A stretch of 64,000 bases of DNA, from positions 496,001 through 560,000 of the forward strand of contig NZ_JAJTWT010000003.1 in assembly GCF_021353235.1 (NCBI RefSeq), given 5' to 3'. This document shows, piece after piece, positions 1-64,000 of the stretch. This DNA is from Pelomonas caseinilytica (GTDB lineage: Bacteria > Pseudomonadota > Gammaproteobacteria > Burkholderiales > Burkholderiaceae_C). A model generated the notes under the pieces. The model worked only from the letters and a program-made list of their open reading frames with translations. It ran no database searches and had not been told where the DNA came from. Every line of letters starts with the position of its first letter. The stretch's first letter is position 1. A program made the translations under genes and the position numbers.

Positions 1-1
1 G

Positions 2-1084
2 CCCCTGGGCGTCGTCGGCATCGTCTCGCCCTGGAACTACCCCTATTACCTGGCCATGGAGCCGGCCGTCGCGGCGCTGGCGGCCGGCAACCGCGTGCTC
101 ATCAAGCCCTCCGAGCTGACGCCCGCCACCTCCGAACTGATGGCGCGCCTCGTCGCCGAGCACTTCAAGCCCGAGGAGATGCAGGTCATCACCGGCGACG
201 CCGAGGTCGGCAAGGCCTTCACCGAGCTGCCGCTGGACCACCTCTTCTTCACCGGCTCCACCGCCATCGGCCGCCATGTGGCCCAGGCGGCGGCCCGCAA
301 CCTCACGCCCGTGACGCTGGAACTGGGCGGCAAGTCGCCCGCCATCGTCGACCGCAGCTGCGACCTGGGCCTGACCGCCTCCCGCCTGGCCTTCGGCAAG
401 CTCTTCAACGCCGGCCAGACCTGCGTCGCGCCCGACTACCTGCTGGTGCCGCGCGAGATGGTCGAGCCCCTGAGCCAGGCCATCCTCGGCGAGATGCGCC
501 GCATGTACCCGCGCATCGCCGGCAATGCCGACTACACCAGCATCGCCACGCCCCGCCACCTCGCGCGGTTGCAAGGCCTGATCGCCGACGCCGCCGCGCG
601 CGGCGCCCGCGTGCTGCGCAGCCACGACGAACAACCCGACGACCGCCGCCTCGTACCGACCCTGCTGCTGGACGTGACGGCGCAGATGAGCGTCATGCAG
701 GAAGAGATCTTCGGCCCGCTGCTGCCCGTCGTCGGCTACGACCGCCTCGACGACGCCCTGGCCCACGTCAACGCCGGCGACCGGCCGCTGGCCCTGTACT
801 GGTTTGGCAGCGACACCGCCGCGCGCGACCGCGTCATGCGCGAGACCCTGGCCGGCGGCGTCACCGTCAACGACTGCCTCTGGCACCTGGGCCAGGAGGA
901 GCAGCCCTTCGGCGGCGTGGGCGCCAGCGGCATGGGGGCCTATCACGGCGAATGGGGCTTCCGCACCTTCAGCAAGGAAAAGCCCCTGTTCATCCAGTCG
1001 CGCTTCGCCGGCACCAAGCTCTTCCAGCCGCCCTACGGCGCCACATTCGAGCGCCTGCTCGGCCTGCTGAAGAAGGTGGTGTGA
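2..1084 (+). CDS. Aldehyde dehydrogenase, coniferyl-aldehyde-dehydrogenase type (5' partial)
   Basis: NAD(P)-dependent oxidation of an aldehyde to its acid. The reading frame is open from base 2, so the start codon lies outside the window and about 360 residues are visible. Family marks are the SPWNYP segment at the very start, FTGS and LELGGKSP (general-base Glu), the nucleophile Cys in GQTCVAP, and EEIFGPLLP. The C-terminal tail, with a PYG segment and a basic end, resembles coniferyl aldehyde dehydrogenases (CalB-like) rather than betaine aldehyde dehydrogenases. The TGA shares one base with the ATG of the next gene, so it is translationally coupled to the Tat-signal protein and GMC oxidoreductase. 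It probably finishes the oxidation those proteins start. The class is secure; the substrate is inferred. Confidence 0.88.
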   Translation, partial: PLGVVGIVSPWNYPYYLAMEPAVAALAAGNRVLIKPSELTPATSELMARLVAEHFKPEEMQVITGDAEVGKAFTELPLDHLFFTGSTAIGRHVAQAAARNLTPVTLELGGKSPAIVDRSCDLGLTASRLAFGKLFNAGQTCVAPDYLLVPREMVEPLSQAILGEMRRMYPRIAGNADYTSIATPRHLARLQGLIADAAARGARVLRSHDEQPDDRRLVPTLLLDVTAQMSVMQEEIFGPLLPVVGYDRLDDALAHVNAGDRPLALYWFGSDTAARDRVMRETLAGGVTVNDCLWHLGQEEQPFGGVGASGMGAYHGEWGFRTFSKEKPLFIQSRFAGTKLFQPPYGATFERLLGLLKKVV

Positions 1085-1587
1085 TGCAGCGCCGCCGACT
1101 GTTGAAGCTGGGCCTCGGGGCCGCCGTCGTCATCGGCGTGGCCGGGGCCGGCATCGCGCTGATCAAGCCGGGCCTGGTCGACGGCAAGCTCAGCCCCGGC
1201 TCGCGCGAGCTGATGCGCGCCGTCGCCGTGGCCGTGCTCGGCGACCTGCTGCCCGCGGGCGCGGCCCGCGAATCGGCGCTGGACGCCCAGCTCGCGCGGC
1301 TCGACCAGGCCGTCGCCTCCCTGCCGGCGGCCACGCGCAAGGAGCTGTCCGACGCCCTCGGCCTGCTCGCCACGGCCGCGGGGCGCTATACCCTCGTGGG
1401 CCTGTCCCGGCCCTGGGGCGAAGCCGGCCCCGCCGACATCCGCCAGGCCCTCGACGCCATGCGACTGTCGAGCTCCAACACCCGCCAGCAGATCTACCAC
1501 GCACTGCGCGACCTCAACGCCATCGCCTTCTTCACCGAGCCGGTGAACTGGCAGGCCGCCGGCTACCCCGGCCCGAGAGACATCTGA
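1084..1587 (+). CDS. Tat-signal small protein, partner of the GMC oxidoreductase
   Basis: A 167-residue protein with no enzymatic motif that I recognise. It begins MQRRRLLKLG followed by a hydrophobic Ala/Val/Gly stretch, which resembles a twin-arginine export signal. It is placed between an aldehyde dehydrogenase and a GMC flavoprotein, with one-base stop/start overlaps on both sides. Small Tat-exported proteins are common companions of GMC or gluconate-2-dehydrogenase-like flavoproteins, where they act as a small subunit or export escort. I infer that role from context only; no cofactor-binding cysteines or hemes are visible. The start is fixed by the ATGA-type overlap. Confidence 0.75.
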   Translation: MQRRRLLKLGLGAAVVIGVAGAGIALIKPGLVDGKLSPGSRELMRAVAVAVLGDLLPAGAARESALDAQLARLDQAVASLPAATRKELSDALGLLATAAGRYTLVGLSRPWGEAGPADIRQALDAMRLSSSNTRQQIYHALRDLNAIAFFTEPVNWQAAGYPGPRDI

Positions 1588-3197
1588 TGAGTTCCTTGCC
1601 CGACCCCATCGTCGACGGCCTGCAGCGGGGCTGGAAGGTCCACGGCGGCCCCCATGCGGCCCTGCCCGCGGCCCTGGACTGCGACGTCGCCATCATCGGC
1701 AGCGGCGCCGGCGCCGGCATCACGGCTGAGATGCTGGCCCGCGCCGGCTTGAAGATCGTCATCGTCGAGGAGGGCCCGCTGCGCTCCAGCAGCCAGTTCC
1801 GCCAGCGCGAGGCCGACGCCTACCCCCAGCTCTACCAGGAAGCCGCCGGCCGCAAGACGGCCGACCAGGCCATGAACATCCTGCAGGGCCGCTGCGTCGG
1901 CGGGTCGACGACGGTCAACTGGACCGGCAGCTTCCGCACGCCGCCCGACGCGCTGGCCTATTGGGGCGAGAAGTTCGGCCTGACGGACTTCAACGAGGCC
2001 GCCATGGCGCCCTGGTTCGAGCAGGCCGAGCGGCGGCTGAACATCGGCGACTGGCAGACCGCGCCCAACGAGAACAACGACGTGCTGCGCCGCGGCGCCG
2101 CCAAGCTCGGCGTGCCCACCAAGGTCGTGCGCCGGAACGTCAAGGGCTGCTGGAACCTCGGCTCCTGCGGCATGGGCTGCCCGACCAACGCCAAGCAGTC
2201 CATGCTCGTCAGCACGTTGCCCGCGGCCCTGGACCTCGGTGCGACGCTGCTCGTGCAGACGCGCGCGGCGCGGCTGGAACTGCAGGACGGCAAGGTCGCG
2301 GCCCTCGTCGCCGAGCCGGTCGCCCTGGACGGCACCGTCACCGGCACGCCGCTGCGCATCACGGCCCGGCACTACGTCGTCGCGGGCGGTGCCATCAATT
2401 CGCCGGCCCTGCTGCTGCGTTCGAGCGCACCCGATCCCCACGGCCTGCTCGGCAAGCGCACCTTCCTGCATCCCACGGCCGGCGGCGTCGCGCTGTTCGA
2501 CCACGAGGTGGCCGGCTGGGCCGGTGCGCCGCTGTCGGTGTTCTGCGACCACTTCCTGCACACCGGCCCCATCGACGGCCTCATCGGCTACAAGCTGGAG
2601 GTGGCGCCTGTCCACCCCGCCTTCGCGCTGACCAATGGCGGCGGCATCGGTGCCGACCTCGTCGAGCGCGCCCGCGACATGCCGCGCACCCAGCTGATGA
2701 TCGCCCTGCTGCGCGACGGCTTCCATGCCGAGGCGGCGGGCGGTGCCGTCAAGCTGCGCAGCGACGGCACGCCGGTGCTGGACTACGTGCTGACGGACTA
2801 TCTGCTCGACGGCGTGCGCCGCGCCTACCTGACCATGGCCGAGATCCAGTTCGCCGCCGGCGCCCAGGTCGTGCGCCCGGTGCACGAGCAGGCGCGCGGT
2901 TATACCAGCCTCGCCGAGGCGAAGCAGGGCATCGCCGGCCTGGCAATGAAGCCCTTCATCGCCACCGTCGGCAGCGCCCACGTGATGGGCGGCTGCACCA
3001 TGGCGGCCGATGCCGGCCGCGGCGTCGTGCGGCCCGACGGCCAGCATTGGCAGATCGCCAACCTGTCGGTGCACGACGGCTCCGTCTTCCCGACCAGCCT
3101 GGGCGCCAACCCGCAGCTCACGGTCTACGGCCTGGCCACGCGCCTGAGCAGCGGCCTCATCCAGCGCCTGGGCGCCCGGCCCGTGCAGCTCGCCTGA
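1587..3197 (+). CDS. GMC family FAD-dependent alcohol oxidoreductase
   Basis: Flavoprotein of 536 residues expected to oxidise an alcohol to the aldehyde. The dinucleotide fold GSGAGAG lies near residues 38-44 and is followed by an acidic strand end (VIVEEG). A GGSTTVNW-like GMC signature follows. The C-terminal part carries HVMGGC, then VHDGSVFP and GANPQLT, the usual region of the catalytic His and Asn. A cysteine cluster (CWNLGSCGMGCPT) near residue 190 recalls the subgroup that includes long-chain fatty-alcohol oxidases. Together with the upstream aldehyde dehydrogenase this makes an alcohol-to-acid module; the long-chain substrate is an inference. It has no signal peptide of its own and overlaps the Tat-signal gene by one base. 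Confidence 0.88.
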   Translation: MSSLPDPIVDGLQRGWKVHGGPHAALPAALDCDVAIIGSGAGAGITAEMLARAGLKIVIVEEGPLRSSSQFRQREADAYPQLYQEAAGRKTADQAMNILQGRCVGGSTTVNWTGSFRTPPDALAYWGEKFGLTDFNEAAMAPWFEQAERRLNIGDWQTAPNENNDVLRRGAAKLGVPTKVVRRNVKGCWNLGSCGMGCPTNAKQSMLVSTLPAALDLGATLLVQTRAARLELQDGKVAALVAEPVALDGTVTGTPLRITARHYVVAGGAINSPALLLRSSAPDPHGLLGKRTFLHPTAGGVALFDHEVAGWAGAPLSVFCDHFLHTGPIDGLIGYKLEVAPVHPAFALTNGGGIGADLVERARDMPRTQLMIALLRDGFHAEAAGGAVKLRSDGTPVLDYVLTDYLLDGVRRAYLTMAEIQFAAGAQVVRPVHEQARGYTSLAEAKQGIAGLAMKPFIATVGSAHVMGGCTMAADAGRGVVRPDGQHWQIANLSVHDGSVFPTSLGANPQLTVYGLATRLSSGLIQRLGARPVQLA

Positions 3198-3199
3198 GC

Positions 3200-3523
3200 A
3201 TGATCCTGGAAATCGCTTCGCTGCAGGTGCGCCCCGGCCAGGCGGCGGCCTTCGAGGCTGCCTTCCTGCAGGCCCAGGCCATCATCGCGTCCATGCCGGG
3301 CTACCTCGGCCACGAGCTGCAGCGCTGCCTGGAGCGCGACGACCATTACATGCTGCTGGTGCGCTGGCGCTCGGTGCAGGACCACGAGGTGGGCTTCCGC
3401 ACCTCGGCCGAGTACCAGCAGTGGCGGGCGCTGCTGCACCACTTCTACGATCCCTTCCCGACGGTGCTGCACTACGAGGCTGCCGCCGGCCCGGGCCTCG
3501 CGCCTGCCCCGGCGGGCCGCTGA
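3200..3523 (+). CDS. Antibiotic-biosynthesis-monooxygenase (ABM) domain protein
   Basis: A small 107-residue protein with the dimeric alpha-beta-barrel ABM pattern: an N-terminal strand (ILEIASLQVRPG), a helix of FEAAF type, MPGYLGHEL, then LLVRWRS and a DHEVGFR helix. Such proteins are cofactor-free monooxygenases or heme-degrading-like enzymes, and often remain unassigned. The start codon is 2 bases after the GMC stop, so it is the last gene of the oxidation operon. The last ten residues are Pro/Ala/Gly-rich and probably disordered. The fold is likely; the reaction is unknown. Confidence 0.8.
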   Translation: MILEIASLQVRPGQAAAFEAAFLQAQAIIASMPGYLGHELQRCLERDDHYMLLVRWRSVQDHEVGFRTSAEYQQWRALLHHFYDPFPTVLHYEAAAGPGLAPAPAGR

Positions 3524-3659
3524 GCAGGCAGGGCCGGCGCACGGCGCCTTGTCCTACGCCCCAAGTCTTGAAACCCGACGGGCCGCCGTCAGATCAGGGG
3601 CGCAAACTGCCATCTGCCGGAGAGCGTCCGCCCGCCGGCGTGGTTCGAGGAGTGTTGCG

Positions 3660-4538
3660 ATGAAGTTCCCACGATTCCTGTTGTTGTGCATGGCCCTGCT
3701 GTCCGGCCTGTGGCTGGGCACGGCCCATGCGCTGCCCACGGTGGACGAGGTTCAGGCCGCCGCCAAGCGCGGCGACTACCCCGCCGCCGAGAAGATGATG
3801 CGCGAGGTCGTGGCCGCCAGGCCCGACAGCGCCCGCGCCCAATACGTGCTGGCCGAGATCCTGGCCCATCAGCGCCAGTTCGACGAAGCCGCCGAGCACG
3901 CCCGCCGCGCCCGTGCGCTGGACCCGGCCATCAAGTTCGCCGACCCGGCCAAGTTCACCGCCTTCGAGCAGTTGCTGCAGCGTGAGCAGGCGGGCGCGGC
4001 CAAGTCCACCGCCGTGCCGGCGACTGTCAACGCTCCGCCGCCGACGCGAGCCGCGCCCGTCGAGCGCGTCGACAACGGTGGCGGCGTACCCGTGTGGCTG
4101 CTGATCGGCGGCGCCATCCTCTTCATCTGGGTCGCCATGCGCTGGATGCGCAGCCGCACGGCGGTGCAGAACCAGCCTGCCATGGCGGGCGGCTATGGCG
4201 GCTACCAACCGGGGGGTTATGGCGGCGGCATGCCGCAGCAGCCGACCTCGGGTGGCCCGGGCATGCTCGGCGTGGGCCTGGGCGCGGCCGGCGGCTTCGC
4301 GGCCGGCATGCTGGCCGAGAAGATGCTGCACGGCGACCATGAAGGCCGCAGCATCCCGCGCGACCAGGACGGCGGCGGCAGCGGCCTCATCCCCGGCAGC
4401 TTCGGCGGCGGCGACAACGGCGCGGCCGACGAGCTGACCCGGCGCGACATCGACTTCGGCAGCGGCGACGGCTGGGGCGGTGGCGATGCCGGCGGTGGCG
4501 ATTTCGGTGGCGGTGGCGGCGGCAGCGACGACTGGTAA
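3660..4538 (+). CDS. Secreted/membrane TPR protein with Gly-rich tail
   Basis: 292 residues. A signal peptide (MKFPRFLLL... to GTAHA) is followed by two tetratricopeptide-like helical pairs (AAKRGDYPAAEKMM, AEILAHQRQFDEAAEHARRA). A low-complexity linker and one membrane helix (VWLLIGGAILFIWVAMRW) come next. The C-terminus is very rich in Gly, Asp and Gly-Gly-Tyr and ends GGGSDDW, similar to low-complexity tails of small bacterial membrane proteins. I start it at 3660 because a GAGGAG-type ribosome site lies 8 bases upstream; an upstream in-frame start at 3549 would precede the signal peptide with unrelated sequence. Function unknown; a scaffold or protein-binding role is suggested by the TPRs. 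Confidence 0.8.
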   Translation: MKFPRFLLLCMALLSGLWLGTAHALPTVDEVQAAAKRGDYPAAEKMMREVVAARPDSARAQYVLAEILAHQRQFDEAAEHARRARALDPAIKFADPAKFTAFEQLLQREQAGAAKSTAVPATVNAPPPTRAAPVERVDNGGGVPVWLLIGGAILFIWVAMRWMRSRTAVQNQPAMAGGYGGYQPGGYGGGMPQQPTSGGPGMLGVGLGAAGGFAAGMLAEKMLHGDHEGRSIPRDQDGGGSGLIPGSFGGGDNGAADELTRRDIDFGSGDGWGGGDAGGGDFGGGGGGSDDW

Positions 4539-4581
4539 GCCCTCCCGGCAAGCCTCCATGGGGCCGCGATAATCCGGTCCC

Positions 4582-5232
4582 ATGACGCTAGCCGCCTTCA
4601 CCGGCCAGTTGCTCGCCTTCATCGCCCGGCTCATCACCGGCGCCCAGGGCCACTGGAAGGGCTGCCCGCCACTGGCCGAGCAGCGCATCTACATCGCCAA
4701 CCACCAGAGCCATTTCGACCTCGTCCTGATCTGGGCCGCCTTTCCGCATGAACTGCGGGCCACGACCCGGGCCATCGCGGCGCGCGACTACTGGACGACG
4801 AGCGCCTTCAAGCGCTGGCTGACGACCTCGGTCTTCAACGCCATCTACGTCAGCCGCACGCGCAGCAACCCCGACGAAGACCCGCTGGAGCCGCTGGCCG
4901 AGGCCCTGGCCAAGGGCGATTCGCTCGTCATCTTTCCCGAGGGCACGCGCTCGAGCAAGGGGCGCCCCATGCCGTTCAAGTCCGGCATCTACCACCTGGC
5001 CGAGCAGTTCCCCGACGTGCCCCTCATCCCCACCTGGATCGACAACGTCCAGCGTGTCATGCCCAAGGGCGAGGTCGTGCCCGTGCCCATCCTGTGCACG
5101 GTGACCTTCGGCGCCCCCATCCACCTGCGGCCCGGCGAGAGCAAGGCCGACTTCCTCTGCCGCGCGCGCGAGGCCGTCATGGAGCAGCGCCCGCATCCCG
5201 AGTCGGTCGCGCGCATGGCGGAGGCCGACTGA
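4582..5232 (+). CDS. PlsC-like 1-acyl-glycerol-3-phosphate acyltransferase
   Basis: Transfers an acyl chain to lysophosphatidate or a related acceptor at the inner membrane. 216 residues with the acyltransferase block I NHQSHFD (His and Asp of the HX4D motif), an Arg-containing block II (VSRTRS), and block [13 protein letters not shown]. Short hydrophobic segments at the N-terminus fit membrane association. It overlaps the next gene (CdsA-like) by one base (TGATG). The two therefore form a consecutive phospholipid module, phosphatidate formation then CDP-diacylglycerol formation. It could be an accessory paralogue rather than the essential plsC. Confidence 0.87.
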
Positions 5233-6233
5233 TGGTCGCCTGGCTCAAGCAACTCAGCGCCAGCGAGCAGGTGGCCCTGCTCTTCGTCGTGCTCTTCGGC
5301 CTGCTGATGCTGCTGACGGTCGGGCTCTTCCTGAACTCGCTGCGCGAGCGCCCGGACGAGGAGGCCCGGCGCGCCTCCGAACTCGCCTGGGAGCGGGTGC
5401 GCCGCGACCTGCGCGCGGCCTGGATCGGCGGCTGCATGTTCTGGGTCGCGTGGATTTCCGGGCCGCTGGGCGCGACCCTGCTGTTCGCGCTCTTCTCCTT
5501 CCTGGCGCTGCGCGAGTTCATCACCCTCGTGCACACCCAGCGCAGCGACCATCGCACCCTCATCGTCGCCTTCTTCGTGCTGCTGCCGGTGCAGTACATG
5601 ATCTGCGGCACGCGCTTCTTCGACCTCTTCACGGTCTTCCTGCCCGTCTACGGTTTCCTGGTGCTGCCCGTCGTCAGCGCCCTGGCCGACGACCCGCGCC
5701 AGTTCCTGGAGCGCAACGCCAAGATCCAATGGGGCGTCATGGTCTGCGTCTACGGCCTGTCGCATGCTCCGGCCCTGCTGCTGCTGGACTTCCCCGGCTA
5801 CACCGGCCGCGGCGCCTTCCTGCTGTTCTTCCTCGTCATGGTGGTGGCGGCCTCCCAGATCGCGCAGGAGATCGCCACGCGCACCCTGCGCCGCCGCCCC
5901 GTCGCGCGCCACATCAGCCGCAGCTTCTCCATGCGGGCCTGGTGGATAGGCACGTCGACCGGCACCGTCGCGGGCCTGCTGCTGTTCTGGATCACGCCTT
6001 TCAAGGCCGGCCAGGCCCTGGCCATGGCCTTCCTCACCGCCGGCGCGGCCGGCTTCGGCGGCCTGGTGATGAAGGCCCTCAAGAAGGACGCCGGCGTCCT
6101 CTACTGGGGCAATCGCAGCTCCATCACCGGCGCCGTCGGCCTGCTGGACCGCGTGGCGGTGCTGTGTTTCGCCGCGCCGGTGTTCTTCCACTCGGCCCGC
6201 TGGTATTTCCAGCTGCCGCTGGGGTACCGATGA
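5232..6233 (+). CDS. CdsA-like phosphatidate cytidylyltransferase
   Basis: Integral membrane enzyme (333 residues, about eight hydrophobic segments) expected to make CDP-diacylglycerol from phosphatidate and CTP. The C-terminal signature is readable: [10 protein letters not shown], then [12 protein letters not shown] with the Asp-Arg pair, then CFAAPVFFH. This is a variant of the classical CdsA motif seen in accessory paralogues, so it may not be the only cytidylyltransferase of the cell. The start at 5232 overlaps the acyltransferase stop. Its own stop overlaps the ruvC start by 4 bases (ATGA), so ruvC is translationally coupled to a lipid gene pair. Confidence 0.85.
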
Positions 6234-6778
6234 GGATCCTCGGCATCGACCCCGGCTTGCAGACGACGGGATTCGGCGTCATCGACGCCGACGGCCCGCG
6301 GCTGGCCTATGTGGCCAGCGGCACGATCAAGACCAGCGGCGCGGCCACCGGTGACCTGCCCGGGCGGCTGAAGATCCTGTTCGACGGCATCCGCGAGGTG
6401 ACGGCCCGCTACCAGCCGCAGTGCGCGGCGGTCGAGATCGTCTTCGTCAACGTCAACCCGCAGTCGACGCTGCTGCTCGGCCAGGCGCGCGGCGCCGCCG
6501 TCACGGCCCTGGTGTCCGCCGACCTCGCCGTCAGCGAATACACCGCCCTGCAGATGAAGAAGGCCATCGTCGGCCATGGACACGCCAAGAAGGAGCAGAT
6601 CCAGGCCATGGTGCAGCGCCTGCTCGCCCTGCCCGGCGTGCCCGGCAAGGATGCGTCCGACGCCCTGGGGCTGGCCATCATGCACGCCCACGCACGGGTG
6701 AGCTTCGAGGCCATGGGCCGCAGCACCACGCTGCAGCGCCGCCAGCACGCCATCTTCAAGGGCGGCCGGACCTACTGA
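6230..6778 (+). CDS. ruvC: Holliday junction resolvase RuvC
   Basis: Endonuclease that cuts Holliday junctions together with RuvAB. 182 residues, normal length. It begins [17 protein letters not shown], carrying the first catalytic Asp in GIDPGL. The second acidic region is AAVEIVFVN, and the C-terminal acid pair lies in [15 protein letters not shown]. The [16 protein letters not shown] segment is the conserved DNA-binding and dimer region. It starts within the stop of the CdsA-like gene (ATGA). No ruvA or ruvB follows within the window; the next gene starts 317 bases downstream. Confidence 0.95.
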
Positions 6779-7095
6779 CTCCGGCTGAACTGCGGGTTTG
6801 CGCCGATCCGCCGGACGTGTGTTGGTTGCAACGCCTTGGGGGCGCCTGACCCCTTGGATGCGGGGAGTCCGGGGCCTGGCCGGCCGCTCCGGCCGCTGCG
6901 TCCGCGCCCTGTTTTTTGCAGCAAAAACAAGCGCTTGCGACGGGATGTGAAGGTTTGGTGACGAACCGCCCGCGGGATACCCCCGGGATTGTCTTCCTAC
7001 TCCGTAAAAAAAGCCTCACTACGCTGCGGCGGTCCGCTGGCCTAACGGCGTTTCACGGCGGCCCTCGCATCCTCCACTCCTCCGTCGTACCCGCC
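6779..7095. other. 317-bp intergenic region with operator-like palindromes
   Basis: No gene seen. It holds a short inverted repeat, TTTTTGC and GCAAAAA around a central A, near 6912-6928. A second palindromic patch (CCCGCGGG, then CCCCGGG) lies near 6970-6987. These could be regulatory sites for the PEP-CTERM gene that starts at 7096. I do not see a convincing sigma-54 promoter of the kind associated with PEP-CTERM regulons, nor a clear ribosome site before 7096. Confidence 0.35.
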
Positions 7096-7809
7096 ATGAA
7101 ATTCCGCCTCCTCGCTCTTGCCGCCCTGGCCGTCTCCGGCGCTGCCCATGCCGACGACATCGCGCTCTGGAACTTCAACAGCTTCAACTGCACCAGCAAC
7201 TGCACCGCGCCGAAGGCGACGCAGACGGCCAACGGCGGCGTGCTCAGCGCCGTGGGCGCCGTCACCTTCTCGTCCGCGGGCGGGTCGGGCACCGGCAGCG
7301 CGCTCAACACCACCAGCTACCCCGCCCAGGGCACGGGCAACCTGACCCGCGGCGTGCAGTTCACGGTCAGCACCCTGGGCTATACCGACATCGTGCTGTC
7401 CTTCGCCCAGCGCAACAGCAACACCGCCTCGGCCTGGACGACGCTGCGCTACACGCTGGACGGCAGCACCTGGCAGACGGCCACCAGCTTCCTGATGCCG
7501 GCCGCCCAGTCGACGACCTTCGTCAACGGCATCACCTACGACTTCTCGAGCATCGTCGGCGCCAACGACAACGACAACTTCGGCATCCAGCTGCTCACCA
7601 GCTTCGCGCCCGGCACCTCGTCCTACCTGGCCACCGGCACCGGCGCCAGCTACGGCACGGGCGGCACCATCCGCTACGACAACGTGCTCTTCACCGGCAA
7701 CGCCATCCCCGATGCCCCGCTGCCCGTGCCCGAGCCCCACACCTACGCCCTGATGCTGGCCGGCCTGGCCACCGTCGGCCTGATGGCCCGCCGCCGCCGC
7801 GCGAACTGA
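7096..7809 (+). CDS. PEP-CTERM sorting-domain protein
   Basis: Exported protein of 237 residues. The signal peptide ends in SGAAHA. The middle is a Thr/Ser/Asn-rich beta-sandwich-like region with one CTSNC pair and no enzymatic motif. The C-terminus is the PEP-CTERM signal: VPEPHTYAL, a membrane helix (MLAGLATVGLM), then ARRRR. Such proteins are processed by exosortase (EpsH) and usually serve at the cell surface with exopolysaccharide. No exosortase is present in the window. The CehA-like lipoprotein follows 43 bases downstream and may be co-transcribed. Confidence 0.88.
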   Translation: MKFRLLALAALAVSGAAHADDIALWNFNSFNCTSNCTAPKATQTANGGVLSAVGAVTFSSAGGSGTGSALNTTSYPAQGTGNLTRGVQFTVSTLGYTDIVLSFAQRNSNTASAWTTLRYTLDGSTWQTATSFLMPAAQSTTFVNGITYDFSSIVGANDNDNFGIQLLTSFAPGTSSYLATGTGASYGTGGTIRYDNVLFTGNAIPDAPLPVPEPHTYALMLAGLATVGLMARRRRAN

Positions 7810-7852
7810 TCTCTCCCCCCGGCCCCTGGACTCTTCTTTCGTCGAGGAACTC

Positions 7853-10288
7853 GTGAACACACCCCACTTCCCCCTGCGCCCGCTCGCGGCCTGCCTGCTG
7901 CCCCTGTTGCTGGCGGCCTGCGGCGGCGCCAACCCGCCCAGCACCGCCACCGCCACGCCCGCCGCCACCGACGGCATGGCCCAGATCGCGGCCGTCCATC
8001 CCAGCGTCAAGTACCCGGACCACCATGAGTTCGAGGTCGAGCTGGCCGTGCCCTTCACCAGCGGCGTGGCCAGCGGCGCACGCCGCTTCGGCGTGACGAT
8101 GAACTACCTGGGCGCCCCCGAGGGCGAACAGTTCGCCTACCGGCTCGAGCTGCTCTCGCCTACCGGCGCCGTCGTGCAGACCTTTGCCGGCGTGGAGCGC
8201 TTCAAGGGCAAGCCGCTGACCCTGGGCTTCGACTGGGCCGGCCGCACCGGCCAGGCCAGCCTGGCCGATGGCGTCTACGAGGCCCGCCTGACCGCCCTGG
8301 CCGTGGACCCCGACGTCGCCGCCGACGGCGCCACCGACGCGGCGCGTGCCGAGGCCCTGCTCGCCACCGAGGGCGTGGCTCACGAGCCTCACGTCGAGTC
8401 CTTCAAGTTCGTCATGGGTGCCGCGCCCACGGCCAGGATGCCGGCCTACCGCGCCATGGCCCTGGGCAGCCAGTTGAGCGGCGGCGAGGCGCCGCGCGCC
8501 AAGGCCATGGCCGCCGGCGCCATCGCCAGCTGGCCCTACACGGTCTACTACGGCTCGCTGCACGGCCAGACCAACGACTCCGACGGCGGCGGCGACCTCG
8601 CCACCTGCAACTCGTCGCAAGCCGCGCAGACCGGCCAGTTCGGCCCGGACACCGCCTTCCCGTACGCCAAGGGCAAGGGCCTGGACTTCTTCGGCAACAC
8701 CGACCACAACCACTACTTCGACGGCAGCTCGGGCCTGGGCACCATCCCCGCCGCCACGGCGAAGACGCGCTACACCAACGGCCTGACCACCGCCAGCAAC
8801 TACACCGCCGCGAACCCCGGGTTCCTGGCCATGTACGGCATGGAGTGGGGCGTCATCAGCGGCGGCGGCCACCTCAACATCTTCAACAGCGACGAGCTCT
8901 ACTCCTGGGAGTACGACCCGAGCAACCAGCTCTACGGCCACCGCTTCGTCGCCAAGAACGACTACGCCACGCTGTACTCGGTGATGCGCGCGGCCGGCCA
9001 GGTCGGCCAGTTCAACCACCCCGACACCAGCGGCCAGTTCATCGTCAACGGCACCGACTTCGGCTACACCGCCGACGGCGACGAGGTCATGGTGCTGGCC
9101 GAGATCTCCAACACCAGCGCCTTCTCCAACAAGGACGACGAGACCCAGCAGCCCGGCTCGGGCTACGAGGCAGCCTTCCGCAAGATCCTGGAGCGCGGCT
9201 TCCACGTCGCGCCCGCCACCAACCAGGACAACCACTGCGCCAACTGGGGAGCTTCCTATACCAACCGCACGGCCGTGCTCATTCCCAATGGCACGCCGCT
9301 GACGCGCGACAGCTTCCTCGAGGCCGTGCGCGCCCGCCGCGTGTTCGCCACGCATGACAAGTACTCCCAGGTCGTGTTCAGCGCCAACGGCGCCATCATG
9401 GGTTCGCGCATCAACAACCAGGGACCGCTCAACCTGGACATCGGCTTCGCCAACACCACCGGCAAGACGGTGTCGCTGGTGGAGGTCTGGGAAGGCGTGC
9501 CGGGCCGCAACGGCACGATGACCCTGCTCACCAACAGCGCCAGCTACACGCACACGCCGACGGACGGCCTGCACGTCTACTACGCCAAGCTCACCCAGAG
9601 CGACGGCAAGATCCTCTGGTCCGCCCCCATCTGGGTGAACCAGGGCGCGGCCAACAACGGCGACACCACGCCGCCCACGGTCAGCGCCAGCGAGACGGGC
9701 AACAGCGGCACCATCACGCTGTCGGCCACGGCGAGCGACAACGTCGGCGTGACCAAGGTCGAGTTCTGGATCGACGGCGCCCTCAAGGGCACCGACACCA
9801 CGGCGCCTTACTCGATGACGCTGGACTCGCGCGGCCTGCCCAACGGCTCACACACGCTGGTGGCCAAGGCCTTCGACGCGGCGGCCAACAGCGCCTCATC
9901 GACGCCGGTGAGCTTCAACGTCAGCAACGCCGGTGCCTCGGCCAGCGAAAAGGAGTCCAACAACACCATCGCCACCGCCAACGTCCTCGGCACCGCGACC
10001 ACGGTCACCGGCTTCATCTCCAGCACCACCGACAAGGACTACTTCCGCATCGACCTGCCGGCCAGCAAGAAGATCCGCGTCGACATGACCGGTCCCAGCG
10101 GTGTGGACTACGACCTCTACCTCGTCAGCTCCTCCGGCGCCGGCCTGGCCTCGTCCGAGGGCACGACGGCCTCCGAGTCGCTGACCTTCACCAACGGCAC
10201 CTCGGCCCGCACCGTCTACATCAAGGTGCAGAGCTACAGCGGCTTCAGCACCAGCTCGGGCTACACGCTGAACATCAGCTACCCCTGA
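7853..10288 (+). CDS. Secreted CehA/McbA-type PHP-domain lipoprotein with Ig-like and PPC domains
   Basis: 811 residues from a GTG start (ATG alternatives would lose the signal). The lipobox LLLAACGG implies a lipid-anchored protein. After a beta-rich domain (residues about 40-190) comes a metal-dependent PHP-type hydrolase region: GSLHGQTNDSDGG, FFGNTDHNHYFDG, then GQFNHPDTSG and ATNQDNHC, which supply the His and Asp ligands. A bacterial Ig-like repeat (VTKVEFWIDG) follows near 600-690, and a pre-peptidase C-terminal (PPC) domain starts at ESNNTIATAN. The family includes CehA-like carbamate and phosphoester hydrolases; substrate unknown. A strong terminator follows. Confidence 0.85.
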   Translation: MNTPHFPLRPLAACLLPLLLAACGGANPPSTATATPAATDGMAQIAAVHPSVKYPDHHEFEVELAVPFTSGVASGARRFGVTMNYLGAPEGEQFAYRLELLSPTGAVVQTFAGVERFKGKPLTLGFDWAGRTGQASLADGVYEARLTALAVDPDVAADGATDAARAEALLATEGVAHEPHVESFKFVMGAAPTARMPAYRAMALGSQLSGGEAPRAKAMAAGAIASWPYTVYYGSLHGQTNDSDGGGDLATCNSSQAAQTGQFGPDTAFPYAKGKGLDFFGNTDHNHYFDGSSGLGTIPAATAKTRYTNGLTTASNYTAANPGFLAMYGMEWGVISGGGHLNIFNSDELYSWEYDPSNQLYGHRFVAKNDYATLYSVMRAAGQVGQFNHPDTSGQFIVNGTDFGYTADGDEVMVLAEISNTSAFSNKDDETQQPGSGYEAAFRKILERGFHVAPATNQDNHCANWGASYTNRTAVLIPNGTPLTRDSFLEAVRARRVFATHDKYSQVVFSANGAIMGSRINNQGPLNLDIGFANTTGKTVSLVEVWEGVPGRNGTMTLLTNSASYTHTPTDGLHVYYAKLTQSDGKILWSAPIWVNQGAANNGDTTPPTVSASETGNSGTITLSATASDNVGVTKVEFWIDGALKGTDTTAPYSMTLDSRGLPNGSHTLVAKAFDAAANSASSTPVSFNVSNAGASASEKESNNTIATANVLGTATTVTGFISSTTDKDYFRIDLPASKKIRVDMTGPSGVDYDLYLVSSSGAGLASSEGTTASESLTFTNGTSARTVYIKVQSYSGFSTSSGYTLNISYP

Positions 10289-10337
10289 GTTCAGTTGACG
10301 CCGGGCCCGGCCGCGCATCGCGGCCGGTTCGACCCCA

Positions 10338-10358
10338 GGGGCCCTCGGGCCCCTTTTT
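10338..10358 (+). terminator. Rho-independent terminator after the PHP-domain lipoprotein
   Basis: A perfect GC stem, GGGGCCC and GGGCCCC with a tiny loop, is followed directly by TTTTT. A second GC-rich hairpin (GCCGCG...CGCGGC) lies just upstream near 10309-10325. It ends the PEP-CTERM/lipoprotein transcription unit before the symporter gene. Confidence 0.8.
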
Positions 10359-10400
10359 CATGCCCGGGCCACGGCGGCGTCATCGGGCATCATCCCCTCC

Positions 10401-11807
10401 ATGCCACCGGGTCTGCTGCTGCTGGGCGTCCTCGCCTATTTCGCCCTTCTCTTCCACGTCGCCCACCGGGCGAGCCGCCGTGCCGGGGCCGCCGGCTTCT
10501 ACGTCGGCGGGCGGAGCAGCCCCTGGCCCGTGGTCGCCTTCGGCATGGTGGGCACCTCGCTGTCGGGCGTCACCTTCATCAGCGTGCCCGGCTCCGTCGC
10601 CGCCAGCGGCTTCACCTACCTGCAGGTGACGCTGGGCTACCTGGTGGGCTACGTCGTCATCGCCTACGTGCTGCTGCCGGCCTACCACCGGCTGGGGCTG
10701 GCGTCGATCTACGAGTTCCTCGGCGCGCGGCTGGGGCCGGTCGCGCAGCGCCTGGGCTCGGCCTACTTTGTGCTCTCGCGCACGGTCGGCGCCACGGCCC
10801 GGCTCTACCTGGTCGTGCAGGTGCTGCACACCCTCATCCTCGGGCCGCTGGGCCTGCCCTTCGCGGTGGGCGCGGCGGTCGTGCTGGCGATGATCCTGCT
10901 CTACACCGTCGAGGGCGGCGTCAAGGCCCTGGTGTGGACCGACACGCTGCAGACCGCCGGCATGCTGACCGGCCTGGTGGTGTGCACGGTGCTGCTGTGG
11001 CAGCCCGGCACGCTCGCCCAGCTCGACGCGGCCGGCCTGTCGCGCGTCTGGGTCGGCGACCCGCTGAGCCGCGACTTCTCCGTGAAGGCGGTGCTGGCAG
11101 GCGTCTTCATCACCATCGCCATGACGGGCCTGGACCAGGAGATGATGCAGAAGAGCCTGTCGGTGGCCCGGCTGCGCGACGCGCAGAAGAACCTGCTGCT
11201 GCTCGCCGGGTTGCTGCTGCTCGTCATCACGGCCTTCCTGCTGCTCGGCGGCCTGTTGACCCTCTTCGCCCGCCAGCATGGGCTCGAGGTCCGGGGCGAT
11301 GCCCTTTTTCCGGCCGTCGTCATGCAGCACCTGCCCGCCTGGGTGCAGGCCGTCTTCGTGCTCGCCCTGGTGTCGGCCCTGCTGCCCAGCGCCGACGGCG
11401 CCCTCACGGCGCTGACCGCCAGCACCTGCCTGGACCTGCTGCAGGTCGGCACCGAGGACACCCGCACCCGGCGCCGCGTGCACGTCGGCTTCGCCGTCCT
11501 CTTCCTGGCCCTGGTGCTGGGCTTCAAGGCGCTGGACAGCGCCAGCATGATCTACCTCATCCTCAAGCTGGCCGGCTACACCTACGGGCCGCTGCTGGGC
11601 CTCTTCGCCTTCGCACTGTTCACGCCGCGCAGGGTGTCGGCCGCGGCCCTCGTGGGGGTCTGCCTGGCCGCGCCGCTGCTGTGCGCGGTGCTCGACTTCG
11701 GCCAGCCCTGGGGCGGCTACCAGATCGGGCTGGAGCTGCTGCTGCTCAACGGCTTGCTGACCTGGTGCGGCTTGTGGCTCGTGGCCCGCCGCAATGTGGC
11801 AAGCTAG
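10401..11807 (+). CDS. Sodium:solute symporter (SSS) family transporter
   Basis: Inner-membrane Na+-coupled transporter of 468 residues with about 13 hydrophobic helices. The N-terminal part has FYVGGRS, then GMVGTSLSGVTFISVPG. A helix GYLVGYVVIAYVLLPAY follows. The segment ALVSALLPSADGALTALTAST is the conserved region of the sodium-coordinating unwound helix. It belongs to the SSF/SLC5-like fold. The substrate cannot be read from sequence; no catabolic operon surrounds it. It is a single gene between a terminator and a toxin-antitoxin locus. Confidence 0.87.
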   Translation: MPPGLLLLGVLAYFALLFHVAHRASRRAGAAGFYVGGRSSPWPVVAFGMVGTSLSGVTFISVPGSVAASGFTYLQVTLGYLVGYVVIAYVLLPAYHRLGLASIYEFLGARLGPVAQRLGSAYFVLSRTVGATARLYLVVQVLHTLILGPLGLPFAVGAAVVLAMILLYTVEGGVKALVWTDTLQTAGMLTGLVVCTVLLWQPGTLAQLDAAGLSRVWVGDPLSRDFSVKAVLAGVFITIAMTGLDQEMMQKSLSVARLRDAQKNLLLLAGLLLLVITAFLLLGGLLTLFARQHGLEVRGDALFPAVVMQHLPAWVQAVFVLALVSALLPSADGALTALTASTCLDLLQVGTEDTRTRRRVHVGFAVLFLALVLGFKALDSASMIYLILKLAGYTYGPLLGLFAFALFTPRRVSAAALVGVCLAAPLLCAVLDFGQPWGGYQIGLELLLLNGLLTWCGLWLVARRNVAS

Positions 11808-11838
11808 CCACCGTTGCCGTCGTGCCTGGGGGATCCGG

Positions 11839-12063
11839 ATGAGTACGCTTGAAGCGCTGCAAGCCGAGGTGGAGAAGCTCTCACCCGCGGACCGGTCGCG
11901 TCTGCTGGAACACCTGGTCGAAGGGTTGGAACGGGACCCGGAAGTGGAGTCGGCCTGGGAGGCGGTGGCCCAGGCGCGGCAGGAAGAGCTGAAGTCGGGC
12001 CGGGTCAAGCCGGTGCTCCTCGACGAGGCCCTGGCCCGCCTGCAAGCCCGCTTCCCCGGTTGA
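11839..12063 (+). CDS. Addiction-module antitoxin (unstable antitoxin family)
   Basis: 74 residues, the normal size for the PF09720-type addiction module protein. It reads as a helical protein: EALQAEVEKLSPADRSRLLEHLVEGL, then ESAWEAVAQARQEEL, and the conserved late region of the LLDEALARLQARF type. It overlaps the downstream ParE-like toxin by 4 bases, the usual antitoxin-first arrangement. The start was chosen at the ATG after GGGGGATCCGG. The toxin partner appears frameshifted, so the antitoxin may now be orphaned. Confidence 0.82.
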   Translation: MSTLEALQAEVEKLSPADRSRLLEHLVEGLERDPEVESAWEAVAQARQEELKSGRVKPVLLDEALARLQARFPG

Positions 12064-12349
12064 AGGTCGTTCTCCACCCCGCCGCCGAGCTCGACCTCGA
12101 AGCGGCCGCCGCCTTTTACGAGCGGCAGGGCTCACCGGCGCTGGCGGCCCGCTTCATCAAGGAGTTCTGGCATGCGGCCGGCCTCCTGCTCGAGCAGCCC
12201 GGCATCGGTGCGCCGCGCAGCCGCGGACGCCGATCCTTCGGCTGCGGGTGTTTCCGTACAGCGTCGTCTACGAGCTGACGCCGGACGGCATCACGGTGTT
12301 GGTGGTCCGCCCCCATCGCCGTCATCCCGACGTCGGCACCCGGCGCTGA
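12060..12349 (+). pseudogene. RelE/ParE-type toxin, frameshifted
   Basis: The first frame from 12060 encodes a typical ParE start (MKVVLHPAAELDLEAAAAFY, then FIKEFWHAAGLLLEQPGIGAP) and soon runs into unrelated sequence, stopping at 12278. The missing C-terminal half is present in another frame. From about 12230 to the TGA at 12347-12349 it reads LRLRVFPYSVVYEL, then VLVVRPHRRHPD, the conserved end of the toxin. One base added near 12225-12240 would join both halves. So it is a single-base-deletion pseudogene, a programmed -1 shift, or a sequencing error. No slippery heptamer is obvious. Loss of toxin would leave the antitoxin harmless. Confidence 0.8.
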
Positions 12350-12402
12350 GTCAACCGGTCGGCGGCGCGGGCCTTCGAACTCCGGCGACACTGCGGCGTT
12401 CC

Positions 12403-14190
12403 ATGCCCGTGTCCCCGCCGTCCGCCCCGTCCGCCTCTTCCGGCCTCTCCCGCATGCTCGCCGCCTTCGTGCGCGAGCACTGGCGCGCCTACGCGGCTGC
12501 CGGCGCCATGCTGAGCTGCATCGCGCTGTTGACGGTGTGGATCCCGCGCCAGGTGGGCCACGTCGTCGACGCCCTCGTGGCCGGCCAATTGCACGGACCC
12601 GGGCTGCTGCGCCAGCTCGGCCTGCTGGTGGCGGCGGGCCTCGTCATCTACCTGCTGCGCGCCGGCTGGCGGCTGACCCTCTTCAAGGCGGCCTACCAGC
12701 TCGGCGCCCGGCTGCGCACGCGGCTCTTCGCGCGGCTGGCGCTGCAGGGGCCGGCCTATTTCCAGGCCCAGCGCACCGGCGACCTGATGGCCCTGGCCAC
12801 CAATGACATCGACACCGTCGAGCAGGCCGCCGGCGAGGCCATGCTCGCCGGCTTCGACGGCACCCAGACCCTGGTGCTGGTGCTGGCGATGATGACCGTC
12901 GGCATCGACTGGCGCCTGGGCCTGGCGGCGCTGCTGCCGTTTCCGCTGATGGGCCTGGCCTTCTGGTGGATCTCCCAGCATCTGCACCAGGCCGCGCAGG
13001 ACTCGCTGACGCGCTTCGGCGACCTCAACCAGCAGGTGCAGGAAAGCCTGGCGGGCGTGCGCACGCTGCGCGCCCTCGGCCTCGTGGACCGCAGCCGCGC
13101 CCGCTTCGGCGAGCTCGCCGACCGCGCGGCCGAGGCGAGCTTTCGCTCGCAGCGCTGGGAGGCAGCCTATGAGCCGGCCGTGGGCATGACGCTGTCGGCG
13201 GCCTTCGCCATTGCCCTGGCCGTGGGCGGCTGGCTGGTCGCGCGGCGCGAGATCAGCATCGGCCAGCTGACGGCCTTCACCATGTACCTCGGCCAGCTGA
13301 TCTGGCCCATGTTCGCGGCGGGCTGGGTGCTGGCGCTGCTGGAGCGTGGCCGCGCCGCCTGGGGGCGGCTGGCTCCGGTGCTGGATGCGCCCCTCACGCT
13401 GGCCGACGAGGGCAGGGCGGCCCTGCCGTCGCCCGCGCCGCTGCAGGCCCGAGGGCTGACCTACGGCTTCCCCGGCGCGCGCCGGCCCGCGGTGGAGGGC
13501 GTGGACTTCACGCTGCCGCCGGGCCGCACCCTGGGCATCGTCGGCGCCACCGGCAGCGGCAAGTCCACCCTCGTGCGCCTGCTGTTGCGCCAGGCCGAGC
13601 CCCAGGCCGGCGGGCTGGCGCTGGGAGGCGTCCCCCTGCCCGAACTGCCGCTGGCCACCCTGCGCGCCCACATCGCCTGGGTGCCGCAGGAGCCCTTCCT
13701 GTTCTCCGCCACCGTGGCCGAGAACATCGCCCTGGCCCGCCCTCAGGCCACGCAGGCCGAGGTCGAGGCCGCGGCGCGGCTCGCGGCCGTGCACGACGAC
13801 ATCGCCCGCCTGCCCCAGGGCTACGCGACCGAGGTCGGCGAGCGCGGCGTGACGCTGTCCGGCGGCCAGCGCCAGCGCGTGGCCATCGCGCGGGCCTTGT
13901 TGTCCGACGCACCGTTGCTGGTGCTGGACGACGCGCTGTCGGCCGTGGACACCGGCACCGAGACGGCCATCCTCGATCACCTGCGCGAGCTGCGTGCGGC
14001 GAGGCCCGACCGCAGCGTCATCGTCATCGCCCACCGGCTCTCGGCGGTGATGGACGCCGACGAGATTCTGGTGCTGAAGCAGGGCCTCGCGGTCGAGCGC
14101 GGCACGCATGCCGAGCTGCTGGCCCTGGGCGGCTGGTATGCGGCGCAGTGGCGCTACCAGCAGATCGAAGCCAGCCTGGAGGCGGCATGA
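12403..14190 (+). CDS. ABC exporter half-transporter, MdlA-like (membrane + ATPase)
   Basis: 595 residues: an N-terminal six-helix type I exporter membrane domain (to about 330) and a C-terminal ATPase. Walker A is GATGSGKST, the Q-loop is VPQEP, and the signature is LSGGQRQRV. Walker B is LVLDDALSAVD, so the catalytic Glu is replaced by Asp, as in MdlA (SmdA)-type subunits of heterodimeric exporters. The gene overlaps its partner by 4 bases (ATGA). The predicted heterodimer would export lipids or drugs; substrate unknown. The start could instead be the Met 17 codons in (MLAAFVREHW); neither has a clear ribosome site. Confidence 0.87.
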   Translation: MPVSPPSAPSASSGLSRMLAAFVREHWRAYAAAGAMLSCIALLTVWIPRQVGHVVDALVAGQLHGPGLLRQLGLLVAAGLVIYLLRAGWRLTLFKAAYQLGARLRTRLFARLALQGPAYFQAQRTGDLMALATNDIDTVEQAAGEAMLAGFDGTQTLVLVLAMMTVGIDWRLGLAALLPFPLMGLAFWWISQHLHQAAQDSLTRFGDLNQQVQESLAGVRTLRALGLVDRSRARFGELADRAAEASFRSQRWEAAYEPAVGMTLSAAFAIALAVGGWLVARREISIGQLTAFTMYLGQLIWPMFAAGWVLALLERGRAAWGRLAPVLDAPLTLADEGRAALPSPAPLQARGLTYGFPGARRPAVEGVDFTLPPGRTLGIVGATGSGKSTLVRLLLRQAEPQAGGLALGGVPLPELPLATLRAHIAWVPQEPFLFSATVAENIALARPQATQAEVEAAARLAAVHDDIARLPQGYATEVGERGVTLSGGQRQRVAIARALLSDAPLLVLDDALSAVDTGTETAILDHLRELRAARPDRSVIVIAHRLSAVMDADEILVLKQGLAVERGTHAELLALGGWYAAQWRYQQIEASLEAA

Positions 14191-15992
14191 AGGACGCCAG
14201 CGCAGACCCGCCCGTGACCGGCAAGACGCCTGAACGCCCCTGGCAAAGCGTCGGCCTGCTGCTGGATGCCGCGCGGCCCGAACGGCCTCAGCTGCTGCGC
14301 GGCGGCCTGTGGCTGCTCACCGCCGCGGCGCTGGACGTGCTCGGCCCCATCCTGGGCAAGCGCTACATCGACCACCACCTGCTGCCCGGCCGCTACGACA
14401 TCGCCGAGATGGGCGCGTTGCTGGCGCTGATGCTGGCGACGGGCTGGGCCGCCAGCTGGCTGCGTTATGCCCAGCTGTCGCGCATGGCCGGCGTGGCGAG
14501 GCGCTCGGTGCTGCGGCTGCGCGAGCGCGTCTACGCCCACGTGCTGGCCCTGCCCATGGCCTTCTTCGACAAGGCCATCACCGGCCAGCTCGTCAGCCGC
14601 GTCACCAACGACACCGAGGCCGTCAACCAGCTCTACCGCCAGGTGCTGTACGTGATGCTGGACTCGACCATCGTCGTCCTCGGCTCGCTCGTCGCCATGG
14701 CCTGGCTGGACTGGCGGCTGATGCTCATCGTGGCGACGCTGGTGCCAGCCATGGTGCTCATCGTCCTGGGCTACCAGCGCCTGTCGGCACCGGCCGTGCA
14801 GCGCACCCGCCAGCTGCGCAGCGACATCAACGCGCAGATGGCCGAGAGCATGGCCGGCATGGCGGTGCTGCAGGCCAGCGGCGCGGCGGGGCGCTTCGCC
14901 GAGCGCTTCGGGGCGACGAACGCGGAGCACCGCCTGTCGCGCATCGCCGAGCTGCGCGCCAACGCCTGGCTGTTGCGCCCCGCGCTGGACCTGCTCAACG
15001 TGCTGCTGCTGGTCACGGTCATCTACAGCTTCGGGCGGCGCGAGCTGTCAGGGCTGGAGGTGGGCCTGCTCTACGCCTTCCTGAGCTACATCGCCCGGGT
15101 GGTGGAGCCCCTCATCCAGATCACCATGCAGTTCGGCCAGCTGCAGCAGGCCATGGTGGCCGCGTCGCGTGTCAAGGCTCTGCTCGCCGAGGCCGAGCAG
15201 AGCGGCCCGCCGCAGGACGGGCGGGTGATCTCGGCCGGGGCGCTGCGCATCGAGGGCGTCAGCTTCGGCTACGACCCGGCGCGGCCCGTGCTCCATGGCA
15301 TCGACGTGGACATCCCGGCCGGCAGCTTCGTCGGCATCGTCGGCCACACGGGCAGCGGCAAGAGCACGCTGCTGTCCCTGCTGCTGCGCTTCTATGACGC
15401 CCAGCAGGGCCGCATCAGCGTCGACGGCCAGCCGCTGGCCGCCGTGCCCGACGCGGCCTTCCGCGACGCCGTGGGCCTGGTGCCGCAGGAGCCCTACCTC
15501 ATGGCCGCCAGCGTGCGCGACAACATCGCCATGGGCCGCCCCGGCATCGGTGCCGCCGAGGTGGAGGCGGCGGCGCAGGCGGCCCGTGCCCACGACTTCA
15601 TCGCCGCGCTGCCCCAGGGCTACGACACCCTGCTCGGCGAAGGCGGTGCCCGCGTCTCCACCGGCCAGAAGCAACTGCTCGCGATGGCGCGTGCCCTGGC
15701 GGGAACGCCGCGCATCCTCTTCCTCGACGAGGCCACCAGCAACATCGACAGCGCCACCGAGCGCCGCGTCAGCGACGCCCTGGCCACGCTGCACGGCCGC
15801 GTGACGGTGGTCGCGATCGCCCATCGCCTCTCCACCATCCGGGCGGCCGACCAGATCCTGGTGCTCAACCACGGCCGGCTGCAGGAGCGGGGTACGCACG
15901 AAGTGCTGATGGGCCTGGACGGCGGGCTCTACCGCCGTCTCGTGGAATTGCAGACCCTGGCGGAGGCCGACGCGGCGGACGAGGCGGCCTGA
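14187..15992 (+). CDS. ABC exporter half-transporter, MdlB-like (membrane + ATPase)
   Basis: 601 residues, partner of the preceding gene. It has a six-helix membrane domain, then an ATPase with Walker [10 protein letters not shown] and VPQEP Q-loop. The signature is variant (VSTGQKQLL in place of LSGGQ). Walker B is canonical, [11 protein letters not shown], with the catalytic Glu present. A regular MdlB pattern of this kind pairs with the Asp-type MdlA, giving one consensus and one degenerate ATP site in the heterodimer. It is followed by 48 bases and then the UbiM-type gene. Confidence 0.88.
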
Positions 15993-16040
15993 CCTGGGTC
16001 AAGGCGGCGATGGCCGCGGCGGCCTAGGCTGCGAGTTGCC

Positions 16041-17198
16041 ATGAATCCTCCCACCACCCCTCCCCAGGTGCTGATCAGCGGCGCCGGTCCCGCCGGTCTC
16101 GCCCTGGCCTGCGCCCTGCACGACCGCGGCCTCGCGGTGACTGTTCTCGAACAGTCCGAGTCCCGGGCCCTGGCCGAGCCCGCCGACGATGGCCGCGAGA
16201 TCGCCCTGACCCACCGCTCGCGGCGGCTGCTCGAGGGCCTGGGCCTGTGGGCCCGCCTGCCCGACGTGGCGCCGCTGCGGCGCGCCAGCGTGCGCTCCAG
16301 CGGCACGCGCACGCCGCTGCCTTTCGAGGCCGGCGGCCAGGACCTCGGCTGGCTGGTGGGCAACTGCCATCTGCGCGCCGCGGCCTGGGCCGGTGCCCAG
16401 GAGCGCGGGGTGCCGGTGCTGTGCGGGCGCACCGTGACCGGCTTCGAGCGCACGGCCGACGAGGCGAGGCTGACGACGCGCTGCGGCGAGGTGCATGCCG
16501 CGCCCCTGGTGGTCGCCGCCGACAGCCGCTTTTCGGCGCTGCGGCGCCTGGCCGGCATCGGCGCCCGCCACCGCGATTTCGGCCGCAGCGCCCTGCTGGT
16601 GCCGCTGGCCCACGAGCGTGAGCACGACGGCTTGGCGCAGGAGTGCTTCCTGCAAGGCCACACGCTGGCCCTGCTGCCCAAGACCGGCCGCTGCAGTTCG
16701 GCGGTGTGGACCATTGCGAACGCCGAGTTGCCACGCATCCTGGCCATGGACGACCGCGAACTGGCCGCCGCCATCGAGGCCGCGGCCGAGGGCCGCCTCG
16801 GCGCCATGCAGGTGGCGGGGGCCCGCCATGTCTATCCCCTCGTCGCCGTCTGGGCCGAGCGCTTCGCCGGCCCGCGCATCGCGCTGATCGGCGACGCCGC
16901 GGTGGGCATGCACCCCGTCACGGCCCATGGCTACAACCTCGGCCTCTACGGCATCGAGGCGCTGTCGCGGCGGCTTGCGCCGGGGCGCGACCCCGGCGAA
17001 CTGGCACCGCTGCTGGCCTACGAGGCCGAGCACCGCCGCGAGGCGGGGCCGCTGTATGCCGGCACGAATGCCCTGGTGCGCTTCTTCACCGACGACCGGG
17101 CGCCGGTGCTGGCGTTGCGGCGGGCCGTCATCGACGTCGCCCGCTACCTGCCGCCGCTGCGCGCGGCCATCACGCGCCGGCTGGTGGACGCGGCCTGA
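16041..17198 (+). CDS. UbiM-type FAD-dependent ubiquinone hydroxylase
   Basis: Flavin monooxygenase of the UbiH/UbiF/VisC superfamily, 385 residues. The FAD-binding GAGPAGLALA is near residues 14-23, the GREIALTHRS segment near 50-60, and a GDAAVGMHPVTAHGYNLGL region near 285-305. The combination EIALTHRS plus HPVTAHGYN is typical of UbiM, which replaces UbiF/UbiH/UbiI hydroxylation steps in many Neisseriales and Burkholderiales. It would therefore act in aerobic ubiquinone-8 synthesis at the inner membrane. UbiM assignment over a general UbiH family member is from remembered motifs. Its stop abuts the convergent patatin gene with no gap. Confidence 0.75.
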   Translation: MNPPTTPPQVLISGAGPAGLALACALHDRGLAVTVLEQSESRALAEPADDGREIALTHRSRRLLEGLGLWARLPDVAPLRRASVRSSGTRTPLPFEAGGQDLGWLVGNCHLRAAAWAGAQERGVPVLCGRTVTGFERTADEARLTTRCGEVHAAPLVVAADSRFSALRRLAGIGARHRDFGRSALLVPLAHEREHDGLAQECFLQGHTLALLPKTGRCSSAVWTIANAELPRILAMDDRELAAAIEAAAEGRLGAMQVAGARHVYPLVAVWAERFAGPRIALIGDAAVGMHPVTAHGYNLGLYGIEALSRRLAPGRDPGELAPLLAYEAEHRREAGPLYAGTNALVRFFTDDRAPVLALRRAVIDVARYLPPLRAAITRRLVDAA

Positions 17199-18497
17199 TC
17201 AGGCGTCGTCGGCGCGCGCCTCCAGCACGGCCAGGACGCCGCGCAGCGAACGCAGGGCCTGCTCGATGCGCGTCTCGCCCGGCAGCGGCAGCAGCCGGGC
17301 CTCGCGGTTGGCCAGCACGTCCTCACGCAGGGCCAGGCCCGCGCGGGCGAACTGCGGCCCGAGCGTGGCCGCATGGCTGCGCAGCCGCTCGCGGGTCACC
17401 TGGTAGGCGTGCTCCGCCAGATGGCGGCGTTCGCGGTAGCTGAAGGTGTTGGCCATGAAGAACTCCGCATCGTGCGGGTCGGGCTCGAAGAGCACGATGG
17501 CGGTCTGCGGATGGGTGAGTTCGTAGCCCTTCAGGCCGAGGGCCAGGCGCGAGTGGATGAGGGAGCGGAAGGTCTGCGCCAGCACCAGCGGCAGGCCGCC
17601 ATCGACCAGGCGGTGGATGCGCGGGCGCTCGGCGCGAACGGCGGGGCGGCCCAGCTTGCGGGCCAGCTCGCGGGCGCGGCGCGAGCGCTCGTCGCGCGCC
17701 GTGGAGCGGCGGTCGCTCGCGTAAGGCACGAGGGGGTTGAGGCAGATCAGCAGGTCCAGGCCGCGATCCAGCAGCACCGAGGCATGCAGGGTCTTCTTGA
17801 GGGCGCCGTCGACGAAGTAGCGGCCATCGATCTCCACCGGCGGGAACAGGCCGGGCAGGGCGGCGCTGGCCTGCACGGCGCGCGAGATGGGGACATGGTC
17901 CCAGCCTTCGGTGCCGAAGGCGACGGCCTCGCCGCTGTCCAGGTCGGTCGCCACCAGCACGAGGCGGCGGCCCAGCGTGCGGAAGTCGTTGCTGCGGCCG
18001 GGCGCGGCGAAGACGCGGGTCAGGGCCTCGCCGAAGCGGTCACTGGACAGCAGGCCGGTCGGCAGCACGCGGCCCAGGCGCTCCATGGTGCCGAGGGTCG
18101 AGCGGCCTTCGAGCAGCACTTCGCGGGCGGCGCCTGCCAGCACGCCAGGCAGCTGCCGCAGGCGCTCGCCGAACTCCTGCCAGGCGGGCTGCAGCAGCTC
18201 GCCGGGGTCGAAGCGGTCCGGCGGCTCGGCCGTGTTCTCGATGAAGGCCGCGCACAGCTCGCGCGGCCGCATGCCGTTGGCCAGGGCCGCGGCGATGAAG
18301 CCGCCCGCGCTGACGCCGATGTAGCCGTCGCAGGCGCTGAAGTCCAGGCCCTCGACCGCTTCTTCGAGCGCGCAAAGCGCGCCGACCTCATAGATGGCCC
18401 CCAGCGGGCCACCGCCGGCCAGGGCCAGCCCGATGCGGGGCCGCACGGGCGACGCGCCCTTGCGGGTGCGACCCTGGGGTGTCCCGCGTGGGCTCAT
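17199..18497 (-). CDS. Patatin-like phospholipase
   Basis: Serine acyl hydrolase of 432 residues with no signal peptide. The oxyanion element GGGPLG lies near residue 28, the nucleophile elbow GVSAG near 60-65 (Ser of GxSxG), and the catalytic Asp in FVDGALKKT. The catalytic dyad is complete. The C-terminal third is helical and acts as a lid or membrane contact in relatives. It sits beside a phasin and an acyl-CoA reductase, so a role in storage-lipid or membrane-lipid turnover is possible but not shown. Confidence 0.88.
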   Translation of the reverse strand: MSPRGTPQGRTRKGASPVRPRIGLALAGGGPLGAIYEVGALCALEEAVEGLDFSACDGYIGVSAGGFIAAALANGMRPRELCAAFIENTAEPPDRFDPGELLQPAWQEFGERLRQLPGVLAGAAREVLLEGRSTLGTMERLGRVLPTGLLSSDRFGEALTRVFAAPGRSNDFRTLGRRLVLVATDLDSGEAVAFGTEGWDHVPISRAVQASAALPGLFPPVEIDGRYFVDGALKKTLHASVLLDRGLDLLICLNPLVPYASDRRSTARDERSRRARELARKLGRPAVRAERPRIHRLVDGGLPLVLAQTFRSLIHSRLALGLKGYELTHPQTAIVLFEPDPHDAEFFMANTFSYRERRHLAEHAYQVTRERLRSHAATLGPQFARAGLALREDVLANREARLLPLPGETRIEQALRSLRGVLAVLEARADDA

Positions 18498-18523
18498 CGG
18501 TCGGCGGCCTCAGTGCCGGCGGC

Positions 18524-19258
18524 TCAGGCCTGGGCGGCCTGCTCGGTCGACGCCGCGGGGGCGGGGGCTGCAGCCTTCTTGGCCGCGGGCGCCTTGCGGG
18601 CCGGAGCGGCCTTCTTGGCGGGGGCCGCCGCCTTCTTCGCGGCCGGTGCAGCGGCCTTCTTGGCCGGCGCCTTGGCGGCGGTCTTCTTGGCAGGTGCAGC
18701 GTCGGCCTTCACCGGGGCAGCCTTCTTGGCGGGGGCCGCGGCGGCCTTGCGTGCAGCCGGGGCTTTCTTGGCGGGCGCGGCCTTGCGGGCGGCAGCCTTC
18801 TTGGCGGGAGCGGCGGCCTTCTTGATGCCGGCGGCGACGGCCAGGCCATCGATGCGCTGGATCAGGCTCTCGATGTCGCCGGCAGAGGGCACGCCCAGGC
18901 TCTTGAGGGCCTTGGCCACGCGCTGCTCGAAGATGGTCTCGAGCTTGTCCCAGTGCTGGCCGGCCTTGGCGCCGACGTCGCCGGCCATGCCGCTGACCTT
19001 GCTGGCGACCTGGGTGAGCTTCTCCTCGGCGGCGGATTGGGTCTTCTTCTGCAATTTCAGTCCTTCCGAGACAAGGGCCTCGAAGACCTTCTGCCCTTCG
19101 CCCTGGGCCTTGGCGAAGGAGGCGAGACCGGCGGCCCAGATCTGCTGGGCGCTGTCCTTGACGTTCTGGGCCATCGCGCTGTCGAGCAGGCCGGCCGGGA
19201 AGCCTGTGGCCGCGGCAGCCTTCTTCTTGTCAGCCATCTTCTGGAGCTTCTTGACCAT
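18524..19258 (-). CDS. PHA-granule phasin with histone-like Lys/Ala tail (PhaF-like)
   Basis: 244 residues. The N-terminal half is a helical phasin domain (SAQQIWAAGLASFAKAQGEG, then FEALVSEGLKLQ) of the poly(3-hydroxyalkanoate) granule-associated family. From about residue 150 it turns into repeats of AAPAKKAA/ARKAPAAKK type, like histone H1 or the DNA-binding tail of Pseudomonas PhaF. Such proteins coat PHA granules and tether them to the nucleoid. I chose the Met at 19258 because AAAGGA lies 8 bases upstream; an in-frame start 17 codons further upstream lacks support. It is transcribed divergently from the fatty acyl-CoA reductase. Confidence 0.88.
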   Translation of the reverse strand: MVKKLQKMADKKKAAAATGFPAGLLDSAMAQNVKDSAQQIWAAGLASFAKAQGEGQKVFEALVSEGLKLQKKTQSAAEEKLTQVASKVSGMAGDVGAKAGQHWDKLETIFEQRVAKALKSLGVPSAGDIESLIQRIDGLAVAAGIKKAAAPAKKAAARKAAPAKKAPAARKAAAAPAKKAAPVKADAAPAKKTAAKAPAKKAAAPAAKKAAAPAKKAAPARKAPAAKKAAAPAPAASTEQAAQA

Positions 19259-19441
19259 GGAGTGTCCTTTCGAGTGTGCGAGTTGCCGCTGGCACTTTAG
19301 CGGCCACATCCCGCATCGGCACGGGGATTCCTAGTGGCGGGCCTCTACGGTGCTCCTCGGGAAAGTGCCCAGCGGGCTGCTTTCGGCGATGGTGAAGAAT
19401 CTGGCGCGACTGTCATCAAACCCAAGAATCAGGAGACCCGC

Positions 19442-21436
19442 ATGCAGTATTTCGTCACCGGCGCCACAGGCTTCATCGGCAAGCGGCTCGTCAAGAAGCT
19501 GCTGGGCCGCCGCGGCAGCACGGTCTACTTCCTGATGCGCGAGGAAAGCGCCGCCAAGCTGCCCGACCTGCTCGCCTACTGGGGCGTGGGCAAGAACCGC
19601 GCGATTCCCGTCTACGGCGACCTCACGGCCAGGAAGCTCGGCGTGGCCTCCGACGTCGTCAAGGGCCTCAAGGGTCAGATCGACCACCTCTACCACCTCG
19701 CCGCGGTGTACGACCTCAGCGCCGACGAGGAATCGCAGGTGGCCGTGAACATCGAGGGCACGCGCAGCATGGTCGAGTTCGCGCAGGCCATCGACGCGGG
19801 CCACGTCCACCACGTCAGCTCCATCGCCGCCGCCGGCCTGTACGAGGGTGTGTTCCGCGAGGACATGTTCGACGAGGCCGAGAACCTCGATCATCCCTAC
19901 TTCATGACCAAGCACGAGAGCGAGAAGCTCGTGCGCAAGGAGTGCAAGCGCCCCTGGACGGTCTACCGCCCCGCCATGGTCGTCGGCGACTCGCGCACCG
20001 GCGAGATGGACAAGATCGACGGGCCTTACTACGTGTTCAAGCTGATCCAGCGCATGCGCCAGATCCTGCCGCCGTGGATGCCCAGCGTGGGGCTGGAAGG
20101 CGGCCGCATGAACATCGTGCCGGTGGACTTCGTCGTCGACGCGCTGGACCACATCTCCCACAAGGTCAGCAAGGGCCACGGCTGCTACCACCTGGTCGAT
20201 CCCAAGGGCTACCGCGTCGGCGACGTGCTGGACATCTTCAGCAAGGCTGCCCACGCGCCCAAGATGAACCTGTTCATCAACGCCGCGTTGATGGGCTTCA
20301 TCCCGAAGAGCGTCAAGAAGGGGCTGATGGCGCTGGCGCCGGTGCGCCGCATCCGCAATGCCGTCATGAGAGATCTCGGCCTGCCCGAGGACATGTTCAC
20401 CTTCATCAACTACCCCACGCGCTTCGACTGTCGCGACACCGAGGCGGCGCTGAAGGGCTCGGGCATCGCCTGCCCCGACCTGAACGACTACGCCTGGCGG
20501 TTGTGGGACTACTGGGAGCGTCATCTCGATCCCGATCTCTTCATCGACCGCTCGCTCAAGGGGGCGACCGGGGGCAAGGTGGTGCTGGTCACCGGCGGTT
20601 CGTCGGGCATCGGCCTGGCCGCGGCCGTCAAGTTCGCCGAGGCCGGCGCCATCACGCTGATCTGCGCGCGCGACGAGGCCAAGCTGAAGGATGCCGTGAC
20701 CGAGATCAAGGCCAAGGCCGGCAAGGACGCGCAGGTGCACGCCTTCGCCTGCGACATCGCCGACGCCGAGGGCAGCGCCAACCTGATCGAGTGGTGCAAC
20801 ACCAACTTCGGTGGCGTCGACTTCCTGATCAACAACGCCGGCCGCTCCATCCGCCGCGCCATCGAGTCCAGCTACGACCGCTTCCACGACTTCCAGCGGA
20901 CCATGGACCTGAACTACTTCGGCTGCCTGCGCGTGACCATGGGCCTGCTGCCCGGCATGGTGGCCAAGCGCCGTGGCCATGTCGTCAACATCAGCTCCAT
21001 CGGCGTGCTGACCAATGCGCCGCGCTTCAGCGCCTACGTGGCCAGCAAGGCGGCGCTGGACGCCTGGACTCGCTGCGCCTCCAGCGAATTCGCCGACACC
21101 GGCGTGACCTTCACCACCATCAACATGCCGCTGGTGCGCACGCCGATGATCGCGCCCACCAAGATCTACAACAACGTGCCGACCTTGTCGCCCGAAGAGG
21201 CCGCCGACATGATCGCCCAGGCCTGCATCAGCAAGCCGGTGCGCATCGCGACGCGCCTGGGCATCTCCGGCGAACTGCTGCATGCCGCGGCGCCGCGCAT
21301 TGCGCAGATCGTCATGAACACCAGCTTCCGCATGTTCCCGGACAGCGATGCCGCCAAGGGCGAGAAGGGCAAGGGCGGCGGCCTGTCGCCTGAGGCGATT
21401 GCGCTGCAGCAGATGATGCGCGGGATTCATTTTTGA
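19442..21436 (+). CDS. Alcohol-forming fatty acyl-CoA reductase (two-domain SDR)
   Basis: 664 residues made of two short-chain-dehydrogenase domains. The first is an extended SDR (GATGFIG, YFMTK as the YxxxK pair, NIVPVDFVVDALDH). The second, from about residue 375, is classical (GGSSGIG, NNAGRSIRR, NISSIGVLTNAP, YVASK). The architecture, length and many segments through the very C-terminus (MRGIHF) match the Marinobacter enzyme that reduces acyl-CoA to fatty alcohol in two steps. By that similarity it should make long-chain fatty alcohols, for example for wax esters. An AGGAG site lies 8 bases before the ATG. Divergent from the phasin; no wax-ester synthase is in the window. Confidence 0.82.
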   Translation: MQYFVTGATGFIGKRLVKKLLGRRGSTVYFLMREESAAKLPDLLAYWGVGKNRAIPVYGDLTARKLGVASDVVKGLKGQIDHLYHLAAVYDLSADEESQVAVNIEGTRSMVEFAQAIDAGHVHHVSSIAAAGLYEGVFREDMFDEAENLDHPYFMTKHESEKLVRKECKRPWTVYRPAMVVGDSRTGEMDKIDGPYYVFKLIQRMRQILPPWMPSVGLEGGRMNIVPVDFVVDALDHISHKVSKGHGCYHLVDPKGYRVGDVLDIFSKAAHAPKMNLFINAALMGFIPKSVKKGLMALAPVRRIRNAVMRDLGLPEDMFTFINYPTRFDCRDTEAALKGSGIACPDLNDYAWRLWDYWERHLDPDLFIDRSLKGATGGKVVLVTGGSSGIGLAAAVKFAEAGAITLICARDEAKLKDAVTEIKAKAGKDAQVHAFACDIADAEGSANLIEWCNTNFGGVDFLINNAGRSIRRAIESSYDRFHDFQRTMDLNYFGCLRVTMGLLPGMVAKRRGHVVNISSIGVLTNAPRFSAYVASKAALDAWTRCASSEFADTGVTFTTINMPLVRTPMIAPTKIYNNVPTLSPEEAADMIAQACISKPVRIATRLGISGELLHAAAPRIAQIVMNTSFRMFPDSDAAKGEKGKGGGLSPEAIALQQMMRGIHF

Positions 21437-21572
21437 CCCCTCGCCCAGGCGCGCCGCGCTGAAGGCGGGCGCCCCTGGTCGGTCCCCCATGGAGACGGCG
21501 ATTGACCGGGCATTGGGCCCGGTCAACATCGCCAGACGGGCCGGCTTGGGGCGGCCCGGCGCTCGGCCCGAA
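21437..21572 (+). repeat. Dispersed intergenic hairpin repeat, copy A
   Basis: First of three related elements (others at 35296-35433 and 46297-46440). It begins right after the stop of the acyl-CoA reductase gene. Order: an imperfect GC hairpin around CGCTGAA; a central hairpin (GGCGAT 21497-21502, TGACCGGGC 21503-21511, loop, GCCCGGTCA 21517-21525, bulge AC, ATCGCC 21528-21533); and a third stem, CGGGCCG 21537-21543 with CGGCCCG 21564-21570. The upper stem differs in sequence from the other copies but is fully paired. Confidence 0.85.
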
Positions 21573-21585
21573 ACTACAGGCTTAG

Positions 21586-21608
21586 GCCCGGCTCCGGCCG
21601 GGCTTTTT
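21586..21608 (+). terminator. Rho-independent terminator after the acyl-CoA reductase
   Basis: Stem GCCCGG and CCGGGC with a six-base loop, followed by TTTTT. It lies just downstream of repeat copy A and about 20 bases before the GNAT start. It probably separates the reductase transcript from the GNAT operon. Confidence 0.7.
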
Positions 21609-21627
21609 CATTCAAGGGACTGAAGAC

Positions 21628-22173
21628 ATGCTCAGAGGACAACGCGTCGGCCTGCGCCACGTGACCGAGGAAGACCTGCCCTGGCTCAAGCGCACGACGG
21701 GCGACCCGCAGATCCGCGGCCAGTTTCTCGGCTCGCGCATGATGCCGCCGCACACCATCGAGCAGCGCTGGAAGGACAACGGCTTTTCGGGCGAGGACGC
21801 CGAGCGCCTGCTGATCTGCCATCTCATCGACGGCAGCGTCATCGGCGACGTGGTGCACTTCGCCGCGGCCCGCTACACGACGGCTCGCGAGATCGGCTGG
21901 ACCCTCGCCGACGTCGCCCTGCGCGGCCAGGGGCTGGCCACGGAGGCCGCCGCGCTGCTGGTGGACTACCTGTTCGACAACTGGCCGGTGAACCGGCTGT
22001 CCTGCGGCATGTCGGTGCACAACCATGCCTCGCGCCGCGTGGCTGAGAAATGCGGCTTCAAGCACGAGGGCATCCAGCGCGGCATCGTCTTCGTGGCCGG
22101 CGAGTACGTGGACTGCCATTCGTTGTCCCTGCTGCGCAGCGACTGGCTCGCGATGAAGGGCAAGGCCTCGTGA
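21628..22173 (+). CDS. GNAT family N-acetyltransferase (RimJ/RimL-like)
   Basis: 181 residues with the acetyltransferase_3 pattern: an LRHVTEEDLPWL opening, then GWTLADVALRGQGLATEA (acetyl-CoA-binding RGQGLA), and SVHNHASRRVAEKCGFKHEG near the C-terminus, the usual Asn-x-x-S-R-x-x-E-K-x-G-F motif. It probably acetylates a protein N-terminus or a small amine; the substrate is unknown. The TGA overlaps the GTG start of the next gene by 4 bases, so it is translationally coupled to the enoyl-reductase-like protein. Confidence 0.85.
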   Translation: MLRGQRVGLRHVTEEDLPWLKRTTGDPQIRGQFLGSRMMPPHTIEQRWKDNGFSGEDAERLLICHLIDGSVIGDVVHFAAARYTTAREIGWTLADVALRGQGLATEAAALLVDYLFDNWPVNRLSCGMSVHNHASRRVAEKCGFKHEGIQRGIVFVAGEYVDCHSLSLLRSDWLAMKGKAS

Positions 22174-23405
22174 ACGACGGCAACGACAAGGAATTCGACC
22201 TCATCGTCTTCGGCGCGACCGGCTTCACCGGCCGCCTCGTGGCCGAATACCTCCACCTGAGCGGCGCGGCGGGTGCCCGCTGGGCCATCGCCGGCCGCAG
22301 CCTGGACAAGCTCGCGGCCGTGCGAGACGAACTCCACCTGCCGCCGGCCGTGGCCCTGCTCAAGGCCGACGCGGGCGATGCGGCGTCGCTCAAGGCCCTG
22401 GTCGCGCGCACCCGCTGCGTCATCACGACCGTCGGGCCCTACCAGCGGCACGGCGAGCCGCTGGCGACGGCCTGTGCCGAGTCCGGCACCGACTACGTCG
22501 ACCTCTGCGGCGAGCCCCTGTGGATGGCCCGGATGATCGACAGGCTGACGCCGCTGGCCGAGCGAAGCGGCGCTCGCATCGTCTTCTCCTGCGGCTTCGA
22601 CTCCATTCCCTTCGACCTCGGCGTCGTCTACCTCCAGGCCGAGGCCCAGGGCCGCTTCGGCGCGCCGTTGCCCGAGGTGCGCGGGCGCGTCGCGAAGCTC
22701 AAGGGCACCTTCTCCGGCGGCACCTTCGCCAGCATGATGGAAACCATCGAGGCCGTGCGCCGCGAACCGGGCCTGCTCAAGCTGATGGGCAACCCCTTCG
22801 CGCTGGCGGGTGGCTTCAAGGGACCCCGGCAGCCGGCCGACCAGGGGGCGGACTTCGACGACTGGGCTGACGCCTGGACTGGCCCCTTCGTCATGGCCAC
22901 CATCAACACCAAGAACGTCCACCGCAGCAATGCGCTGCGCGGCCATCCCTGGGGCGAGGGCTTCGTCTACAGCGAGAAGATGCTGACTGGCAGGCCGGGG
23001 CAGGGCGACAAGGGCCGCCGCAAGGCCCGGGCGTTGGCGCGCTTCACCCGGCTGCAGAACCTGCTGCTGGGCTTTGGCCCGACGCGCGCGCTGCTGCGCC
23101 GCTTCGTGCTGACCCAGCCCGGCGACGGGCCCGACGCGGCGGCGCGCGAGGCGGGCCGCTACGAGGTCTGGTTCACCGGCCGTGCGGCCGATGGCCGCAT
23201 GCTGCGCGCCGTCGTCAAGGGCGACCGCGACCCGGGTTACGGCTCGACCTGCAAACTGATCAGTGAAGCGGCGCTGTGCCTCGTGCAGGACGTGGGCCGC
23301 GACGCCACGCCCGGCGGCGTCTGGACGCCCGGCAGCGCCATGGGCCTGGCCCTGGTGCGGCGCCTGCAGCAGCGCGCGGGCCTGAGCTTCGAGATCGCGG
23401 CGTGA
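22170..23405 (+). CDS. Saccharopine-dehydrogenase-like / trans-acting enoyl reductase family protein
   Basis: 411 residues from a GTG start that overlaps the GNAT stop. The Rossmann motif FGATGFTGRLVAEYL is near the N-terminus, followed by GRSLDKL, TTVGPYQRHGE and SCGFDSIPFDLG. That set is typical of the saccharopine-dehydrogenase-like family which in actinobacteria includes the trans-acting enoyl reductase of lipid synthesis. It probably uses NADP(H) on a lipid-like substrate. Position near the fatty acyl-CoA reductase supports lipid work; the reaction is not established. Coupled by a 4-base overlap to the nitrilase-like gene. Confidence 0.8.
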   Translation: MNDGNDKEFDLIVFGATGFTGRLVAEYLHLSGAAGARWAIAGRSLDKLAAVRDELHLPPAVALLKADAGDAASLKALVARTRCVITTVGPYQRHGEPLATACAESGTDYVDLCGEPLWMARMIDRLTPLAERSGARIVFSCGFDSIPFDLGVVYLQAEAQGRFGAPLPEVRGRVAKLKGTFSGGTFASMMETIEAVRREPGLLKLMGNPFALAGGFKGPRQPADQGADFDDWADAWTGPFVMATINTKNVHRSNALRGHPWGEGFVYSEKMLTGRPGQGDKGRRKARALARFTRLQNLLLGFGPTRALLRRFVLTQPGDGPDAAAREAGRYEVWFTGRAADGRMLRAVVKGDRDPGYGSTCKLISEAALCLVQDVGRDATPGGVWTPGSAMGLALVRRLQQRAGLSFEIAA

Positions 23406-24178
23406 GCGGCGGCGCGCCGCGCTGGGCGGTCGTTCAGCCGCGCATGCACTGGACGCTGGCGGGCAACCTCGCCGAGACGCTGGGGGCCCTGGAGGAGGCG
23501 GCGGCGGCCGGCGCCGAGGGCTGCGTCTGCACGGAGCTGGCGCTGACCGGCTTTCATCGCCGCATGCCCGCGCAGCTGGACGCCCTGGCCCTGGGCGATG
23601 CGCAGGACCGCCTGCGCGCCGCCTGCGCCCGCCTTGGCCTCGCGGCGGTGGTCGGCCTGCCGACGGTGGGCGAGGGCGGGGCGGTGTTCAACAGCCATCT
23701 CTATGTCGATGCCGCTGGGCGGGAGCTCGGCCGCGTGCACAAGCGCGGACTCACGCCGAGCGAGGCGTCCTTCTTCGCGCCGGGCGGGCCGCGGGGCTGG
23801 ATGCGCATCGGCAGCCTGCTGGCGACCTCGGTGCTGTGCCGGGAGATGCTGGACGGCGCCGAGCTCCTTCCCGAATTGCAGGCCGCACTGCCGGCCGGCC
23901 CCGACGCCGCACGGCCGCGGGTCATCTTCTGGCCGAGCTACGTCGGCGAGACGGACGCCGGGCAGACCGCCCTGTGCGAGGCCTACCGGGCCGGTGCGGC
24001 GGCGCTCGCGCGCGGCCTCGGGGCCTGGGTGCTGCAGAGCAACTGGCCGGTATCGCTGAATGCGCCGGGTCAGCTCGGTTTCGGGGCCAGCGTCGTCATC
24101 GCGCCCGACGGGTCGCGGCTGGCGACGCTGCCGCGCGACGCGGCGGCGCTGAGCGTCGTCGCGCTGGACGCTGGCTGA
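23402..24178 (+). CDS. Carbon-nitrogen hydrolase (nitrilase superfamily)
   Basis: 258 residues with the Glu-Lys-Cys triad visible: Glu in CTELALTGF, Lys in VHKRGLTPSE, Cys in TSVLCREM. These proteins hydrolyse amides or nitriles, or act as amide synthases. The gene starts at a GTG overlapping the previous stop (GTGA). Nothing in the context names a substrate. The C-terminal end abuts the convergent PEP-CTERM gene directly. Confidence 0.85.
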   Translation: MSGGAPRWAVVQPRMHWTLAGNLAETLGALEEAAAAGAEGCVCTELALTGFHRRMPAQLDALALGDAQDRLRAACARLGLAAVVGLPTVGEGGAVFNSHLYVDAAGRELGRVHKRGLTPSEASFFAPGGPRGWMRIGSLLATSVLCREMLDGAELLPELQAALPAGPDAARPRVIFWPSYVGETDAGQTALCEAYRAGAAALARGLGAWVLQSNWPVSLNAPGQLGFGASVVIAPDGSRLATLPRDAAALSVVALDAG

Positions 24179-24760
24179 TCAGCGGCGGCGGGCCCGCCAG
24201 CCCTGTACGGCGAGGCCGGCCAGCAGCAGCGCGCCAGGCGCGGGTTCGGGCACCGGCGCCACGCCGCTCACGTTGACCGCGTTCAGGCCCCAGCCTTCGT
24301 CGCCCAGGCCCTGCAAGCCGGCACGGTCCGTGCCTTCGAAGCTGTTGGGGCTCTCGTAGCTGAAGACGAGCTGGTTGCTGCCGGCGACGAGGTTGACCGG
24401 AATGCTGATGCCGAGCTGCTGGCTGCCGACGCTGTTGATGGTGGCGCCGTTGGGGTCGACCAGCACGCGATTGACGCCGCCGCCCCCGAGATCCCAGGTG
24501 CCGCTGAGAATCTCGGTGCCGTTCAGTCTCACGTGCAGGATGTCGATAAAGAAGTTGTCGCCGTCCAGCGTCGCGTAGCCGGCCAGGGTGAAGCTGACCA
24601 CGCCCGCGCCCGCGCCGGCCGAGAAGCTGGCCGGCACCGAGGTGTTGGTCTCCAGGGCCGCGGTGGGTGCCGGCAGCGTGAAGAGCGTCGCACCCCAGGT
24701 GGGAGCGGCGGCGAGCAGGCTGGCGGCGGCCAGCAGCGACAGGCGGGGCTGAAGCGTCAT
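24179..24760 (-). CDS. PEP-CTERM sorting-domain protein
   Basis: 193 residues: signal peptide (LSLLAAASLLAAAPTWGA), a beta-rich domain with LFTLPAPTAALETN and NLVAGSNQLVFSYES segments resembling secreted all-beta modules, and the exosortase signal VPEPAPGALLLAGLAVQGW followed by RARRR. Surface or matrix protein; no catalytic motif seen. I use the second Met (24760), which has GGAGCC about 9 bases upstream; a Met four codons earlier is possible. It converges on the nitrilase gene with no gap. Confidence 0.85.
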   Translation of the reverse strand: MTLQPRLSLLAAASLLAAAPTWGATLFTLPAPTAALETNTSVPASFSAGAGAGVVSFTLAGYATLDGDNFFIDILHVRLNGTEILSGTWDLGGGGVNRVLVDPNGATINSVGSQQLGISIPVNLVAGSNQLVFSYESPNSFEGTDRAGLQGLGDEGWGLNAVNVSGVAPVPEPAPGALLLAGLAVQGWRARRR

Positions 24761-24832
24761 GAGGGGCTCCATGGACAGACCGGTGAAATCTATCCGGCGC
24801 CGCTCAGAACTGCTCACTTCGAACTTGGGGGT

Positions 24833-24853
24833 AGCCCCCGGGCTGCGGGGGCT
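24833..24853 (-). terminator. GC hairpin at the end of the DUF1203 gene
   Basis: A perfect stem (AGCCCCCG with CGGGGGCT, five-base loop) touches the stop codon of the DUF1203 gene. No T-run follows on the minus strand, so it may be a weak or Rho-assisted terminator or an mRNA end stabiliser. Confidence 0.45.
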
Positions 24854-25317
24854 CAGGCCCGGCGGATGAGGGCGGCGTAGCAGCCGCGCCGGGCGTAGTG
24901 GGCATGCACATAGGCCACCTCGGGCTGCGCGAGCAGGCGCTCGATCAAGCCCTCGACCGCGTCGCCTTCGGCGATGTCGGCGTCGACCATCATGCCGTCC
25001 GCGTCGAAGGCGCGCAGCGACATCAGGCTGCGCAGCATCGGCGGCAGTTGGTCGACCGCGTCGAAGCTCGCCTCGGCATGCTCGCGCACGAAGATGGCGT
25101 GGCGGGAGCGGTAGGGCGTGTCGGCGCTCTGGTGCTCGTGGTTGACCAGGAGCACGGCCTCGCCCGGGCGGGCCAGGCGCAGCTCGACGCGGTCGGGATG
25201 GCGGTCGCCTTCCGCGGTCATCAGGCGCACCGCGCCGTGGCGGGCGAGTTCGTCGTCGCTGAGGCCGAACAGGTGGGCAAAGGGTTGGGCGGACAGCCCG
25301 GTGACGCGGAAGGACAT
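24853..25317 (-). CDS. DUF1203 domain-containing protein
   Basis: 154 residues, normal length for this family. Readable family features are MSFRVTGLSA at the start, LLVNHEHQSADTPYRSRHAIFVRE in the middle (rich in His and Arg), and VHAHYARRGCYAALIRR at the end. No biochemical function is known for the family. It is a single gene between a PEP-CTERM gene and an uncharacterised gene on the same strand, with its own upstream gap of about 100 bases. Confidence 0.85.
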   Translation of the reverse strand: MSFRVTGLSAQPFAHLFGLSDDELARHGAVRLMTAEGDRHPDRVELRLARPGEAVLLVNHEHQSADTPYRSRHAIFVREHAEASFDAVDQLPPMLRSLMSLRAFDADGMMVDADIAEGDAVEGLIERLLAQPEVAYVHAHYARRGCYAALIRRA

Positions 25318-25416
25318 GGCGTGCTCCAGTGGATGGGATGCACGCCATTCTTCGGACGCGGGCTGCGCGCGTCTGGCCGCAATCGGACCTGGAGTTGAGC
25401 CCGTCGGCCGGCCCGG

Positions 25417-25905
25417 TCAGTCGCGTGTGGACGGGCGCTCGAAGCCGGCGTCGACCCAGGCCTCGGCGGCGGACTGGCTGAACCGGAAACCGGCGCCGAC
25501 CTTGACCTGCGCGAGCTGGGCGCCCGCCGCATCGTGCGCGCGCAGCCAGGCGTAGGGGTCGTCCTCGGCCGGCACGATCTCCAGCGTCACCTTCAGCCAG
25601 GCGCCGTCGCGGGCGACGTAGAGCGTCTTGTTGAGCTGGGCGTGCAGCTGCTGCTCGTGGCGGCGGATGACCTCGGAGGCCGTCTTCACCAGCGTGTTGA
25701 AGGCGTTGACGTCCAGCGGCTTGGGGTTCTTCTTGTCGCGGCCCATGGTCCAGGGGCCGACGAGGGCGGGCTCGCTTTCGCCGGCCTTGTACATGGCGAC
25801 GGCCCAGCCTTCGTCGTCCTCGTTCTTGATGACCTGGGCGGTCCAGCCGTTGTCACGCCACAGGCGCGGCTCGTACAGGGGGGCGTCGTCGAAATCGGCA
25901 GGCAT
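25417..25905 (-). CDS. Conserved protein of unknown function
   Basis: 162 residues, soluble, no signal peptide. I do not recognise the family. Visible are a Trp-rich N-terminal part (LWRDNGWTAQVIK, then EGWAVAMYKAGE), a polar helical middle (ASEVIRRHEQQLHAQLNKTL) and a C-terminal half ending WVDAGFERP. Start taken at 25905 (MPADFDD); ten in-frame codons before it fall inside a terminator hairpin. That terminator's T-run sits immediately upstream of the start codon, so this gene may depend on read-through from the lipoprotein gene or on its own leader. Confidence 0.7.
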   Translation of the reverse strand: MPADFDDAPLYEPRLWRDNGWTAQVIKNEDDEGWAVAMYKAGESEPALVGPWTMGRDKKNPKPLDVNAFNTLVKTASEVIRRHEQQLHAQLNKTLYVARDGAWLKVTLEIVPAEDDPYAWLRAHDAAGAQLAQVKVGAGFRFSQSAAEAWVDAGFERPSTRD

Positions 25906-25906
25906 G

Positions 25907-25936
25907 AAAAATGGCGGGCTTGAACAGCCCGCCATT
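25907..25936 (-). terminator. Rho-independent terminator of the SlyB-like lipoprotein gene
   Basis: An 11-bp perfect stem (AATGGCGGGCT at 25910-25920, AGCCCGCCATT at 25926-25936; loop TGAAC). Read on the minus strand it ends in TTTTT just before the ATG of the next gene. It terminates the lipoprotein transcript and may also act as an attenuator for the gene that begins at 25905. Confidence 0.8.
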
Positions 25937-25966
25937 GTCGGTTGGCGCCGGCCTGGGGTGCCGGCT

Positions 25967-26458
25967 TCAGCCGTTGCTGGCCGGAGCCGCCGGCACGACG
26001 GCCGGTGCGCGCATCACGCGGGTCTTGCCGCCAGTCGTCACGAGGACGACAGGGTCACCGCTGTTGAATGTCTCGGCGCCCTTGGCCTGGACGATGGCGC
26101 GGCGTTCGCCGTTGCGCAGCTGGACGATGATTTCCAGAGCCTCCTCCCGGGTGGCCGAGCGCTCGATGGCGTTGCCGATGACGGCACCCGCCACCGCGCC
26201 GATCACGCCGACGACCGCGCCTTCGCGACGGCCACCGACCGAGCTGCCGGCGATGGCGCCGGTGACGCCGCCTGCAGCGCCGCCGATGCCGCTCTGCGAG
26301 CCGTCGACGGTGACGGGCCGGCTGGACAGCACGGTGGCGTCCTGCACCTGGGACATGCGCTGGGCGTCGCCGCGCTGGATGACGTCGGGGTTGGACGTGG
26401 CGCAGGCGCTCAGCGCCAGGGCCGAAGCCACCCCCAGTGAAATGATGAGCTTGGACAT
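25967..26458 (-). CDS. SlyB-like glycine-zipper outer-membrane lipoprotein
   Basis: 163 residues. Lipoprotein signal with lipobox ALSAC; then a short polar stretch, followed by a double glycine zipper (GIGGAAGGVTGAIAGSSVGG and VGVIGAVAGAVIGNAIE), as in SlyB and the 17-kDa surface-antigen family. The C-terminal part (EIIVQLRNGERRAIVQ, DPVVLVTTGG) is the usual beta end. Envelope-stabilising lipoprotein. Start at 26458 has GAGGAG upstream. It ends in a strong terminator overlapping the leader of the following gene. Confidence 0.88.
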   Translation of the reverse strand: MSKLIISLGVASALALSACATSNPDVIQRGDAQRMSQVQDATVLSSRPVTVDGSQSGIGGAAGGVTGAIAGSSVGGRREGAVVGVIGAVAGAVIGNAIERSATREEALEIIVQLRNGERRAIVQAKGAETFNSGDPVVLVTTGGKTRVMRAPAVVPAAPASNG

Positions 26459-26542
26459 TCGATTACTCCTCGGGCACAACGACAGCCCAAACGCTGCCGA
26501 TTGTCCCGCCGTTGACGCCCGGACGCACCGGACTACAACTCT

Positions 26543-27100
26543 TTACCCGTGCAGGCGGCTCGACCGGGGCACGCTGGCGAGGAGGAATTCCATCTGGTCG
26601 GCCAGGATGCGGCGCCCGCGCAGGATCATGTCCTCGTGCAGGCTGGGCACGTAGGGCAGGTAGAGCAGGCTCATGCGCGCCTCCTCGGGCAGGCGGCTGC
26701 CCTTGCGGCCGTTGCAGGGCCGGCAGGCGGTGATGCAGTTCATCCACGTGTCCTGCCCGCCGCGCGAGGTGGGGTGGATGTGCTCGCGGGTGAGGTCTTC
26801 GGGCAGGCAGCGGTGGCCGCAGTAGGCGCAGATGAAGCGGTCGCGCACGAAGAGCTTGGCGTTGGTCAGCGCCGGGGCCTGGCGCCAGGCGCGGCTCGGC
26901 ACGGCCCCGCGCACCGCGATGATGGAGTGCACCTCGATGCGGGACTGGCGTCCGGTGATGCGCTGCCAGCCGCCGCGCAGCACCTGGCAAGGATCGCCCA
27001 GCGTCCAGGCGACGCCGTCGCTGGCGTAGATCACGGCCGCTTCGCGGGTCGTGATCCAGGCCTGGGGCCGGCCGGAGACATCGAGCTGGAGCACATCCAC
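26543..27100 (-). CDS. HNH endonuclease
   Basis: 185 residues with a C-terminal HNH nuclease fold: a zinc Cys pair in CAYCGHRC, REHIHPTSRGG (first His and its partner), W-M-N, then CRPCNGRKG (second Cys pair). The N-terminal half is a small domain common to chromosomal HNH proteins of Burkholderiales, usually not phage-linked. Start is a GTG at 27100. Its purine-rich AAGAGG ribosome-site-like sequence falls inside the left end of the inverted-repeat element at 27105, so the element may supply translation signals. The biological role is unknown. Confidence 0.85.
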   Translation of the reverse strand: MDVLQLDVSGRPQAWITTREAAVIYASDGVAWTLGDPCQVLRGGWQRITGRQSRIEVHSIIAVRGAVPSRAWRQAPALTNAKLFVRDRFICAYCGHRCLPEDLTREHIHPTSRGGQDTWMNCITACRPCNGRKGSRLPEEARMSLLYLPYVPSLHEDMILRGRRILADQMEFLLASVPRSSRLHG

Positions 27101-27104
27101 TGCT

Positions 27105-27372
27105 AGGGCCTCTTCACGCTACGGGAATCGGTGCGAGAGGGTCTGCGCGGGTGTGGGGCTAGGCGCCGCGCCGAAGCCCGGGCTGATTGCCCGGGCAAAG
27201 CGCGCAACGACGCCATGCGCCCGCGCAGACCCTCTCCCAAAGGGTTGCTACTCAAAAGCCCGCGCGCGGCGTTGCGAAGCCTCGCTGGGGAGGTCCCCTG
27301 CTTCGACTTCGCGCCTTGCTCGCGGGCTTTTGAGTGGCAACGCATCCGATCCCCGTAGCGTGAAGAGGCCCT
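27105..27372. repeat. 268-bp inverted-repeat element with three-way-junction fold (MITE-like or structured RNA)
   Basis: Terminal inverted repeats of 27 bases (27105-27131 and 27346-27372) match at 26 positions. Inside are two separate long stems. Arm 1 pairs 27135-27151 with 27220-27236 (17 of 17) and is capped by GCCCGGGC 27176-27183 with 27189-27196. Arm 2 pairs 27245-27264 with 27321-27340 (19 of 20 plus one G-T). Linkers at the junction are 3, 8 and 5 bases. No convincing ORF lies inside and no target duplication is obvious at the ends. It sits between the HNH gene and the TetR gene. Either a non-autonomous mobile element or a structured RNA gene. Confidence 0.85.
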
Positions 27373-27536
27373 GACCTCCAACCGAGAGCCTAGCGAGAAC
27401 CGGGCCAGCGCTCAAGCGCGGGCCCATGACAGGCCGACGCCTCCGGGTCATCCCTAGGTTGGGCGCAGTATTAGGCACATCACCCTAGAAATCCGCGGGA
27501 CAAGGTGGCGCTGTCACGGAAGCGACCTGCAAAATA
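27373..27536. other. Intergenic DNA between the inverted-repeat element and the TetR operator
   Basis: About 160 bases with no gene recognised. It is less G+C-dominated than its surroundings in patches (for example TAGGCACATCACCCTAG) and carries no long repeat. Presumably it holds upstream promoter sequence for the tetR gene. Confidence 0.4.
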
Positions 27537-27548
27537 GAACGATCGTTC
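27537..27548 (+). promoter_or_regulatory. Palindromic operator upstream of the TetR gene
   Basis: GAACGATCGTTC is a perfect 12-base palindrome, flanked by AAAATA on the left and GTTTTA on the right, extending the dyad imperfectly. It lies 17 bases before the GTG start of the TetR-family gene in an AT-rich patch that could be its promoter. It is the likely autoregulatory site, and possibly the control site of the downstream beta-oxidation genes. Confidence 0.7.
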
Positions 27549-27564
27549 GTTTTATTCTTGCGCC

Positions 27565-28287
27565 GTGTCCACCTTGCCCGCTCCTGCCAAGAAAGCCGCT
27601 CCCCTGCGTGCCGCCAAGCCGGTGCGCGTGGCGCGCTCGCTGCAAAAGGGCCAGCAGACTCGCGCCGCCATTCTCGAGGCCGCCCTGGGCCTGGCCTCGC
27701 ACATGGGCCTGGAGGGCCTGTCCATCGGCGCCCTGGCCGACGTGACCGGCATGAGCAAGTCGGGCGTCTTCGCCCACTTCGGCTCGCGCGAGGAACTGCA
27801 GATCGCCGTCGTCACGGAATACCACGCCAAGTTCGAGGAAGAGGTCTTCTTCACCGCCATCCGCGAGCCGCGCGGCCTGCCGCGGCTGCGGGCCATGTTC
27901 GAGCGCTGGGTGCGCCGCGTCTCCGTCGAGGTCGACTCCGGCTGCATCTACATCAGCGGTGCCGTGGAGTTCGACGACCGGCCCGGTCCGGTGCGCGACG
28001 CCCTCGTGGGCATGGTCAAGGCCTGGCATGCGGCGCTGCACAAAGCCATCGAGCTGTCGGTGCAGGAGGGCCACCTCCGTGCCGATGCCGATGTCGACCA
28101 GATCGTCTTCGAGTTGCACGGCCTCATCCTGTCGCTGCACCACGACGCCCGCTTCATGCGCATTCCGGGCGCGCTGGCGCGAGCCGGCATCGGCTTCGAC
28201 CGGACCATCCAGTTCTACGCCACGCCGGCTGGCCTCGAGATCGAGCGCAGCCCCAAGACATCCCGCAACGGCGCCACACGGCGCTGA
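27565..28287 (+). CDS. TetR family transcriptional regulator of the beta-oxidation cluster
   Basis: 240 residues. A basic Lys/Ala/Pro-rich N-terminal extension precedes the TetR DNA-binding domain: TRAAILEAALGLASHMG, then LSIGALADVTGMSKSGVFAHFGSREEL. The rest is a helical ligand-binding domain with CIYISGAVEFDDRPG. The GTG start follows the GAACGATCGTTC operator closely. The acyl-CoA dehydrogenase gene begins 40 bases downstream on the same strand, so a fatty-acyl-CoA-responsive repressor of fatty-acid degradation is the natural inference. Confidence 0.86.
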   Translation: MSTLPAPAKKAAPLRAAKPVRVARSLQKGQQTRAAILEAALGLASHMGLEGLSIGALADVTGMSKSGVFAHFGSREELQIAVVTEYHAKFEEEVFFTAIREPRGLPRLRAMFERWVRRVSVEVDSGCIYISGAVEFDDRPGPVRDALVGMVKAWHAALHKAIELSVQEGHLRADADVDQIVFELHGLILSLHHDARFMRIPGALARAGIGFDRTIQFYATPAGLEIERSPKTSRNGATRR

Positions 28288-28326
28288 TCCCTTTCACCCT
28301 TCTACAGACCGCTCCAGGAGTACCCG

Positions 28327-30117
28327 ATGCCCCAGTACCAACCGCCCATGCGTGACATGCAGTTCGTCATGCACGAGCTGCTGAACGTCGTCGACGAGCT
28401 GAAGATGCTGCCGGCCCACGCCGACATCGACGCCGACACGATCAACGCGGTGCTCGAGGAAGGCGGCAAGTTCGCTGCCGAAGTCATCGCCCCCATCAAC
28501 CTCAGCGGCGACGCCGAGGGCTGCACCCTCGACAAGGCCACCCACGAGGTGACCGCGCCCAAGGGCTTCAAGGAAGCCTACAAGCAGTACGTCGAAGGCG
28601 GCTGGCCGGCGCTCAGCTGCGACCCGCAGTTCGGCGGCCAGGGCCTGCCCCACCTCGTGAATCAGTTCTTCTACGAGATGCTGAACTCGGCCAACCAGGC
28701 CTGGACGATGTACCCCGGCCTGAGCCACGGTGCCTACGAGGCCCTGCACGCCCACGGCACGCCCGAGCAGCAGGCCCTGTACCTGCCCAAGCTCACCAGC
28801 GGCGAATGGACGGGCACCATGTGCCTGACCGAGCCTCACTGCGGCACCGACCTCGGCCTGCTGCGCACCAAGGCCGAGCCTCAGCCCGACGGCACCTACC
28901 GCATCACCGGCCAGAAGATCTTCATCTCCGCCGGCGAACACGACATGGCCGAGAACATCGTCCACCTCGTGCTGGCCCGCCTGCCGGACGCGCCGCAGGG
29001 CAGCAAGGGCATCTCGCTCTTCATCGTGCCCAAGTTCAACGTCAATGCCGACGGCTCGCTGGGTTCGCGCAACGGCATCTTCTGCGCCGGCCTCGAGCAC
29101 AAGATGGGCATCCACGGCAATGCCACCGCGCAGATCGTGCTGGAAGGCGCCGTGGGCACACTGGTCGGCGAGCCCAACAAGGGCCTGGCCGCGATGTTCG
29201 TCATGATGAACGCCGCCCGGCTGGGCGTGGGCAACCAGTCCCTGGGCCTGACCGAGGTGGCCTACCAGAACGCCGTGGCCTATGCCAAGGACCGCATCCA
29301 GATGCGCGCCCTCTCCGGCCCCAAGGCCCCCGACAAGCCGGCCGACCCCATCATCGTGCACCCCGACGTGCGCAAGATGCTGCTGACGGCCCGCGCCTTC
29401 GCCGAGGGCGGCCGCATGCTGCAGGGCTACACCGTGCTGCAGCTGGACAAGGCCCTCAAGAGCGACGACGAGGACGAGCGCAAGGACGCCGAGGCCGAGG
29501 TCGCCCTGCTCACGCCCATCATCAAGGCCTTCATCACCGACAACGGCTGGCTGGCCACCTCGCACTGCATGCAGGTCTTCGGTGGCCACGGCTTCATCCA
29601 CGAGTGGGGCATGGAGCAGTTCGTGCGCGACGCGCGCATCAACATGATCTACGAGGGCACCAACACCATCCAGTCGCTGGACCTGCTGGGCCGCAAGGTG
29701 CTGGGCAACAACGGCGCCACGCTGAAGAAGTTCGGCAAGAAGATCGCCGCCTTCATCGAGGAAGAGGGCGTCAACGAAGCCATGCAGGAGTTCGTGAACC
29801 CGCTCGCCGACCTGGGCGACAAGGTCAACAAGCTGACCCAGGAAATCGGCATGAAGGCCTTCGGCAACCCCGACGAAGTCGGCGCCGCGGCGGTGGACTA
29901 CCTGCGCGTGGTGGGCCACATGTGCTTCGCCTACTTCTTCGCCCAGGCCGCCAAGATCGCTCTGGCCAAGAAGGACGGCGGCGACCCGTTCTACACCGCC
30001 AAGCTCGCCACGGCGCGCTTCTACTTCGCCAAGCTGCTGCCCGAGACGGCCAGCCTCATCCGCACCTGCCGTGCGGGCCTGGCGCCGCTGATGGAAATGG
30101 AAGAAGCCCTCTTCTGA
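28327..30117 (+). CDS. Acyl-CoA dehydrogenase, long form (about 600 residues)
   Basis: FAD enzyme that introduces the alpha-beta double bond in acyl-CoA, first step of beta-oxidation. 596 residues, the length of the FadE-like family with an extra C-terminal domain. Motifs: YPGLSHGAYEAL, CLTEPHCGTDLG (flavin-site strand), the ITGQKIFISAGEHD segment, QVFGGHGFIHEWGMEQFVRDARI and IYEGTNTIQ, which carries the region of the catalytic Glu. The C-terminal 130 residues are the acetyl-CoA-dehydrogenase-C-like helical module. A CAGGAG site precedes the ATG. First enzyme gene behind the TetR regulator. Confidence 0.92.
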   Translation: MPQYQPPMRDMQFVMHELLNVVDELKMLPAHADIDADTINAVLEEGGKFAAEVIAPINLSGDAEGCTLDKATHEVTAPKGFKEAYKQYVEGGWPALSCDPQFGGQGLPHLVNQFFYEMLNSANQAWTMYPGLSHGAYEALHAHGTPEQQALYLPKLTSGEWTGTMCLTEPHCGTDLGLLRTKAEPQPDGTYRITGQKIFISAGEHDMAENIVHLVLARLPDAPQGSKGISLFIVPKFNVNADGSLGSRNGIFCAGLEHKMGIHGNATAQIVLEGAVGTLVGEPNKGLAAMFVMMNAARLGVGNQSLGLTEVAYQNAVAYAKDRIQMRALSGPKAPDKPADPIIVHPDVRKMLLTARAFAEGGRMLQGYTVLQLDKALKSDDEDERKDAEAEVALLTPIIKAFITDNGWLATSHCMQVFGGHGFIHEWGMEQFVRDARINMIYEGTNTIQSLDLLGRKVLGNNGATLKKFGKKIAAFIEEEGVNEAMQEFVNPLADLGDKVNKLTQEIGMKAFGNPDEVGAAAVDYLRVVGHMCFAYFFAQAAKIALAKKDGGDPFYTAKLATARFYFAKLLPETASLIRTCRAGLAPLMEMEEALF

Positions 30118-30149
30118 CCCCAACGCACACTGACCGAAGGATGCCCCCG

Positions 30150-30575
30150 ATGAAAGTCCTGTTCGCTGCTGCCTTGCTGCTGCCCGCGTTTGCCTTCGCG
30201 CAGACGACACCCGTGGGCCTGTGGAGGACCATCGACGACGACGGCAAAACCGCGAAGTCGCTGGTCCGCATCAGCGAACAGGGGGGCACCCTCGTGGGCA
30301 GCATCGACAAGGTGCTGGACCCGTCCGCCGAGCCCAACGCGAAATGCGACAAGTGCAGGGACGACCGCAAGGACCAGCCCATCGTCGGCCTGCAGATCAT
30401 TCGCGGTGTCAAGGCCGATGGCGACGGCGTCTGGGGCGGCGGCGAGATCCTTGACCCGAATAACGGCAAGACCTATCGCACCCGCCTCAAGCCCGTGGAC
30501 GGCGGCAAGAAGCTGGAAATGCGCGGCTACATCGGCCCTTTCTATCGCACGCAGACGTGGATCCGCGTGGAGTGA
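30150..30575 (+). CDS. DUF2147 domain-containing periplasmic protein
   Basis: 141 residues. Signal peptide (MKVLFAAALLLPAFAFAQ), then the DUF2147 beta-barrel features: VGLWRTIDDDGKTAKSLVRI, a Cys pair (AKCDKCRD), GGGEILDPNNGKTYRT and MRGYIGPFYRTQTW. I start at 30150 because GAAGG is 9 bases upstream; the earlier in-frame ATG at 30141 has no spacing. Family function is unknown. It sits inside the fatty-acid cluster between acyl-CoA dehydrogenase and the FadN-type enzyme, an arrangement I recall from related genomes. Confidence 0.85.
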   Translation: MKVLFAAALLLPAFAFAQTTPVGLWRTIDDDGKTAKSLVRISEQGGTLVGSIDKVLDPSAEPNAKCDKCRDDRKDQPIVGLQIIRGVKADGDGVWGGGEILDPNNGKTYRTRLKPVDGGKKLEMRGYIGPFYRTQTWIRVE

Positions 30576-30604
30576 ACCAACGAATTCTTTAGGAGCAAGA
30601 ACCC

Positions 30605-33001
30605 ATGAGTCGATTCCAAGTCCGCAAGGTCGCCGTGCTCGGCGCCGGCGTGATGGGTGCGCAGATCGCGGCCCACCTCGTCAACTGCAAGGTGCCCGTC
30701 GTGCTGTTCGACCTGCCCGCCAAGGAAGGCCCCAAGAACGGCATCGTGCAAAAGGCCGTCGACGGCCTGAAGAAGCTCAAGCCGGCGCCCCTGGGCGTGC
30801 CCGAAGAGGCGGCGCTGATCCAGCAGGCCAACTACGAAGAGCACCTGGAAGTGCTGCGTGGCTGCGACCTCGTCATCGAGGCCATCGCCGAGCGCATGGA
30901 CTGGAAGCTGGACCTCTACACCAAGATCGCGCCCTTCGTCGCCGACCACGCCATCGTCGCGTCCAACACCTCGGGCCTGTCGATCACCAAGCTGAGCGAA
31001 GTCCTGCCCGAGGGCATCAAGCCGCGCTTCTGCGGCATCCACTTCTTCAACCCGCCGCGCTACATGGCGCTGGTCGAGCTGATCAACACGCCGACGACCC
31101 GTCCCGAGATCCTCGACCAGCTCGAGGCCTTCGTGACCACCTCGCTCGGCAAGAGCGTCGTGCGCGCCCACGACACGCCCAACTTCGTCGCCAACCGCGT
31201 CGGCATCGCCGGCATGATGGCCACGATGATCGAGGCCGAGAAGTTCGGCCTCACCGTGGACGTGGTGGACGACCTGACCGGCAAGAAGCTCGGCCGCGCC
31301 AGCTCCGGCACCTTCCGCACGGCGGATGTGGTGGGCCTGGACACCATGGCTCACGTCGTCAAGACCATGCAGGACAACCTGAAGGACGACCCCTTCTACG
31401 CCACCTACGCCACGCCCAAGGTCCTGGGCGAGCTGATCCAGAAGGGCGCCCTCGGCCAGAAGACCGGCGCCGGCTTCTACAAGAAGGTCGGCAAGGACAT
31501 CCAGCGGCTGGACTTCGCCACGGGCGAGTACGTGGCCGGTGGCAAGAAGGCTGACGAGATCGTCGCGCGCATGCTCAAGAAGGCCCCGGCCGACCGCCTC
31601 AAGCTCTTGCGCGAATCCACCAACCCGCAAGCCCAGTTCCTGTGGGCCATCCTGCGCGACAGCTTCCACTACTGCGCCGTGCACCTGGCCACCGTGGCCG
31701 ACACGGCCCGCGAGATCGACTTCGCGATGCGCTGGGGCTTCGGCTCCCAGCAGGGCCCGTTCGAGCTCTGGCAGGCCGCCGGCTGGACGCAGGTGGCGCA
31801 GTGGATCGCCGCCGACATCGCCGACGGCAAGACCCTCTCCAGCGCGCCTCTGCCCGCCTGGGTGACCGAAGGCCCGGTGGCCGAGGCCGGTGGCGTGCAC
31901 ACACCGCAGGGCTCGTGGAGCGCCGCCGAGGGCAGGTTCAAGCCGCGCAGCGAGCTGCCGGTCTACCAGCGCCAGGCCTTCCGCGAGTCGCTGCTGGGCA
32001 GCGGCGCGGCCGACCCGCTCAAGAGCGGCACCGAGCTGTTCAAGAACGACGAAGTGCGCGTCTGGACGCTGGACGGCGAGGTCGTCATCGCCTCCATCAC
32101 CGCCAAGCTGCATCTCATCAGCCCGGCCGTCACCGAGGGCCTGCTCAAGGCCGTCGAGATCGCTGAAGACGCCTACAAGGGCCTGGTGATCTGGTCGCCG
32201 GACGACGTGTTCTCGGCCGGCGCCAACCTCGAGAGCCTGATGCCCGTCTTCATGAAGATGGGCAGCAAGGGCATCGCGCCGGAAGAGAAGAAGCTGCAGG
32301 ACATGATGCTGCGCCTGCGCTACGCCAACGTGCCGGTCGTCGCGGCCATGCGCGGCCTGGCCCTGGGCGGTGGCGCCGAGCTGGCCGTGCACTGCGCGCG
32401 CCGTGTCGCTCACGTCGAAAGTTATGTGGGTCTCGTCGAAGTGGGCGTGGGCCTCATCCCGGGCGGCGGCGGCCTGACCTATATCGCCCGCCGCGCCGCC
32501 GAGATGGCCGCCGCCGGCAATGCGGGCGCCGACATCCTCGCCTTCCTGAAGGACGGCTTCCTGACCGCTGCCACCGCCAAGGTCGCCACCTCGGCCCACG
32601 AGGCGAGGAAGAACGGCTTCCTGCTGGACAGCGACATCATCGTCCCGCACAAGGACGAGCTGCTGCACGTGGCTACCGCCACAGTCAAGGGCATGAGCGA
32701 GGCCGGCTACCGCCCGCCGCACAAGGTGATGTTCCCGGTCGCCGGCCGCAGCGGTATCGCGACGATCAAGGGCCAGGTCGCCAACATGCGCGACGGCGGC
32801 TTCGTCAGCGCCCACGACTACCACCTGGCCGCGGCGATCGCCGACGTGGTCTGCGGCGGTGAGGTCGAGGCGGGTTCGCTGGTGACCGAGGAGTACCTGA
32901 TGGCCCTGGAGCGCAAGCACTTCTGCGCGCTGCTGGACAACCCCAAGACCCAGGAACGCATCATGGGCATGCTCCAGACGGGCAAGCCGGTGCGCAACTG
33001 A
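30605..33001 (+). CDS. FadN-type 3-hydroxyacyl-CoA dehydrogenase / enoyl-CoA hydratase
   Basis: Bifunctional beta-oxidation enzyme, 798 residues. The NAD-binding hydroxyacyl-CoA dehydrogenase comes first (VLGAGVMGAQIAAHL, SNTSGLSI, HFFNPPRYMALVE with the catalytic His, then the C-terminal HAD domain). The crotonase domain is at the C-terminus (FSAGANLE, ALGGGAELAVHC, VEVGVGLIPGGGGL). This order is the reverse of E. coli FadB and equals Bacillus FadN. An AGGAGC site precedes the ATG. It works with the neighbouring acyl-CoA dehydrogenase and thiolase. Confidence 0.92.
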   Translation: MSRFQVRKVAVLGAGVMGAQIAAHLVNCKVPVVLFDLPAKEGPKNGIVQKAVDGLKKLKPAPLGVPEEAALIQQANYEEHLEVLRGCDLVIEAIAERMDWKLDLYTKIAPFVADHAIVASNTSGLSITKLSEVLPEGIKPRFCGIHFFNPPRYMALVELINTPTTRPEILDQLEAFVTTSLGKSVVRAHDTPNFVANRVGIAGMMATMIEAEKFGLTVDVVDDLTGKKLGRASSGTFRTADVVGLDTMAHVVKTMQDNLKDDPFYATYATPKVLGELIQKGALGQKTGAGFYKKVGKDIQRLDFATGEYVAGGKKADEIVARMLKKAPADRLKLLRESTNPQAQFLWAILRDSFHYCAVHLATVADTAREIDFAMRWGFGSQQGPFELWQAAGWTQVAQWIAADIADGKTLSSAPLPAWVTEGPVAEAGGVHTPQGSWSAAEGRFKPRSELPVYQRQAFRESLLGSGAADPLKSGTELFKNDEVRVWTLDGEVVIASITAKLHLISPAVTEGLLKAVEIAEDAYKGLVIWSPDDVFSAGANLESLMPVFMKMGSKGIAPEEKKLQDMMLRLRYANVPVVAAMRGLALGGGAELAVHCARRVAHVESYVGLVEVGVGLIPGGGGLTYIARRAAEMAAAGNAGADILAFLKDGFLTAATAKVATSAHEARKNGFLLDSDIIVPHKDELLHVATATVKGMSEAGYRPPHKVMFPVAGRSGIATIKGQVANMRDGGFVSAHDYHLAAAIADVVCGGEVEAGSLVTEEYLMALERKHFCALLDNPKTQERIMGMLQTGKPVRN

Positions 33002-33012
33002 GCGAGTCAACG

Positions 33013-33504
33013 GTGAACCGGCTTCAACGCACCCTCGCCAAGCTGGACGGCCTGCCCGGCCCGCTGCGCAGCGCCGCGCGCAACTTCGCGTTGCGGCGCG
33101 CCGTGCCGCTCACCGGCACGGCGGGGCTGGACTTCGTCGCCCTCACGCCCGAGCGCAGCGAGATCCGCATCGCCAACCGGCGGCCGGTGCAGAACCACAT
33201 CCGCGGCGTGCATGCCGCGGCCATGACCCTGGTGGCCGAAACCGCCACGGGCATGGTCGTCGGCATGAACGTGCGGGACGACTGCCTGCCGTTGTGCAAG
33301 AGCCTCAACGTCGCGTTCAAGAAGCGCGCGAGCGGGGCCCTGCGTGCCCAGGCCCATCTCACCGCCGAGCAGCGTGCGCTGCTGGCCCGCGAGACCAAGG
33401 GTGAAGTGAAGGTGGCCGTCACGGTCACCGACGAAGCCGGCATCGAGCCGATCCAGTGTGAATTTGTCTGGGCCTGGGTGCCCAAAGAGAAGCCCCAGGC
33501 TTGA
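33013..33504 (+). CDS. DUF4442 hotdog-fold protein (thioesterase-like)
   Basis: 163 residues from a GTG start 11 bases after the FadN-type gene. Features of the DUF4442/PaaI-like hotdog family: IRIANRRPVQNHIRGVHAAAMTLVAE (the helix with the active-site-like His region), then DDCLPLCKSLNVAFKKRA and a strand-rich end, ECEFVWAWVPK-like. Probably acts on acyl-CoA in the beta-oxidation cluster, by context. No catalysis has been shown for this family. Confidence 0.8.
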   Translation: MNRLQRTLAKLDGLPGPLRSAARNFALRRAVPLTGTAGLDFVALTPERSEIRIANRRPVQNHIRGVHAAAMTLVAETATGMVVGMNVRDDCLPLCKSLNVAFKKRASGALRAQAHLTAEQRALLARETKGEVKVAVTVTDEAGIEPIQCEFVWAWVPKEKPQA

Positions 33505-33542
33505 ACACCGAAAGGCCCGCGAGGGCCTTGAAAGGAAAGACC

Positions 33543-34757
33543 ATGAGCAAGCAAGTCCAAGACGCCTACGTCGTCGCCGCCACCCGTCTGCCCATCGGCA
33601 AGAGCGGCCGTGGCTACTTCAAGAACACTCGGCCCGATGAGATGCTCGTCAAGGTCATGCAGGCGGCCCTCGCCCAGGCTCCGGGCCTGGAAGCCAAGGC
33701 CATCGAGGACGCCATCGTCGGCTGCTCCTTCCCGGAGGGCGAGCAGGGCATGAACATCGCCCGCGTGGCCTCGGTGCTGGCCGGCTTCGGCCCGACGGTC
33801 GGCGGCGTGACGGTCAACCGCTACTGCGCCTCCGGCATCACCGCCGTGCAGATGGCGGCCGACCGCATCCGCGTCGGCGAGGCCGACGTGATGTTCGCCG
33901 GCGGCGTCGAGTCCATGTCCATGATCCCCATGGGCGGCAACAAGCCCAGCCTGTCGCCGCTGATCTTCGAGAAGGACGAGAACATCGGCATCGCCTACGG
34001 CATGGGCCTGACGGCCGAGAAGGTCGCCGCCCAGTGGAAGATCAGCCGCGAGGCGCAGGACGCCTTCTCGCTGCAGTCCCACCAGCGCGCCGTGGCCGCC
34101 ATGCAGGCCGGCTACTTCGACGCCGAGATCACGCCCTTCGACGTGGTCGAGCGCACGCCCAACCTCGCGGACGGCTCCGTCAACGTCAAGACCCGCACCG
34201 TCAAGCTCGACGAGGGCGCCCGCCCCGACACCTCGCTGGAAGGCCTGGCCAAGCTCAAGCCCGTGTTCGCCGCCAAGGGCAGCGTCACCGCCGGCAACAG
34301 CTCCCAGACCTCCGACGGCTCGGGCGGCCTCATCCTCGTCAGCGAAGCCGCGCTCAAGCGCTACAACCTGACGCCGCTGGCCCGCTTCGTGTCCTTCGCC
34401 GTGCGCGGCGTGCCGCCCGAGATCATGGGCATCGGCCCCATCGAGGCCATCCCGGCTGCCCTCAAGGCCGCGGGCCTGGCGGCCAAGGACCTGGACTGGG
34501 TCGAGCTCAACGAAGCCTTCGCCGCCCAGAGCCTGGCCGTGCTCAACGACCTCGACAGCAAGGGCTTCGAGCTCGACCGCGCCAAGGTCAACCCCAACGG
34601 CGGCGCCATCGCCCTGGGCCACCCGCTGGGCGCCACCGGCGCCATCCGCTCTGCCTCGGTCATCCACGGCCTGCGCCGCACCGGCGGCAAGTACGGCATG
34701 GTCACGATGTGCGTGGGCGCCGGCCAGGGCGCTGCCGGCATCTTCGAGCGGCTGTAA
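33543..34757 (+). CDS. fadA: Acetyl-CoA C-acyltransferase (3-ketoacyl-CoA thiolase)
   Basis: Cleaves 3-ketoacyl-CoA with CoA to acetyl-CoA and a shortened acyl-CoA. 404 residues, thiolase length. Catalytic residues visible: Cys in NRYCASGITAVQ, His in GGAIALGHPLGATGAIR, and the second Cys in CVGAGQGAAGIFE. The LNEAFAAQSL segment is also present. The start at 33543 has AAAGGAAAGACC in front of it. Together with the upstream dehydrogenase and FadN-type enzyme it completes the beta-oxidation spiral. Confidence 0.92.
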   Translation: MSKQVQDAYVVAATRLPIGKSGRGYFKNTRPDEMLVKVMQAALAQAPGLEAKAIEDAIVGCSFPEGEQGMNIARVASVLAGFGPTVGGVTVNRYCASGITAVQMAADRIRVGEADVMFAGGVESMSMIPMGGNKPSLSPLIFEKDENIGIAYGMGLTAEKVAAQWKISREAQDAFSLQSHQRAVAAMQAGYFDAEITPFDVVERTPNLADGSVNVKTRTVKLDEGARPDTSLEGLAKLKPVFAAKGSVTAGNSSQTSDGSGGLILVSEAALKRYNLTPLARFVSFAVRGVPPEIMGIGPIEAIPAALKAAGLAAKDLDWVELNEAFAAQSLAVLNDLDSKGFELDRAKVNPNGGAIALGHPLGATGAIRSASVIHGLRRTGGKYGMVTMCVGAGQGAAGIFERL

Positions 34758-34761
34758 GCGC

Positions 34762-35295
34762 ATGGACCGTCGCCGCGCGCTCAAGACCACCTCGGCACTG
34801 CTCACGGTGACGCCATTGGCCGCCTGCACCGGCCGGCTGCAGACCTTCGCCACCTGGCAGCAGGCGCAGCAGGCCGTGCTCGACCTGCTCTTCGGCGAGA
34901 AGCTGGTGCAGGGCAACCCCTGGAACCTCAGCCAGGTCCTGCAGCACCTCGCCCAGAGCATCGAGTTCTCGATGCAGGGCTTCCCGGCGCTCAAGGGTGC
35001 CTGGTTCCGCTCGACGGTCGGGTCCGCGGCCTTTGCCGTCTTCAATGCGCGAGGCGCCATGAACCACGACCTGTCGGAGCCCATCCCCGGCGCGCCGGCT
35101 CTCGACGCGGCCCAGGCGCTGAAGCTGTCGGTCAACCGCCTGTTGGCGGCCATGGAGGCCTTCGCTCAGTTCAGCGGTACGCTGCGGCCTCATTTCGCCT
35201 ACGGCGAGCTGACCAAGCCGCAGTACGAACGCGCCCACCTGATGCACCTGGCCAATCACTGGACCCAGTTCCACGCCAAGACAGCGACTGCGTGA
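34762..35295 (+). CDS. DUF1569 domain protein with Tat-like leader
   Basis: 177 residues. The N-terminus MDRRRALKTTSALL resembles a Tat signal, and TPLAAC could be a lipobox at residue 21. The body matches the DUF1569 (DinB-superfamily-like) pattern: WNLSQVLQHLAQSIEFSMQGFP, then HPHFAYGELTKPQYERAHLMHLANHW, with His residues positioned like a DinB metal triad. Starts 4 bases after the thiolase, so it is co-transcribed. Function unknown. Repeat copy B begins directly after its stop. Confidence 0.78.
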   Translation: MDRRRALKTTSALLTVTPLAACTGRLQTFATWQQAQQAVLDLLFGEKLVQGNPWNLSQVLQHLAQSIEFSMQGFPALKGAWFRSTVGSAAFAVFNARGAMNHDLSEPIPGAPALDAAQALKLSVNRLLAAMEAFAQFSGTLRPHFAYGELTKPQYERAHLMHLANHWTQFHAKTATA

Positions 35296-35433
35296 GCCCC
35301 TCGCCCAGTCTTGCCCCGCTGAACGCGGGCCAGCCTGTTCGCTCCCCCGAGGGGACGGCGATGCTTGCCGGTTCGACCGGCAAGCACATCGCCAGACGGG
35401 CCGGCTTGGGAGCGGCCCGGCGCTCGGCCCGAA
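35296..35433 (+). repeat. Dispersed intergenic hairpin repeat, copy B
   Basis: Begins at the base after the DUF1569 stop codon. First hairpin: CCCGC, TGAAC loop, GCGGG (35315-35329). Central hairpin: GGCGAT 35357-35362, upper stem GCTTGCCGGT 35363-35372 pairing with ACCGGCAAGC 35376-35385, loop TCG, bulge AC, ATCGCC 35388-35393. Third stem CGGGCCG near 35397 and CGGCCCG near 35425. Same order, orientation and AC bulge as copies A and C. Confidence 0.88.
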
Positions 35434-35466
35434 GACAATGCAGCTGAACCCCGATAGGAGCCTGAC

Positions 35467-36231
35467 GTGACCATCAAGACCTACACCGTCAACGGCGTCG
35501 CGACGATCGAGATCGCCCGGCCCGAGAAGAAGAACGCCATCACCCAGGCGATGTACCAGGCCATGGCGGACGCGCTGCGGGCGGCGGATGCCGACAAGGC
35601 CGCACGCGCCGTGCTCATCACGGGACAGCCCGGCATCTTCACCTCGGGCAACGACCTCGAGGACTTCATGGCCGGGCCGGTACGCGGCGAGGAGGCCCCG
35701 ACCTTCCAGTTCATGCACGCCCTGACGGACTGCGGCAAGCCCGTGGTTGCCGCCGTGACCGGAGCGGCCATCGGCATCGGCACGACGATGCTGCTGCACT
35801 GCGACCTCGTCTTCGTGGCGGACGATGCGCGCCTGGCCATGCCCTTCGTCGGCCTCGGCCTGGTGCCGGAGTTCGCCTCCAGCGTGCTGGTGCCGCAATT
35901 GATGGGCAACCGGCGCGCGGCCGAGAAGCTGCTGCTCGGCGATCCCTTCACCGCCGAGCAGGCCGTGGAGTGCGGTATCGCCAACCGCGTGCTGCCGGCT
36001 GGCGAGGTGGTGAACCATGCGCGCCGCATTGCCGAACGCTTCAACACCCTGGCCCCTGGCGCGGTGCGCGACAGCAAGCGGCTGATCCGCGAGCCTCAGC
36101 GTGAAGCCGTCAAGGCGGCCATCACGCGCGAGGCGCAGATCTTCGGGGCCCGGCTGCGCAGCCCGGAGGCCATGGAGGCCTTCCAGGCCTTCTTCCAGAA
36201 GCGGGCCCCCGACTTCTCCAAATTCGACTGA
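35467..36231 (+). CDS. Enoyl-CoA hydratase/isomerase
   Basis: Crotonase-family enzyme of 254 residues, a GTG start with TAGGAG upstream. Motifs: NGVATIEIARPEKKNAIT, ITGQPGIFTSGNDLEDF (oxyanion hole), TGAAIGIGTTMLLHCDLVF (second oxyanion region), and FVGLGLVPEFASS with an acidic residue in the position of the catalytic Glu. It hydrates or isomerises unsaturated acyl-CoA. It is separated from the beta-oxidation operon by repeat copy B, so it may have separate expression. Confidence 0.88.
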   Translation: MTIKTYTVNGVATIEIARPEKKNAITQAMYQAMADALRAADADKAARAVLITGQPGIFTSGNDLEDFMAGPVRGEEAPTFQFMHALTDCGKPVVAAVTGAAIGIGTTMLLHCDLVFVADDARLAMPFVGLGLVPEFASSVLVPQLMGNRRAAEKLLLGDPFTAEQAVECGIANRVLPAGEVVNHARRIAERFNTLAPGAVRDSKRLIREPQREAVKAAITREAQIFGARLRSPEAMEAFQAFFQKRAPDFSKFD

Positions 36232-36236
36232 CGGCC

Positions 36237-36398
36237 CTATCGTCGGATCAGGCCGACCACCAGGCCGATGACGGCCAGGATCAGGAAGCCGTAGAACAGC
36301 AGCTGGGCGAAGCCCGCCGCGCTGGCGGCGATGCCCGTGAAGCCGAACACGGCCGCGATCAGCGCGATGACGAAGAAGATGATGGCGTAACGCAACAT
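36237..36398 (-). CDS. DUF1328 small membrane protein (UPF0391, YtjA-like)
   Basis: A 53-residue, almost wholly hydrophobic protein read on the minus strand: MLRYAIIFFVIALIAAVF..., then LLFYGFLILAVIGL, ending LIRR. Two membrane helices are separated by a small Gly/Ala loop. The sequence and size match the DUF1328 family. A clear AGGAG site is 8 bases before the ATG. Converges on the enoyl-CoA hydratase gene with a gap of 5 bases. Function unknown; often stress-associated. Confidence 0.92.
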   Translation of the reverse strand: MLRYAIIFFVIALIAAVFGFTGIAASAAGFAQLLFYGFLILAVIGLVVGLIRR

Positions 36399-36531
36399 GG
36401 CGGGACTCCTCTCGGTTGACGCCGTGATGGCGGACGACGTCAGCCTAGGGCCGGCGCCTTGGCCGCCATGCCGGACGGCGCAGTCGGGTGGAGTCGGACA
36501 TGGCTGACGCCGTTACAAAGCGGCCACCTCG

Positions 36532-37266
36532 ATGACACCCACCCTCGCCAAGCTGCTGCTCGGCCCGCTGCTGCTATGGCAGGGCCGCCGCGTCCGGGCC
36601 ACGGCCCTGCGCCTGCCCGAGGCGGCCGGCGAACGCATGCGCCCGGGTGACGGCCTGCGCCTGCTCATCGTGGGCGACTCCTCGGCCGCGGGCGTCGGCG
36701 CCGCGCACCAGGACGAAGCGCTCGCGGGCTGCCTGGGCCACCTGCTCGCGGCCCGCCTCGGCCGGCCGGTAGGATGGCAGCTGGTGGCGACCAGCGGCCA
36801 CCGCAGCGCCCAGGCCCTGGCCCAGCTGCGGGCTAGCGAGCTGGCGGCAGCCGACGTGCTCGTCACCGCCCTCGGGGTGAACGACGTCGTCGACCAGGTC
36901 GCGCCGGGCGAGGCGCTGGCGGCGCTCGACGCCATCGACGCCCTGGCGCGCGAGCGTGCCGGCGTGCGCCTGACGCTGCACTGCGCCGCCCCGCCCATGC
37001 AGGCCTTCCCGGTGCTGCCGCAGCCGCTGCGCTGGTTCTTCGGCCAGCAGGCGGCGCGCTTCAATGCAGCGCTGGCGGCGCAGGTGCGCGGCCACGCTTC
37101 GCGCCACGTCGCGCATCTGCCCGAGGTGATGCAGCGCGATGCCGCCGCGCTGATGGCGGCCGACGGCTTCCACCCCGGCCCGCGCGGCTATGCGCTGTGG
37201 GCCGAGGCGCTGGCCGGGCACATCGTTGCGGCGTGGCCGCAGCTGGCGAACCGCTCAACAACTTGA
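36532..37266 (+). CDS. SGNH/GDSL-type hydrolase
   Basis: 244 residues with the SGNH blocks: IVGDSSAAGVGA (nucleophile Ser in GDSS), a Gly of ATSGHRS, GVNDVVDQV (Asn block), and DGFHPGPRGY (catalytic Asp and His). It has a short hydrophobic N-terminus but no cleavage site, so it may be cytoplasmic or membrane-tethered. Esterase or lipase; substrate not evident. The gene lies 100 bases before a rhamnogalacturonan lyase; an acetyl-esterase role on pectin is conceivable but weak. The divergent DUF1328 gene shares its 133-bp upstream region. Confidence 0.87.
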   Translation: MTPTLAKLLLGPLLLWQGRRVRATALRLPEAAGERMRPGDGLRLLIVGDSSAAGVGAAHQDEALAGCLGHLLAARLGRPVGWQLVATSGHRSAQALAQLRASELAAADVLVTALGVNDVVDQVAPGEALAALDAIDALARERAGVRLTLHCAAPPMQAFPVLPQPLRWFFGQQAARFNAALAAQVRGHASRHVAHLPEVMQRDAAALMAADGFHPGPRGYALWAEALAGHIVAAWPQLANRSTT

Positions 37267-37366
37267 GCGCTGCGGCGGCGGGCGGCTTCCTAGACTGGAC
37301 CGGCCGCAATCACGCGGCAGCACTGGCCGCAGCTGTAGACGGCCGGGCACCTACGGAGACGAATCA

Positions 37367-39187
37367 ATGCGGATCAACGACCTCCGCCGGCACTTGCGCC
37401 GGCTGGGCGCGGCAGCCTGCGCGCTCTTCTTCATCGTCCTCGCGTCGCCGGCGCTGGCGGCCTTCAGCCTGACCACCGTCTACGACAGCGGCAGCGCGTC
37501 CAAGGTGCAGTACCAGGTGGACACCGGCGGCGGCCTCGTGTTCAAGGTGATGGCCTACGACAACGGCTCCAGCACGCAGTCCAAGGGCGACCTCTCCAGC
37601 ATCCTCTACAACGGCGTGCAATACGCCGACGCCAGCCGCGGCTCGCAGCTGAACTCGGGCTTCGATTTCCTCTACAGCAACGTGTCGGCCGTCGACGTGC
37701 AGGCGCAGATGATCAGCAGCACCGGCGTCGCCACGCTGGCGTCCACGGCCAACGGCGGCGTCGTCAGCGGCGGCGCCTACGTGAAGATCACGGTGACGGT
37801 CTTCAGCGCCAACGGCGGCGTGCTCAAGCACTACTACATGGCCAGGAGCGGCGAGCCACGCATCTACATGGGCACCTATTTCACGGAGGAGCCCGACACG
37901 CTGAACCTCGTGCGCTTCATCGTGCGGGTGCCCATCGCGGCGCTGTCGCAGGGCGGGCCGGCCGGCACGCCGGGGGGCGTGGACAGCAGCGGCAACTGGC
38001 CGCAGGACCTGCGCAGCACCGACACGACGGTCGAGGCCAGCGACGTGTTCGGCATCTCCGGCACGGGCCAGACGCGCTCCAAGCACTACTCCAACATGCG
38101 CCTGAAGGACTGGCAGTACTTCGGTGGCCGCAACAGCGCGGGCACGGTGGGTTTGTGGTTCTACCGTGACAACAACGAGGGCAACTCGGGCGGCCCGTTC
38201 TACCGCAGCCTGCTCAACCAGATCACGGCCACCAACAACGAGCTGACCTACATCGTCAACTACGGCGAAGGCCAGACCGAGGCCTTCCGCCTGGGCGTGC
38301 TGAACAGCTACACGTTGATGTTCACGGGCGGCAGTGCGCCGCCGGCGCCGGACACCAGCTGGTTCTCCGTGATGGGGCTGGACGGGTACGTGGCGCCCGC
38401 CGGCCGCGGCGCCGTCGCCGGCGTGGGCCTGTCGGGCACCGATGGGAACTTCACGTACACGGTGGGTTTCTCCAACGCGACGGCCCAGTACTGGACCACC
38501 GCCAACCTGGCCAACAGCGGCTACTTCAAGGCCACCGGCATGCGGCCCGGCACCTACACGCTGACCGTCTACAAGAACGAGCTGGCCGTCTACACCGGCA
38601 GCGTCAACGTCACGGCCGGCGGCACGACGCTGCTCAACACGATCGCCGTCAACGCCGACCCGGCCAGCACGGCCGCACTCTGGCGCATCGGCAACTGGGA
38701 CGGCACGCCGACCGAGTTCCTGAACGGCGGCCGCTTGACGACCATGCACCCGACCGACAGCCGCATGAGCAACTGGGTGCCGTCCACCTTCGTTGTCGGC
38801 ACGTCCACCGCGGCGGCCGGCTTTCCCGCCTACCAGTGGAAGGACGTCAACAACGCCCGCGTCATCACGTTCACGCTGACCAGTGCCCAGGTGAAGAACC
38901 TGACGCTGCGCATCGGCACGACGGAAGACTTCAACGGCGCCCGCCCGCAGGTCACGGTCAACGGCTGGACTTCGGCCGTTCCCACGGCGCCGGCCAAGGG
39001 CTCCCGCAACATGACCGTCGGCACCTACCGCGGCGTGAACCGGCTCTACAGCTACGCCATCCCGGCGTCGGCGCTGGTGGCCGGCACCAACACGCTGACG
39101 ATCAATGTCGTCAGCGGCACGAGCGGCACGGCCTACCTGAGCCCGGGCTTCTCCTATGACGCCGTCGACTTGATCGCTACGCCGTGA
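37367..39187 (+). CDS. Rhamnogalacturonan lyase (PL4-like), secreted
   Basis: 606 residues. After a signal peptide (CALFFIVLASPALAA) comes a beta-sandwich catalytic-type domain with YDNGSSTQSKGDLSSILYNG, HYYMARSGEPRIYMGTYFTEEP and RSKHYSNMRLKDWQYFGG. A small FnIII-like domain (TYTLTVYKNELAVY) follows, then a C-terminal carbohydrate-binding-like domain (LWRIGNWDGTPTEFLNG, then MHPTDSRM). This three-domain order is that of polysaccharide lyase family 4. It should cleave the rhamnose-galacturonate backbone of pectin outside the cell. The last 11 bases overlap the convergent thioesterase gene. Confidence 0.85.
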   Translation: MRINDLRRHLRRLGAAACALFFIVLASPALAAFSLTTVYDSGSASKVQYQVDTGGGLVFKVMAYDNGSSTQSKGDLSSILYNGVQYADASRGSQLNSGFDFLYSNVSAVDVQAQMISSTGVATLASTANGGVVSGGAYVKITVTVFSANGGVLKHYYMARSGEPRIYMGTYFTEEPDTLNLVRFIVRVPIAALSQGGPAGTPGGVDSSGNWPQDLRSTDTTVEASDVFGISGTGQTRSKHYSNMRLKDWQYFGGRNSAGTVGLWFYRDNNEGNSGGPFYRSLLNQITATNNELTYIVNYGEGQTEAFRLGVLNSYTLMFTGGSAPPAPDTSWFSVMGLDGYVAPAGRGAVAGVGLSGTDGNFTYTVGFSNATAQYWTTANLANSGYFKATGMRPGTYTLTVYKNELAVYTGSVNVTAGGTTLLNTIAVNADPASTAALWRIGNWDGTPTEFLNGGRLTTMHPTDSRMSNWVPSTFVVGTSTAAAGFPAYQWKDVNNARVITFTLTSAQVKNLTLRIGTTEDFNGARPQVTVNGWTSAVPTAPAKGSRNMTVGTYRGVNRLYSYAIPASALVAGTNTLTINVVSGTSGTAYLSPGFSYDAVDLIATP

Positions 39188-39611
39188 CCAGCCGCGGCTT
39201 GCCCTCGCGGTCGATCGCCACGTAGGTCAGGTTGGCCTCGGTCACCTTGACCACGTGCAGGTTCTCCGGGTCGCGCTCGGCGAACACCTCCACATGCACC
39301 GTGACCGACGTGCGGCCCACGCGCGTGACGGTGGCGTAGAAGCTCAGCAGGTCGCCGATGGAGACCGGCTGCTTGAAGACGAACTCGTTGACGGCCACGG
39401 TGGTCACGCGGCCCCGTGACAGCCGCGCCGGCAGGATGGAGCCGGCAATGTCCACCTGCGCCATGATCCAGCCGCCGAAGATGTCGCCGTTGGCATTGGC
39501 GTCGGCGGGCATGGGCATCACCCTCAGCACCAGCTCACGCTGGCCGGCAAGGGGTTGAACGGGGCTTGAATCCTGGGTCATCGCGTTCACTTGCAACAAT
39601 TCGTCCTTCAT
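39177..39611 (-). CDS. YciA-like acyl-CoA thioesterase
   Basis: Hotdog thioesterase of 144 residues that hydrolyses acyl-CoA. The core is MPMPADANANGDIFGGWIMAQVDIAG (Asp at the active position), with RVTTVAVNEFVFKQPVSIGD and KVTEANLTYVAID strands. Start set at 39611 (MKDELL) with AGGA about 9 bases upstream; MTQDSS at 39581 is an alternative. It overlaps the lyase gene by 11 bases at its 3' end and is divergent from the ABC exporter gene. Confidence 0.87.
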   Translation of the reverse strand: MKDELLQVNAMTQDSSPVQPLAGQRELVLRVMPMPADANANGDIFGGWIMAQVDIAGSILPARLSRGRVTTVAVNEFVFKQPVSIGDLLSFYATVTRVGRTSVTVHVEVFAERDPENLHVVKVTEANLTYVAIDREGKPRLVTA

Positions 39612-39625
39612 TCTCGGTCCTGCGC

Positions 39626-41434
39626 TTGCGAACACTCACCTCAGCATCATCCGTGCCACCACCCGCCGCGGCTCCCGCACCGCGGGGCGACTGGGGCACC
39701 GTCGGCCGCCTGCTGCCCTATCTCTGGCGCTACCGCTGGCGCGTGGCCCTCGCCCTGGGCTTCATGGTGGGCGCCAAGGTCAGCAACGTCGGCGTGCCCA
39801 TCCTGCTCAAGCACCTCATCGACGCCCTGGACATCAAGCCCGGCCAGCCCCAGGCGTTGCTGGTCGTGCCGCTCGGTGTGCTGCTGGCCTACGGCGGCCT
39901 GCGGCTGTCCACGTCGCTGTTCACGGAGCTGCGTGAGCTGATCTTCGCCAAGGCCACCGAAGGCACGGCGCGCAGCATCTCGCTGCAGGTCTTCCGCCAC
40001 CTGCATGACCTGAGCCTGCGTTTCCACCTGGAGCGCCAGACCGGCGGCATGACGCGCGACATCGAGCGCGGCACCCGTGCGGTGCATTCGCTGATCAGCT
40101 ACTCGCTCTACAGCATCGTGCCCACCCTCATCGAGGTGGTGCTGGTGCTGACCCTGCTGGGCGTCAAGTTCGACGCCTGGTTCGCCGGCATCACCGTCGC
40201 GGCCCTGGTCGTCTACATCGGCTTCACCGTCGTCGTGACCGAATGGCGCACCAAGTTCCGGCGCACGCTCAACGAGCTCGACTCCGTCGCCCACAGCAAG
40301 GCCATCGACTCGCTGCTGAACTACGAAACGGTCAAGTACTTCAACAACGAGGACTTCGAGGCCCGGCGCTACGACGAGAGCCTGGAGAAGCTGCGCCGCG
40401 CCCAGCTCAAGAGCCAGACGACGCTGTCCCTGCTCAACACCGGGCAGCAGCTCATCATCGCGACGGCCCTCGTGCTGATGCTGTGGCGCGCCACGCAGGG
40501 TGTCGTGGACGGCCGCCTGAGCCTGGGCGACCTCGTCATGGTCAACGCCTTCATGATCCAGCTCTACATCCCGCTGAACTTCCTCGGCGTGATCTACCGC
40601 GAAATCAAGCAGAGCCTGACCGACATCGAGAAGATGTTCCGCCTGCTCGACCGCGAGCGCGAAGTGGCCGACGCGCCGGATGCAGCCGAACTCGCCGTTC
40701 GCGGCGGCAGCGTCGTGTTCGAGGACGTGCGCTTCGCCTACGACCCCGTGCGGCCCATCCTGCACGGCGTCAGCTTCGAGATCCCGGCGGGCAAGAAGGT
40801 GGCCGTCGTCGGCCCCAGCGGCTCTGGCAAGAGCACGCTGGCGCGCCTGCTCTACCGCTTCTACGACATCGACGCGGGCGCCATCCGCATCGACGGCCAG
40901 GACATCCGCACGGTCACGCAGTCCAGCCTGCGCAAGGCCATCGGCATCGTGCCGCAGGACACCGTGCTCTTCAACGACACGGTGGCCTACAACATCGCCT
41001 ACGGCCGGCCGGGGGCGAGCCAGGCCGAGGTGGAGGCCGCCGCGCGGGCGGCCCACATCCACGCCTTCATCGCCGCCACGCCGCTCGGTTACGACACCAT
41101 GGTCGGCGAGCGCGGCCTCAAGCTCTCGGGCGGCGAGAAGCAGCGCGTGGCCATCGCCCGCACGCTGCTGAAGAATCCGCCCCTGCTCATCTTCGACGAG
41201 GCGACCTCGGCCCTGGACTCGACCAACGAACGCGCCATCCAGGCGGAGCTGGAATCGGTCGGTCGCGAGAAAACCGTGCTCGTCATCGCCCACCGCCTCT
41301 CCACCGTCGTCGACGCCCACGAGATCCTCGTGCTGGAGCAGGGCCGCATCATCGAACGCGGCCGGCACGACGAGCTGCTCGCCCGCAACGGCCGCTACGC
41401 CGAGATGTGGCGACTGCAACAGTCGGGTGAATGA
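39626..41434 (+). CDS. ATM1-type ABC exporter
   Basis: About 600 residues, full half-transporter with ATPase. The membrane domain has the ATM1/HMT1 segment GGMTRDIERGTRAVHSLISY and SLLNYETVKYFNNEDFE. The ATPase: Walker [16 protein letters not shown]-loop, LSGGEKQRV, LIFDEATSALD (complete catalytic site). Homologues export glutathione-linked compounds or contribute to Fe-S and heavy-metal handling; this homodimeric type is common in Burkholderiales. The start is uncertain: no ATG lies near the natural N-terminus, so TTG at 39626 or GTG at 39653 are likely. It is divergent from the thioesterase. Confidence 0.85.
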   Translation: MRTLTSASSVPPPAAAPAPRGDWGTVGRLLPYLWRYRWRVALALGFMVGAKVSNVGVPILLKHLIDALDIKPGQPQALLVVPLGVLLAYGGLRLSTSLFTELRELIFAKATEGTARSISLQVFRHLHDLSLRFHLERQTGGMTRDIERGTRAVHSLISYSLYSIVPTLIEVVLVLTLLGVKFDAWFAGITVAALVVYIGFTVVVTEWRTKFRRTLNELDSVAHSKAIDSLLNYETVKYFNNEDFEARRYDESLEKLRRAQLKSQTTLSLLNTGQQLIIATALVLMLWRATQGVVDGRLSLGDLVMVNAFMIQLYIPLNFLGVIYREIKQSLTDIEKMFRLLDREREVADAPDAAELAVRGGSVVFEDVRFAYDPVRPILHGVSFEIPAGKKVAVVGPSGSGKSTLARLLYRFYDIDAGAIRIDGQDIRTVTQSSLRKAIGIVPQDTVLFNDTVAYNIAYGRPGASQAEVEAAARAAHIHAFIAATPLGYDTMVGERGLKLSGGEKQRVAIARTLLKNPPLLIFDEATSALDSTNERAIQAELESVGREKTVLVIAHRLSTVVDAHEILVLEQGRIIERGRHDELLARNGRYAEMWRLQQSGE

Positions 41435-41653
41435 TCAGCGCGTGTTGCGCCCTTGATCGGCCCCTGGCGCCGCCGCAGGCCGGCGCCCCTTCCTACGGCA
41501 TGCGCTGATCCGGCTCTGCCCCACTGGCAGGCCTTGCAGGCCGCGCCGGGCCAGTGGCCCGGCCCTTCGCCAGGCAGATTCAATCCACCGGATTGAATCT
41601 GTCCGGGCTCAGCCCCCTTGAGGGGGCCGGCGCAGCCGGTAGGGGGAGGGCCT
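41435..41653. other. 219-bp intergenic stretch with a perfect 12-bp hairpin
   Basis: No gene. It contains CAGATTCAATCC (41575-41586), loop ACC, GGATTGAATCTG (41590-41601), a perfect palindrome. Around it are CCACTGGC and GCCAGTGG (41521-41528, 41550-41557), and AGCCCCCT with AGGGGGCC (41611-41627) on the side of the small membrane protein gene. On the minus strand this comes straight after that gene's stop and has the same layout (GC hairpin, long hairpin, GGCCCG stem) as the three dispersed repeats, but the sequence differs. Confidence 0.7.
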
Positions 41654-41965
41654 TCAGTGCGGCTTCTTGGGCTTCTCGAAGCTCTTGGGGCGGTAGACGT
41701 TGCCGTCCCATTCGCCGTCCACGCGGCCGTGCTGCGCGGACTCGCGGGCGCGGCGGATGACGCGCTCGGCCTCCATGGCCGCGGCACGCGTCTGGCGCTG
41801 GCGGCGGCGCCAGCCCACCGCCTGGTCGATGCGGCTGCGCAGCCAGGCGGCCAGCCGGGCGGCGGCGGCGTCCACCCGGGCCCGAAAGCGGTAGGGCAGG
41901 GCCATGTGCACGGCCAGCGCGAGGCAGACGGCCAGGCCGAGAGCAGCGAGCACGGTGTGAAGCAT
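41654..41965 (-). CDS. Small membrane protein of unknown function
   Basis: 103 residues. An N-terminal membrane helix (LHTVLAALGLAVCLALAVHMAL) is followed by a strongly basic helical region (RSRIDQAVGWRRRQRQTRAAAMEAERVIRRARES) and a tail rich in Lys and Pro ending PKKPH. No family recognised. The start at 41965 was preferred over longer possibilities because the hydrophobic segment then sits at the N-terminus. It lies 53 bases downstream of the YecA-like gene on the same strand and may be co-transcribed with it. Confidence 0.65.
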   Translation of the reverse strand: MLHTVLAALGLAVCLALAVHMALPYRFRARVDAAAARLAAWLRSRIDQAVGWRRRQRQTRAAAMEAERVIRRARESAQHGRVDGEWDGNVYRPKSFEKPKKPH

Positions 41966-42018
41966 GGCCTGAGTGTGAACCAAAGCCGGGCCAGCTACCA
42001 CCTGCGTTGAGGGGATGC

Positions 42019-42633
42019 TTACGATTTCTTGCGCTGGGCCCACAGCGCCAGCACGGCGTCAGGAATCTGGCGGCTGGCGGCGTCCCGCTCGGCGGCCGTC
42101 GCTTCGGCCAGGGCCCCGTCCTCGCCGCCCAGGGCGGCCACGGGCGCCAGCAGGGGCGCGGTCGCCGCGTCTTCGAACCAGGGCGCCCAGGCGTCGGGCG
42201 CCAGGTCCACCGCCATCAGGAAGCCGGCGGCCCAGTCTTCGGCGTCGGCGTATTCGGTGTCCTCGTCCTCGCCGTCGGCGAAGCTGAAGATGGGCTCCCA
42301 GGCCTGCGGCCTTTGCACCCAGGCCGTGGCGATGGAATGCAGGTGGCGCAGCACCAGCATGACGACCTTCTTGCGCTGCTTGCCGCTGGCGAAGGGCGCG
42401 GCGTCGCCCTCCGAGCCGTCGCCGCCCCAGATCACCGGCAGCCAGTCGGAGCCGGGCAGGTCGGCGAGCGCCCGGCCCGGCGTCAGCAGCAGCCCGGCGA
42501 GATAGCCGTCCAGGGCCTCGACGTTCATCGCGCCGTCGGTGGGCAGGGCGGCGAGGAGTTCGTCGAGATCGTCCAGTTCCTCGTCGGACAGCGGGCGGTT
42601 GTCTGAGGCGGGGTTGTAGTTGGGATATTGCAT
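42019..42633 (-). CDS. YecA/UPF0149 family protein
   Basis: 204 residues, acidic. The PLSDEELDDLDELLAALPT opening and MNVEALDGYLAGLLLTPG are the hallmarks of this family, followed by EDWAAGFLMAVDLAPDAW. The C-terminal SEC-C zinc motif of some relatives is missing here; it ends in QRKKS. Function unknown. A TAG-free region of 17 bases separates it from the next minus-strand gene upstream, so the three small genes 42890 to 41654 probably form one operon. Confidence 0.85.
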   Translation of the reverse strand: MQYPNYNPASDNRPLSDEELDDLDELLAALPTDGAMNVEALDGYLAGLLLTPGRALADLPGSDWLPVIWGGDGSEGDAAPFASGKQRKKVVMLVLRHLHSIATAWVQRPQAWEPIFSFADGEDEDTEYADAEDWAAGFLMAVDLAPDAWAPWFEDAATAPLLAPVAALGGEDGALAEATAAERDAASRQIPDAVLALWAQRKKS

Positions 42634-42650
42634 GGGTGGGCTTCGCGAAT

Positions 42651-42890
42651 TCAGCCGTGGCGGCCGTGGCGGCTCTTGGGCTTCTTGCTGTCGAATTCGG
42701 CGATCTGGGTCTTCAGCAAGGCCATCAGCACGCGGGCGTTCTGCTCGGTCATGAGCAGCAGGCTGCTCGGCTCGACGCCCTCGACCGGCGTCCGGCTCGA
42801 CACCAGGGCATCGAGCTTGAACACGATCTGGCCCTGCAGGTTGTTGGCGGCGGCCTTGAACTTCTGGATTTCGATCTGGTGCGTCTTCAT
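42651..42890 (-). CDS. Small conserved protein of unknown function
   Basis: 79 residues. It reads MKTHQIEIQKFKAAANNLQG, followed by QIVFKLDALVSS and a helical LLLMTEQNARVLMALLKTQIAEFDSKK, with a basic end (KSRHGRHG). I recognise it only as a short conserved type seen in Burkholderiales; no function is known to me. It is the first gene of the minus-strand operon with the YecA-like protein, and lies head to head with the RAYT transposase gene 46 bases away. Confidence 0.7.
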   Translation of the reverse strand: MKTHQIEIQKFKAAANNLQGQIVFKLDALVSSRTPVEGVEPSSLLLMTEQNARVLMALLKTQIAEFDSKKPKSRHGRHG

Positions 42891-42935
42891 CGGGCCTATC
42901 TTGCCATTCCCCCGCCAGCGCCGTAATGTCGGCGC

Positions 42936-43781
42936 ATGGCGCGGCCCGCTCGACTCGAGATCGCCGGCGCGGTCTATCTGATCGGCGCCCATTGCCCGTT
43001 CGACAGCCGCCGCCCCGCCTTCGCCGACGAGGCCGACCGTGCCGAGATGCGCGCCGTGCTGGCCCAGGCCCTGCACCGTTTCGATGCCCAGGCCCTGGCC
43101 TACGTGCTGCTGCCCGACCACTACCACCTGCTGCTGTTCACGCGGCGGGCCAACCTCTCGCAGCTGATGCGCCACGTCAACGGCGTCTACACCCAGCACC
43201 AGCAGCAACGCCGGGCCTTCAGCGGGCCGCTCTTCCAGGGGCGCTTCCGGGCGGTGCTGGTCGACCGCGAGCGCCACCTGCTGGACGCCTGCCGCTACAT
43301 CGACCTCAATCCCGTGCGCCTGGGCCTGGCCCGCAGCGCCGCGGACTGGCCGGGTTCGAGCTTTCGCGCCCTGGCGGGCCTGGAGGCCGCGCCCGAGTGG
43401 CTGGACGTGGATGGCCTGCACGGCCACCTGCTCGGCCGGCCGCCGCAGACCGCCGCCCAGCGCCGCCAGGCGGGGGAGCGTTATGCCCGGCTCGTCGCCG
43501 CGGAGCCCGGCCTGCAGCTGTGGCCGGGGCGGCTGCGCGAGCAGATCTTCCTCGGCGATGCCGACTTCGCCCGCCGCATGCGCGCCACGGCGGGGGCGCC
43601 AAGGCGCGTGGCGCGCACGGGCTGGGCCGAGTGGCTCAAGCGCGCCTGCGGCATCCGCGAGCAGGCGCTGTGGCTGGCCCACACCCAGGGCGGCGTTGCC
43701 ATGACGGAGCTGGCCGCGCAGCTCGGGCTGTCGGTGTCGCGGGTCAGCCGCCTCATCGCGGCGGCCGAGCGGGCGGTCTGA
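42936..43781 (+). CDS. REP-associated tyrosine transposase (RAYT, Y1_Tnp family) with C-terminal HTH
   Basis: 281 residues. The N-terminal half is the IS200/IS605-like Y1 transposase fold. It has VLLPDHYHLLLF (His-Tyr-His metal motif), then HVNGVYTQHQQQRRAFSGPLFQGRF, and the nucleophile region DACRYIDLNPVR. The C-terminal third has AEWLKRACGIREQALW and GVAMTELAAQLGLSVSRVSRLI, a helix-turn-helix resembling DnaA-type or winged-helix domains of single-copy RAYTs. Such proteins are domesticated transposases that act on REP hairpins. No insertion-sequence ends flank the gene. It may process the dispersed repeats described at 21437, 35296 and 46297. Confidence 0.88.
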   Translation: MARPARLEIAGAVYLIGAHCPFDSRRPAFADEADRAEMRAVLAQALHRFDAQALAYVLLPDHYHLLLFTRRANLSQLMRHVNGVYTQHQQQRRAFSGPLFQGRFRAVLVDRERHLLDACRYIDLNPVRLGLARSAADWPGSSFRALAGLEAAPEWLDVDGLHGHLLGRPPQTAAQRRQAGERYARLVAAEPGLQLWPGRLREQIFLGDADFARRMRATAGAPRRVARTGWAEWLKRACGIREQALWLAHTQGGVAMTELAAQLGLSVSRVSRLIAAAERAV

Positions 43782-43868
43782 GCCGGGCCCGGCCCGTTTC
43801 TTGAGCACCGTCAACGCCGCGGGCCCGTGCCGGCCCTCCAATGGCGGCATGGCGACGACGGGGTGGCG

Positions 43869-45064
43869 ATGAGTGCGAAGCAGTGGATGGCCGCGGCCGG
43901 CGTGGGTCTGGCGCTGACGGCCGCAGCGGCCTGGGGCTGGTGGCGCGGACGCGAACTGCCCAGCTACACGGTCCAGCGGGGCGAGTTCGTGCAGGCCATC
44001 GTGGCCAGCGGCCGTGTCGAGACGCCCCACCGCATTGACATCGGCGCCCAGATCACGGCGCCCGTGGCCGCCGTGCCGGTGGCCGAGGGGCAGCGCGTGT
44101 CTCGTGGCCAGCTGCTGGTGCAGCTCGATGACCGCGAACTCGCCGTCGCCGTGCAGGCCGCGCAGGCCCAGGTGGCCCAGGCCGAGGCGAAGCTGCGCCA
44201 GCTCGTGGAGGTGCAGGCTCCGGTGTCGGCCCTGGCGGTGCGCCAGACGCGCATCAGCCTGGACAACGCCCGCGCCCAGGCCCAGCGCCAGGCCGACCTG
44301 TTCCAGCAAGGTTTCATCGGCCAGGCGGCGTTGGACGAGTCCGTCAAGGCGCGCGAGCTGGCCGAGGCGCAATGGCGCTCGGCCGTCAAGCAGGCCGAGA
44401 GCGAGATGCCCAGCGGCAGCGACTTCGCCCTGGCCCGCGCCAATGCCGATGCGGCCCGCGCGGCCCTCGACGCAGCGCGGGTGCGCCAGGGCTATGCGCG
44501 CATCGTCGCACCGGCGGCCGGCGTGCTGATCGCCCGTTCGGTCGAGGCGGGCGAGCAGGTCTCCCCCGGCCACGTGCTGATGACGCTCTCGCCCGACGGC
44601 GCGACCCAGCTCGTCGTGCAGATCGACGAGAAGCACCTGCGCCACCTCGCCCTCGGCGCGCCGGCCTGGGCCAGCAGCGAGGCCTATCCCGAACGGCGCT
44701 TCTCGGCGGAGCTGGCCTTCGTGAACCCCGGCGTCAACCCCCAGACGGGCGCGGTCACCGTCAAGCTCGACGTGCCGCATCCCCCGCCGGGCCTGCAGCA
44801 GGACATGACGGTGTCGGTCAACGTCGAGGTGGCGCGCCACGCCGACGCCCTGGTGCTGTCCAGCGACGCCATCCACGACGCGGCCGGCCCGCGGCCCTGG
44901 GTGGTGCGCGTCGAGGGCGGCCGCGCCCGTCGCGCCGAGGTCAAGCTGGGCGCCAGCGCCGGTGGGCGGACCGAGATCGCCGGCGGCCTGCAGGCCGGTG
45001 ACCGCGTGCTGCCGGCCAGCGTCGTCGTGCGCGATGGCGAGCACGTGCGCTTGGCGGCCCCCGC

Positions 45065-45068
<4 letters not shown>
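43869..45068 (+). CDS. Efflux periplasmic adaptor (MacA/HlyD-like)
   Basis: 399 residues. An N-terminal membrane anchor (MAAAGVGLALTAAAAWGWW) precedes a membrane-fusion-protein layout: IGAQITAPVAAVPVAEGQRVSRGQLLVQLDD (half-lipoyl), a long Ala/Gln/Glu-rich coiled-coil hairpin, and RIVAPAAGVLIARSVEAGEQV (second half-lipoyl). Beta-barrel and membrane-proximal domains follow. It bridges an inner-membrane ABC transporter to an outer-membrane channel. An in-frame start at 43827 is possible. Its last base pairs overlap the permease start by 4 bases. Confidence 0.87.
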
Positions 45069-46291
<1,223 letters not shown>

Positions 46292-46296
46292 AATGA

Positions 46297-46440
46297 AGCA
46301 GCCCCCGGCCCAACCCCGCGCGCTGAACGCGGCGCGGGTCTGGTCCGCCCCCCGGGGGGGCGGCGATGCTTGCGGCATCGAGCCGCAAGCACATCGCCAG
46401 CGCGGGCCGGCTCGGGAGCGGCCCAGCGCTCGGCCCGCAA
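46297..46440 (+). repeat. Dispersed intergenic hairpin repeat, copy C
   Basis: Lies between the permease stop and the ATPase gene of the same efflux system. Central hairpin: GGCGAT 46362-46367, GCTTGCGGC 46368-46376, loop ATCGA, GCCGCAAGC 46382-46390, bulge AC 46391-46392, ATCGCC 46393-46398. Third stem CGGGCCG 46403-46409 with CGGCCCG 46431-46437. A GC hairpin around GCTGAACGC precedes it. Same order and orientation as copies A and B. Confidence 0.88.
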
Positions 46441-46492
46441 CTCCCCGTTTCATGCGTCGCGGGGGCCGCGAACGCGGAAGGGACAACTGAGC

Positions 46493-47171
<679 letters not shown>

Positions 47172-47185
<14 letters not shown>

Positions 47186-47912
47186 AGCGGTGGGCGTAGG
47201 TCGGGCTGACCTCCAGCGTCTCGGGACGGTCCTTCAGCGTGATGTGCAGCTTGCCGCTGAGGGAGCGGCTGACCGACTTGATGGCGTGGGCGTTGACGAT
47301 GGTGGAGCGGTGCACCTGCCAGAAATGCTCGCCGTCCAGGCGCTGCACCAGCTCCTTGAGGGGCACGGAGATGAGGGCCTCGCTGTCGGCCGTGACGACG
47401 GCGACGTATTTGTGGTCGGCCCGGAAGTAGGCCACGTCTTCCACCGTGATGAGCTGCAGCTCGCGCCCGCGCTGCACGGTGATCCAGCGCAGCGGCTCGA
47501 CGGCGGCGGCGGGTGCCGTGCGCGCCGCCAGGCCGCCGAGGTCGGCGGGCGGCTGCGTGAGGCGCTCCTTCAGGCGCAGCAGCGTCCTGGCCATGCGCGC
47601 GGGGTCCAGGGGCTTGAGCAGGTAGCCCACGGCGCCTTCGTCGAAGGCCTGCACGGCATAGCGCTCGTGGGCGGTGATGAAGACGACGTGGGCCCGCCCG
47701 CCGATGAGCTGGGCCACCTGCAGGCCGGACAGGCCCGGCATCTGCACGTCCAGGAAGCAGACCTCGGGCGCCAGCTGCTCCACCAGGCGCAGGGCCTCGT
47801 GGCCGTCGCGGGCCATGCCCACGACCTGGGCCTCGGGCCACTGGCGCAGCAGCTCCTCGCGGATCTCGACGGCGAGCAGGGCTTCGTCTTCGGCGATGAG
47901 GATGCGGGTCAT
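47172..47912 (-). CDS. LytR/AlgR-type response regulator
   Basis: 246 residues. The receiver domain begins with the acidic pair of [10 protein letters not shown], the phosphoacceptor Asp is in CFLDVQMPG (about residue 55), Thr in [10 protein letters not shown], Lys in YLLKPLD. A linker leads to a LytTR DNA-binding domain ([34 protein letters not shown], then [11 protein letters not shown]). It overlaps the pseudokinase-like gene by 4 bases (ATGA) and is the downstream member of a three-gene unit. Its target is probably the adjacent efflux operon, by proximity only. Confidence 0.9.
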
Positions 47913-48958
47913 GTCGGCGGCGCGGCGGCGGGCAGGGGCCAGATCAGCTTGAACAGGGGCATATCTTCGACGGTCAGCGTGAGGCTGGCGGCCTGGCCGT
48001 GCACGGCGCGCAGCCGCTGTGCCAGCTCGGCCAGGGGCACGCGCCCGGCGGCCAGGCGGGTGAGGCTGAGGTCGGGGCCGAGGGCGCGCAGGCGCAGCTC
48101 GGCCGTCGCCGGGGTGGCGTGCAGGGACAGGCTCCACAGCGTGGTGCCGTCGTCCAGCAGCGGGCGCACCAGCGGCAGCAGCACCATGGGCGCCAGCGGC
48201 CACTCGGGCGGCTCGCCCAGGCCGGCCAGGTGCAGGCGCTCGGTGTGCTGGGCGTCGGTGCCCACGAGCCGGGCGTAGGCGCGCAGGGCGGCCACCTCGC
48301 GGGCCAGCGTCGACACCTCGGCCTCCACGTGGGGCTGCAGGGCGCGCAGCCAGTCGATCAGCGCGGCCAGCCGGGCCTGGGCGCGCTGGGGCTGGTGCAG
48401 CAGTTCGTCGTCGATGGCGGCCAGGCGCTCGGACAGCAGGGCCGGGTCCACCCGCGCCTGCAGCGCAAGCAGCTGGGTCGCAGCCAGCTGGCGCTCGCGC
48501 CGGGCCGCGGTGTCCTGCAGGGTCGCCAGCCGCGCCTGGGCACGGCGCGAGAAGCGCAGCTGCACGTAGACGGCCACGCCCAGGCCGTGCCAGATCAGCG
48601 TCGTGCTGGCCAGGGCGAAGTCGTTCTCCCAGGTCCACCAGCCGACCTTGCCGAGCAGCGGGTAGAGGCGCGGCGCGATCAGCCAGACGCCGCCCACCAC
48701 CGTCAGCGCCACCACGCCGGCATAGGCCAGCCAGACCGGCAGCCGGCCGGCGTCGACCAGCGCATCGGCCAGTCGCAGCAGCAGCACCGCCGGCACGCCG
48801 AACTGGAGGACGTTGTAGGCCAGCGCGTCGAGCGTGGCGCCGGGCGACATGCCGTTGTTCAGCGGCGTGCCGTTGGCCACCAGCGTGGCCGCGCCGACGA
48901 GCAGCATCCAGCCCAGGTCGCCGGGCTTGAAGGAGGGGACGGCGCCCGGCCACCTCAT
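47909..48958 (-). CDS. Degenerate LytS-like sensor protein (pseudokinase)
   Basis: 349 residues. About four membrane helices (to residue 140), then a cytoplasmic region co-linear with the His_kinase domain of LytS-like sensors. Where the true kinase next door has EPHFLFNTLA, this one reads [10 protein letters not shown] (around residues 171-180), so the phosphoacceptor His is gone. The N-box ENAIKHG is replaced by LVRPLLDDG and no glycine-rich ATP lid is seen. It cannot act as a normal histidine kinase; an allosteric partner or signal-sensing subunit is likely. Coupled by 4-base overlaps to both neighbours. Confidence 0.8.
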
Positions 48959-50031
48959 CGCGGCAACTGCACGCGGGCGATGAGGCCGCGCGGCTGGTTG
49001 AGGTGCAGGCTCAGCCGGGCGGCTGGGCCATAGGCGGCCAGCCGCGCGCGCAGCGTGGCCAGGCCCGTGCCGCTGCCGCTGCTGGCGCCCATGCCGGCGC
49101 CGGTGTCGGCCACCTCCAGGCGCAGCAGGCCGGGCTCGTCGGGGTCCGGTCCGGCGCGCACGCAGATCTCGCCGCCGGCCACCTGCGGACCGATGCCGTG
49201 CTTGATGGCGTTCTCCGCCAGCGTCAGCAGGCAGGTGGAGGGCACGATGACCTCGCCCAGGCCGGGCGCGACCTCGAAGCGCAGCGTGAGGCGCTCGGGG
49301 CCGATGCGGCGCTGGTGCAGGGCCAGGAAGGCCTCGACGAGCTCCAGCTCGCGCGCCAGCGGCGTCTCGGCCTGGCGCAGCTCGGGCAGGGCGGCGGCCA
49401 GGTAGCGGCGCAGCTCGCCGAGCATGGCGTGAGCTGCGCGCGCGTCGGTGCGTGCCAAGCGGCGCAGGTGGGCCAGGGTGTTGAAGAGGAAATGCGGCTC
49501 CACCTGGGCCTGCAGCAGGGCGGCGCGGGCGGCGTCGAGCTGGCGGGCCAGGTGCTGCTCGCCGCGGCGCAGGTCTTCGGCGCTGGCCTCGCCGCGCTGG
49601 GCGCGCTGGCGGTATTCCAGCCCCAGGCAGACGCAGGTGGTGACGGTCAGCAGCACCTGCAGCGAATACGGGCCGAGCTCGCCATCCCCGCCCAGGAAAT
49701 GGGCGCTTCGGTTGAGCCCGGCGAAGAGCAGCGCCAGGCCGCCGATCTGCACGGCCAGGCCCCAGGTGCGCGCCGGCCGGTGCCGCGGCAGCCAGGGCTC
49801 GGTGAGCGCCGCGCCCAGCCACAGGCCCCACAGCAGGGCGGCGAGGGCGAGGCCGCTGCCGACGATCTCTCCCGAATGGCAGCTCAGCTCGGCATGGCGC
49901 ACCGTGGCGAGCACGCAGCGCATGCCCGCCGGCAGCGTCAGCGCCATGCCCAGCGCGAGGCTCAGGCCGCCGGCCGCCAGCAGGCTGCGCCGGTGCAGCA
50001 GGGCGAAGCGGTGGACGGCGGTGTCGGGCAT
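48955..50031 (-). CDS. LytS/YpdA-type sensor histidine kinase
   Basis: 358 residues. Several membrane helices at the N-terminus, then the His_kinase region with the phosphoacceptor His in VEPHFLFNTLA (about residue 180), the ATPase N-box LTLAENAIKHG, and GAGMGASSGSGTGLATLRARL as the G-box region. All catalytic elements are present. It phosphorylates the LytTR regulator encoded two genes downstream. The stop overlaps the pseudokinase start by 4 bases. The gene before it encodes a small periplasmic protein. Confidence 0.9.
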   Translation of the reverse strand: MPDTAVHRFALLHRRSLLAAGGLSLALGMALTLPAGMRCVLATVRHAELSCHSGEIVGSGLALAALLWGLWLGAALTEPWLPRHRPARTWGLAVQIGGLALLFAGLNRSAHFLGGDGELGPYSLQVLLTVTTCVCLGLEYRQRAQRGEASAEDLRRGEQHLARQLDAARAALLQAQVEPHFLFNTLAHLRRLARTDARAAHAMLGELRRYLAAALPELRQAETPLARELELVEAFLALHQRRIGPERLTLRFEVAPGLGEVIVPSTCLLTLAENAIKHGIGPQVAGGEICVRAGPDPDEPGLLRLEVADTGAGMGASSGSGTGLATLRARLAAYGPAARLSLHLNQPRGLIARVQLPR

Positions 50032-50042
50032 CGAAGGGAGCG

Positions 50043-50426
50043 TCAGCGCGATTCGGTCGGCAGGGCTTGTGCCACGGTGGCGGACGCCGCCGTCGCGACG
50101 ACCCGGGGCAGGGGGTCGGCGAAGCGGATGTTAAGGACGTAGCGCTGCGGCGCGCCGGCCCGGCAGTCCAGCGACTCCATCGCGATGCGCACCGGCGCGC
50201 GGTAGGACCGCGTGCCTTGCATGGCGACGAGCCGGGTGTGGCCGGCGGCGTCGACGTCGAACTCCACGCGCACGTCGCCTTCACGGCCGATGCGCTGCTT
50301 GGCGCTGGCCAGGTATTCGCTCAGCTGACCGGTCAGGTCCGGGCAGCCGGCGGGCGCCTCGGAGGGAGCCGGCGCGGCGAAGGCGGGGGCGGTGGCGAGC
50401 ACCAGCAGGGGCAGGAGGGTCTTCAT
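50043..50426 (-). CDS. Small periplasmic protein, TonB-C-like
   Basis: 127 residues. Signal peptide (LLPLLVLATAPAFA), then GCPDLTGQLSEYLASAKQRI and a strand-rich segment, VRVEFDVDAAGHTRLVAMQGT, resembling the TonB C-terminal fold. The end (LPRVVATAASATVAQALP) is low in structure. It could be a signal-binding subunit for the sensor kinase just downstream (gap 11 bases), which is inferred from the operon position. Family assignment is weak. Confidence 0.65.
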   Translation of the reverse strand: MKTLLPLLVLATAPAFAAPAPSEAPAGCPDLTGQLSEYLASAKQRIGREGDVRVEFDVDAAGHTRLVAMQGTRSYRAPVRIAMESLDCRAGAPQRYVLNIRFADPLPRVVATAASATVAQALPTESR

Positions 50427-50605
50427 GGCAGGCGGGGGTGAGTGGTCGATGGCGCAAAGTTACGGATCGGCATGCCGCGAGTCAGCTGCCGCCGGACGAA
50501 CCGCGCGATCGGGCCGACGAACCGCTTTGGCCGGCGGATGGCGGACGGGCCGGGGTGACTTCCGGCAGGCGGGGCGCGCCGGCACCGGCGGCGAGTCGGC
50601 CTACG

Positions 50606-52864
50606 ATGCGGCCCATGCTGAATTTCCTTGCCCGGCGCCCGTGGGTCGCCGCGACGCTGGCCGTCCCGCTGCTCATCCTGCTGGTCGGCCTCATCCTGGC
50701 CACCATCATCTGGGCGCAGTTGCCCGCGCTCGATGCGCTGACCGACTACCAGCCCCACCAGCCGCTGCGCGTGATGAGCGCCGACGGCCAGCTGCTGGGC
50801 GAGTTCGGCGCCGAGCGCCGCCGCTTCGTGCCGCTGAAAGACATCCCCAAGCCCTTGCAGGACGCCCTGCTGGCCGTGGAGGACAGCGACTTCTACACCC
50901 ACTCCGGCATCGACTACGGCGGCATCGCCCGGGCGATGCTGCACAACATCCTGCATCCGCGCCGGCTGCAGGGCGCATCCACCATCACCCAGCAGCTCGC
51001 GCGCAACATGTTCCTGAGCAACCGCCAGACGCTGTCGCGCAAGATGCAGGAAGGGCTGCTCGCCATCAAGATCGAGCACAACCTGACCAAGGAGCAGATC
51101 CTCGAGATCTACATGAACCAGATCTCGCTGGGCAACAAGGCCTATGGCTTCGGCGCGGCGGCGGAGCGCTACTTCGGCAAGCCGCTGGACAAGCTCACCA
51201 CGGGCGAGATCGCCATCCTCGTCGGCCTGCCCAAGGACCCCAACAAGCTCAACCCGGTGCTCTACCCCGAGCGCGCCCGGCGCCGCCAGGCCGTCGTGCT
51301 CGGACGGCTGGCGGCGGTGGGCCTCATCACCGCCGAGGAGGCCCAGGCCGCGCGCGAGAAGCCGTTGGAGGTGCGCCGGCCCAAGCGCCTGTCAGGCGTG
51401 GCCGACCATGCCGCCGAGCAGGTGCGCGCCGAGATGGTGGCCCGTTATGGCGAGGAGTCCTACACGCGCGGCCTGACGGTGACGACGACGCTGCTCTACG
51501 CCGAGCAGAGCGCGGCCCAGGAGGCCCTGCGCCACGCCCTCTTCGAGCTGGAGCGGCGCCAGCCCTTCCGCGGCCCCGAGGCCACCATCGAGCTGCCGGA
51601 AGACAGCGAACAGCTCGACGAGGCGCTGGACGCCGCCTTCGAGGCCCATCCCGACCTCGGCGAGCTGCGCGCAGCCGTCTTGCTGAAGATGGAGAAGAAC
51701 GCCGCCGTGCTGGTGCTGTCCGACGGCGACGAGGTCACCTTGAAGGGCGCGTCGCTGCGTCCGCTGCAGAACCTCAAGCCCGGCGCCGTGCTGAGGCTGC
51801 TGGAGTCCAACAAGCAGTGGCTGCTGAGCCAGACGCCCCAGGCCGAAGGCGCGGTCGTCACGCTGGATCCGGCGACGGGCGCCATCCGTGCCCTCGTGGG
51901 CGGCTTCGACTTCGCGCGTAACCAGTTCAACTCGGCCACCCAGGCCTACCGCCAGCCCGGCTCGGCCTTCAAGCCCTTCATCTACTCGGCCCTGATCGAG
52001 CAGGGCGGCTGGGCCGGCACGCTGGTGAGCGACGAGCCCTTCGTCCAGGGCGACTGGGCGCCGCGCAACTACGACGGCCAGTACGAGGAGGCCCTCACGC
52101 TGCGCCAGGCCCTGGCGCGCTCCAAGAACATGGTCACCATCCGCATCACCCAGGCCCTGGGGCCGCAGCGGGCCCGCGCCTGGGCGGCGCGCTTCGGGCT
52201 GGAGGAGGACAAGCAGCCGCTGAACCTGACCCTGGCCCTGGGCACCGGCTCGGTCACGCCGCTGCAGATGGCCCAAGCCTACGCGGCCTTCGACAACGCC
52301 GGCCTGCGCCCGACCGCCTGGCTCATCGACCGCGTGCAGGACGCCCAGGGCACCGTCATCTGGAAGGCGGAGCCGCCCAAGCCCCAGCAGGCCATCAGCG
52401 CCCGCAATGCCTTCATGACGGCCCAACTGCTGGCCGCCGTCGCCCGCGAGGGCACGGCCGCCAAGGCCAGCTCGCTGCTCGGCCGCTGGGACCTCTACGG
52501 CAAGACGGGCACCACCAACGACGCCGTGGACGCCTGGTTCTGCGGCTTCCAGGCCTCGCGCGTGGGCGCGGTGTGGATCGGCTATCCCCAGCCCCGGTCC
52601 CTCGGCGAGCGCGAGACCGGCGGCGGCCTGGCCCTGCCGGTGTGGGCCTCGACGATGGCCGTGGCGCTGCGCGGCCAGCCCAACATGCAACTGACCCCGC
52701 CGAGCGAAGGCCTCACGCGCGTGGGCGACGACTGGTTCTACAGCGAGTTCGCCGGCGACCTGGCCATTGCGCGCATCGGCGTCAGGGAGCCCGAGCCGCC
52801 GGCCTCGGCGCCCGAGGGCGAGGTGGTGCTGCCGGGCCAGGACGCGCCCGTACGCAACAACTGA
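50606..52864 (+). CDS. Penicillin-binding protein 1A (bifunctional transglycosylase/transpeptidase)
   Basis: 752 residues. One N-terminal membrane helix. Glycosyltransferase 51 motifs: EDSDFYTHSGID (catalytic Glu), GASTITQQLARN, RKMQEGLLAIKIE, KEQILEIYMNQI. An OB-like insert precedes the transpeptidase: GSAFKPF (SxxK), SKN (SxN), KTGTT (KTG). It polymerises and cross-links peptidoglycan in the periplasm. Start at 50606 or 50615, without a clear ribosome site. 179 bases separate it from the divergent regulatory operon. Convergent with the VOC gene. Confidence 0.93.
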   Translation: MRPMLNFLARRPWVAATLAVPLLILLVGLILATIIWAQLPALDALTDYQPHQPLRVMSADGQLLGEFGAERRRFVPLKDIPKPLQDALLAVEDSDFYTHSGIDYGGIARAMLHNILHPRRLQGASTITQQLARNMFLSNRQTLSRKMQEGLLAIKIEHNLTKEQILEIYMNQISLGNKAYGFGAAAERYFGKPLDKLTTGEIAILVGLPKDPNKLNPVLYPERARRRQAVVLGRLAAVGLITAEEAQAAREKPLEVRRPKRLSGVADHAAEQVRAEMVARYGEESYTRGLTVTTTLLYAEQSAAQEALRHALFELERRQPFRGPEATIELPEDSEQLDEALDAAFEAHPDLGELRAAVLLKMEKNAAVLVLSDGDEVTLKGASLRPLQNLKPGAVLRLLESNKQWLLSQTPQAEGAVVTLDPATGAIRALVGGFDFARNQFNSATQAYRQPGSAFKPFIYSALIEQGGWAGTLVSDEPFVQGDWAPRNYDGQYEEALTLRQALARSKNMVTIRITQALGPQRARAWAARFGLEEDKQPLNLTLALGTGSVTPLQMAQAYAAFDNAGLRPTAWLIDRVQDAQGTVIWKAEPPKPQQAISARNAFMTAQLLAAVAREGTAAKASSLLGRWDLYGKTGTTNDAVDAWFCGFQASRVGAVWIGYPQPRSLGERETGGGLALPVWASTMAVALRGQPNMQLTPPSEGLTRVGDDWFYSEFAGDLAIARIGVREPEPPASAPEGEVVLPGQDAPVRNN

Positions 52865-52867
52865 GCG

Positions 52868-53257
52868 TCAGCCCGTGGCGGCGGGCGGCTCCCAGAGCTC
52901 GACCTTGTTGCCCTCGGGGTCGAGCACCCAGCCGAACTTGCCGTACTCGGAATCTTGCGGCTCGCCGACCACCTCGCAGCCTTCGGCGCGCAGCGCGGCC
53001 ACCAGGCCATGCAGGTCGGCCACGCGGAAGTTCACCATGAAGGCCGCCTGGCTCGGCGCGAAGTAGCCGGTGTCGGCCTTGAAGGGCGTCCACATCGAGC
53101 TGCCGGTGCCGCCCGGGTTGTCCGGCGAAGCCCAGGGCAGCTCGGCGCCGCCCCAGGGCTGCACGTCCAGGCCCAGGTGCACGCGATACCACTCGGCCAG
53201 GGCCTGAGGGTCGCGGGACTTGAAGAAGATGCCGCCAAAACCGGTCACGCGTTTCAT
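52868..53257 (-). CDS. VOC family protein (glyoxalase/dioxygenase fold)
   Basis: 129 residues: GFGGIFFKSRDPQALAEWYRVHLGLDV opening, a middle with FMVNFRVADLHGLVAALRAEG, then FGWVLDPEGNKVELWEPP, which holds the metal-binding Glu region. These are the two beta-alpha-beta-beta-beta modules of the vicinal-oxygen-chelate fold. The enzymatic role is not determined. Start at 53257 with GGGAGAG upstream. Confidence 0.88.
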   Translation of the reverse strand: MKRVTGFGGIFFKSRDPQALAEWYRVHLGLDVQPWGGAELPWASPDNPGGTGSSMWTPFKADTGYFAPSQAAFMVNFRVADLHGLVAALRAEGCEVVGEPQDSEYGKFGWVLDPEGNKVELWEPPAATG

Positions 53258-53345
53258 GGACTCTCCCGTTGCCGAGCCGATTTCAGCACGGCTGCGGAGC
53301 CCTGGGGGCCGGCACAATGTCCCGAAGAAGATTCAGGGAGAGGCG

Positions 53346-54284
53346 ATGAGGACGAAGCCGGGTGCGGGCAGCAAGCCCGTCGAGTTGCCTGCATGGATGT
53401 GGACGGTGGCTTTCACCAAGCACCGCTACGTCCCCGGCGCCTGGCGAGCGGCATTGCAGAGCCTGAATACGAGACTGCGGTCCCGCCCGGTGCGGCTGCC
53501 CGCCGGGTTCTCGCACAGCCCCAGGGACTCCTCCAAAAGCGCCGGCAAGGCGGAGCTGGCGCGCCAGAAGCGCCGCCTCGACCGTCTTGCCCATGCCAAG
53601 GCGCGGTTGCCGGCCACCTGGGAGGCGCTCGGCTACGAGTTCCCGACGCCCGTGGCGGTCAGGCTTCACCTGCGGCGGCGCGACAAAGGAAAGTTCTGGC
53701 TTTTCCTAGCGGATTCGAAGGGGCCGCTGGCCTATCTCGAGCGCAGTGCCGACTTCGCCGCTGGCGTGGTCCAACACGAGTACATGGTGCGCAATCCGAA
53801 GCGCAGCGGCGAGGGCAAGGGCCTCGCCGACCGGGCGATGGTGAATGCCTCGGTCGTCTACCCCGCGATCGGCATCCACCGCGTCGAGCTGGCCGCGGGC
53901 CTCTCCGGCGGGAGCGCGATCTGGCCTCGCCTGGGCTTTTGCCCATCCAACGTGCAGGCGTGGTCCGCCCTTCGGAAGGTCATCCAGGCCAACTACCTGA
54001 AACTGCCGCCCGCCGTGGAGCCTTCGTTCGCCCTGCTGCACGGCCGGTCGCTCGGCAGTGCGATCCAGGCCATCCTGGCGGACGACGATCCCGCGGCGAT
54101 CTTCGAAGTGGTGAGCCTCGATGACGACTCCCGGGTCAGGCATGCCCTCGGACTCCAGCACCCGCTGTCCGGCCTTCTTCTCGTCGGGGGGCATTGGCGC
54201 GGGCACCTCGACCTGCAGGGGCTCGGCGGCGCGCGGCTTCGGGATTTCGCACAGGGCAGGGGGTTCACCGTCCCGGTGGTGTGA
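53346..54284 (+). CDS. Uncharacterised protein with a GNAT-like segment
   Basis: 312 residues, basic N-terminal half. I do not recognise a family. In the middle, GEGKGLADRAMVNASVVY resembles the acetyl-CoA-binding Q/R-x-x-G-x-G/A loop, and IWPRLGF at the expected distance resembles the terminal part of GNAT acetyltransferases. A long preceding helix has ARQKRRLDRLAHAKARL. The C-terminal 90 residues are unassigned. A GGAGAGGCG ribosome site precedes the ATG. An HTH-protein gene follows 17 bases after it, suggesting a functional pair. Confidence 0.65.
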   Translation: MRTKPGAGSKPVELPAWMWTVAFTKHRYVPGAWRAALQSLNTRLRSRPVRLPAGFSHSPRDSSKSAGKAELARQKRRLDRLAHAKARLPATWEALGYEFPTPVAVRLHLRRRDKGKFWLFLADSKGPLAYLERSADFAAGVVQHEYMVRNPKRSGEGKGLADRAMVNASVVYPAIGIHRVELAAGLSGGSAIWPRLGFCPSNVQAWSALRKVIQANYLKLPPAVEPSFALLHGRSLGSAIQAILADDDPAAIFEVVSLDDDSRVRHALGLQHPLSGLLLVGGHWRGHLDLQGLGGARLRDFAQGRGFTVPVV

Positions 54285-54301
54285 GGAGTAGACTGGCCGC
54301 C

Positions 54302-54826
54302 ATGAGACGCGGAGTCCGTTTCGCCCCATCGGGCGCATGGATCAGTGCCGAAGCGGACCTCGCCCGCTCGGTGGCCGAACTCGACCGCGAAAAGCCCGGA
54401 TGGGACAGCGAGTCCCGGCGCCTCAGCGTCGTCCGGCGCCTCGAGAAGGACGCGTCGACGCAGGGCGTCCAGGCCGCCGTCGACGTCTTCGGCAAGGATG
54501 CGGTCTACAAGGCCTTGCCCTGCGCGGGCCTTCGCCTGTCGGGCGAGGTGGTGGTCGACGCCGAGGGCCGGCCGGTCTACGGCGCACCGGCGCCGAGGGC
54601 CGTCGACCTGTTCACGCGGGCCGAGCTGTCGGTGCGCGAGGCCGAGGTGCTGCGCGCCCTCGCCCAGGGGGGCAGCTTGAGGGACATCGCCGTGCGCCTG
54701 GGGCTGAGCCAGCACACCGTCTCGCAGCTGCAGCGTCAGTTGATGCTCAAGCTCGGCGACGCGCTCTCCGGGCCGGTTGCCGAGGCGGCCATCGCCGCCG
54801 TGCTCGGCAAACGCAGCGTCGAATAG
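54302..54826 (+). CDS. LuxR-type HTH protein paired with the GNAT-like gene
   Basis: 174 residues. The C-terminal third is a LuxR/GerE-like helix-turn-helix: AELSVREAEVLRALAQGGSLRDIAVRLGLSQHTVSQLQ. The first about 110 residues match no receiver or autoinducer domain that I know; VVRRLEKDASTQG and KDAVYKALPCAGLR are its notable segments. Probable transcription factor for its own operon. The arrangement behind a larger putative acetyltransferase recalls gene pairs where a DNA-binding partner controls an enzyme or toxin, but that is inference. Confidence 0.75.
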   Translation: MRRGVRFAPSGAWISAEADLARSVAELDREKPGWDSESRRLSVVRRLEKDASTQGVQAAVDVFGKDAVYKALPCAGLRLSGEVVVDAEGRPVYGAPAPRAVDLFTRAELSVREAEVLRALAQGGSLRDIAVRLGLSQHTVSQLQRQLMLKLGDALSGPVAEAAIAAVLGKRSVE

Positions 54827-54975
54827 CCTTCCCGCCGTACGCGATCGAGCCGGCAGGGCCCGCCGCGTAACAGTCTGTTGACGGGCACAGCGCCGTTCGG
54901 AATCGCTTGCAATTGCCGAGGCGGCCGGCCGCCAGAGCCACTAGAGTTCGGGCGGTTGCCGCTCCGAGGTGCGCC

Positions 54976-55647
54976 ATGCCCCACACCCCCGCCATTGCCC
55001 TGACGCTCATCGCCTTGCTGGCCGCCGGCTGCGCCACCGTGCGTGAGGCCCATATGGCGCAGGCGGCTTCGGTGGCGGGCGTGGCGGAGGAGCCTTTCGG
55101 CAAGCCGGGCTGGGGCCGGCGCGGGGAGTTCATGCTGAGCGGCCAGCGCGTGCGCTACGAGCGCAGTGCGGACCGGCTTTCGCTGTTCGACACCCTGGCC
55201 TCGGGCCGCTCGACGCTGCGCTACACCTGGTCCGGCCCGGCGGGCGACGCCACGGCCGACTGCACGGCCCGCCAGGCCGAGGCCACGGCCCGCGGCATCA
55301 CCGCCACCGTGCGGCCCTGGACGCTGAACTGCCGCTGGAGCGGCGCCTCCGACGCCGTGCTGCAGATCGGCGAAGGCCAGGTCCGGCGCGGGCAGTCGAC
55401 CCGCGAAGGCAGCTACCGCCGCGGCGAGCTGACCCTGGGCCTGCGCTCGGTGCACCTGCTGGAGGGGAGCTCCCTGGTGCAGCCATCGGCGGTGGGCTAC
55501 GAGATGCTGCACGAGGGCCAGGTCGTCGCCAGCCTGGACCTCGCCAGCGGCCTGCCGCGCCTGCGCCGGCCCGACCCCGCCACGCCGCTCGGCCGCGCCG
55601 CCACCGAGGCGGCCCTGGCGCTGGCGCTGGTGTGGGAGCCCGCCTGA
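54976..55647 (+). CDS. Outer-membrane lipoprotein of unknown function
   Basis: 223 residues. Signal peptide with lipobox LLAAGC (Cys near 19). The body is beta-rich: FMLSGQRVRYERSADRLSLFD, then RYTWSGPAGDATADC and EGSYRRGELTLGLRSVHLLEG. A Cys pair (ADC, LNC) may form a disulfide. No family recognised. A 149-bp upstream gap contains TTGACGG- and TTGCAA-type sequences but no clear promoter. Confidence 0.75.
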   Translation: MPHTPAIALTLIALLAAGCATVREAHMAQAASVAGVAEEPFGKPGWGRRGEFMLSGQRVRYERSADRLSLFDTLASGRSTLRYTWSGPAGDATADCTARQAEATARGITATVRPWTLNCRWSGASDAVLQIGEGQVRRGQSTREGSYRRGELTLGLRSVHLLEGSSLVQPSAVGYEMLHEGQVVASLDLASGLPRLRRPDPATPLGRAATEAALALALVWEPA

Positions 55648-55654
55648 CGCGCGT

Positions 55655-56185
55655 TCAGGGCTTTTCGGCGAGAGCCTTGAGGTTGGCGAGGCCGGCGTCG
55701 AAGTCGGGGCCGACCATGCGGTCCATGAACAGGCCCATCCAGCGGTAGACGGGGTTGGCGCCCATGTCGCCGTCCATGGTCCAGGTGACCTGGGTGGCGC
55801 CGCCATTGGGGTCGAGACGGAACTCGCCGCTGGAGGTGGTGCCGAAGTCCGGGAAGAAGAGTTCGTAGCCCAGGCGCTTGGGCGGCTCGGCGGACGTGAA
55901 GCTCATGCGGCCGTCGCCCTGGCTCTTGCTCTTCCAGGCCCAGACGGCGCCGACGCCCGAGGCTGCGCCGCTGTACTCGATGGCCATGGCCGGGTCGCGC
56001 CGGTTCCAGGCGCTCCACTGCTTCCAGCCGCGCGGGTCGGCGACGAGGGCGTAGACCTTCTCGGGCGGCGCGTTGACCGTTACCGTGCGCGACACGGCGA
56101 ACCGGGGCGACAGCAGCAGGCCGCCGCCGAGCAGCACGGCGAGCAGCAGGACGACGGCGGCCAACAGCCTCTTCAGCGCTTTCAT
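55655..56185 (-). CDS. SRPBCC family protein (START-like fold) with membrane anchor
   Basis: 176 residues. N-terminal membrane helix (LLAAVVLLLAVLLGGGLLL), then SRTVTVNAPPEKVYALVADPRGWKQWSAWN, a polyketide-cyclase/START-like pocket, ending with TWTMDGDMGANPVYRW and the helix LANLKALAE. It likely binds a hydrophobic ligand at the membrane. Start at 56185 with GGGAGAG upstream. Converges on the preceding lipoprotein gene with a gap of 7 bases. Confidence 0.85.
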   Translation of the reverse strand: MKALKRLLAAVVLLLAVLLGGGLLLSPRFAVSRTVTVNAPPEKVYALVADPRGWKQWSAWNRRDPAMAIEYSGAASGVGAVWAWKSKSQGDGRMSFTSAEPPKRLGYELFFPDFGTTSSGEFRLDPNGGATQVTWTMDGDMGANPVYRWMGLFMDRMVGPDFDAGLANLKALAEKP

Positions 56186-56270
56186 GAGGACTCTCCCTGG
56201 CGTTGCGGTGCGCACACTGTGAGGCCTGCGTGGCGGGCACACAATCCGCACAACTCCCTTGCGCACAGTC

Positions 56271-57116
56271 ATGACCCTAGACGCCGACCGCTACCAAGAA
56301 CAGGGCTATCTGGTCCTGCCGGGCTTCAAGTCCGCCGCCGACATCGCCGCGCTGCGCGAGCGGGCGCTGCGCATCGTCGATGAGTTCGACCCGGGCGAGC
56401 AGCGCCCCGTGTTCACGACGGAGGAGCAGCAGCGCCACGTGGATGACTACTTCCTCGACAGCGGCGACCAGGTCCGCTGCTTCTTCGAGGAGGAGGCCTT
56501 CGACGACGCCGGCCGCCTGCGGGTGGACAAGGCGCTGGCCATCAACAAGATCGGCCATGCGATGCACGACCTCGATCCCGTCTTCAGCGCCTTCAGCAAG
56601 GGCGAGGCCCTGCGCGGCGTGGCTGCGGCGCTGGGCCTGGCCCGGCCGCAGGTCTGGCAGAGCATGTTCATCTTCAAGCAGCCCGGCATCGGCGGCGAGG
56701 TGCGCTGGCACCAGGACGCCAGCTTCTTCGAGACCGACCCCATCACCGTGACCACCTTCTGGTTCGCCCTGGAGGATGCGACGCTGCACAACGGCTGCCT
56801 CTGGGCCGAGCCGGGCGGCCATCGCGGGCCGCGGGGCGTACTGCGCGAACGCTTCGTGCGCGAGGGCCGCAGGGCCTGGATGGAGCAGGTCGACCCCTCT
56901 CCGTGGCCGGCCGCCGATGCCGCCCAGGCCGTGCCGCTGGAGGTCGAGGCCGGCTCGCTCGTCGTCTTCCATGGCCTGCTGCCGCATTACTCGGCCGCCA
57001 ACCGCTCGGACCGCTCGCGCCACGCCTACACCCTGCACGTGACCGACGCAGCGAGCCGCTATTCGCCCCGCAACTGGCTGCAGCGTGACCAGACGTTGCC
57101 GGTGCGCGGGTTCTGA
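56271..57116 (+). CDS. Phytanoyl-CoA dioxygenase (PhyH) family protein
   Basis: 281 residues. Fe(II)/2-oxoglutarate dioxygenase: the His-x-Asp pair in VRWHQDASFFETDP, the distal His in VFHGLLPHYSAANRS, and an Arg (SRHAYTLH) for 2-oxoglutarate. The opening YQEQGYLVLPGF is typical for the family. It hydroxylates a small molecule or acyl compound; substrate unknown. I start at the ATG; a TTG four codons before it is less likely. A divergent SRPBCC gene shares the 85-bp upstream region. Confidence 0.87.
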   Translation: MTLDADRYQEQGYLVLPGFKSAADIAALRERALRIVDEFDPGEQRPVFTTEEQQRHVDDYFLDSGDQVRCFFEEEAFDDAGRLRVDKALAINKIGHAMHDLDPVFSAFSKGEALRGVAAALGLARPQVWQSMFIFKQPGIGGEVRWHQDASFFETDPITVTTFWFALEDATLHNGCLWAEPGGHRGPRGVLRERFVREGRRAWMEQVDPSPWPAADAAQAVPLEVEAGSLVVFHGLLPHYSAANRSDRSRHAYTLHVTDAASRYSPRNWLQRDQTLPVRGF

Positions 57117-57263
57117 GCCGGTCTCTTCACCAACGTCACAACTGCTCACGATCCCGGCCCCTTGTCCTACAGGGCGAGGCTGCCGCGGCCGGCAAGTCAC
57201 GGGCCTGGGTCACTTCAAAGTCGTTCCTACCGCAAACGTCGACAACGACGACAGGAGGCCGAC

Positions 57264-58589
57264 ATGAAATTCCCGAAATCCGTGCACGCCGAAGGTTGGG
57301 CCAGTCACCTGGAAACGACCAAGCCTGAGCACCTTCCCGATGCGCTGAAGGACGGCGTCCATGCCCCGCTGCATGCGGCCAAGGCGCCTGCGGGCGGTGC
57401 GATGCGCATGAAGGCGCCGCAACAACGGGTGACGCCGGAGATGTCGACGATCCCGCCGGTGTCTGCGAGCCAGGCGGCCTCGGCCGCGTCGACGCCGCGC
57501 ATCGACCCTCAGCCTCGCCCGGAAGTGCGGCGCGACGTGCCGCGCGCCCAGGCCACCCACGCCGCCGCGATGCCGCCGCGCCAGGAGGGCCAGCGCAACT
57601 GGATGGTGGCCGCCGGTGCCGGCGCCGCCGTGATCGCCGCCCTGGCCGTCTGGGCCGTGAACCGCCCGGCCCACGACACCGCCACCGCGCCGGCCACCGT
57701 CACCGGCAGCGCCGAGCCGCAGCCGGCCCAGCCCGCCACCGACGTTGCAGCCGCCACGCCCGCCGCCGACACCGCGGCCTCGCAGCCCGCCGACACGGGC
57801 TCGACCGCCGCGGCCGATGCCACGACCGGCAGCGCGACGACGACCACGGCCGCCGCCGACAACTCGCGGGCCGACACGCCGGCAGCCACGCTGGGCAAGC
57901 CCGTGACGACCGTCAAGCCGGCACCGGAGTCGCGCCCCCTGGCCCAGGCGACGGCACCGGCGCCGCGCCCTGACCTCGTGGTGCGTGCCAACCCGCGCGC
58001 CGAGCCGGAGCCGGCCCCCTCGCCGGCCCTGCAGCCGCGTCCCTCGGCCGCCCTGCAGCCGTCGGCCCCTGTCGCCGCCGCGCCGGCGCCCGATCTGCAG
58101 CCCCAGGGCGTGGCCCAGGGCAATGCGCCCATCGTGATGGCGCCCACGGCGGCCGGCCCGGCGACCGCGCTGACGACACCTGCCGCCACGGCCCAGGCCA
58201 TGCCCCAGCAGGCGACCCCGCCGGTGGCCGCCGTGACGTCTGACGCCACCGCGAGCGCCACGTCCCCGGGCGCCCCGCCGCTGGCCCAGGCAACGCCGCA
58301 GCAGGCCCAGGTCCAGCCGCCATCGGCCGCGCCCGAGGACGCCGGCATCACCCAGCAGGTGCGCGTGGCCCTCGCTTCCGAGGCGACGCTGGCCGGCGTG
58401 CCCATCGCGGTCAGCACCGACCATGGTGTCGTCAAGCTGGAGGGCCAGGCCCCCGATGCCCAGGCGCGCGCCCGCGCCACCGTCGTGGCCGCCTCGACCT
58501 CGGGCGTGAAGGCCGTCGACAACCGGCTGACGCTGCCGCCTTCGCCGGTTGTCAGCCAGGCGCCCACCGGCGCTGCCGACGGCCTCTGA
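57264..58589 (+). CDS. BON-domain protein with Pro/Ala-rich linker and membrane anchor
   Basis: 441 residues. A cytoplasmic N-terminal 110 residues, one membrane helix (VAAGAGAAVIAALAVWAV), then a very long Ala/Pro/Thr-rich linker (about 190 residues, low complexity). It ends in a BON domain (ITQQVRVALASEATLAGVPIAVSTDHGVVKLEGQA...). BON domains bind phospholipid or peptidoglycan-linked sites in stress-related envelope proteins. AGGAGG site 5 bases before the ATG. It ends at a bidirectional terminator. Confidence 0.85.
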   Translation: MKFPKSVHAEGWASHLETTKPEHLPDALKDGVHAPLHAAKAPAGGAMRMKAPQQRVTPEMSTIPPVSASQAASAASTPRIDPQPRPEVRRDVPRAQATHAAAMPPRQEGQRNWMVAAGAGAAVIAALAVWAVNRPAHDTATAPATVTGSAEPQPAQPATDVAAATPAADTAASQPADTGSTAAADATTGSATTTTAAADNSRADTPAATLGKPVTTVKPAPESRPLAQATAPAPRPDLVVRANPRAEPEPAPSPALQPRPSAALQPSAPVAAAPAPDLQPQGVAQGNAPIVMAPTAAGPATALTTPAATAQAMPQQATPPVAAVTSDATASATSPGAPPLAQATPQQAQVQPPSAAPEDAGITQQVRVALASEATLAGVPIAVSTDHGVVKLEGQAPDAQARARATVVAASTSGVKAVDNRLTLPPSPVVSQAPTGAADGL

Positions 58590-58611
58590 CCCGGCCGAGT
58601 CCGGAAACGAC

Positions 58612-58634
58612 AAAGGCGCCCTCGGGCGCCTTTT
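58612..58634. terminator. Bidirectional Rho-independent terminator
   Basis: AAA, GGCGCC, loop CTCG, GGCGCC, TTTT. A stem flanked by A-run and T-run, serving the BON-domain gene on the plus strand and the gene ending at 58656 on the minus strand. Confidence 0.85.
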
Positions 58635-58655
58635 CTTCTTCAGCCGCGGGCTGCC

Positions 58656-59084
58656 TCAGTGGCAATGCTGGTGGGGGGCCGGCGCCAGCTCGGCGTCGAT
58701 CAGCGCTTCCTCGGCCGTCTCGCGGGCGGCCTCCAGCTGCAGGCAGAGTTCGGTGATGCCGTCGTCGCGGCCACCCACCACCTCGGGCAGCGGGGCGGCG
58801 GCGATGTCGGTGGGCAGGTCGGCCAGGGCGCCGATCAGCTGGAAGAGCAGTTCGAGGCTGGCTTCGCCGTCCTGCGGCAGGTCGCGGGCGGCACCCAGGC
58901 TGCGGGCCAGGTACCAGCAGGCTTCGGCGGCGTTGTCGCAGGCCTGGGCCTTGAGCTCGAGGGCGCGGTTGCGTGCCTCGGCTTCCTCGCCTTCGCGGCG
59001 GGCCTGGAGGGCCTCGTAAGCGCCCAGGTCGGCCGGGACGGCGTCATCGAGCGAGAGCGCGGCGAAGTCGAGTTCGTGGGCCAT
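58656..59084 (-). CDS. Acidic conserved protein of unknown function
   Basis: 142 residues, helical, acidic. Visible: EALQARREGEEAEARNRALELKAQACDNAAEACWYLARSLG, and QLIGALADLPTDIAAAPLPEVVGGRD, ending HQHCH. No family recognised; the terminal His/Cys cluster could bind metal. The upstream 115 bases hold its promoter and separate it from glmU. Start at the ATG at 59084. Confidence 0.65.
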   Translation of the reverse strand: MAHELDFAALSLDDAVPADLGAYEALQARREGEEAEARNRALELKAQACDNAAEACWYLARSLGAARDLPQDGEASLELLFQLIGALADLPTDIAAAPLPEVVGGRDDGITELCLQLEAARETAEEALIDAELAPAPHQHCH

Positions 59085-59199
59085 GGGCAATCGAGTCGTT
59101 GGACGGGATGATCCTAACGGGGGAGTGGCTGCATCGCCGCCCCCGCGCCCCGGGCGTCGTGACGCAATCGGCGGAACAAAGTCACGGGACGGGCTCTAT

Positions 59200-60582
59200 T
59201 CAACGCTTCTTGGCGGGCCGGGTCCAGCCCGTGAGGGCGACCTGTTTGCCGCGCGCGACGGCGAGGTCGCCGGGGTTGACGTCCTTGGTGATCGTGGAGC
59301 CGCCGCCGATGGTGGCGCCGGCGCCGAGGGTGACCGGGGCGACGAGCACGCAGTTGGAGCCCACGTGCACGTCGTCGCCGATGGTGGTGCGGTGCTTGTT
59401 GGCGCCGTCGTAGTTGGCGGTGATGCTGCCGGCGCCGTAGTTCACGCGCTCGCCCACCGTGGCATCGCCGAGGTAGGCGAGGTGGTTGGCCTTGGCGCCC
59501 TTGGCCAGGGTGGAGTTCTTGACCTCGACGAAGTTGCCGATGTGCACCTCCGCGCCCAGCTGGGCGCCGGGCCGCAGCCGCGCGAAGGGGCCGATGAGGG
59601 CGCCTTCGCCCACCACCGCGCCGCCCGGCTTTTCGCCGTCAATGTGGGTGAACTCGTGGATGCGCGCGCCGGCGCCGATGCGGGCATTGCGGATGACGCA
59701 GTTCGCGCCGATGCGCACGCCGTCGCCCAGTTCCACCTCGCCCTCGAAGACGCAGTTGACGTCGATCTCGACGTCCTGGCCGTGGGTCAGCGTGCCGCGC
59801 AGGTCAAAGCGGGCCGGGTCGGCCAGGCGCACGCCGGCGCGCATCAGCGCCTCGGCCTGCTGGGCCTGGAAGGCGCGCTCCAGCTGGGCCAGCTGCACCG
59901 GGTCGTTGACGCCCAGCACCTCGGTCTCGCTGCCGGCCTTGATGCCCAGCACCGGCAGGCCCTCGGCCACGGCCATGGCGACGATGTCGGTCAGGTAGTA
60001 CTCGCCCTGGGCGTTGTCGTTCTTCAGCTGGCCGACCCAGCGCTTCAGCGCCGCGGTGGGCGCGGCCATCATGCCGCTGTAGCCCTCGTGGATGAGGCGC
60101 TGCTCGGGCGTGGCGTCCTTGTGCTCGACGATGGCGAGCACGCCGCCGTCGTCGGGGTCGCGGATGATGCGGCCATAGCCAGTGGGGTCGAAGAGGTCGA
60201 CCGTCAGCAGCACCAGGGCGTGGCCCGCGCAGGCGTCGATCAGGGCCTTGGCGGTGGCGGTCTCGATCAGCGGCACGTCGCCGTTGAGGATGAGGGTGGT
60301 GCCTTCTCCCACCAGGGCCGGCACGGCCTGCTGGATGGCGTGGCCCGTGCCGAGCTGGGGCATCTGGCGCACGAAGGCGATGCCGTCTGCGGCGACGGCG
60401 GCCTCGACCGCTTCGGCCCCGTGGCCGGTGATGACGATACGGGCCGCGGCGGCCAGGGGCTCGCAGCTCTTGAGCACGTGGGACAGCAGCGAGCGCCCGG
60501 CGAGCTTGTGCAACACCTTGGGCGTTGCCGACTTCATGCGGGTGCCCTTGCCCGCGGCCATGATCACGATGTTGAGCGCCAT
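59200..60582 (-). CDS. glmU: Bifunctional GlmU (GlcNAc-1-P uridyltransferase / GlcN-1-P acetyltransferase)
   Basis: 460 residues. The N-terminal uridyltransferase has MAAGKGTRMKSATPKVLHKLAG and ILNGDVPLI. From about residue 255 a left-handed beta-helix (hexapeptide repeats) carries the acetyltransferase, with GPFARLRPGAQL, NFVEVKNSTL and TANYDGANKHRTTIG. Makes UDP-GlcNAc for peptidoglycan and lipopolysaccharide. Normal length. Usually near glmS or atp genes in other bacteria; here it is flanked by unrelated genes on the same strand. Confidence 0.96.
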   Translation of the reverse strand: MALNIVIMAAGKGTRMKSATPKVLHKLAGRSLLSHVLKSCEPLAAAARIVITGHGAEAVEAAVAADGIAFVRQMPQLGTGHAIQQAVPALVGEGTTLILNGDVPLIETATAKALIDACAGHALVLLTVDLFDPTGYGRIIRDPDDGGVLAIVEHKDATPEQRLIHEGYSGMMAAPTAALKRWVGQLKNDNAQGEYYLTDIVAMAVAEGLPVLGIKAGSETEVLGVNDPVQLAQLERAFQAQQAEALMRAGVRLADPARFDLRGTLTHGQDVEIDVNCVFEGEVELGDGVRIGANCVIRNARIGAGARIHEFTHIDGEKPGGAVVGEGALIGPFARLRPGAQLGAEVHIGNFVEVKNSTLAKGAKANHLAYLGDATVGERVNYGAGSITANYDGANKHRTTIGDDVHVGSNCVLVAPVTLGAGATIGGGSTITKDVNPGDLAVARGKQVALTGWTRPAKKR

Positions 60583-60666
60583 TCCCAGCCCTGATAGCTA
60601 CAGCGAAGGCGCGATTATGGGCAGGCCGGGCGGCGGCGCCGGCCTGCTGCCCGTCCGAACGGGGTC

Positions 60667-61287
60667 CTAACGCATCGCCTGCACGCTCACGCGGTGGGAC
60701 TTGGGCTCGACCTTGGGGAACTCGGCCAGCGCGGCGTCGAAGAGGATGCCCAGGGTGGCGTCGTTGCCGGCGGTGATGCCCTCGTTGCTGGCGTGGGTCT
60801 CGAACAGCGCCTCGCCGGTGGTGCGGTCACGCATCAGCACGGCCACGGCGCGGTCGTAGCGGCGGTCGAAGAAGGGGTCCTGGCGCCAACCCCAGCCGCC
60901 CCAGCCGCCATAGCCGTAGCGCGGCGAGAACAGGCGACCGCGCCAGCGCCACCACAGCGGGTCGTCCCAGGGCACGGGGTCGTAGGCGGTGATGCGCGCG
61001 CCCAGGGTCACCAGCACGTCGGCGCTCTTGGCGTCGGCGGCGGGCTTGAAGCCGGCCTTCTCCAGCGCGCCGCGGGCAGCGTCCTCGAGGGCCGTCTGGC
61101 GCTTGGTGGCCTCCTCGCTCTGCTGCTGCGAAGGCAGGCGCTCGAAGGCATAGGTGCCGGGCTTGCGGTCCGCCGGCCAGCTGCCATAACTGGAAACGTC
61201 GGCGGAGACGGTGTAGGGGCCGCTGCAGCCGGCGAGGGCCACGATGGATGCGGCGGCAAGCGACGAGAGGACAAGGCGACGGTTCAT
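60667..61287 (-). CDS. DUF4136 domain lipoprotein
   Basis: 206 residues. Lipobox ALAGCSG after a signal peptide. The DUF4136 pattern follows: YGSWPADRKPGTYAFERLPSQQ, then EDAARGALEKAGFKP, a Trp/Gly/Tyr-rich segment (SPRYGYGGWGGWGWRQDPFF) and VAVLMRDRTTGEALFETHAS. Envelope lipoprotein, role unknown. ATG at 61287, preceded by GGAGGTGTC. Confidence 0.87.
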   Translation of the reverse strand: MNRRLVLSSLAAASIVALAGCSGPYTVSADVSSYGSWPADRKPGTYAFERLPSQQQSEEATKRQTALEDAARGALEKAGFKPAADAKSADVLVTLGARITAYDPVPWDDPLWWRWRGRLFSPRYGYGGWGGWGWRQDPFFDRRYDRAVAVLMRDRTTGEALFETHASNEGITAGNDATLGILFDAALAEFPKVEPKSHRVSVQAMR

Positions 61288-61349
61288 GGCGACACCTCCG
61301 TTGGACGAGATGCGCCCATTCTGACCCGCCCGGGTTGCCGGCGTGTAAA

Positions 61350-62282
61350 TCAGCGTTGCAGCGTGATCACCGAGGCGGCCGGCGACGGCGTGGCGCAAGA
61401 CTCATCGTCGTCGAAGGCGATGTCGCCGCCCGCGTCCGCCACCCCGGTGGCCTTGATGGTCTCGAAGGGAAAGAGCTTCTTGTCCATCATGTGCGAGGGC
61501 ACGATGTTGGTCATGGCCGTGAAGATGTTGTCGATGCGGCCCGGGTAGCGCTTCTCCCACTCGTTGATCATGGCCTTGACCTGCACGCGCTGCAGGTTCT
61601 CCTGGCTGCCGCAGAGGTTGCACGGGATGATGGGGAACTCGCGGTGCTCGGCCCAGCGCACGAGGTCGGGCTCCTTCACGTAGGCCAGCGGCCGGATGAC
61701 GACGTTACGGCCGTCGTCGCTGACCAGCTTGGGCGGCATGCCCTTCATGCGGCTGCCGAAGAACATGTTCAGGAACAGGGTCGTGACGATGTCGTCGCGG
61801 TGGTGGCCCAGGGCGATCTTGGTGCAGCCCAGCTCGCCGGCCACGCGGTAGAGGATGCCGCGGCGCAGGCGCGAGCACAGCCCGCAGGTGGTCTTGCCCT
61901 CGGGCACCACGCGCTTGACGACGGAGTAGGTGTCCTGCTCCTCGATGTGGAAGGGCACGCCGCGGCTCTTCAGGTAGTTGGGCAGTACGTCCTCGGGGAA
62001 GCCGGGCTGCTTCTGGTCGAGGTTGACGGCCACCAGCTCGAACCTGATCGGCGCGCGCTGCTGCAGGTTGAGCAGGATGTCCAGCATCGAGTAGCTGTCC
62101 TTGCCGCCCGACAGGCAGACCATGACCTTGTCGCCGTCCTCGATCATGTTGAAGTCGGCGATGGCCTGGCCGACCTGGCGGCGCAGCCGCTTGGAGAGCT
62201 TGTTGATCTCGTGGGCGGCCTTCTTGGCCGCGAGGTCGGCGGCGCTCGGCTCGGCGGTGGTGGGTGCTAGGACTTCGGTCAT
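61350..62282 (-). CDS. ttcA: tRNA 2-thiocytidine(32) synthetase TtcA
   Basis: 310 residues. Fe-S-cluster-dependent sulfur transferase that makes s2C32 in tRNA. PP-loop [11 protein letters not shown] binds ATP; Cys pairs are in [12 protein letters not shown] and [33 protein letters not shown] is the family's conserved middle. Five bases after the stop of the upstream oxidoreductase-FolB fusion gene, so co-transcribed. ttcA beside folB is a common arrangement in Burkholderiales. Confidence 0.95.
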
Positions 62283-62287
62283 GGGCT

Positions 62288-63535
62288 TTACCAGGCACCC
62301 AGTTCGGTGCTGATGGAGACTTCACAGTCGGGAAAGATTTCGAGCTTGGTCAGCTTGAGCCGCACGCCGACGACGCCGGGCAGGCTCATCAGGCGGTTGC
62401 TGAGCTTGCCGAGCAGGGCCTCGACGAGGTCGGTGTGCTCGGCGGTGCATTCGTCGAGGATGGCGGCGCGCACGCGGCGGTAGTCGAGCACGTGGCCGAT
62501 GTCGGCGTCGCGGGCCACCACCGGCATGGCGCCGAGGTTGACCTGGGCGTCCACCTGGATGGGCTGCGGCCCGGTGCGCTCGAAGTCGAGCACGCCCAGG
62601 TTGGCGCGAAAGCGCAGGCCCTGCAGGTGGATGACCTGGCGGTTGTTGTAGCGCTGCGGCGCGCTGTGGATCTCCGGGCGCAGCGCCTGCTCGATCTGCT
62701 TGGCCGCCTGCACGCCGTCGGCCAGGGCGGTCTGCACGCAAGGATGCCAGCGTCCGCTGGCGTCGCCGGCGACGAAGGCGCGCTGGCGCGAGGCCTCGTC
62801 CATCACGGCGAAGGCCGAGGGCTCCGGCTCGAAGCCCAGCAGGGCGGCCACGTGGTCGAAGCGCTCGGCGCCGACGCTCACGGCGTCGGCGTCCGGCATC
62901 AGGCCGTCGGGCAGGGGCGTGGACAGGCGCAGCACGATGCCCGGGTGCGCCTCGATGCGCCGCACGAGGTGGCTCTGCGCGCGCCAGCCGCCGCGCGCCC
63001 AGACGGTCACGGCATGGCCGCGGTCGGCGAGGAAGAGGGCGTTCTCGGCCGCGTTGTCGCCCGCGCCCAGCACCAGCACGCGGCCGGGCGGCAGAGCCTC
63101 GCGCCGGGCGGTCAGGGCGGCGGCGTCCATCACCCGGGCATGCGGCACGGCGAAATAGCGCGCCGGGCGCAGCAGGCGCAGGCCGGTCGCCACCAGCAGG
63201 GCCCGCGCCTGCACGTGCTCGCCGGAGGACAGCTGCAGGGTCCAGCCGTCCGCGGCATGCCGGGCCGACTCCGCCTGCGTGCCCAGGCGCAGCGTCAGCT
63301 GCGGCGTGGCGGCGGCCTGGGCGGCATAACGCTCACCCAAGGCGGACAACGGCGTGGTCGGTGCGCCCAGCACCCAGTCCTGCGGAAAGTGAAGGCCGGC
63401 CAGGGCGGCGCACAGCTGCGGCTCGCGCTCGACCAGCAAGGTCGACAGCCCCAGCTGACCGAGCCACGACGCGGCGCTGCAGCCGGCGGGGCCGCCGCCG
63501 AGGATGGCTACGTCGATGGAGAGAGGGCTGTGCAT
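62288..63535 (-). CDS. FAD oxidoreductase (thioredoxin-reductase-like) fused to dihydroneopterin aldolase (FolB)
   Basis: 415 residues in one open frame. Residues 1-290: a flavoprotein with [10 protein letters not shown] near 12-21, LLVATGLRL, a second nucleotide fold [15 protein letters not shown], and [29 protein letters not shown], the FAD end. No CxxC redox pair is seen. Residues 295-415: a FolB-like domain with [30 protein letters not shown] (Tyr), [13 protein letters not shown], and [10 protein letters not shown] (Lys), the usual residues of dihydroneopterin aldolase. FolB makes the pterin branch of folate. The fusion appears real because both halves are intact; it could also reflect a lost stop between two genes. 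Confidence 0.85.
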
Positions 63536-63569
63536 GGAGCGGCCGGGGCAAAGCCGCGAATTATCCCCG

Positions 63570-64000
63570 TCAGCCCCGTTTTGCGCTCGGCCGCTTCCAG
63601 AGCCGCCACCCCAGCAGCGCGGCAAGGATCACGCCGTAGACGGCCGGCTCGGCGAAGTTGTGCTTGCCCGCGCGCATCCAGATGAAGTGCATCAACGCGA
63701 TCACGGCGATGGCGTAGACGGCCCGGTGCAGGGCCCGCCAGCGCGGCGCACCCAGGGCCTTGATGGCGCGGTTGAAGCTCGTGGCGGCCAGCGGCAGCAT
63801 CAGCGTCCAGGCCGTGAAACCCATCAGGATGAAAGGGCGCTTGGCGATGTCGCGGGCGATCTCGCCGAAGTCCAACCCCATGTCCAGCCAGCCGTAGGCC
63901 AGCAGGTGCAGGCTGGCGTAGGTGAAGCTGAAGACGCCCAGCATGCGGCGAAAGCGCGCCAGCGCCGCCAGGCCCGTCAGCTCGCGCAGCGGCGTGACGG
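63570..64000 (-). CDS. msrQ: MsrQ heme-binding membrane subunit (5' partial)
   Basis: Ferric-reductase-like integral membrane protein that feeds electrons to MsrP for repair of oxidised periplasmic methionines. The visible part is about 143 residues, cut at the window edge. It has PLRELTGLAALARFRRMLG, then FSFTYASLHLLAYGWLDMG, GFTAWTLMLPLAATSFNRAIKALG and RWRALHRAVYAIAVIALMHFIWM, which hold the heme-ligand histidines. The frame stays open to base 64000, so the start is outside. MsrP is not visible here. Confidence 0.88.
   Translation of the reverse strand, partial: VTPLRELTGLAALARFRRMLGVFSFTYASLHLLAYGWLDMGLDFGEIARDIAKRPFILMGFTAWTLMLPLAATSFNRAIKALGAPRWRALHRAVYAIAVIALMHFIWMRAGKHNFAEPAVYGVILAALLGWRLWKRPSAKRG

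Follow-up and report, generated by a model that had tools for sequence, protein, structure and literature searches.

A 266 bp mobile unit with the ends GGGCC...GGCCC lies in the 64,000-nucleotide stretch of Pelomonas caseinilytica DNA that was analysed (the window), and we consider it likely that this unit is a MITE moved in trans by IS427-type transposases, with a core that is kept at the DNA level, folds when single-stranded and helps the element to spread or persist by way of a putative protein. In the mechanism proposed, IS5-family (IS427-type) transposases would recognise the terminal repeats of the element and move it in trans, and insertion would take place at YTAR with duplication of the TA. 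The interior would not be filler, being an inverted dimer of one hairpin of about 100 nt around CCC-NNN-GGG, and this core would fold in single-stranded DNA, for instance behind the replication fork, thereby exposing the bulged CHAGGCGC/GCAACGCC to a putative protein that aids spread or persistence. What is observed is a mobility signature, ends shared with insertion sequences, covarying stems, conserved loop motifs and the presence of the core between other ends.

The boundaries of the element (Table 1) were set from 63 compared copies and from the empty sites found in the 19 other members of the genus. A sequence-only reading had described outer arms at 27105-27131 and 27346-27372, and a repeat search recovered them with 96% identity (26/27); the arms are therefore real, but the outermost A and T that it had included in the element are parts of the flanking dinucleotides. 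The two inner stems it had reported were found as well (27132-27151/27220-27239, 20 nt, 95%; 27244-27267/27318-27341, 24 nt, 92%), and the element folds into the three-way junction it had proposed, in which the outer stem is followed by arm 1, a very small hairpin (CCC-AAA-GGG) and arm 2. The predicted RNA fold has an energy of -205 kcal/mol compared with -125 ± 4.9 for shuffled sequences (z -16.2) and the DNA fold gives z -15.2, with 0/200 shuffles as good in either case. No ORF of substance lies inside, as had been noted: the two ORFs across the element (107 and 92 aa) mirror one another and look like by-products of the palindrome, and a degraded protein gene was ruled out on inspection of these palindromic ORFs. 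The window copy carries an identical GGGCCTC variant at both ends, and the TG on its right flank is probably a mutated TA.

Table 1. Coordinates of the element, its parts and the neighbouring gene in the window.
Feature	Position	Strand	Basis or remark
MITE, GGGCC...GGCCC	27106-27371	.	copy comparison and empty sites
TA flank, left target-site copy	27104-27105	.	
TG, right target-site copy	27372-27373	.	
Left terminal inverted repeat	27106-27131	+	repeat search
Right terminal inverted repeat	27346-27371	-	repeat search
Arm 1 hairpin	27135-27236	+	arm covariance model R1, 73 bits; arm among those building the model
Arm 1 internal-loop motif, 5' side, CTAGGCGC	27159-27166	+	
Arm 1 internal-loop motif, 3' side, GCAACGACG	27204-27212	+	
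CCC-AAA-GGG centre between the arms	27236-27244	+	kept in different taxa and with different classes of terminal repeat
Arm 2 hairpin, inverted homologue of arm 1	27244-27341	-	R1, 80.9 bits; arm also in the model
Arm 2 motif GGCGTTGC	27268-27275	+	
Arm 2 motif GCGCCTTG	27311-27318	+	
HNH endonuclease gene, 185 aa, GTG start at 27100-27098	26543-27100	-	PF14279/PF01844; open frame
Shine-Dalgarno GGAGGT of the HNH gene, now apart from the start	27374-27379	-	GGAGG of relatives

Since arm 2, when reversed, aligns with arm 1 over the full length, the core consists of a single hairpin of about 100 nt present as an inverted dimer, and in this hairpin a variable basal stem and a variable apical stem enclose the internal loop CHAGGCGC/GCAACGCC, partly paired and with bulges on either side. 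Size variants were found with no arm (45-68 bp), one arm (166-180 bp), two arms (about 265 bp) and three arms (360 bp), the last at positions 301-660 of L113 (G008:C14). The hairpins of 45-68 bp at L127-L131 consist of ends only, with matching ends, and are probably core deletions or very short MITEs.

The host genome (5.98 Mb) holds eight full-length copies, five of which are 99-100% identical and three divergent, and the window copy (contig C23) is among the divergent ones. BLAST matches were obtained in 21 of the 60 genomes searched, own genome included, with 16/20 genomes of the genus, 5/16 elsewhere in the family and 0/24 from other families. The end motif, allowing up to two mismatches, was present in 18/20 genus genomes (again including the own genome), in two of which (G015 and G019) it was no commoner than a reversed control. 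The site of the window copy was empty in 19/19 other genus genomes, where no clean pre-insertion TA could be read, and a second element site checked likewise was also empty in other genus genomes, with a junction that does not align. Among the 63 compared copies, which are not all independent given that at least three pairs share one site in two genomes, TA was found on the left in 37, on the right in 42 and on both sides in 26, leaving 37/63 without TA on at least one side; the window copy is TA/TG. A C or T precedes the left TA in 29/37 and a G or A follows the right TA in 35/42, which indicates a YTAR-like target.

With no transposase inside, multiple dispersed copies, empty sites in relatives, TA flanks and ends common to IS5-family insertion sequences (ISs), the element is as the sequence-only reading had suspected when it named a MITE as one possibility; the copies it had proposed to look for in the genome and in relatives exist, and the target duplication is seen at the level of the family. 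At least 119 stretches with the end pattern are present in bacterial genomes, and in 31 of the 119 loci among the matches listed the end pairs are 268-272 bp apart (TA included). End pairs at the spacing of the element also occur in two IMG/VR viral contigs (L450 and L453), one of which holds both arms and the other one recognised arm.

Five of the 119 loci among the matches listed have an end pair 819-830 bp apart, and three of these (L184, L207 and L248) hold two overlapping transposase-like ORFs, which were not seen in L269 and L188. The L184 proteins match PF13340, PF01609, PF13586 and NF033580 (IS5 family), the NF033580 score being 135 bits for ORF B (cut-off 110) and 100.7 for ORF A alone, and the long ORF of L207 scores 131.5 against the same model. 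Relatives of the L184 protein were found in 4/20 genus genomes. The IS ends read TA-GGGCCTGTTAACACTA in G012, G002 and G004 and are more diverged in G014; the outer 16 nt are equal to the MITE family consensus at 16/16 positions and to the window copy at 13/16. Of five plasmid records matched, three have a similar end directly next to a gene annotated as an IS5-family transposase, and the copy on an Enterobacter cloacae plasmid, 805 bp in all, is bounded on either side by the repeat and CTAG. The candidate partner is an IS5-family (IS427-like) IS of about 0.8 kb, present in three genomes of the same genus and on plasmids, and the terminal repeats of the element match those of this autonomous IS, as they do in IS5-family MITEs of the IS427 group. 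ISs of this group are described, in an excerpt of PMC3281130, as being about 830-865 bp long with overlapping ORFs and mostly 2-bp duplications, and a TA duplication is given for ISPsp10 in a passage of PMC4133298. Searches of the host genome gave no cognate IS5-family transposase and no PF13340 match (this domain is present in 5/20 genus genomes). An IS630 partner, the first guess from the CTAG target, was dropped after the IS5-family IS with identical ends appeared; the IS630 domain PF13358 was absent from the search of the own genome and present in 5/20 genus genomes. The arm hairpin was not detected in any of the 13 IS5/IS630 loci tested.

Covariation was examined in an alignment of 49 non-redundant copies (28 from the genus, one from another genus of the family and 20 from other taxa), obtained by reducing 82 two-arm copies to 55 under 90% identity (mean identity of this parent set 58%) and leaving out six (L145, L151, L158, L224, L243 and L247) with an orientation that was unclear by the GGGTTG rule; the folds of L151 and L158, outside the alignment, keep the layout of the element. 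The copies span Beta-, Gamma- and Zetaproteobacteria and Acidobacteria, the rows from other taxa including isolates of Thiomonas, Variovorax, Pseudomonas and Dyella as well as MAGs of Acidobacteriaceae and of a zetaproteobacterium; several of the distant hosts are MAGs, in which contigs can be misplaced. In this alignment 93.3% of cells pair and double compensatory changes occur at 76/92 pairs, so that the stems do covary, as the sequence-only reading had suggested should be checked. The covariation score was 0.578 compared with 0.162 ± 0.006 in a shuffled control, a contrast inflated by the relatedness of the copies, and 0.07-0.15 for slid versions, over which the structure is favoured because it was derived from the same alignment. 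The CHAGGCGC...GCAACGCC internal-loop motifs and the CCC-NNN-GGG centre are conserved across the 49 copies. The share of the majority letter is high at the outer end (0.91), in the two loop motifs (0.87 and 0.90) and in the centre (0.88), and low in the inner part of the outer stem (0.60), the basal stems (0.56 and 0.66) and the apical stems (0.66 and 0.68).

The arm model R1, built from 70/98 arms (5 odd arms were dropped and the rest thinned by hand), matched 30 arms in the host genome, 95 in G012 and 32 in G008. Among the 30 host arms, 16 belong to the eight full-length copies, 11 lie in six two-arm elements that have other ends (CTAGTCCACTGCG and CTAGGGAGGGTCTGC in two elements each, AGGAGTCTGCGCGG and GGAGGTCATCGGGC in one each; L361, which is among these six, was assigned its class on a single end, and a later local scan supplied its second arm), one lies in a single-arm element whose end is different again (AGAGGTTGAGAGG), and for two no end repeat is clear. 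The order of the motifs is kept in 64/70 model arms and in 44/46 arms of loci whose ends are of another kind or unclear (33 loci picked by hand from 52 in the host genome, G012 and G008), the latter conservation being partly circular because the arms were found by a model made from motif-bearing arms. Mostly single-arm elements with other terminal repeats (e.g. AGAGGGTGAGAG, AGGGAAGCGCTGAA and AGAAGCTGTGAA) were also seen at L362, L373-L375 and L393-L411, and on one contig of a Burkholderiaceae MAG there are three elements, each with a different kind of end. CCTGT is common to class 1 and some of the other end classes, which may, by this resemblance, be old relatives. In a tree of 70 cores (the 49 aligned copies and 21 added by hand, with end classes assigned by eye) the end classes look mixed; keeping class T1 together was not rejected (AU p = 0.122, or 0.255 when three long rows are left out), and for class T2 the same test was borderline (p = 0.048). 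An exchange of ends is thus not proved by the core tree, which old co-divergence would also fit. Plasmid searches for transposases of the other end classes with queries of 31-32 nt gave no IS5 matches; one query matched IS21 genes and another an unrelated Treponema gene. We put forward as a tentative proposal that the core is itself the selfish DNA module, a bulged-hairpin dimer that would be read as single-stranded DNA by a putative protein and ride between the terminal repeats of several IS5-like elements, so that its spread through Proteobacteria and Acidobacteria would reflect a change of ends and not decay from one IS.

The element could instead be an ordinary MITE with an inert core, in which the palindromes are kept only by template switching, with one arm copied onto the other, and we regard this as rather unlikely. 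Matching changes at both ends could stem from such copying without selection, and an A to C change present at one end of the copy on contig C34 (L003 of G000) and at both ends of the copy on C1 (L006) has the appearance of stepwise compensation; the absence of a significant strand bias among wobble cells, described below, is also as expected from copying. Against this explanation, the asymmetric motif bulges have not been homogenised and are kept in distant taxa, they are also kept between other ends (in the partly circular search), and the end-to-end spacing of 268-272 bp recurs among the matches listed. Given that arm-to-arm copying would erase asymmetric bulges, yet the bulges persist, selection on them appears to be the better reading.

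The sequence-only reading had also offered a structured RNA and had held that the G-T pair in arm 2 suits one. That selection acts on RNA, whether on a structured regulatory RNA or on an element of mRNA stability or termination, seems improbable to us, even though the fold is very stable and transcripts of bacterial MITEs are reported, in parts of PMC10969869 and PMC2229807, to fold and to affect neighbouring genes. On pairs chosen from the RNA fold, the arms have more G.T than A.C cells (69/30 and 101/46, with 36/32 for the outer stem), but such a set is biased, since G-U pairs are allowed in an RNA fold and A-C pairs are not. When the pairs predicted for both strands are counted, the G.T/A.C figures are 19/22 in the outer stem, 38/24 in arm 1 (p = 0.10) and 36/43 in arm 2, with no significant excess of G.T, although the near two-fold symmetry of the element leaves the test with little power should either strand be transcribed, and the counts lean towards G.T when summed in motif orientation (38/24 plus 43/36 for arm 2 reversed). 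The fold is real and covarying, but the G-T pair does not speak for an RNA, and the lack of a significant wobble bias on both-strand pairs indicates that the core is probably kept at the DNA level. One terminator-like match lies inside the element (0.5 expected); against a role as RNA, no sigma-70-type promoter match was obtained at 26900-27700 and the element has no Rfam match at gathering score.

It is very improbable that the element is a REP-like dimer mobilised by a Y1 (RAYT) transposase: the inverted hairpin pair with its short fixed spacer does resemble REP head-to-head dimers, some of which lie inside palindromes according to an excerpt of PMC3733652, and Y1 genes are present in 20/20 genus genomes, but the arms are about 100 nt compared with 20-40 for REPs, the ends match IS5-family ISs, and at 30 of the 40 listed Y1 places the arm model gave no associated element, only two weak matches (18.5 and 15.6 bits; E = 0.04 and 0.26). 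A PF01797 (Y1 transposase family) match lies in the window at about 43005-43304 on the + strand (33.6 bits), with no arm hairpin within about 1.5 kb.

The earlier statement that no named family has this layout stands in so far as neither Rfam nor searches of open-licence papers returned a name. At gathering score Rfam matched only three tRNAs, located elsewhere in L242, and a match to MIR1151 (32.7 bits, gathering 90) was taken as chance. Inspection by eye for attC-like and IHF sites in the element, against consensus sequences that come in part from PMC3281130, gave no good fit. IS5-family (IS427-group) ISs and IS-derived MITEs resemble the element in the consensus outer 16 nt, the TA flanks and the YTAR-like target, and in a non-coding interior; unlike in IS-derived MITEs, that interior is a conserved, covarying two-hairpin core and not a deleted IS. 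The element, with 0, 1, 2 or 3 arms, shares a modular build with the BOX elements of pneumococcus, which are made of modules with other sequences. As described in portions of PMC2229807, the CIR repeats of Caulobacter and Brucella are similar in having two long hairpin arms, a linker and a structure conserved between genera, but their two arms come without terminal pairing and they expose GANTC, whereas the present element has an outer stem joining its ends and different motifs. The same portions describe RUP (tied to IS630-Spn1), Correia/NEMIS and ERIC as short, multi-copy, stably folding elements with terminal repeats at TA, like the element, whereas their stem-loops form by end-to-end pairing and are armless. 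The REP head-to-head dimers, an inverted hairpin dimer framed by a palindrome in the excerpt of PMC3733652, consist of REPs of 20-40 bp with a GTAG or CGTC tag, whereas the hairpins here are larger and no Y1 association was found.

The window copy lies before an HNH endonuclease gene. In 17/19 relatives GGAGG is located 8-9 nt before the conserved GTG of this gene, and in the window the order is GGAGG-TCA, element, TAGCA-GTG, which without the element gives 8 nt compared with 8-9 in relatives; as judged from the sequence, the insertion splits the Shine-Dalgarno from the start codon. In a folded transcript the paired ends of the insert could bring the Shine-Dalgarno back to 8 nt from the GTG, but in the predicted fold the Shine-Dalgarno is itself paired with a stretch immediately after the start and would be masked. 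A putative alternative ribosome site is the AAGAGG within the repeat, the GAGG of which ends 8 nt before the GTG. The window copy is a natural case in which to test ribosome bridging from Shine-Dalgarno to start codon over a folded insert of 266 nt. Nearby, a palindrome around GAACGATCGTTC (27532-27553), just before a TetR-like gene at 27565, is a possible autoregulatory operator of that gene.

The element is of a known kind, a MITE in the features examined, and the conserved dimeric core is its new part, with a function that we infer. Bacterial MITEs are usually regarded as remnants of ISs, and their interior as devoid of meaning. In this element both the shape of the interior and specific letters of its internal loops are conserved across distant taxa, and a related core is found between several kinds of ends, which makes the question of whether the interior of a MITE does anything directly testable.
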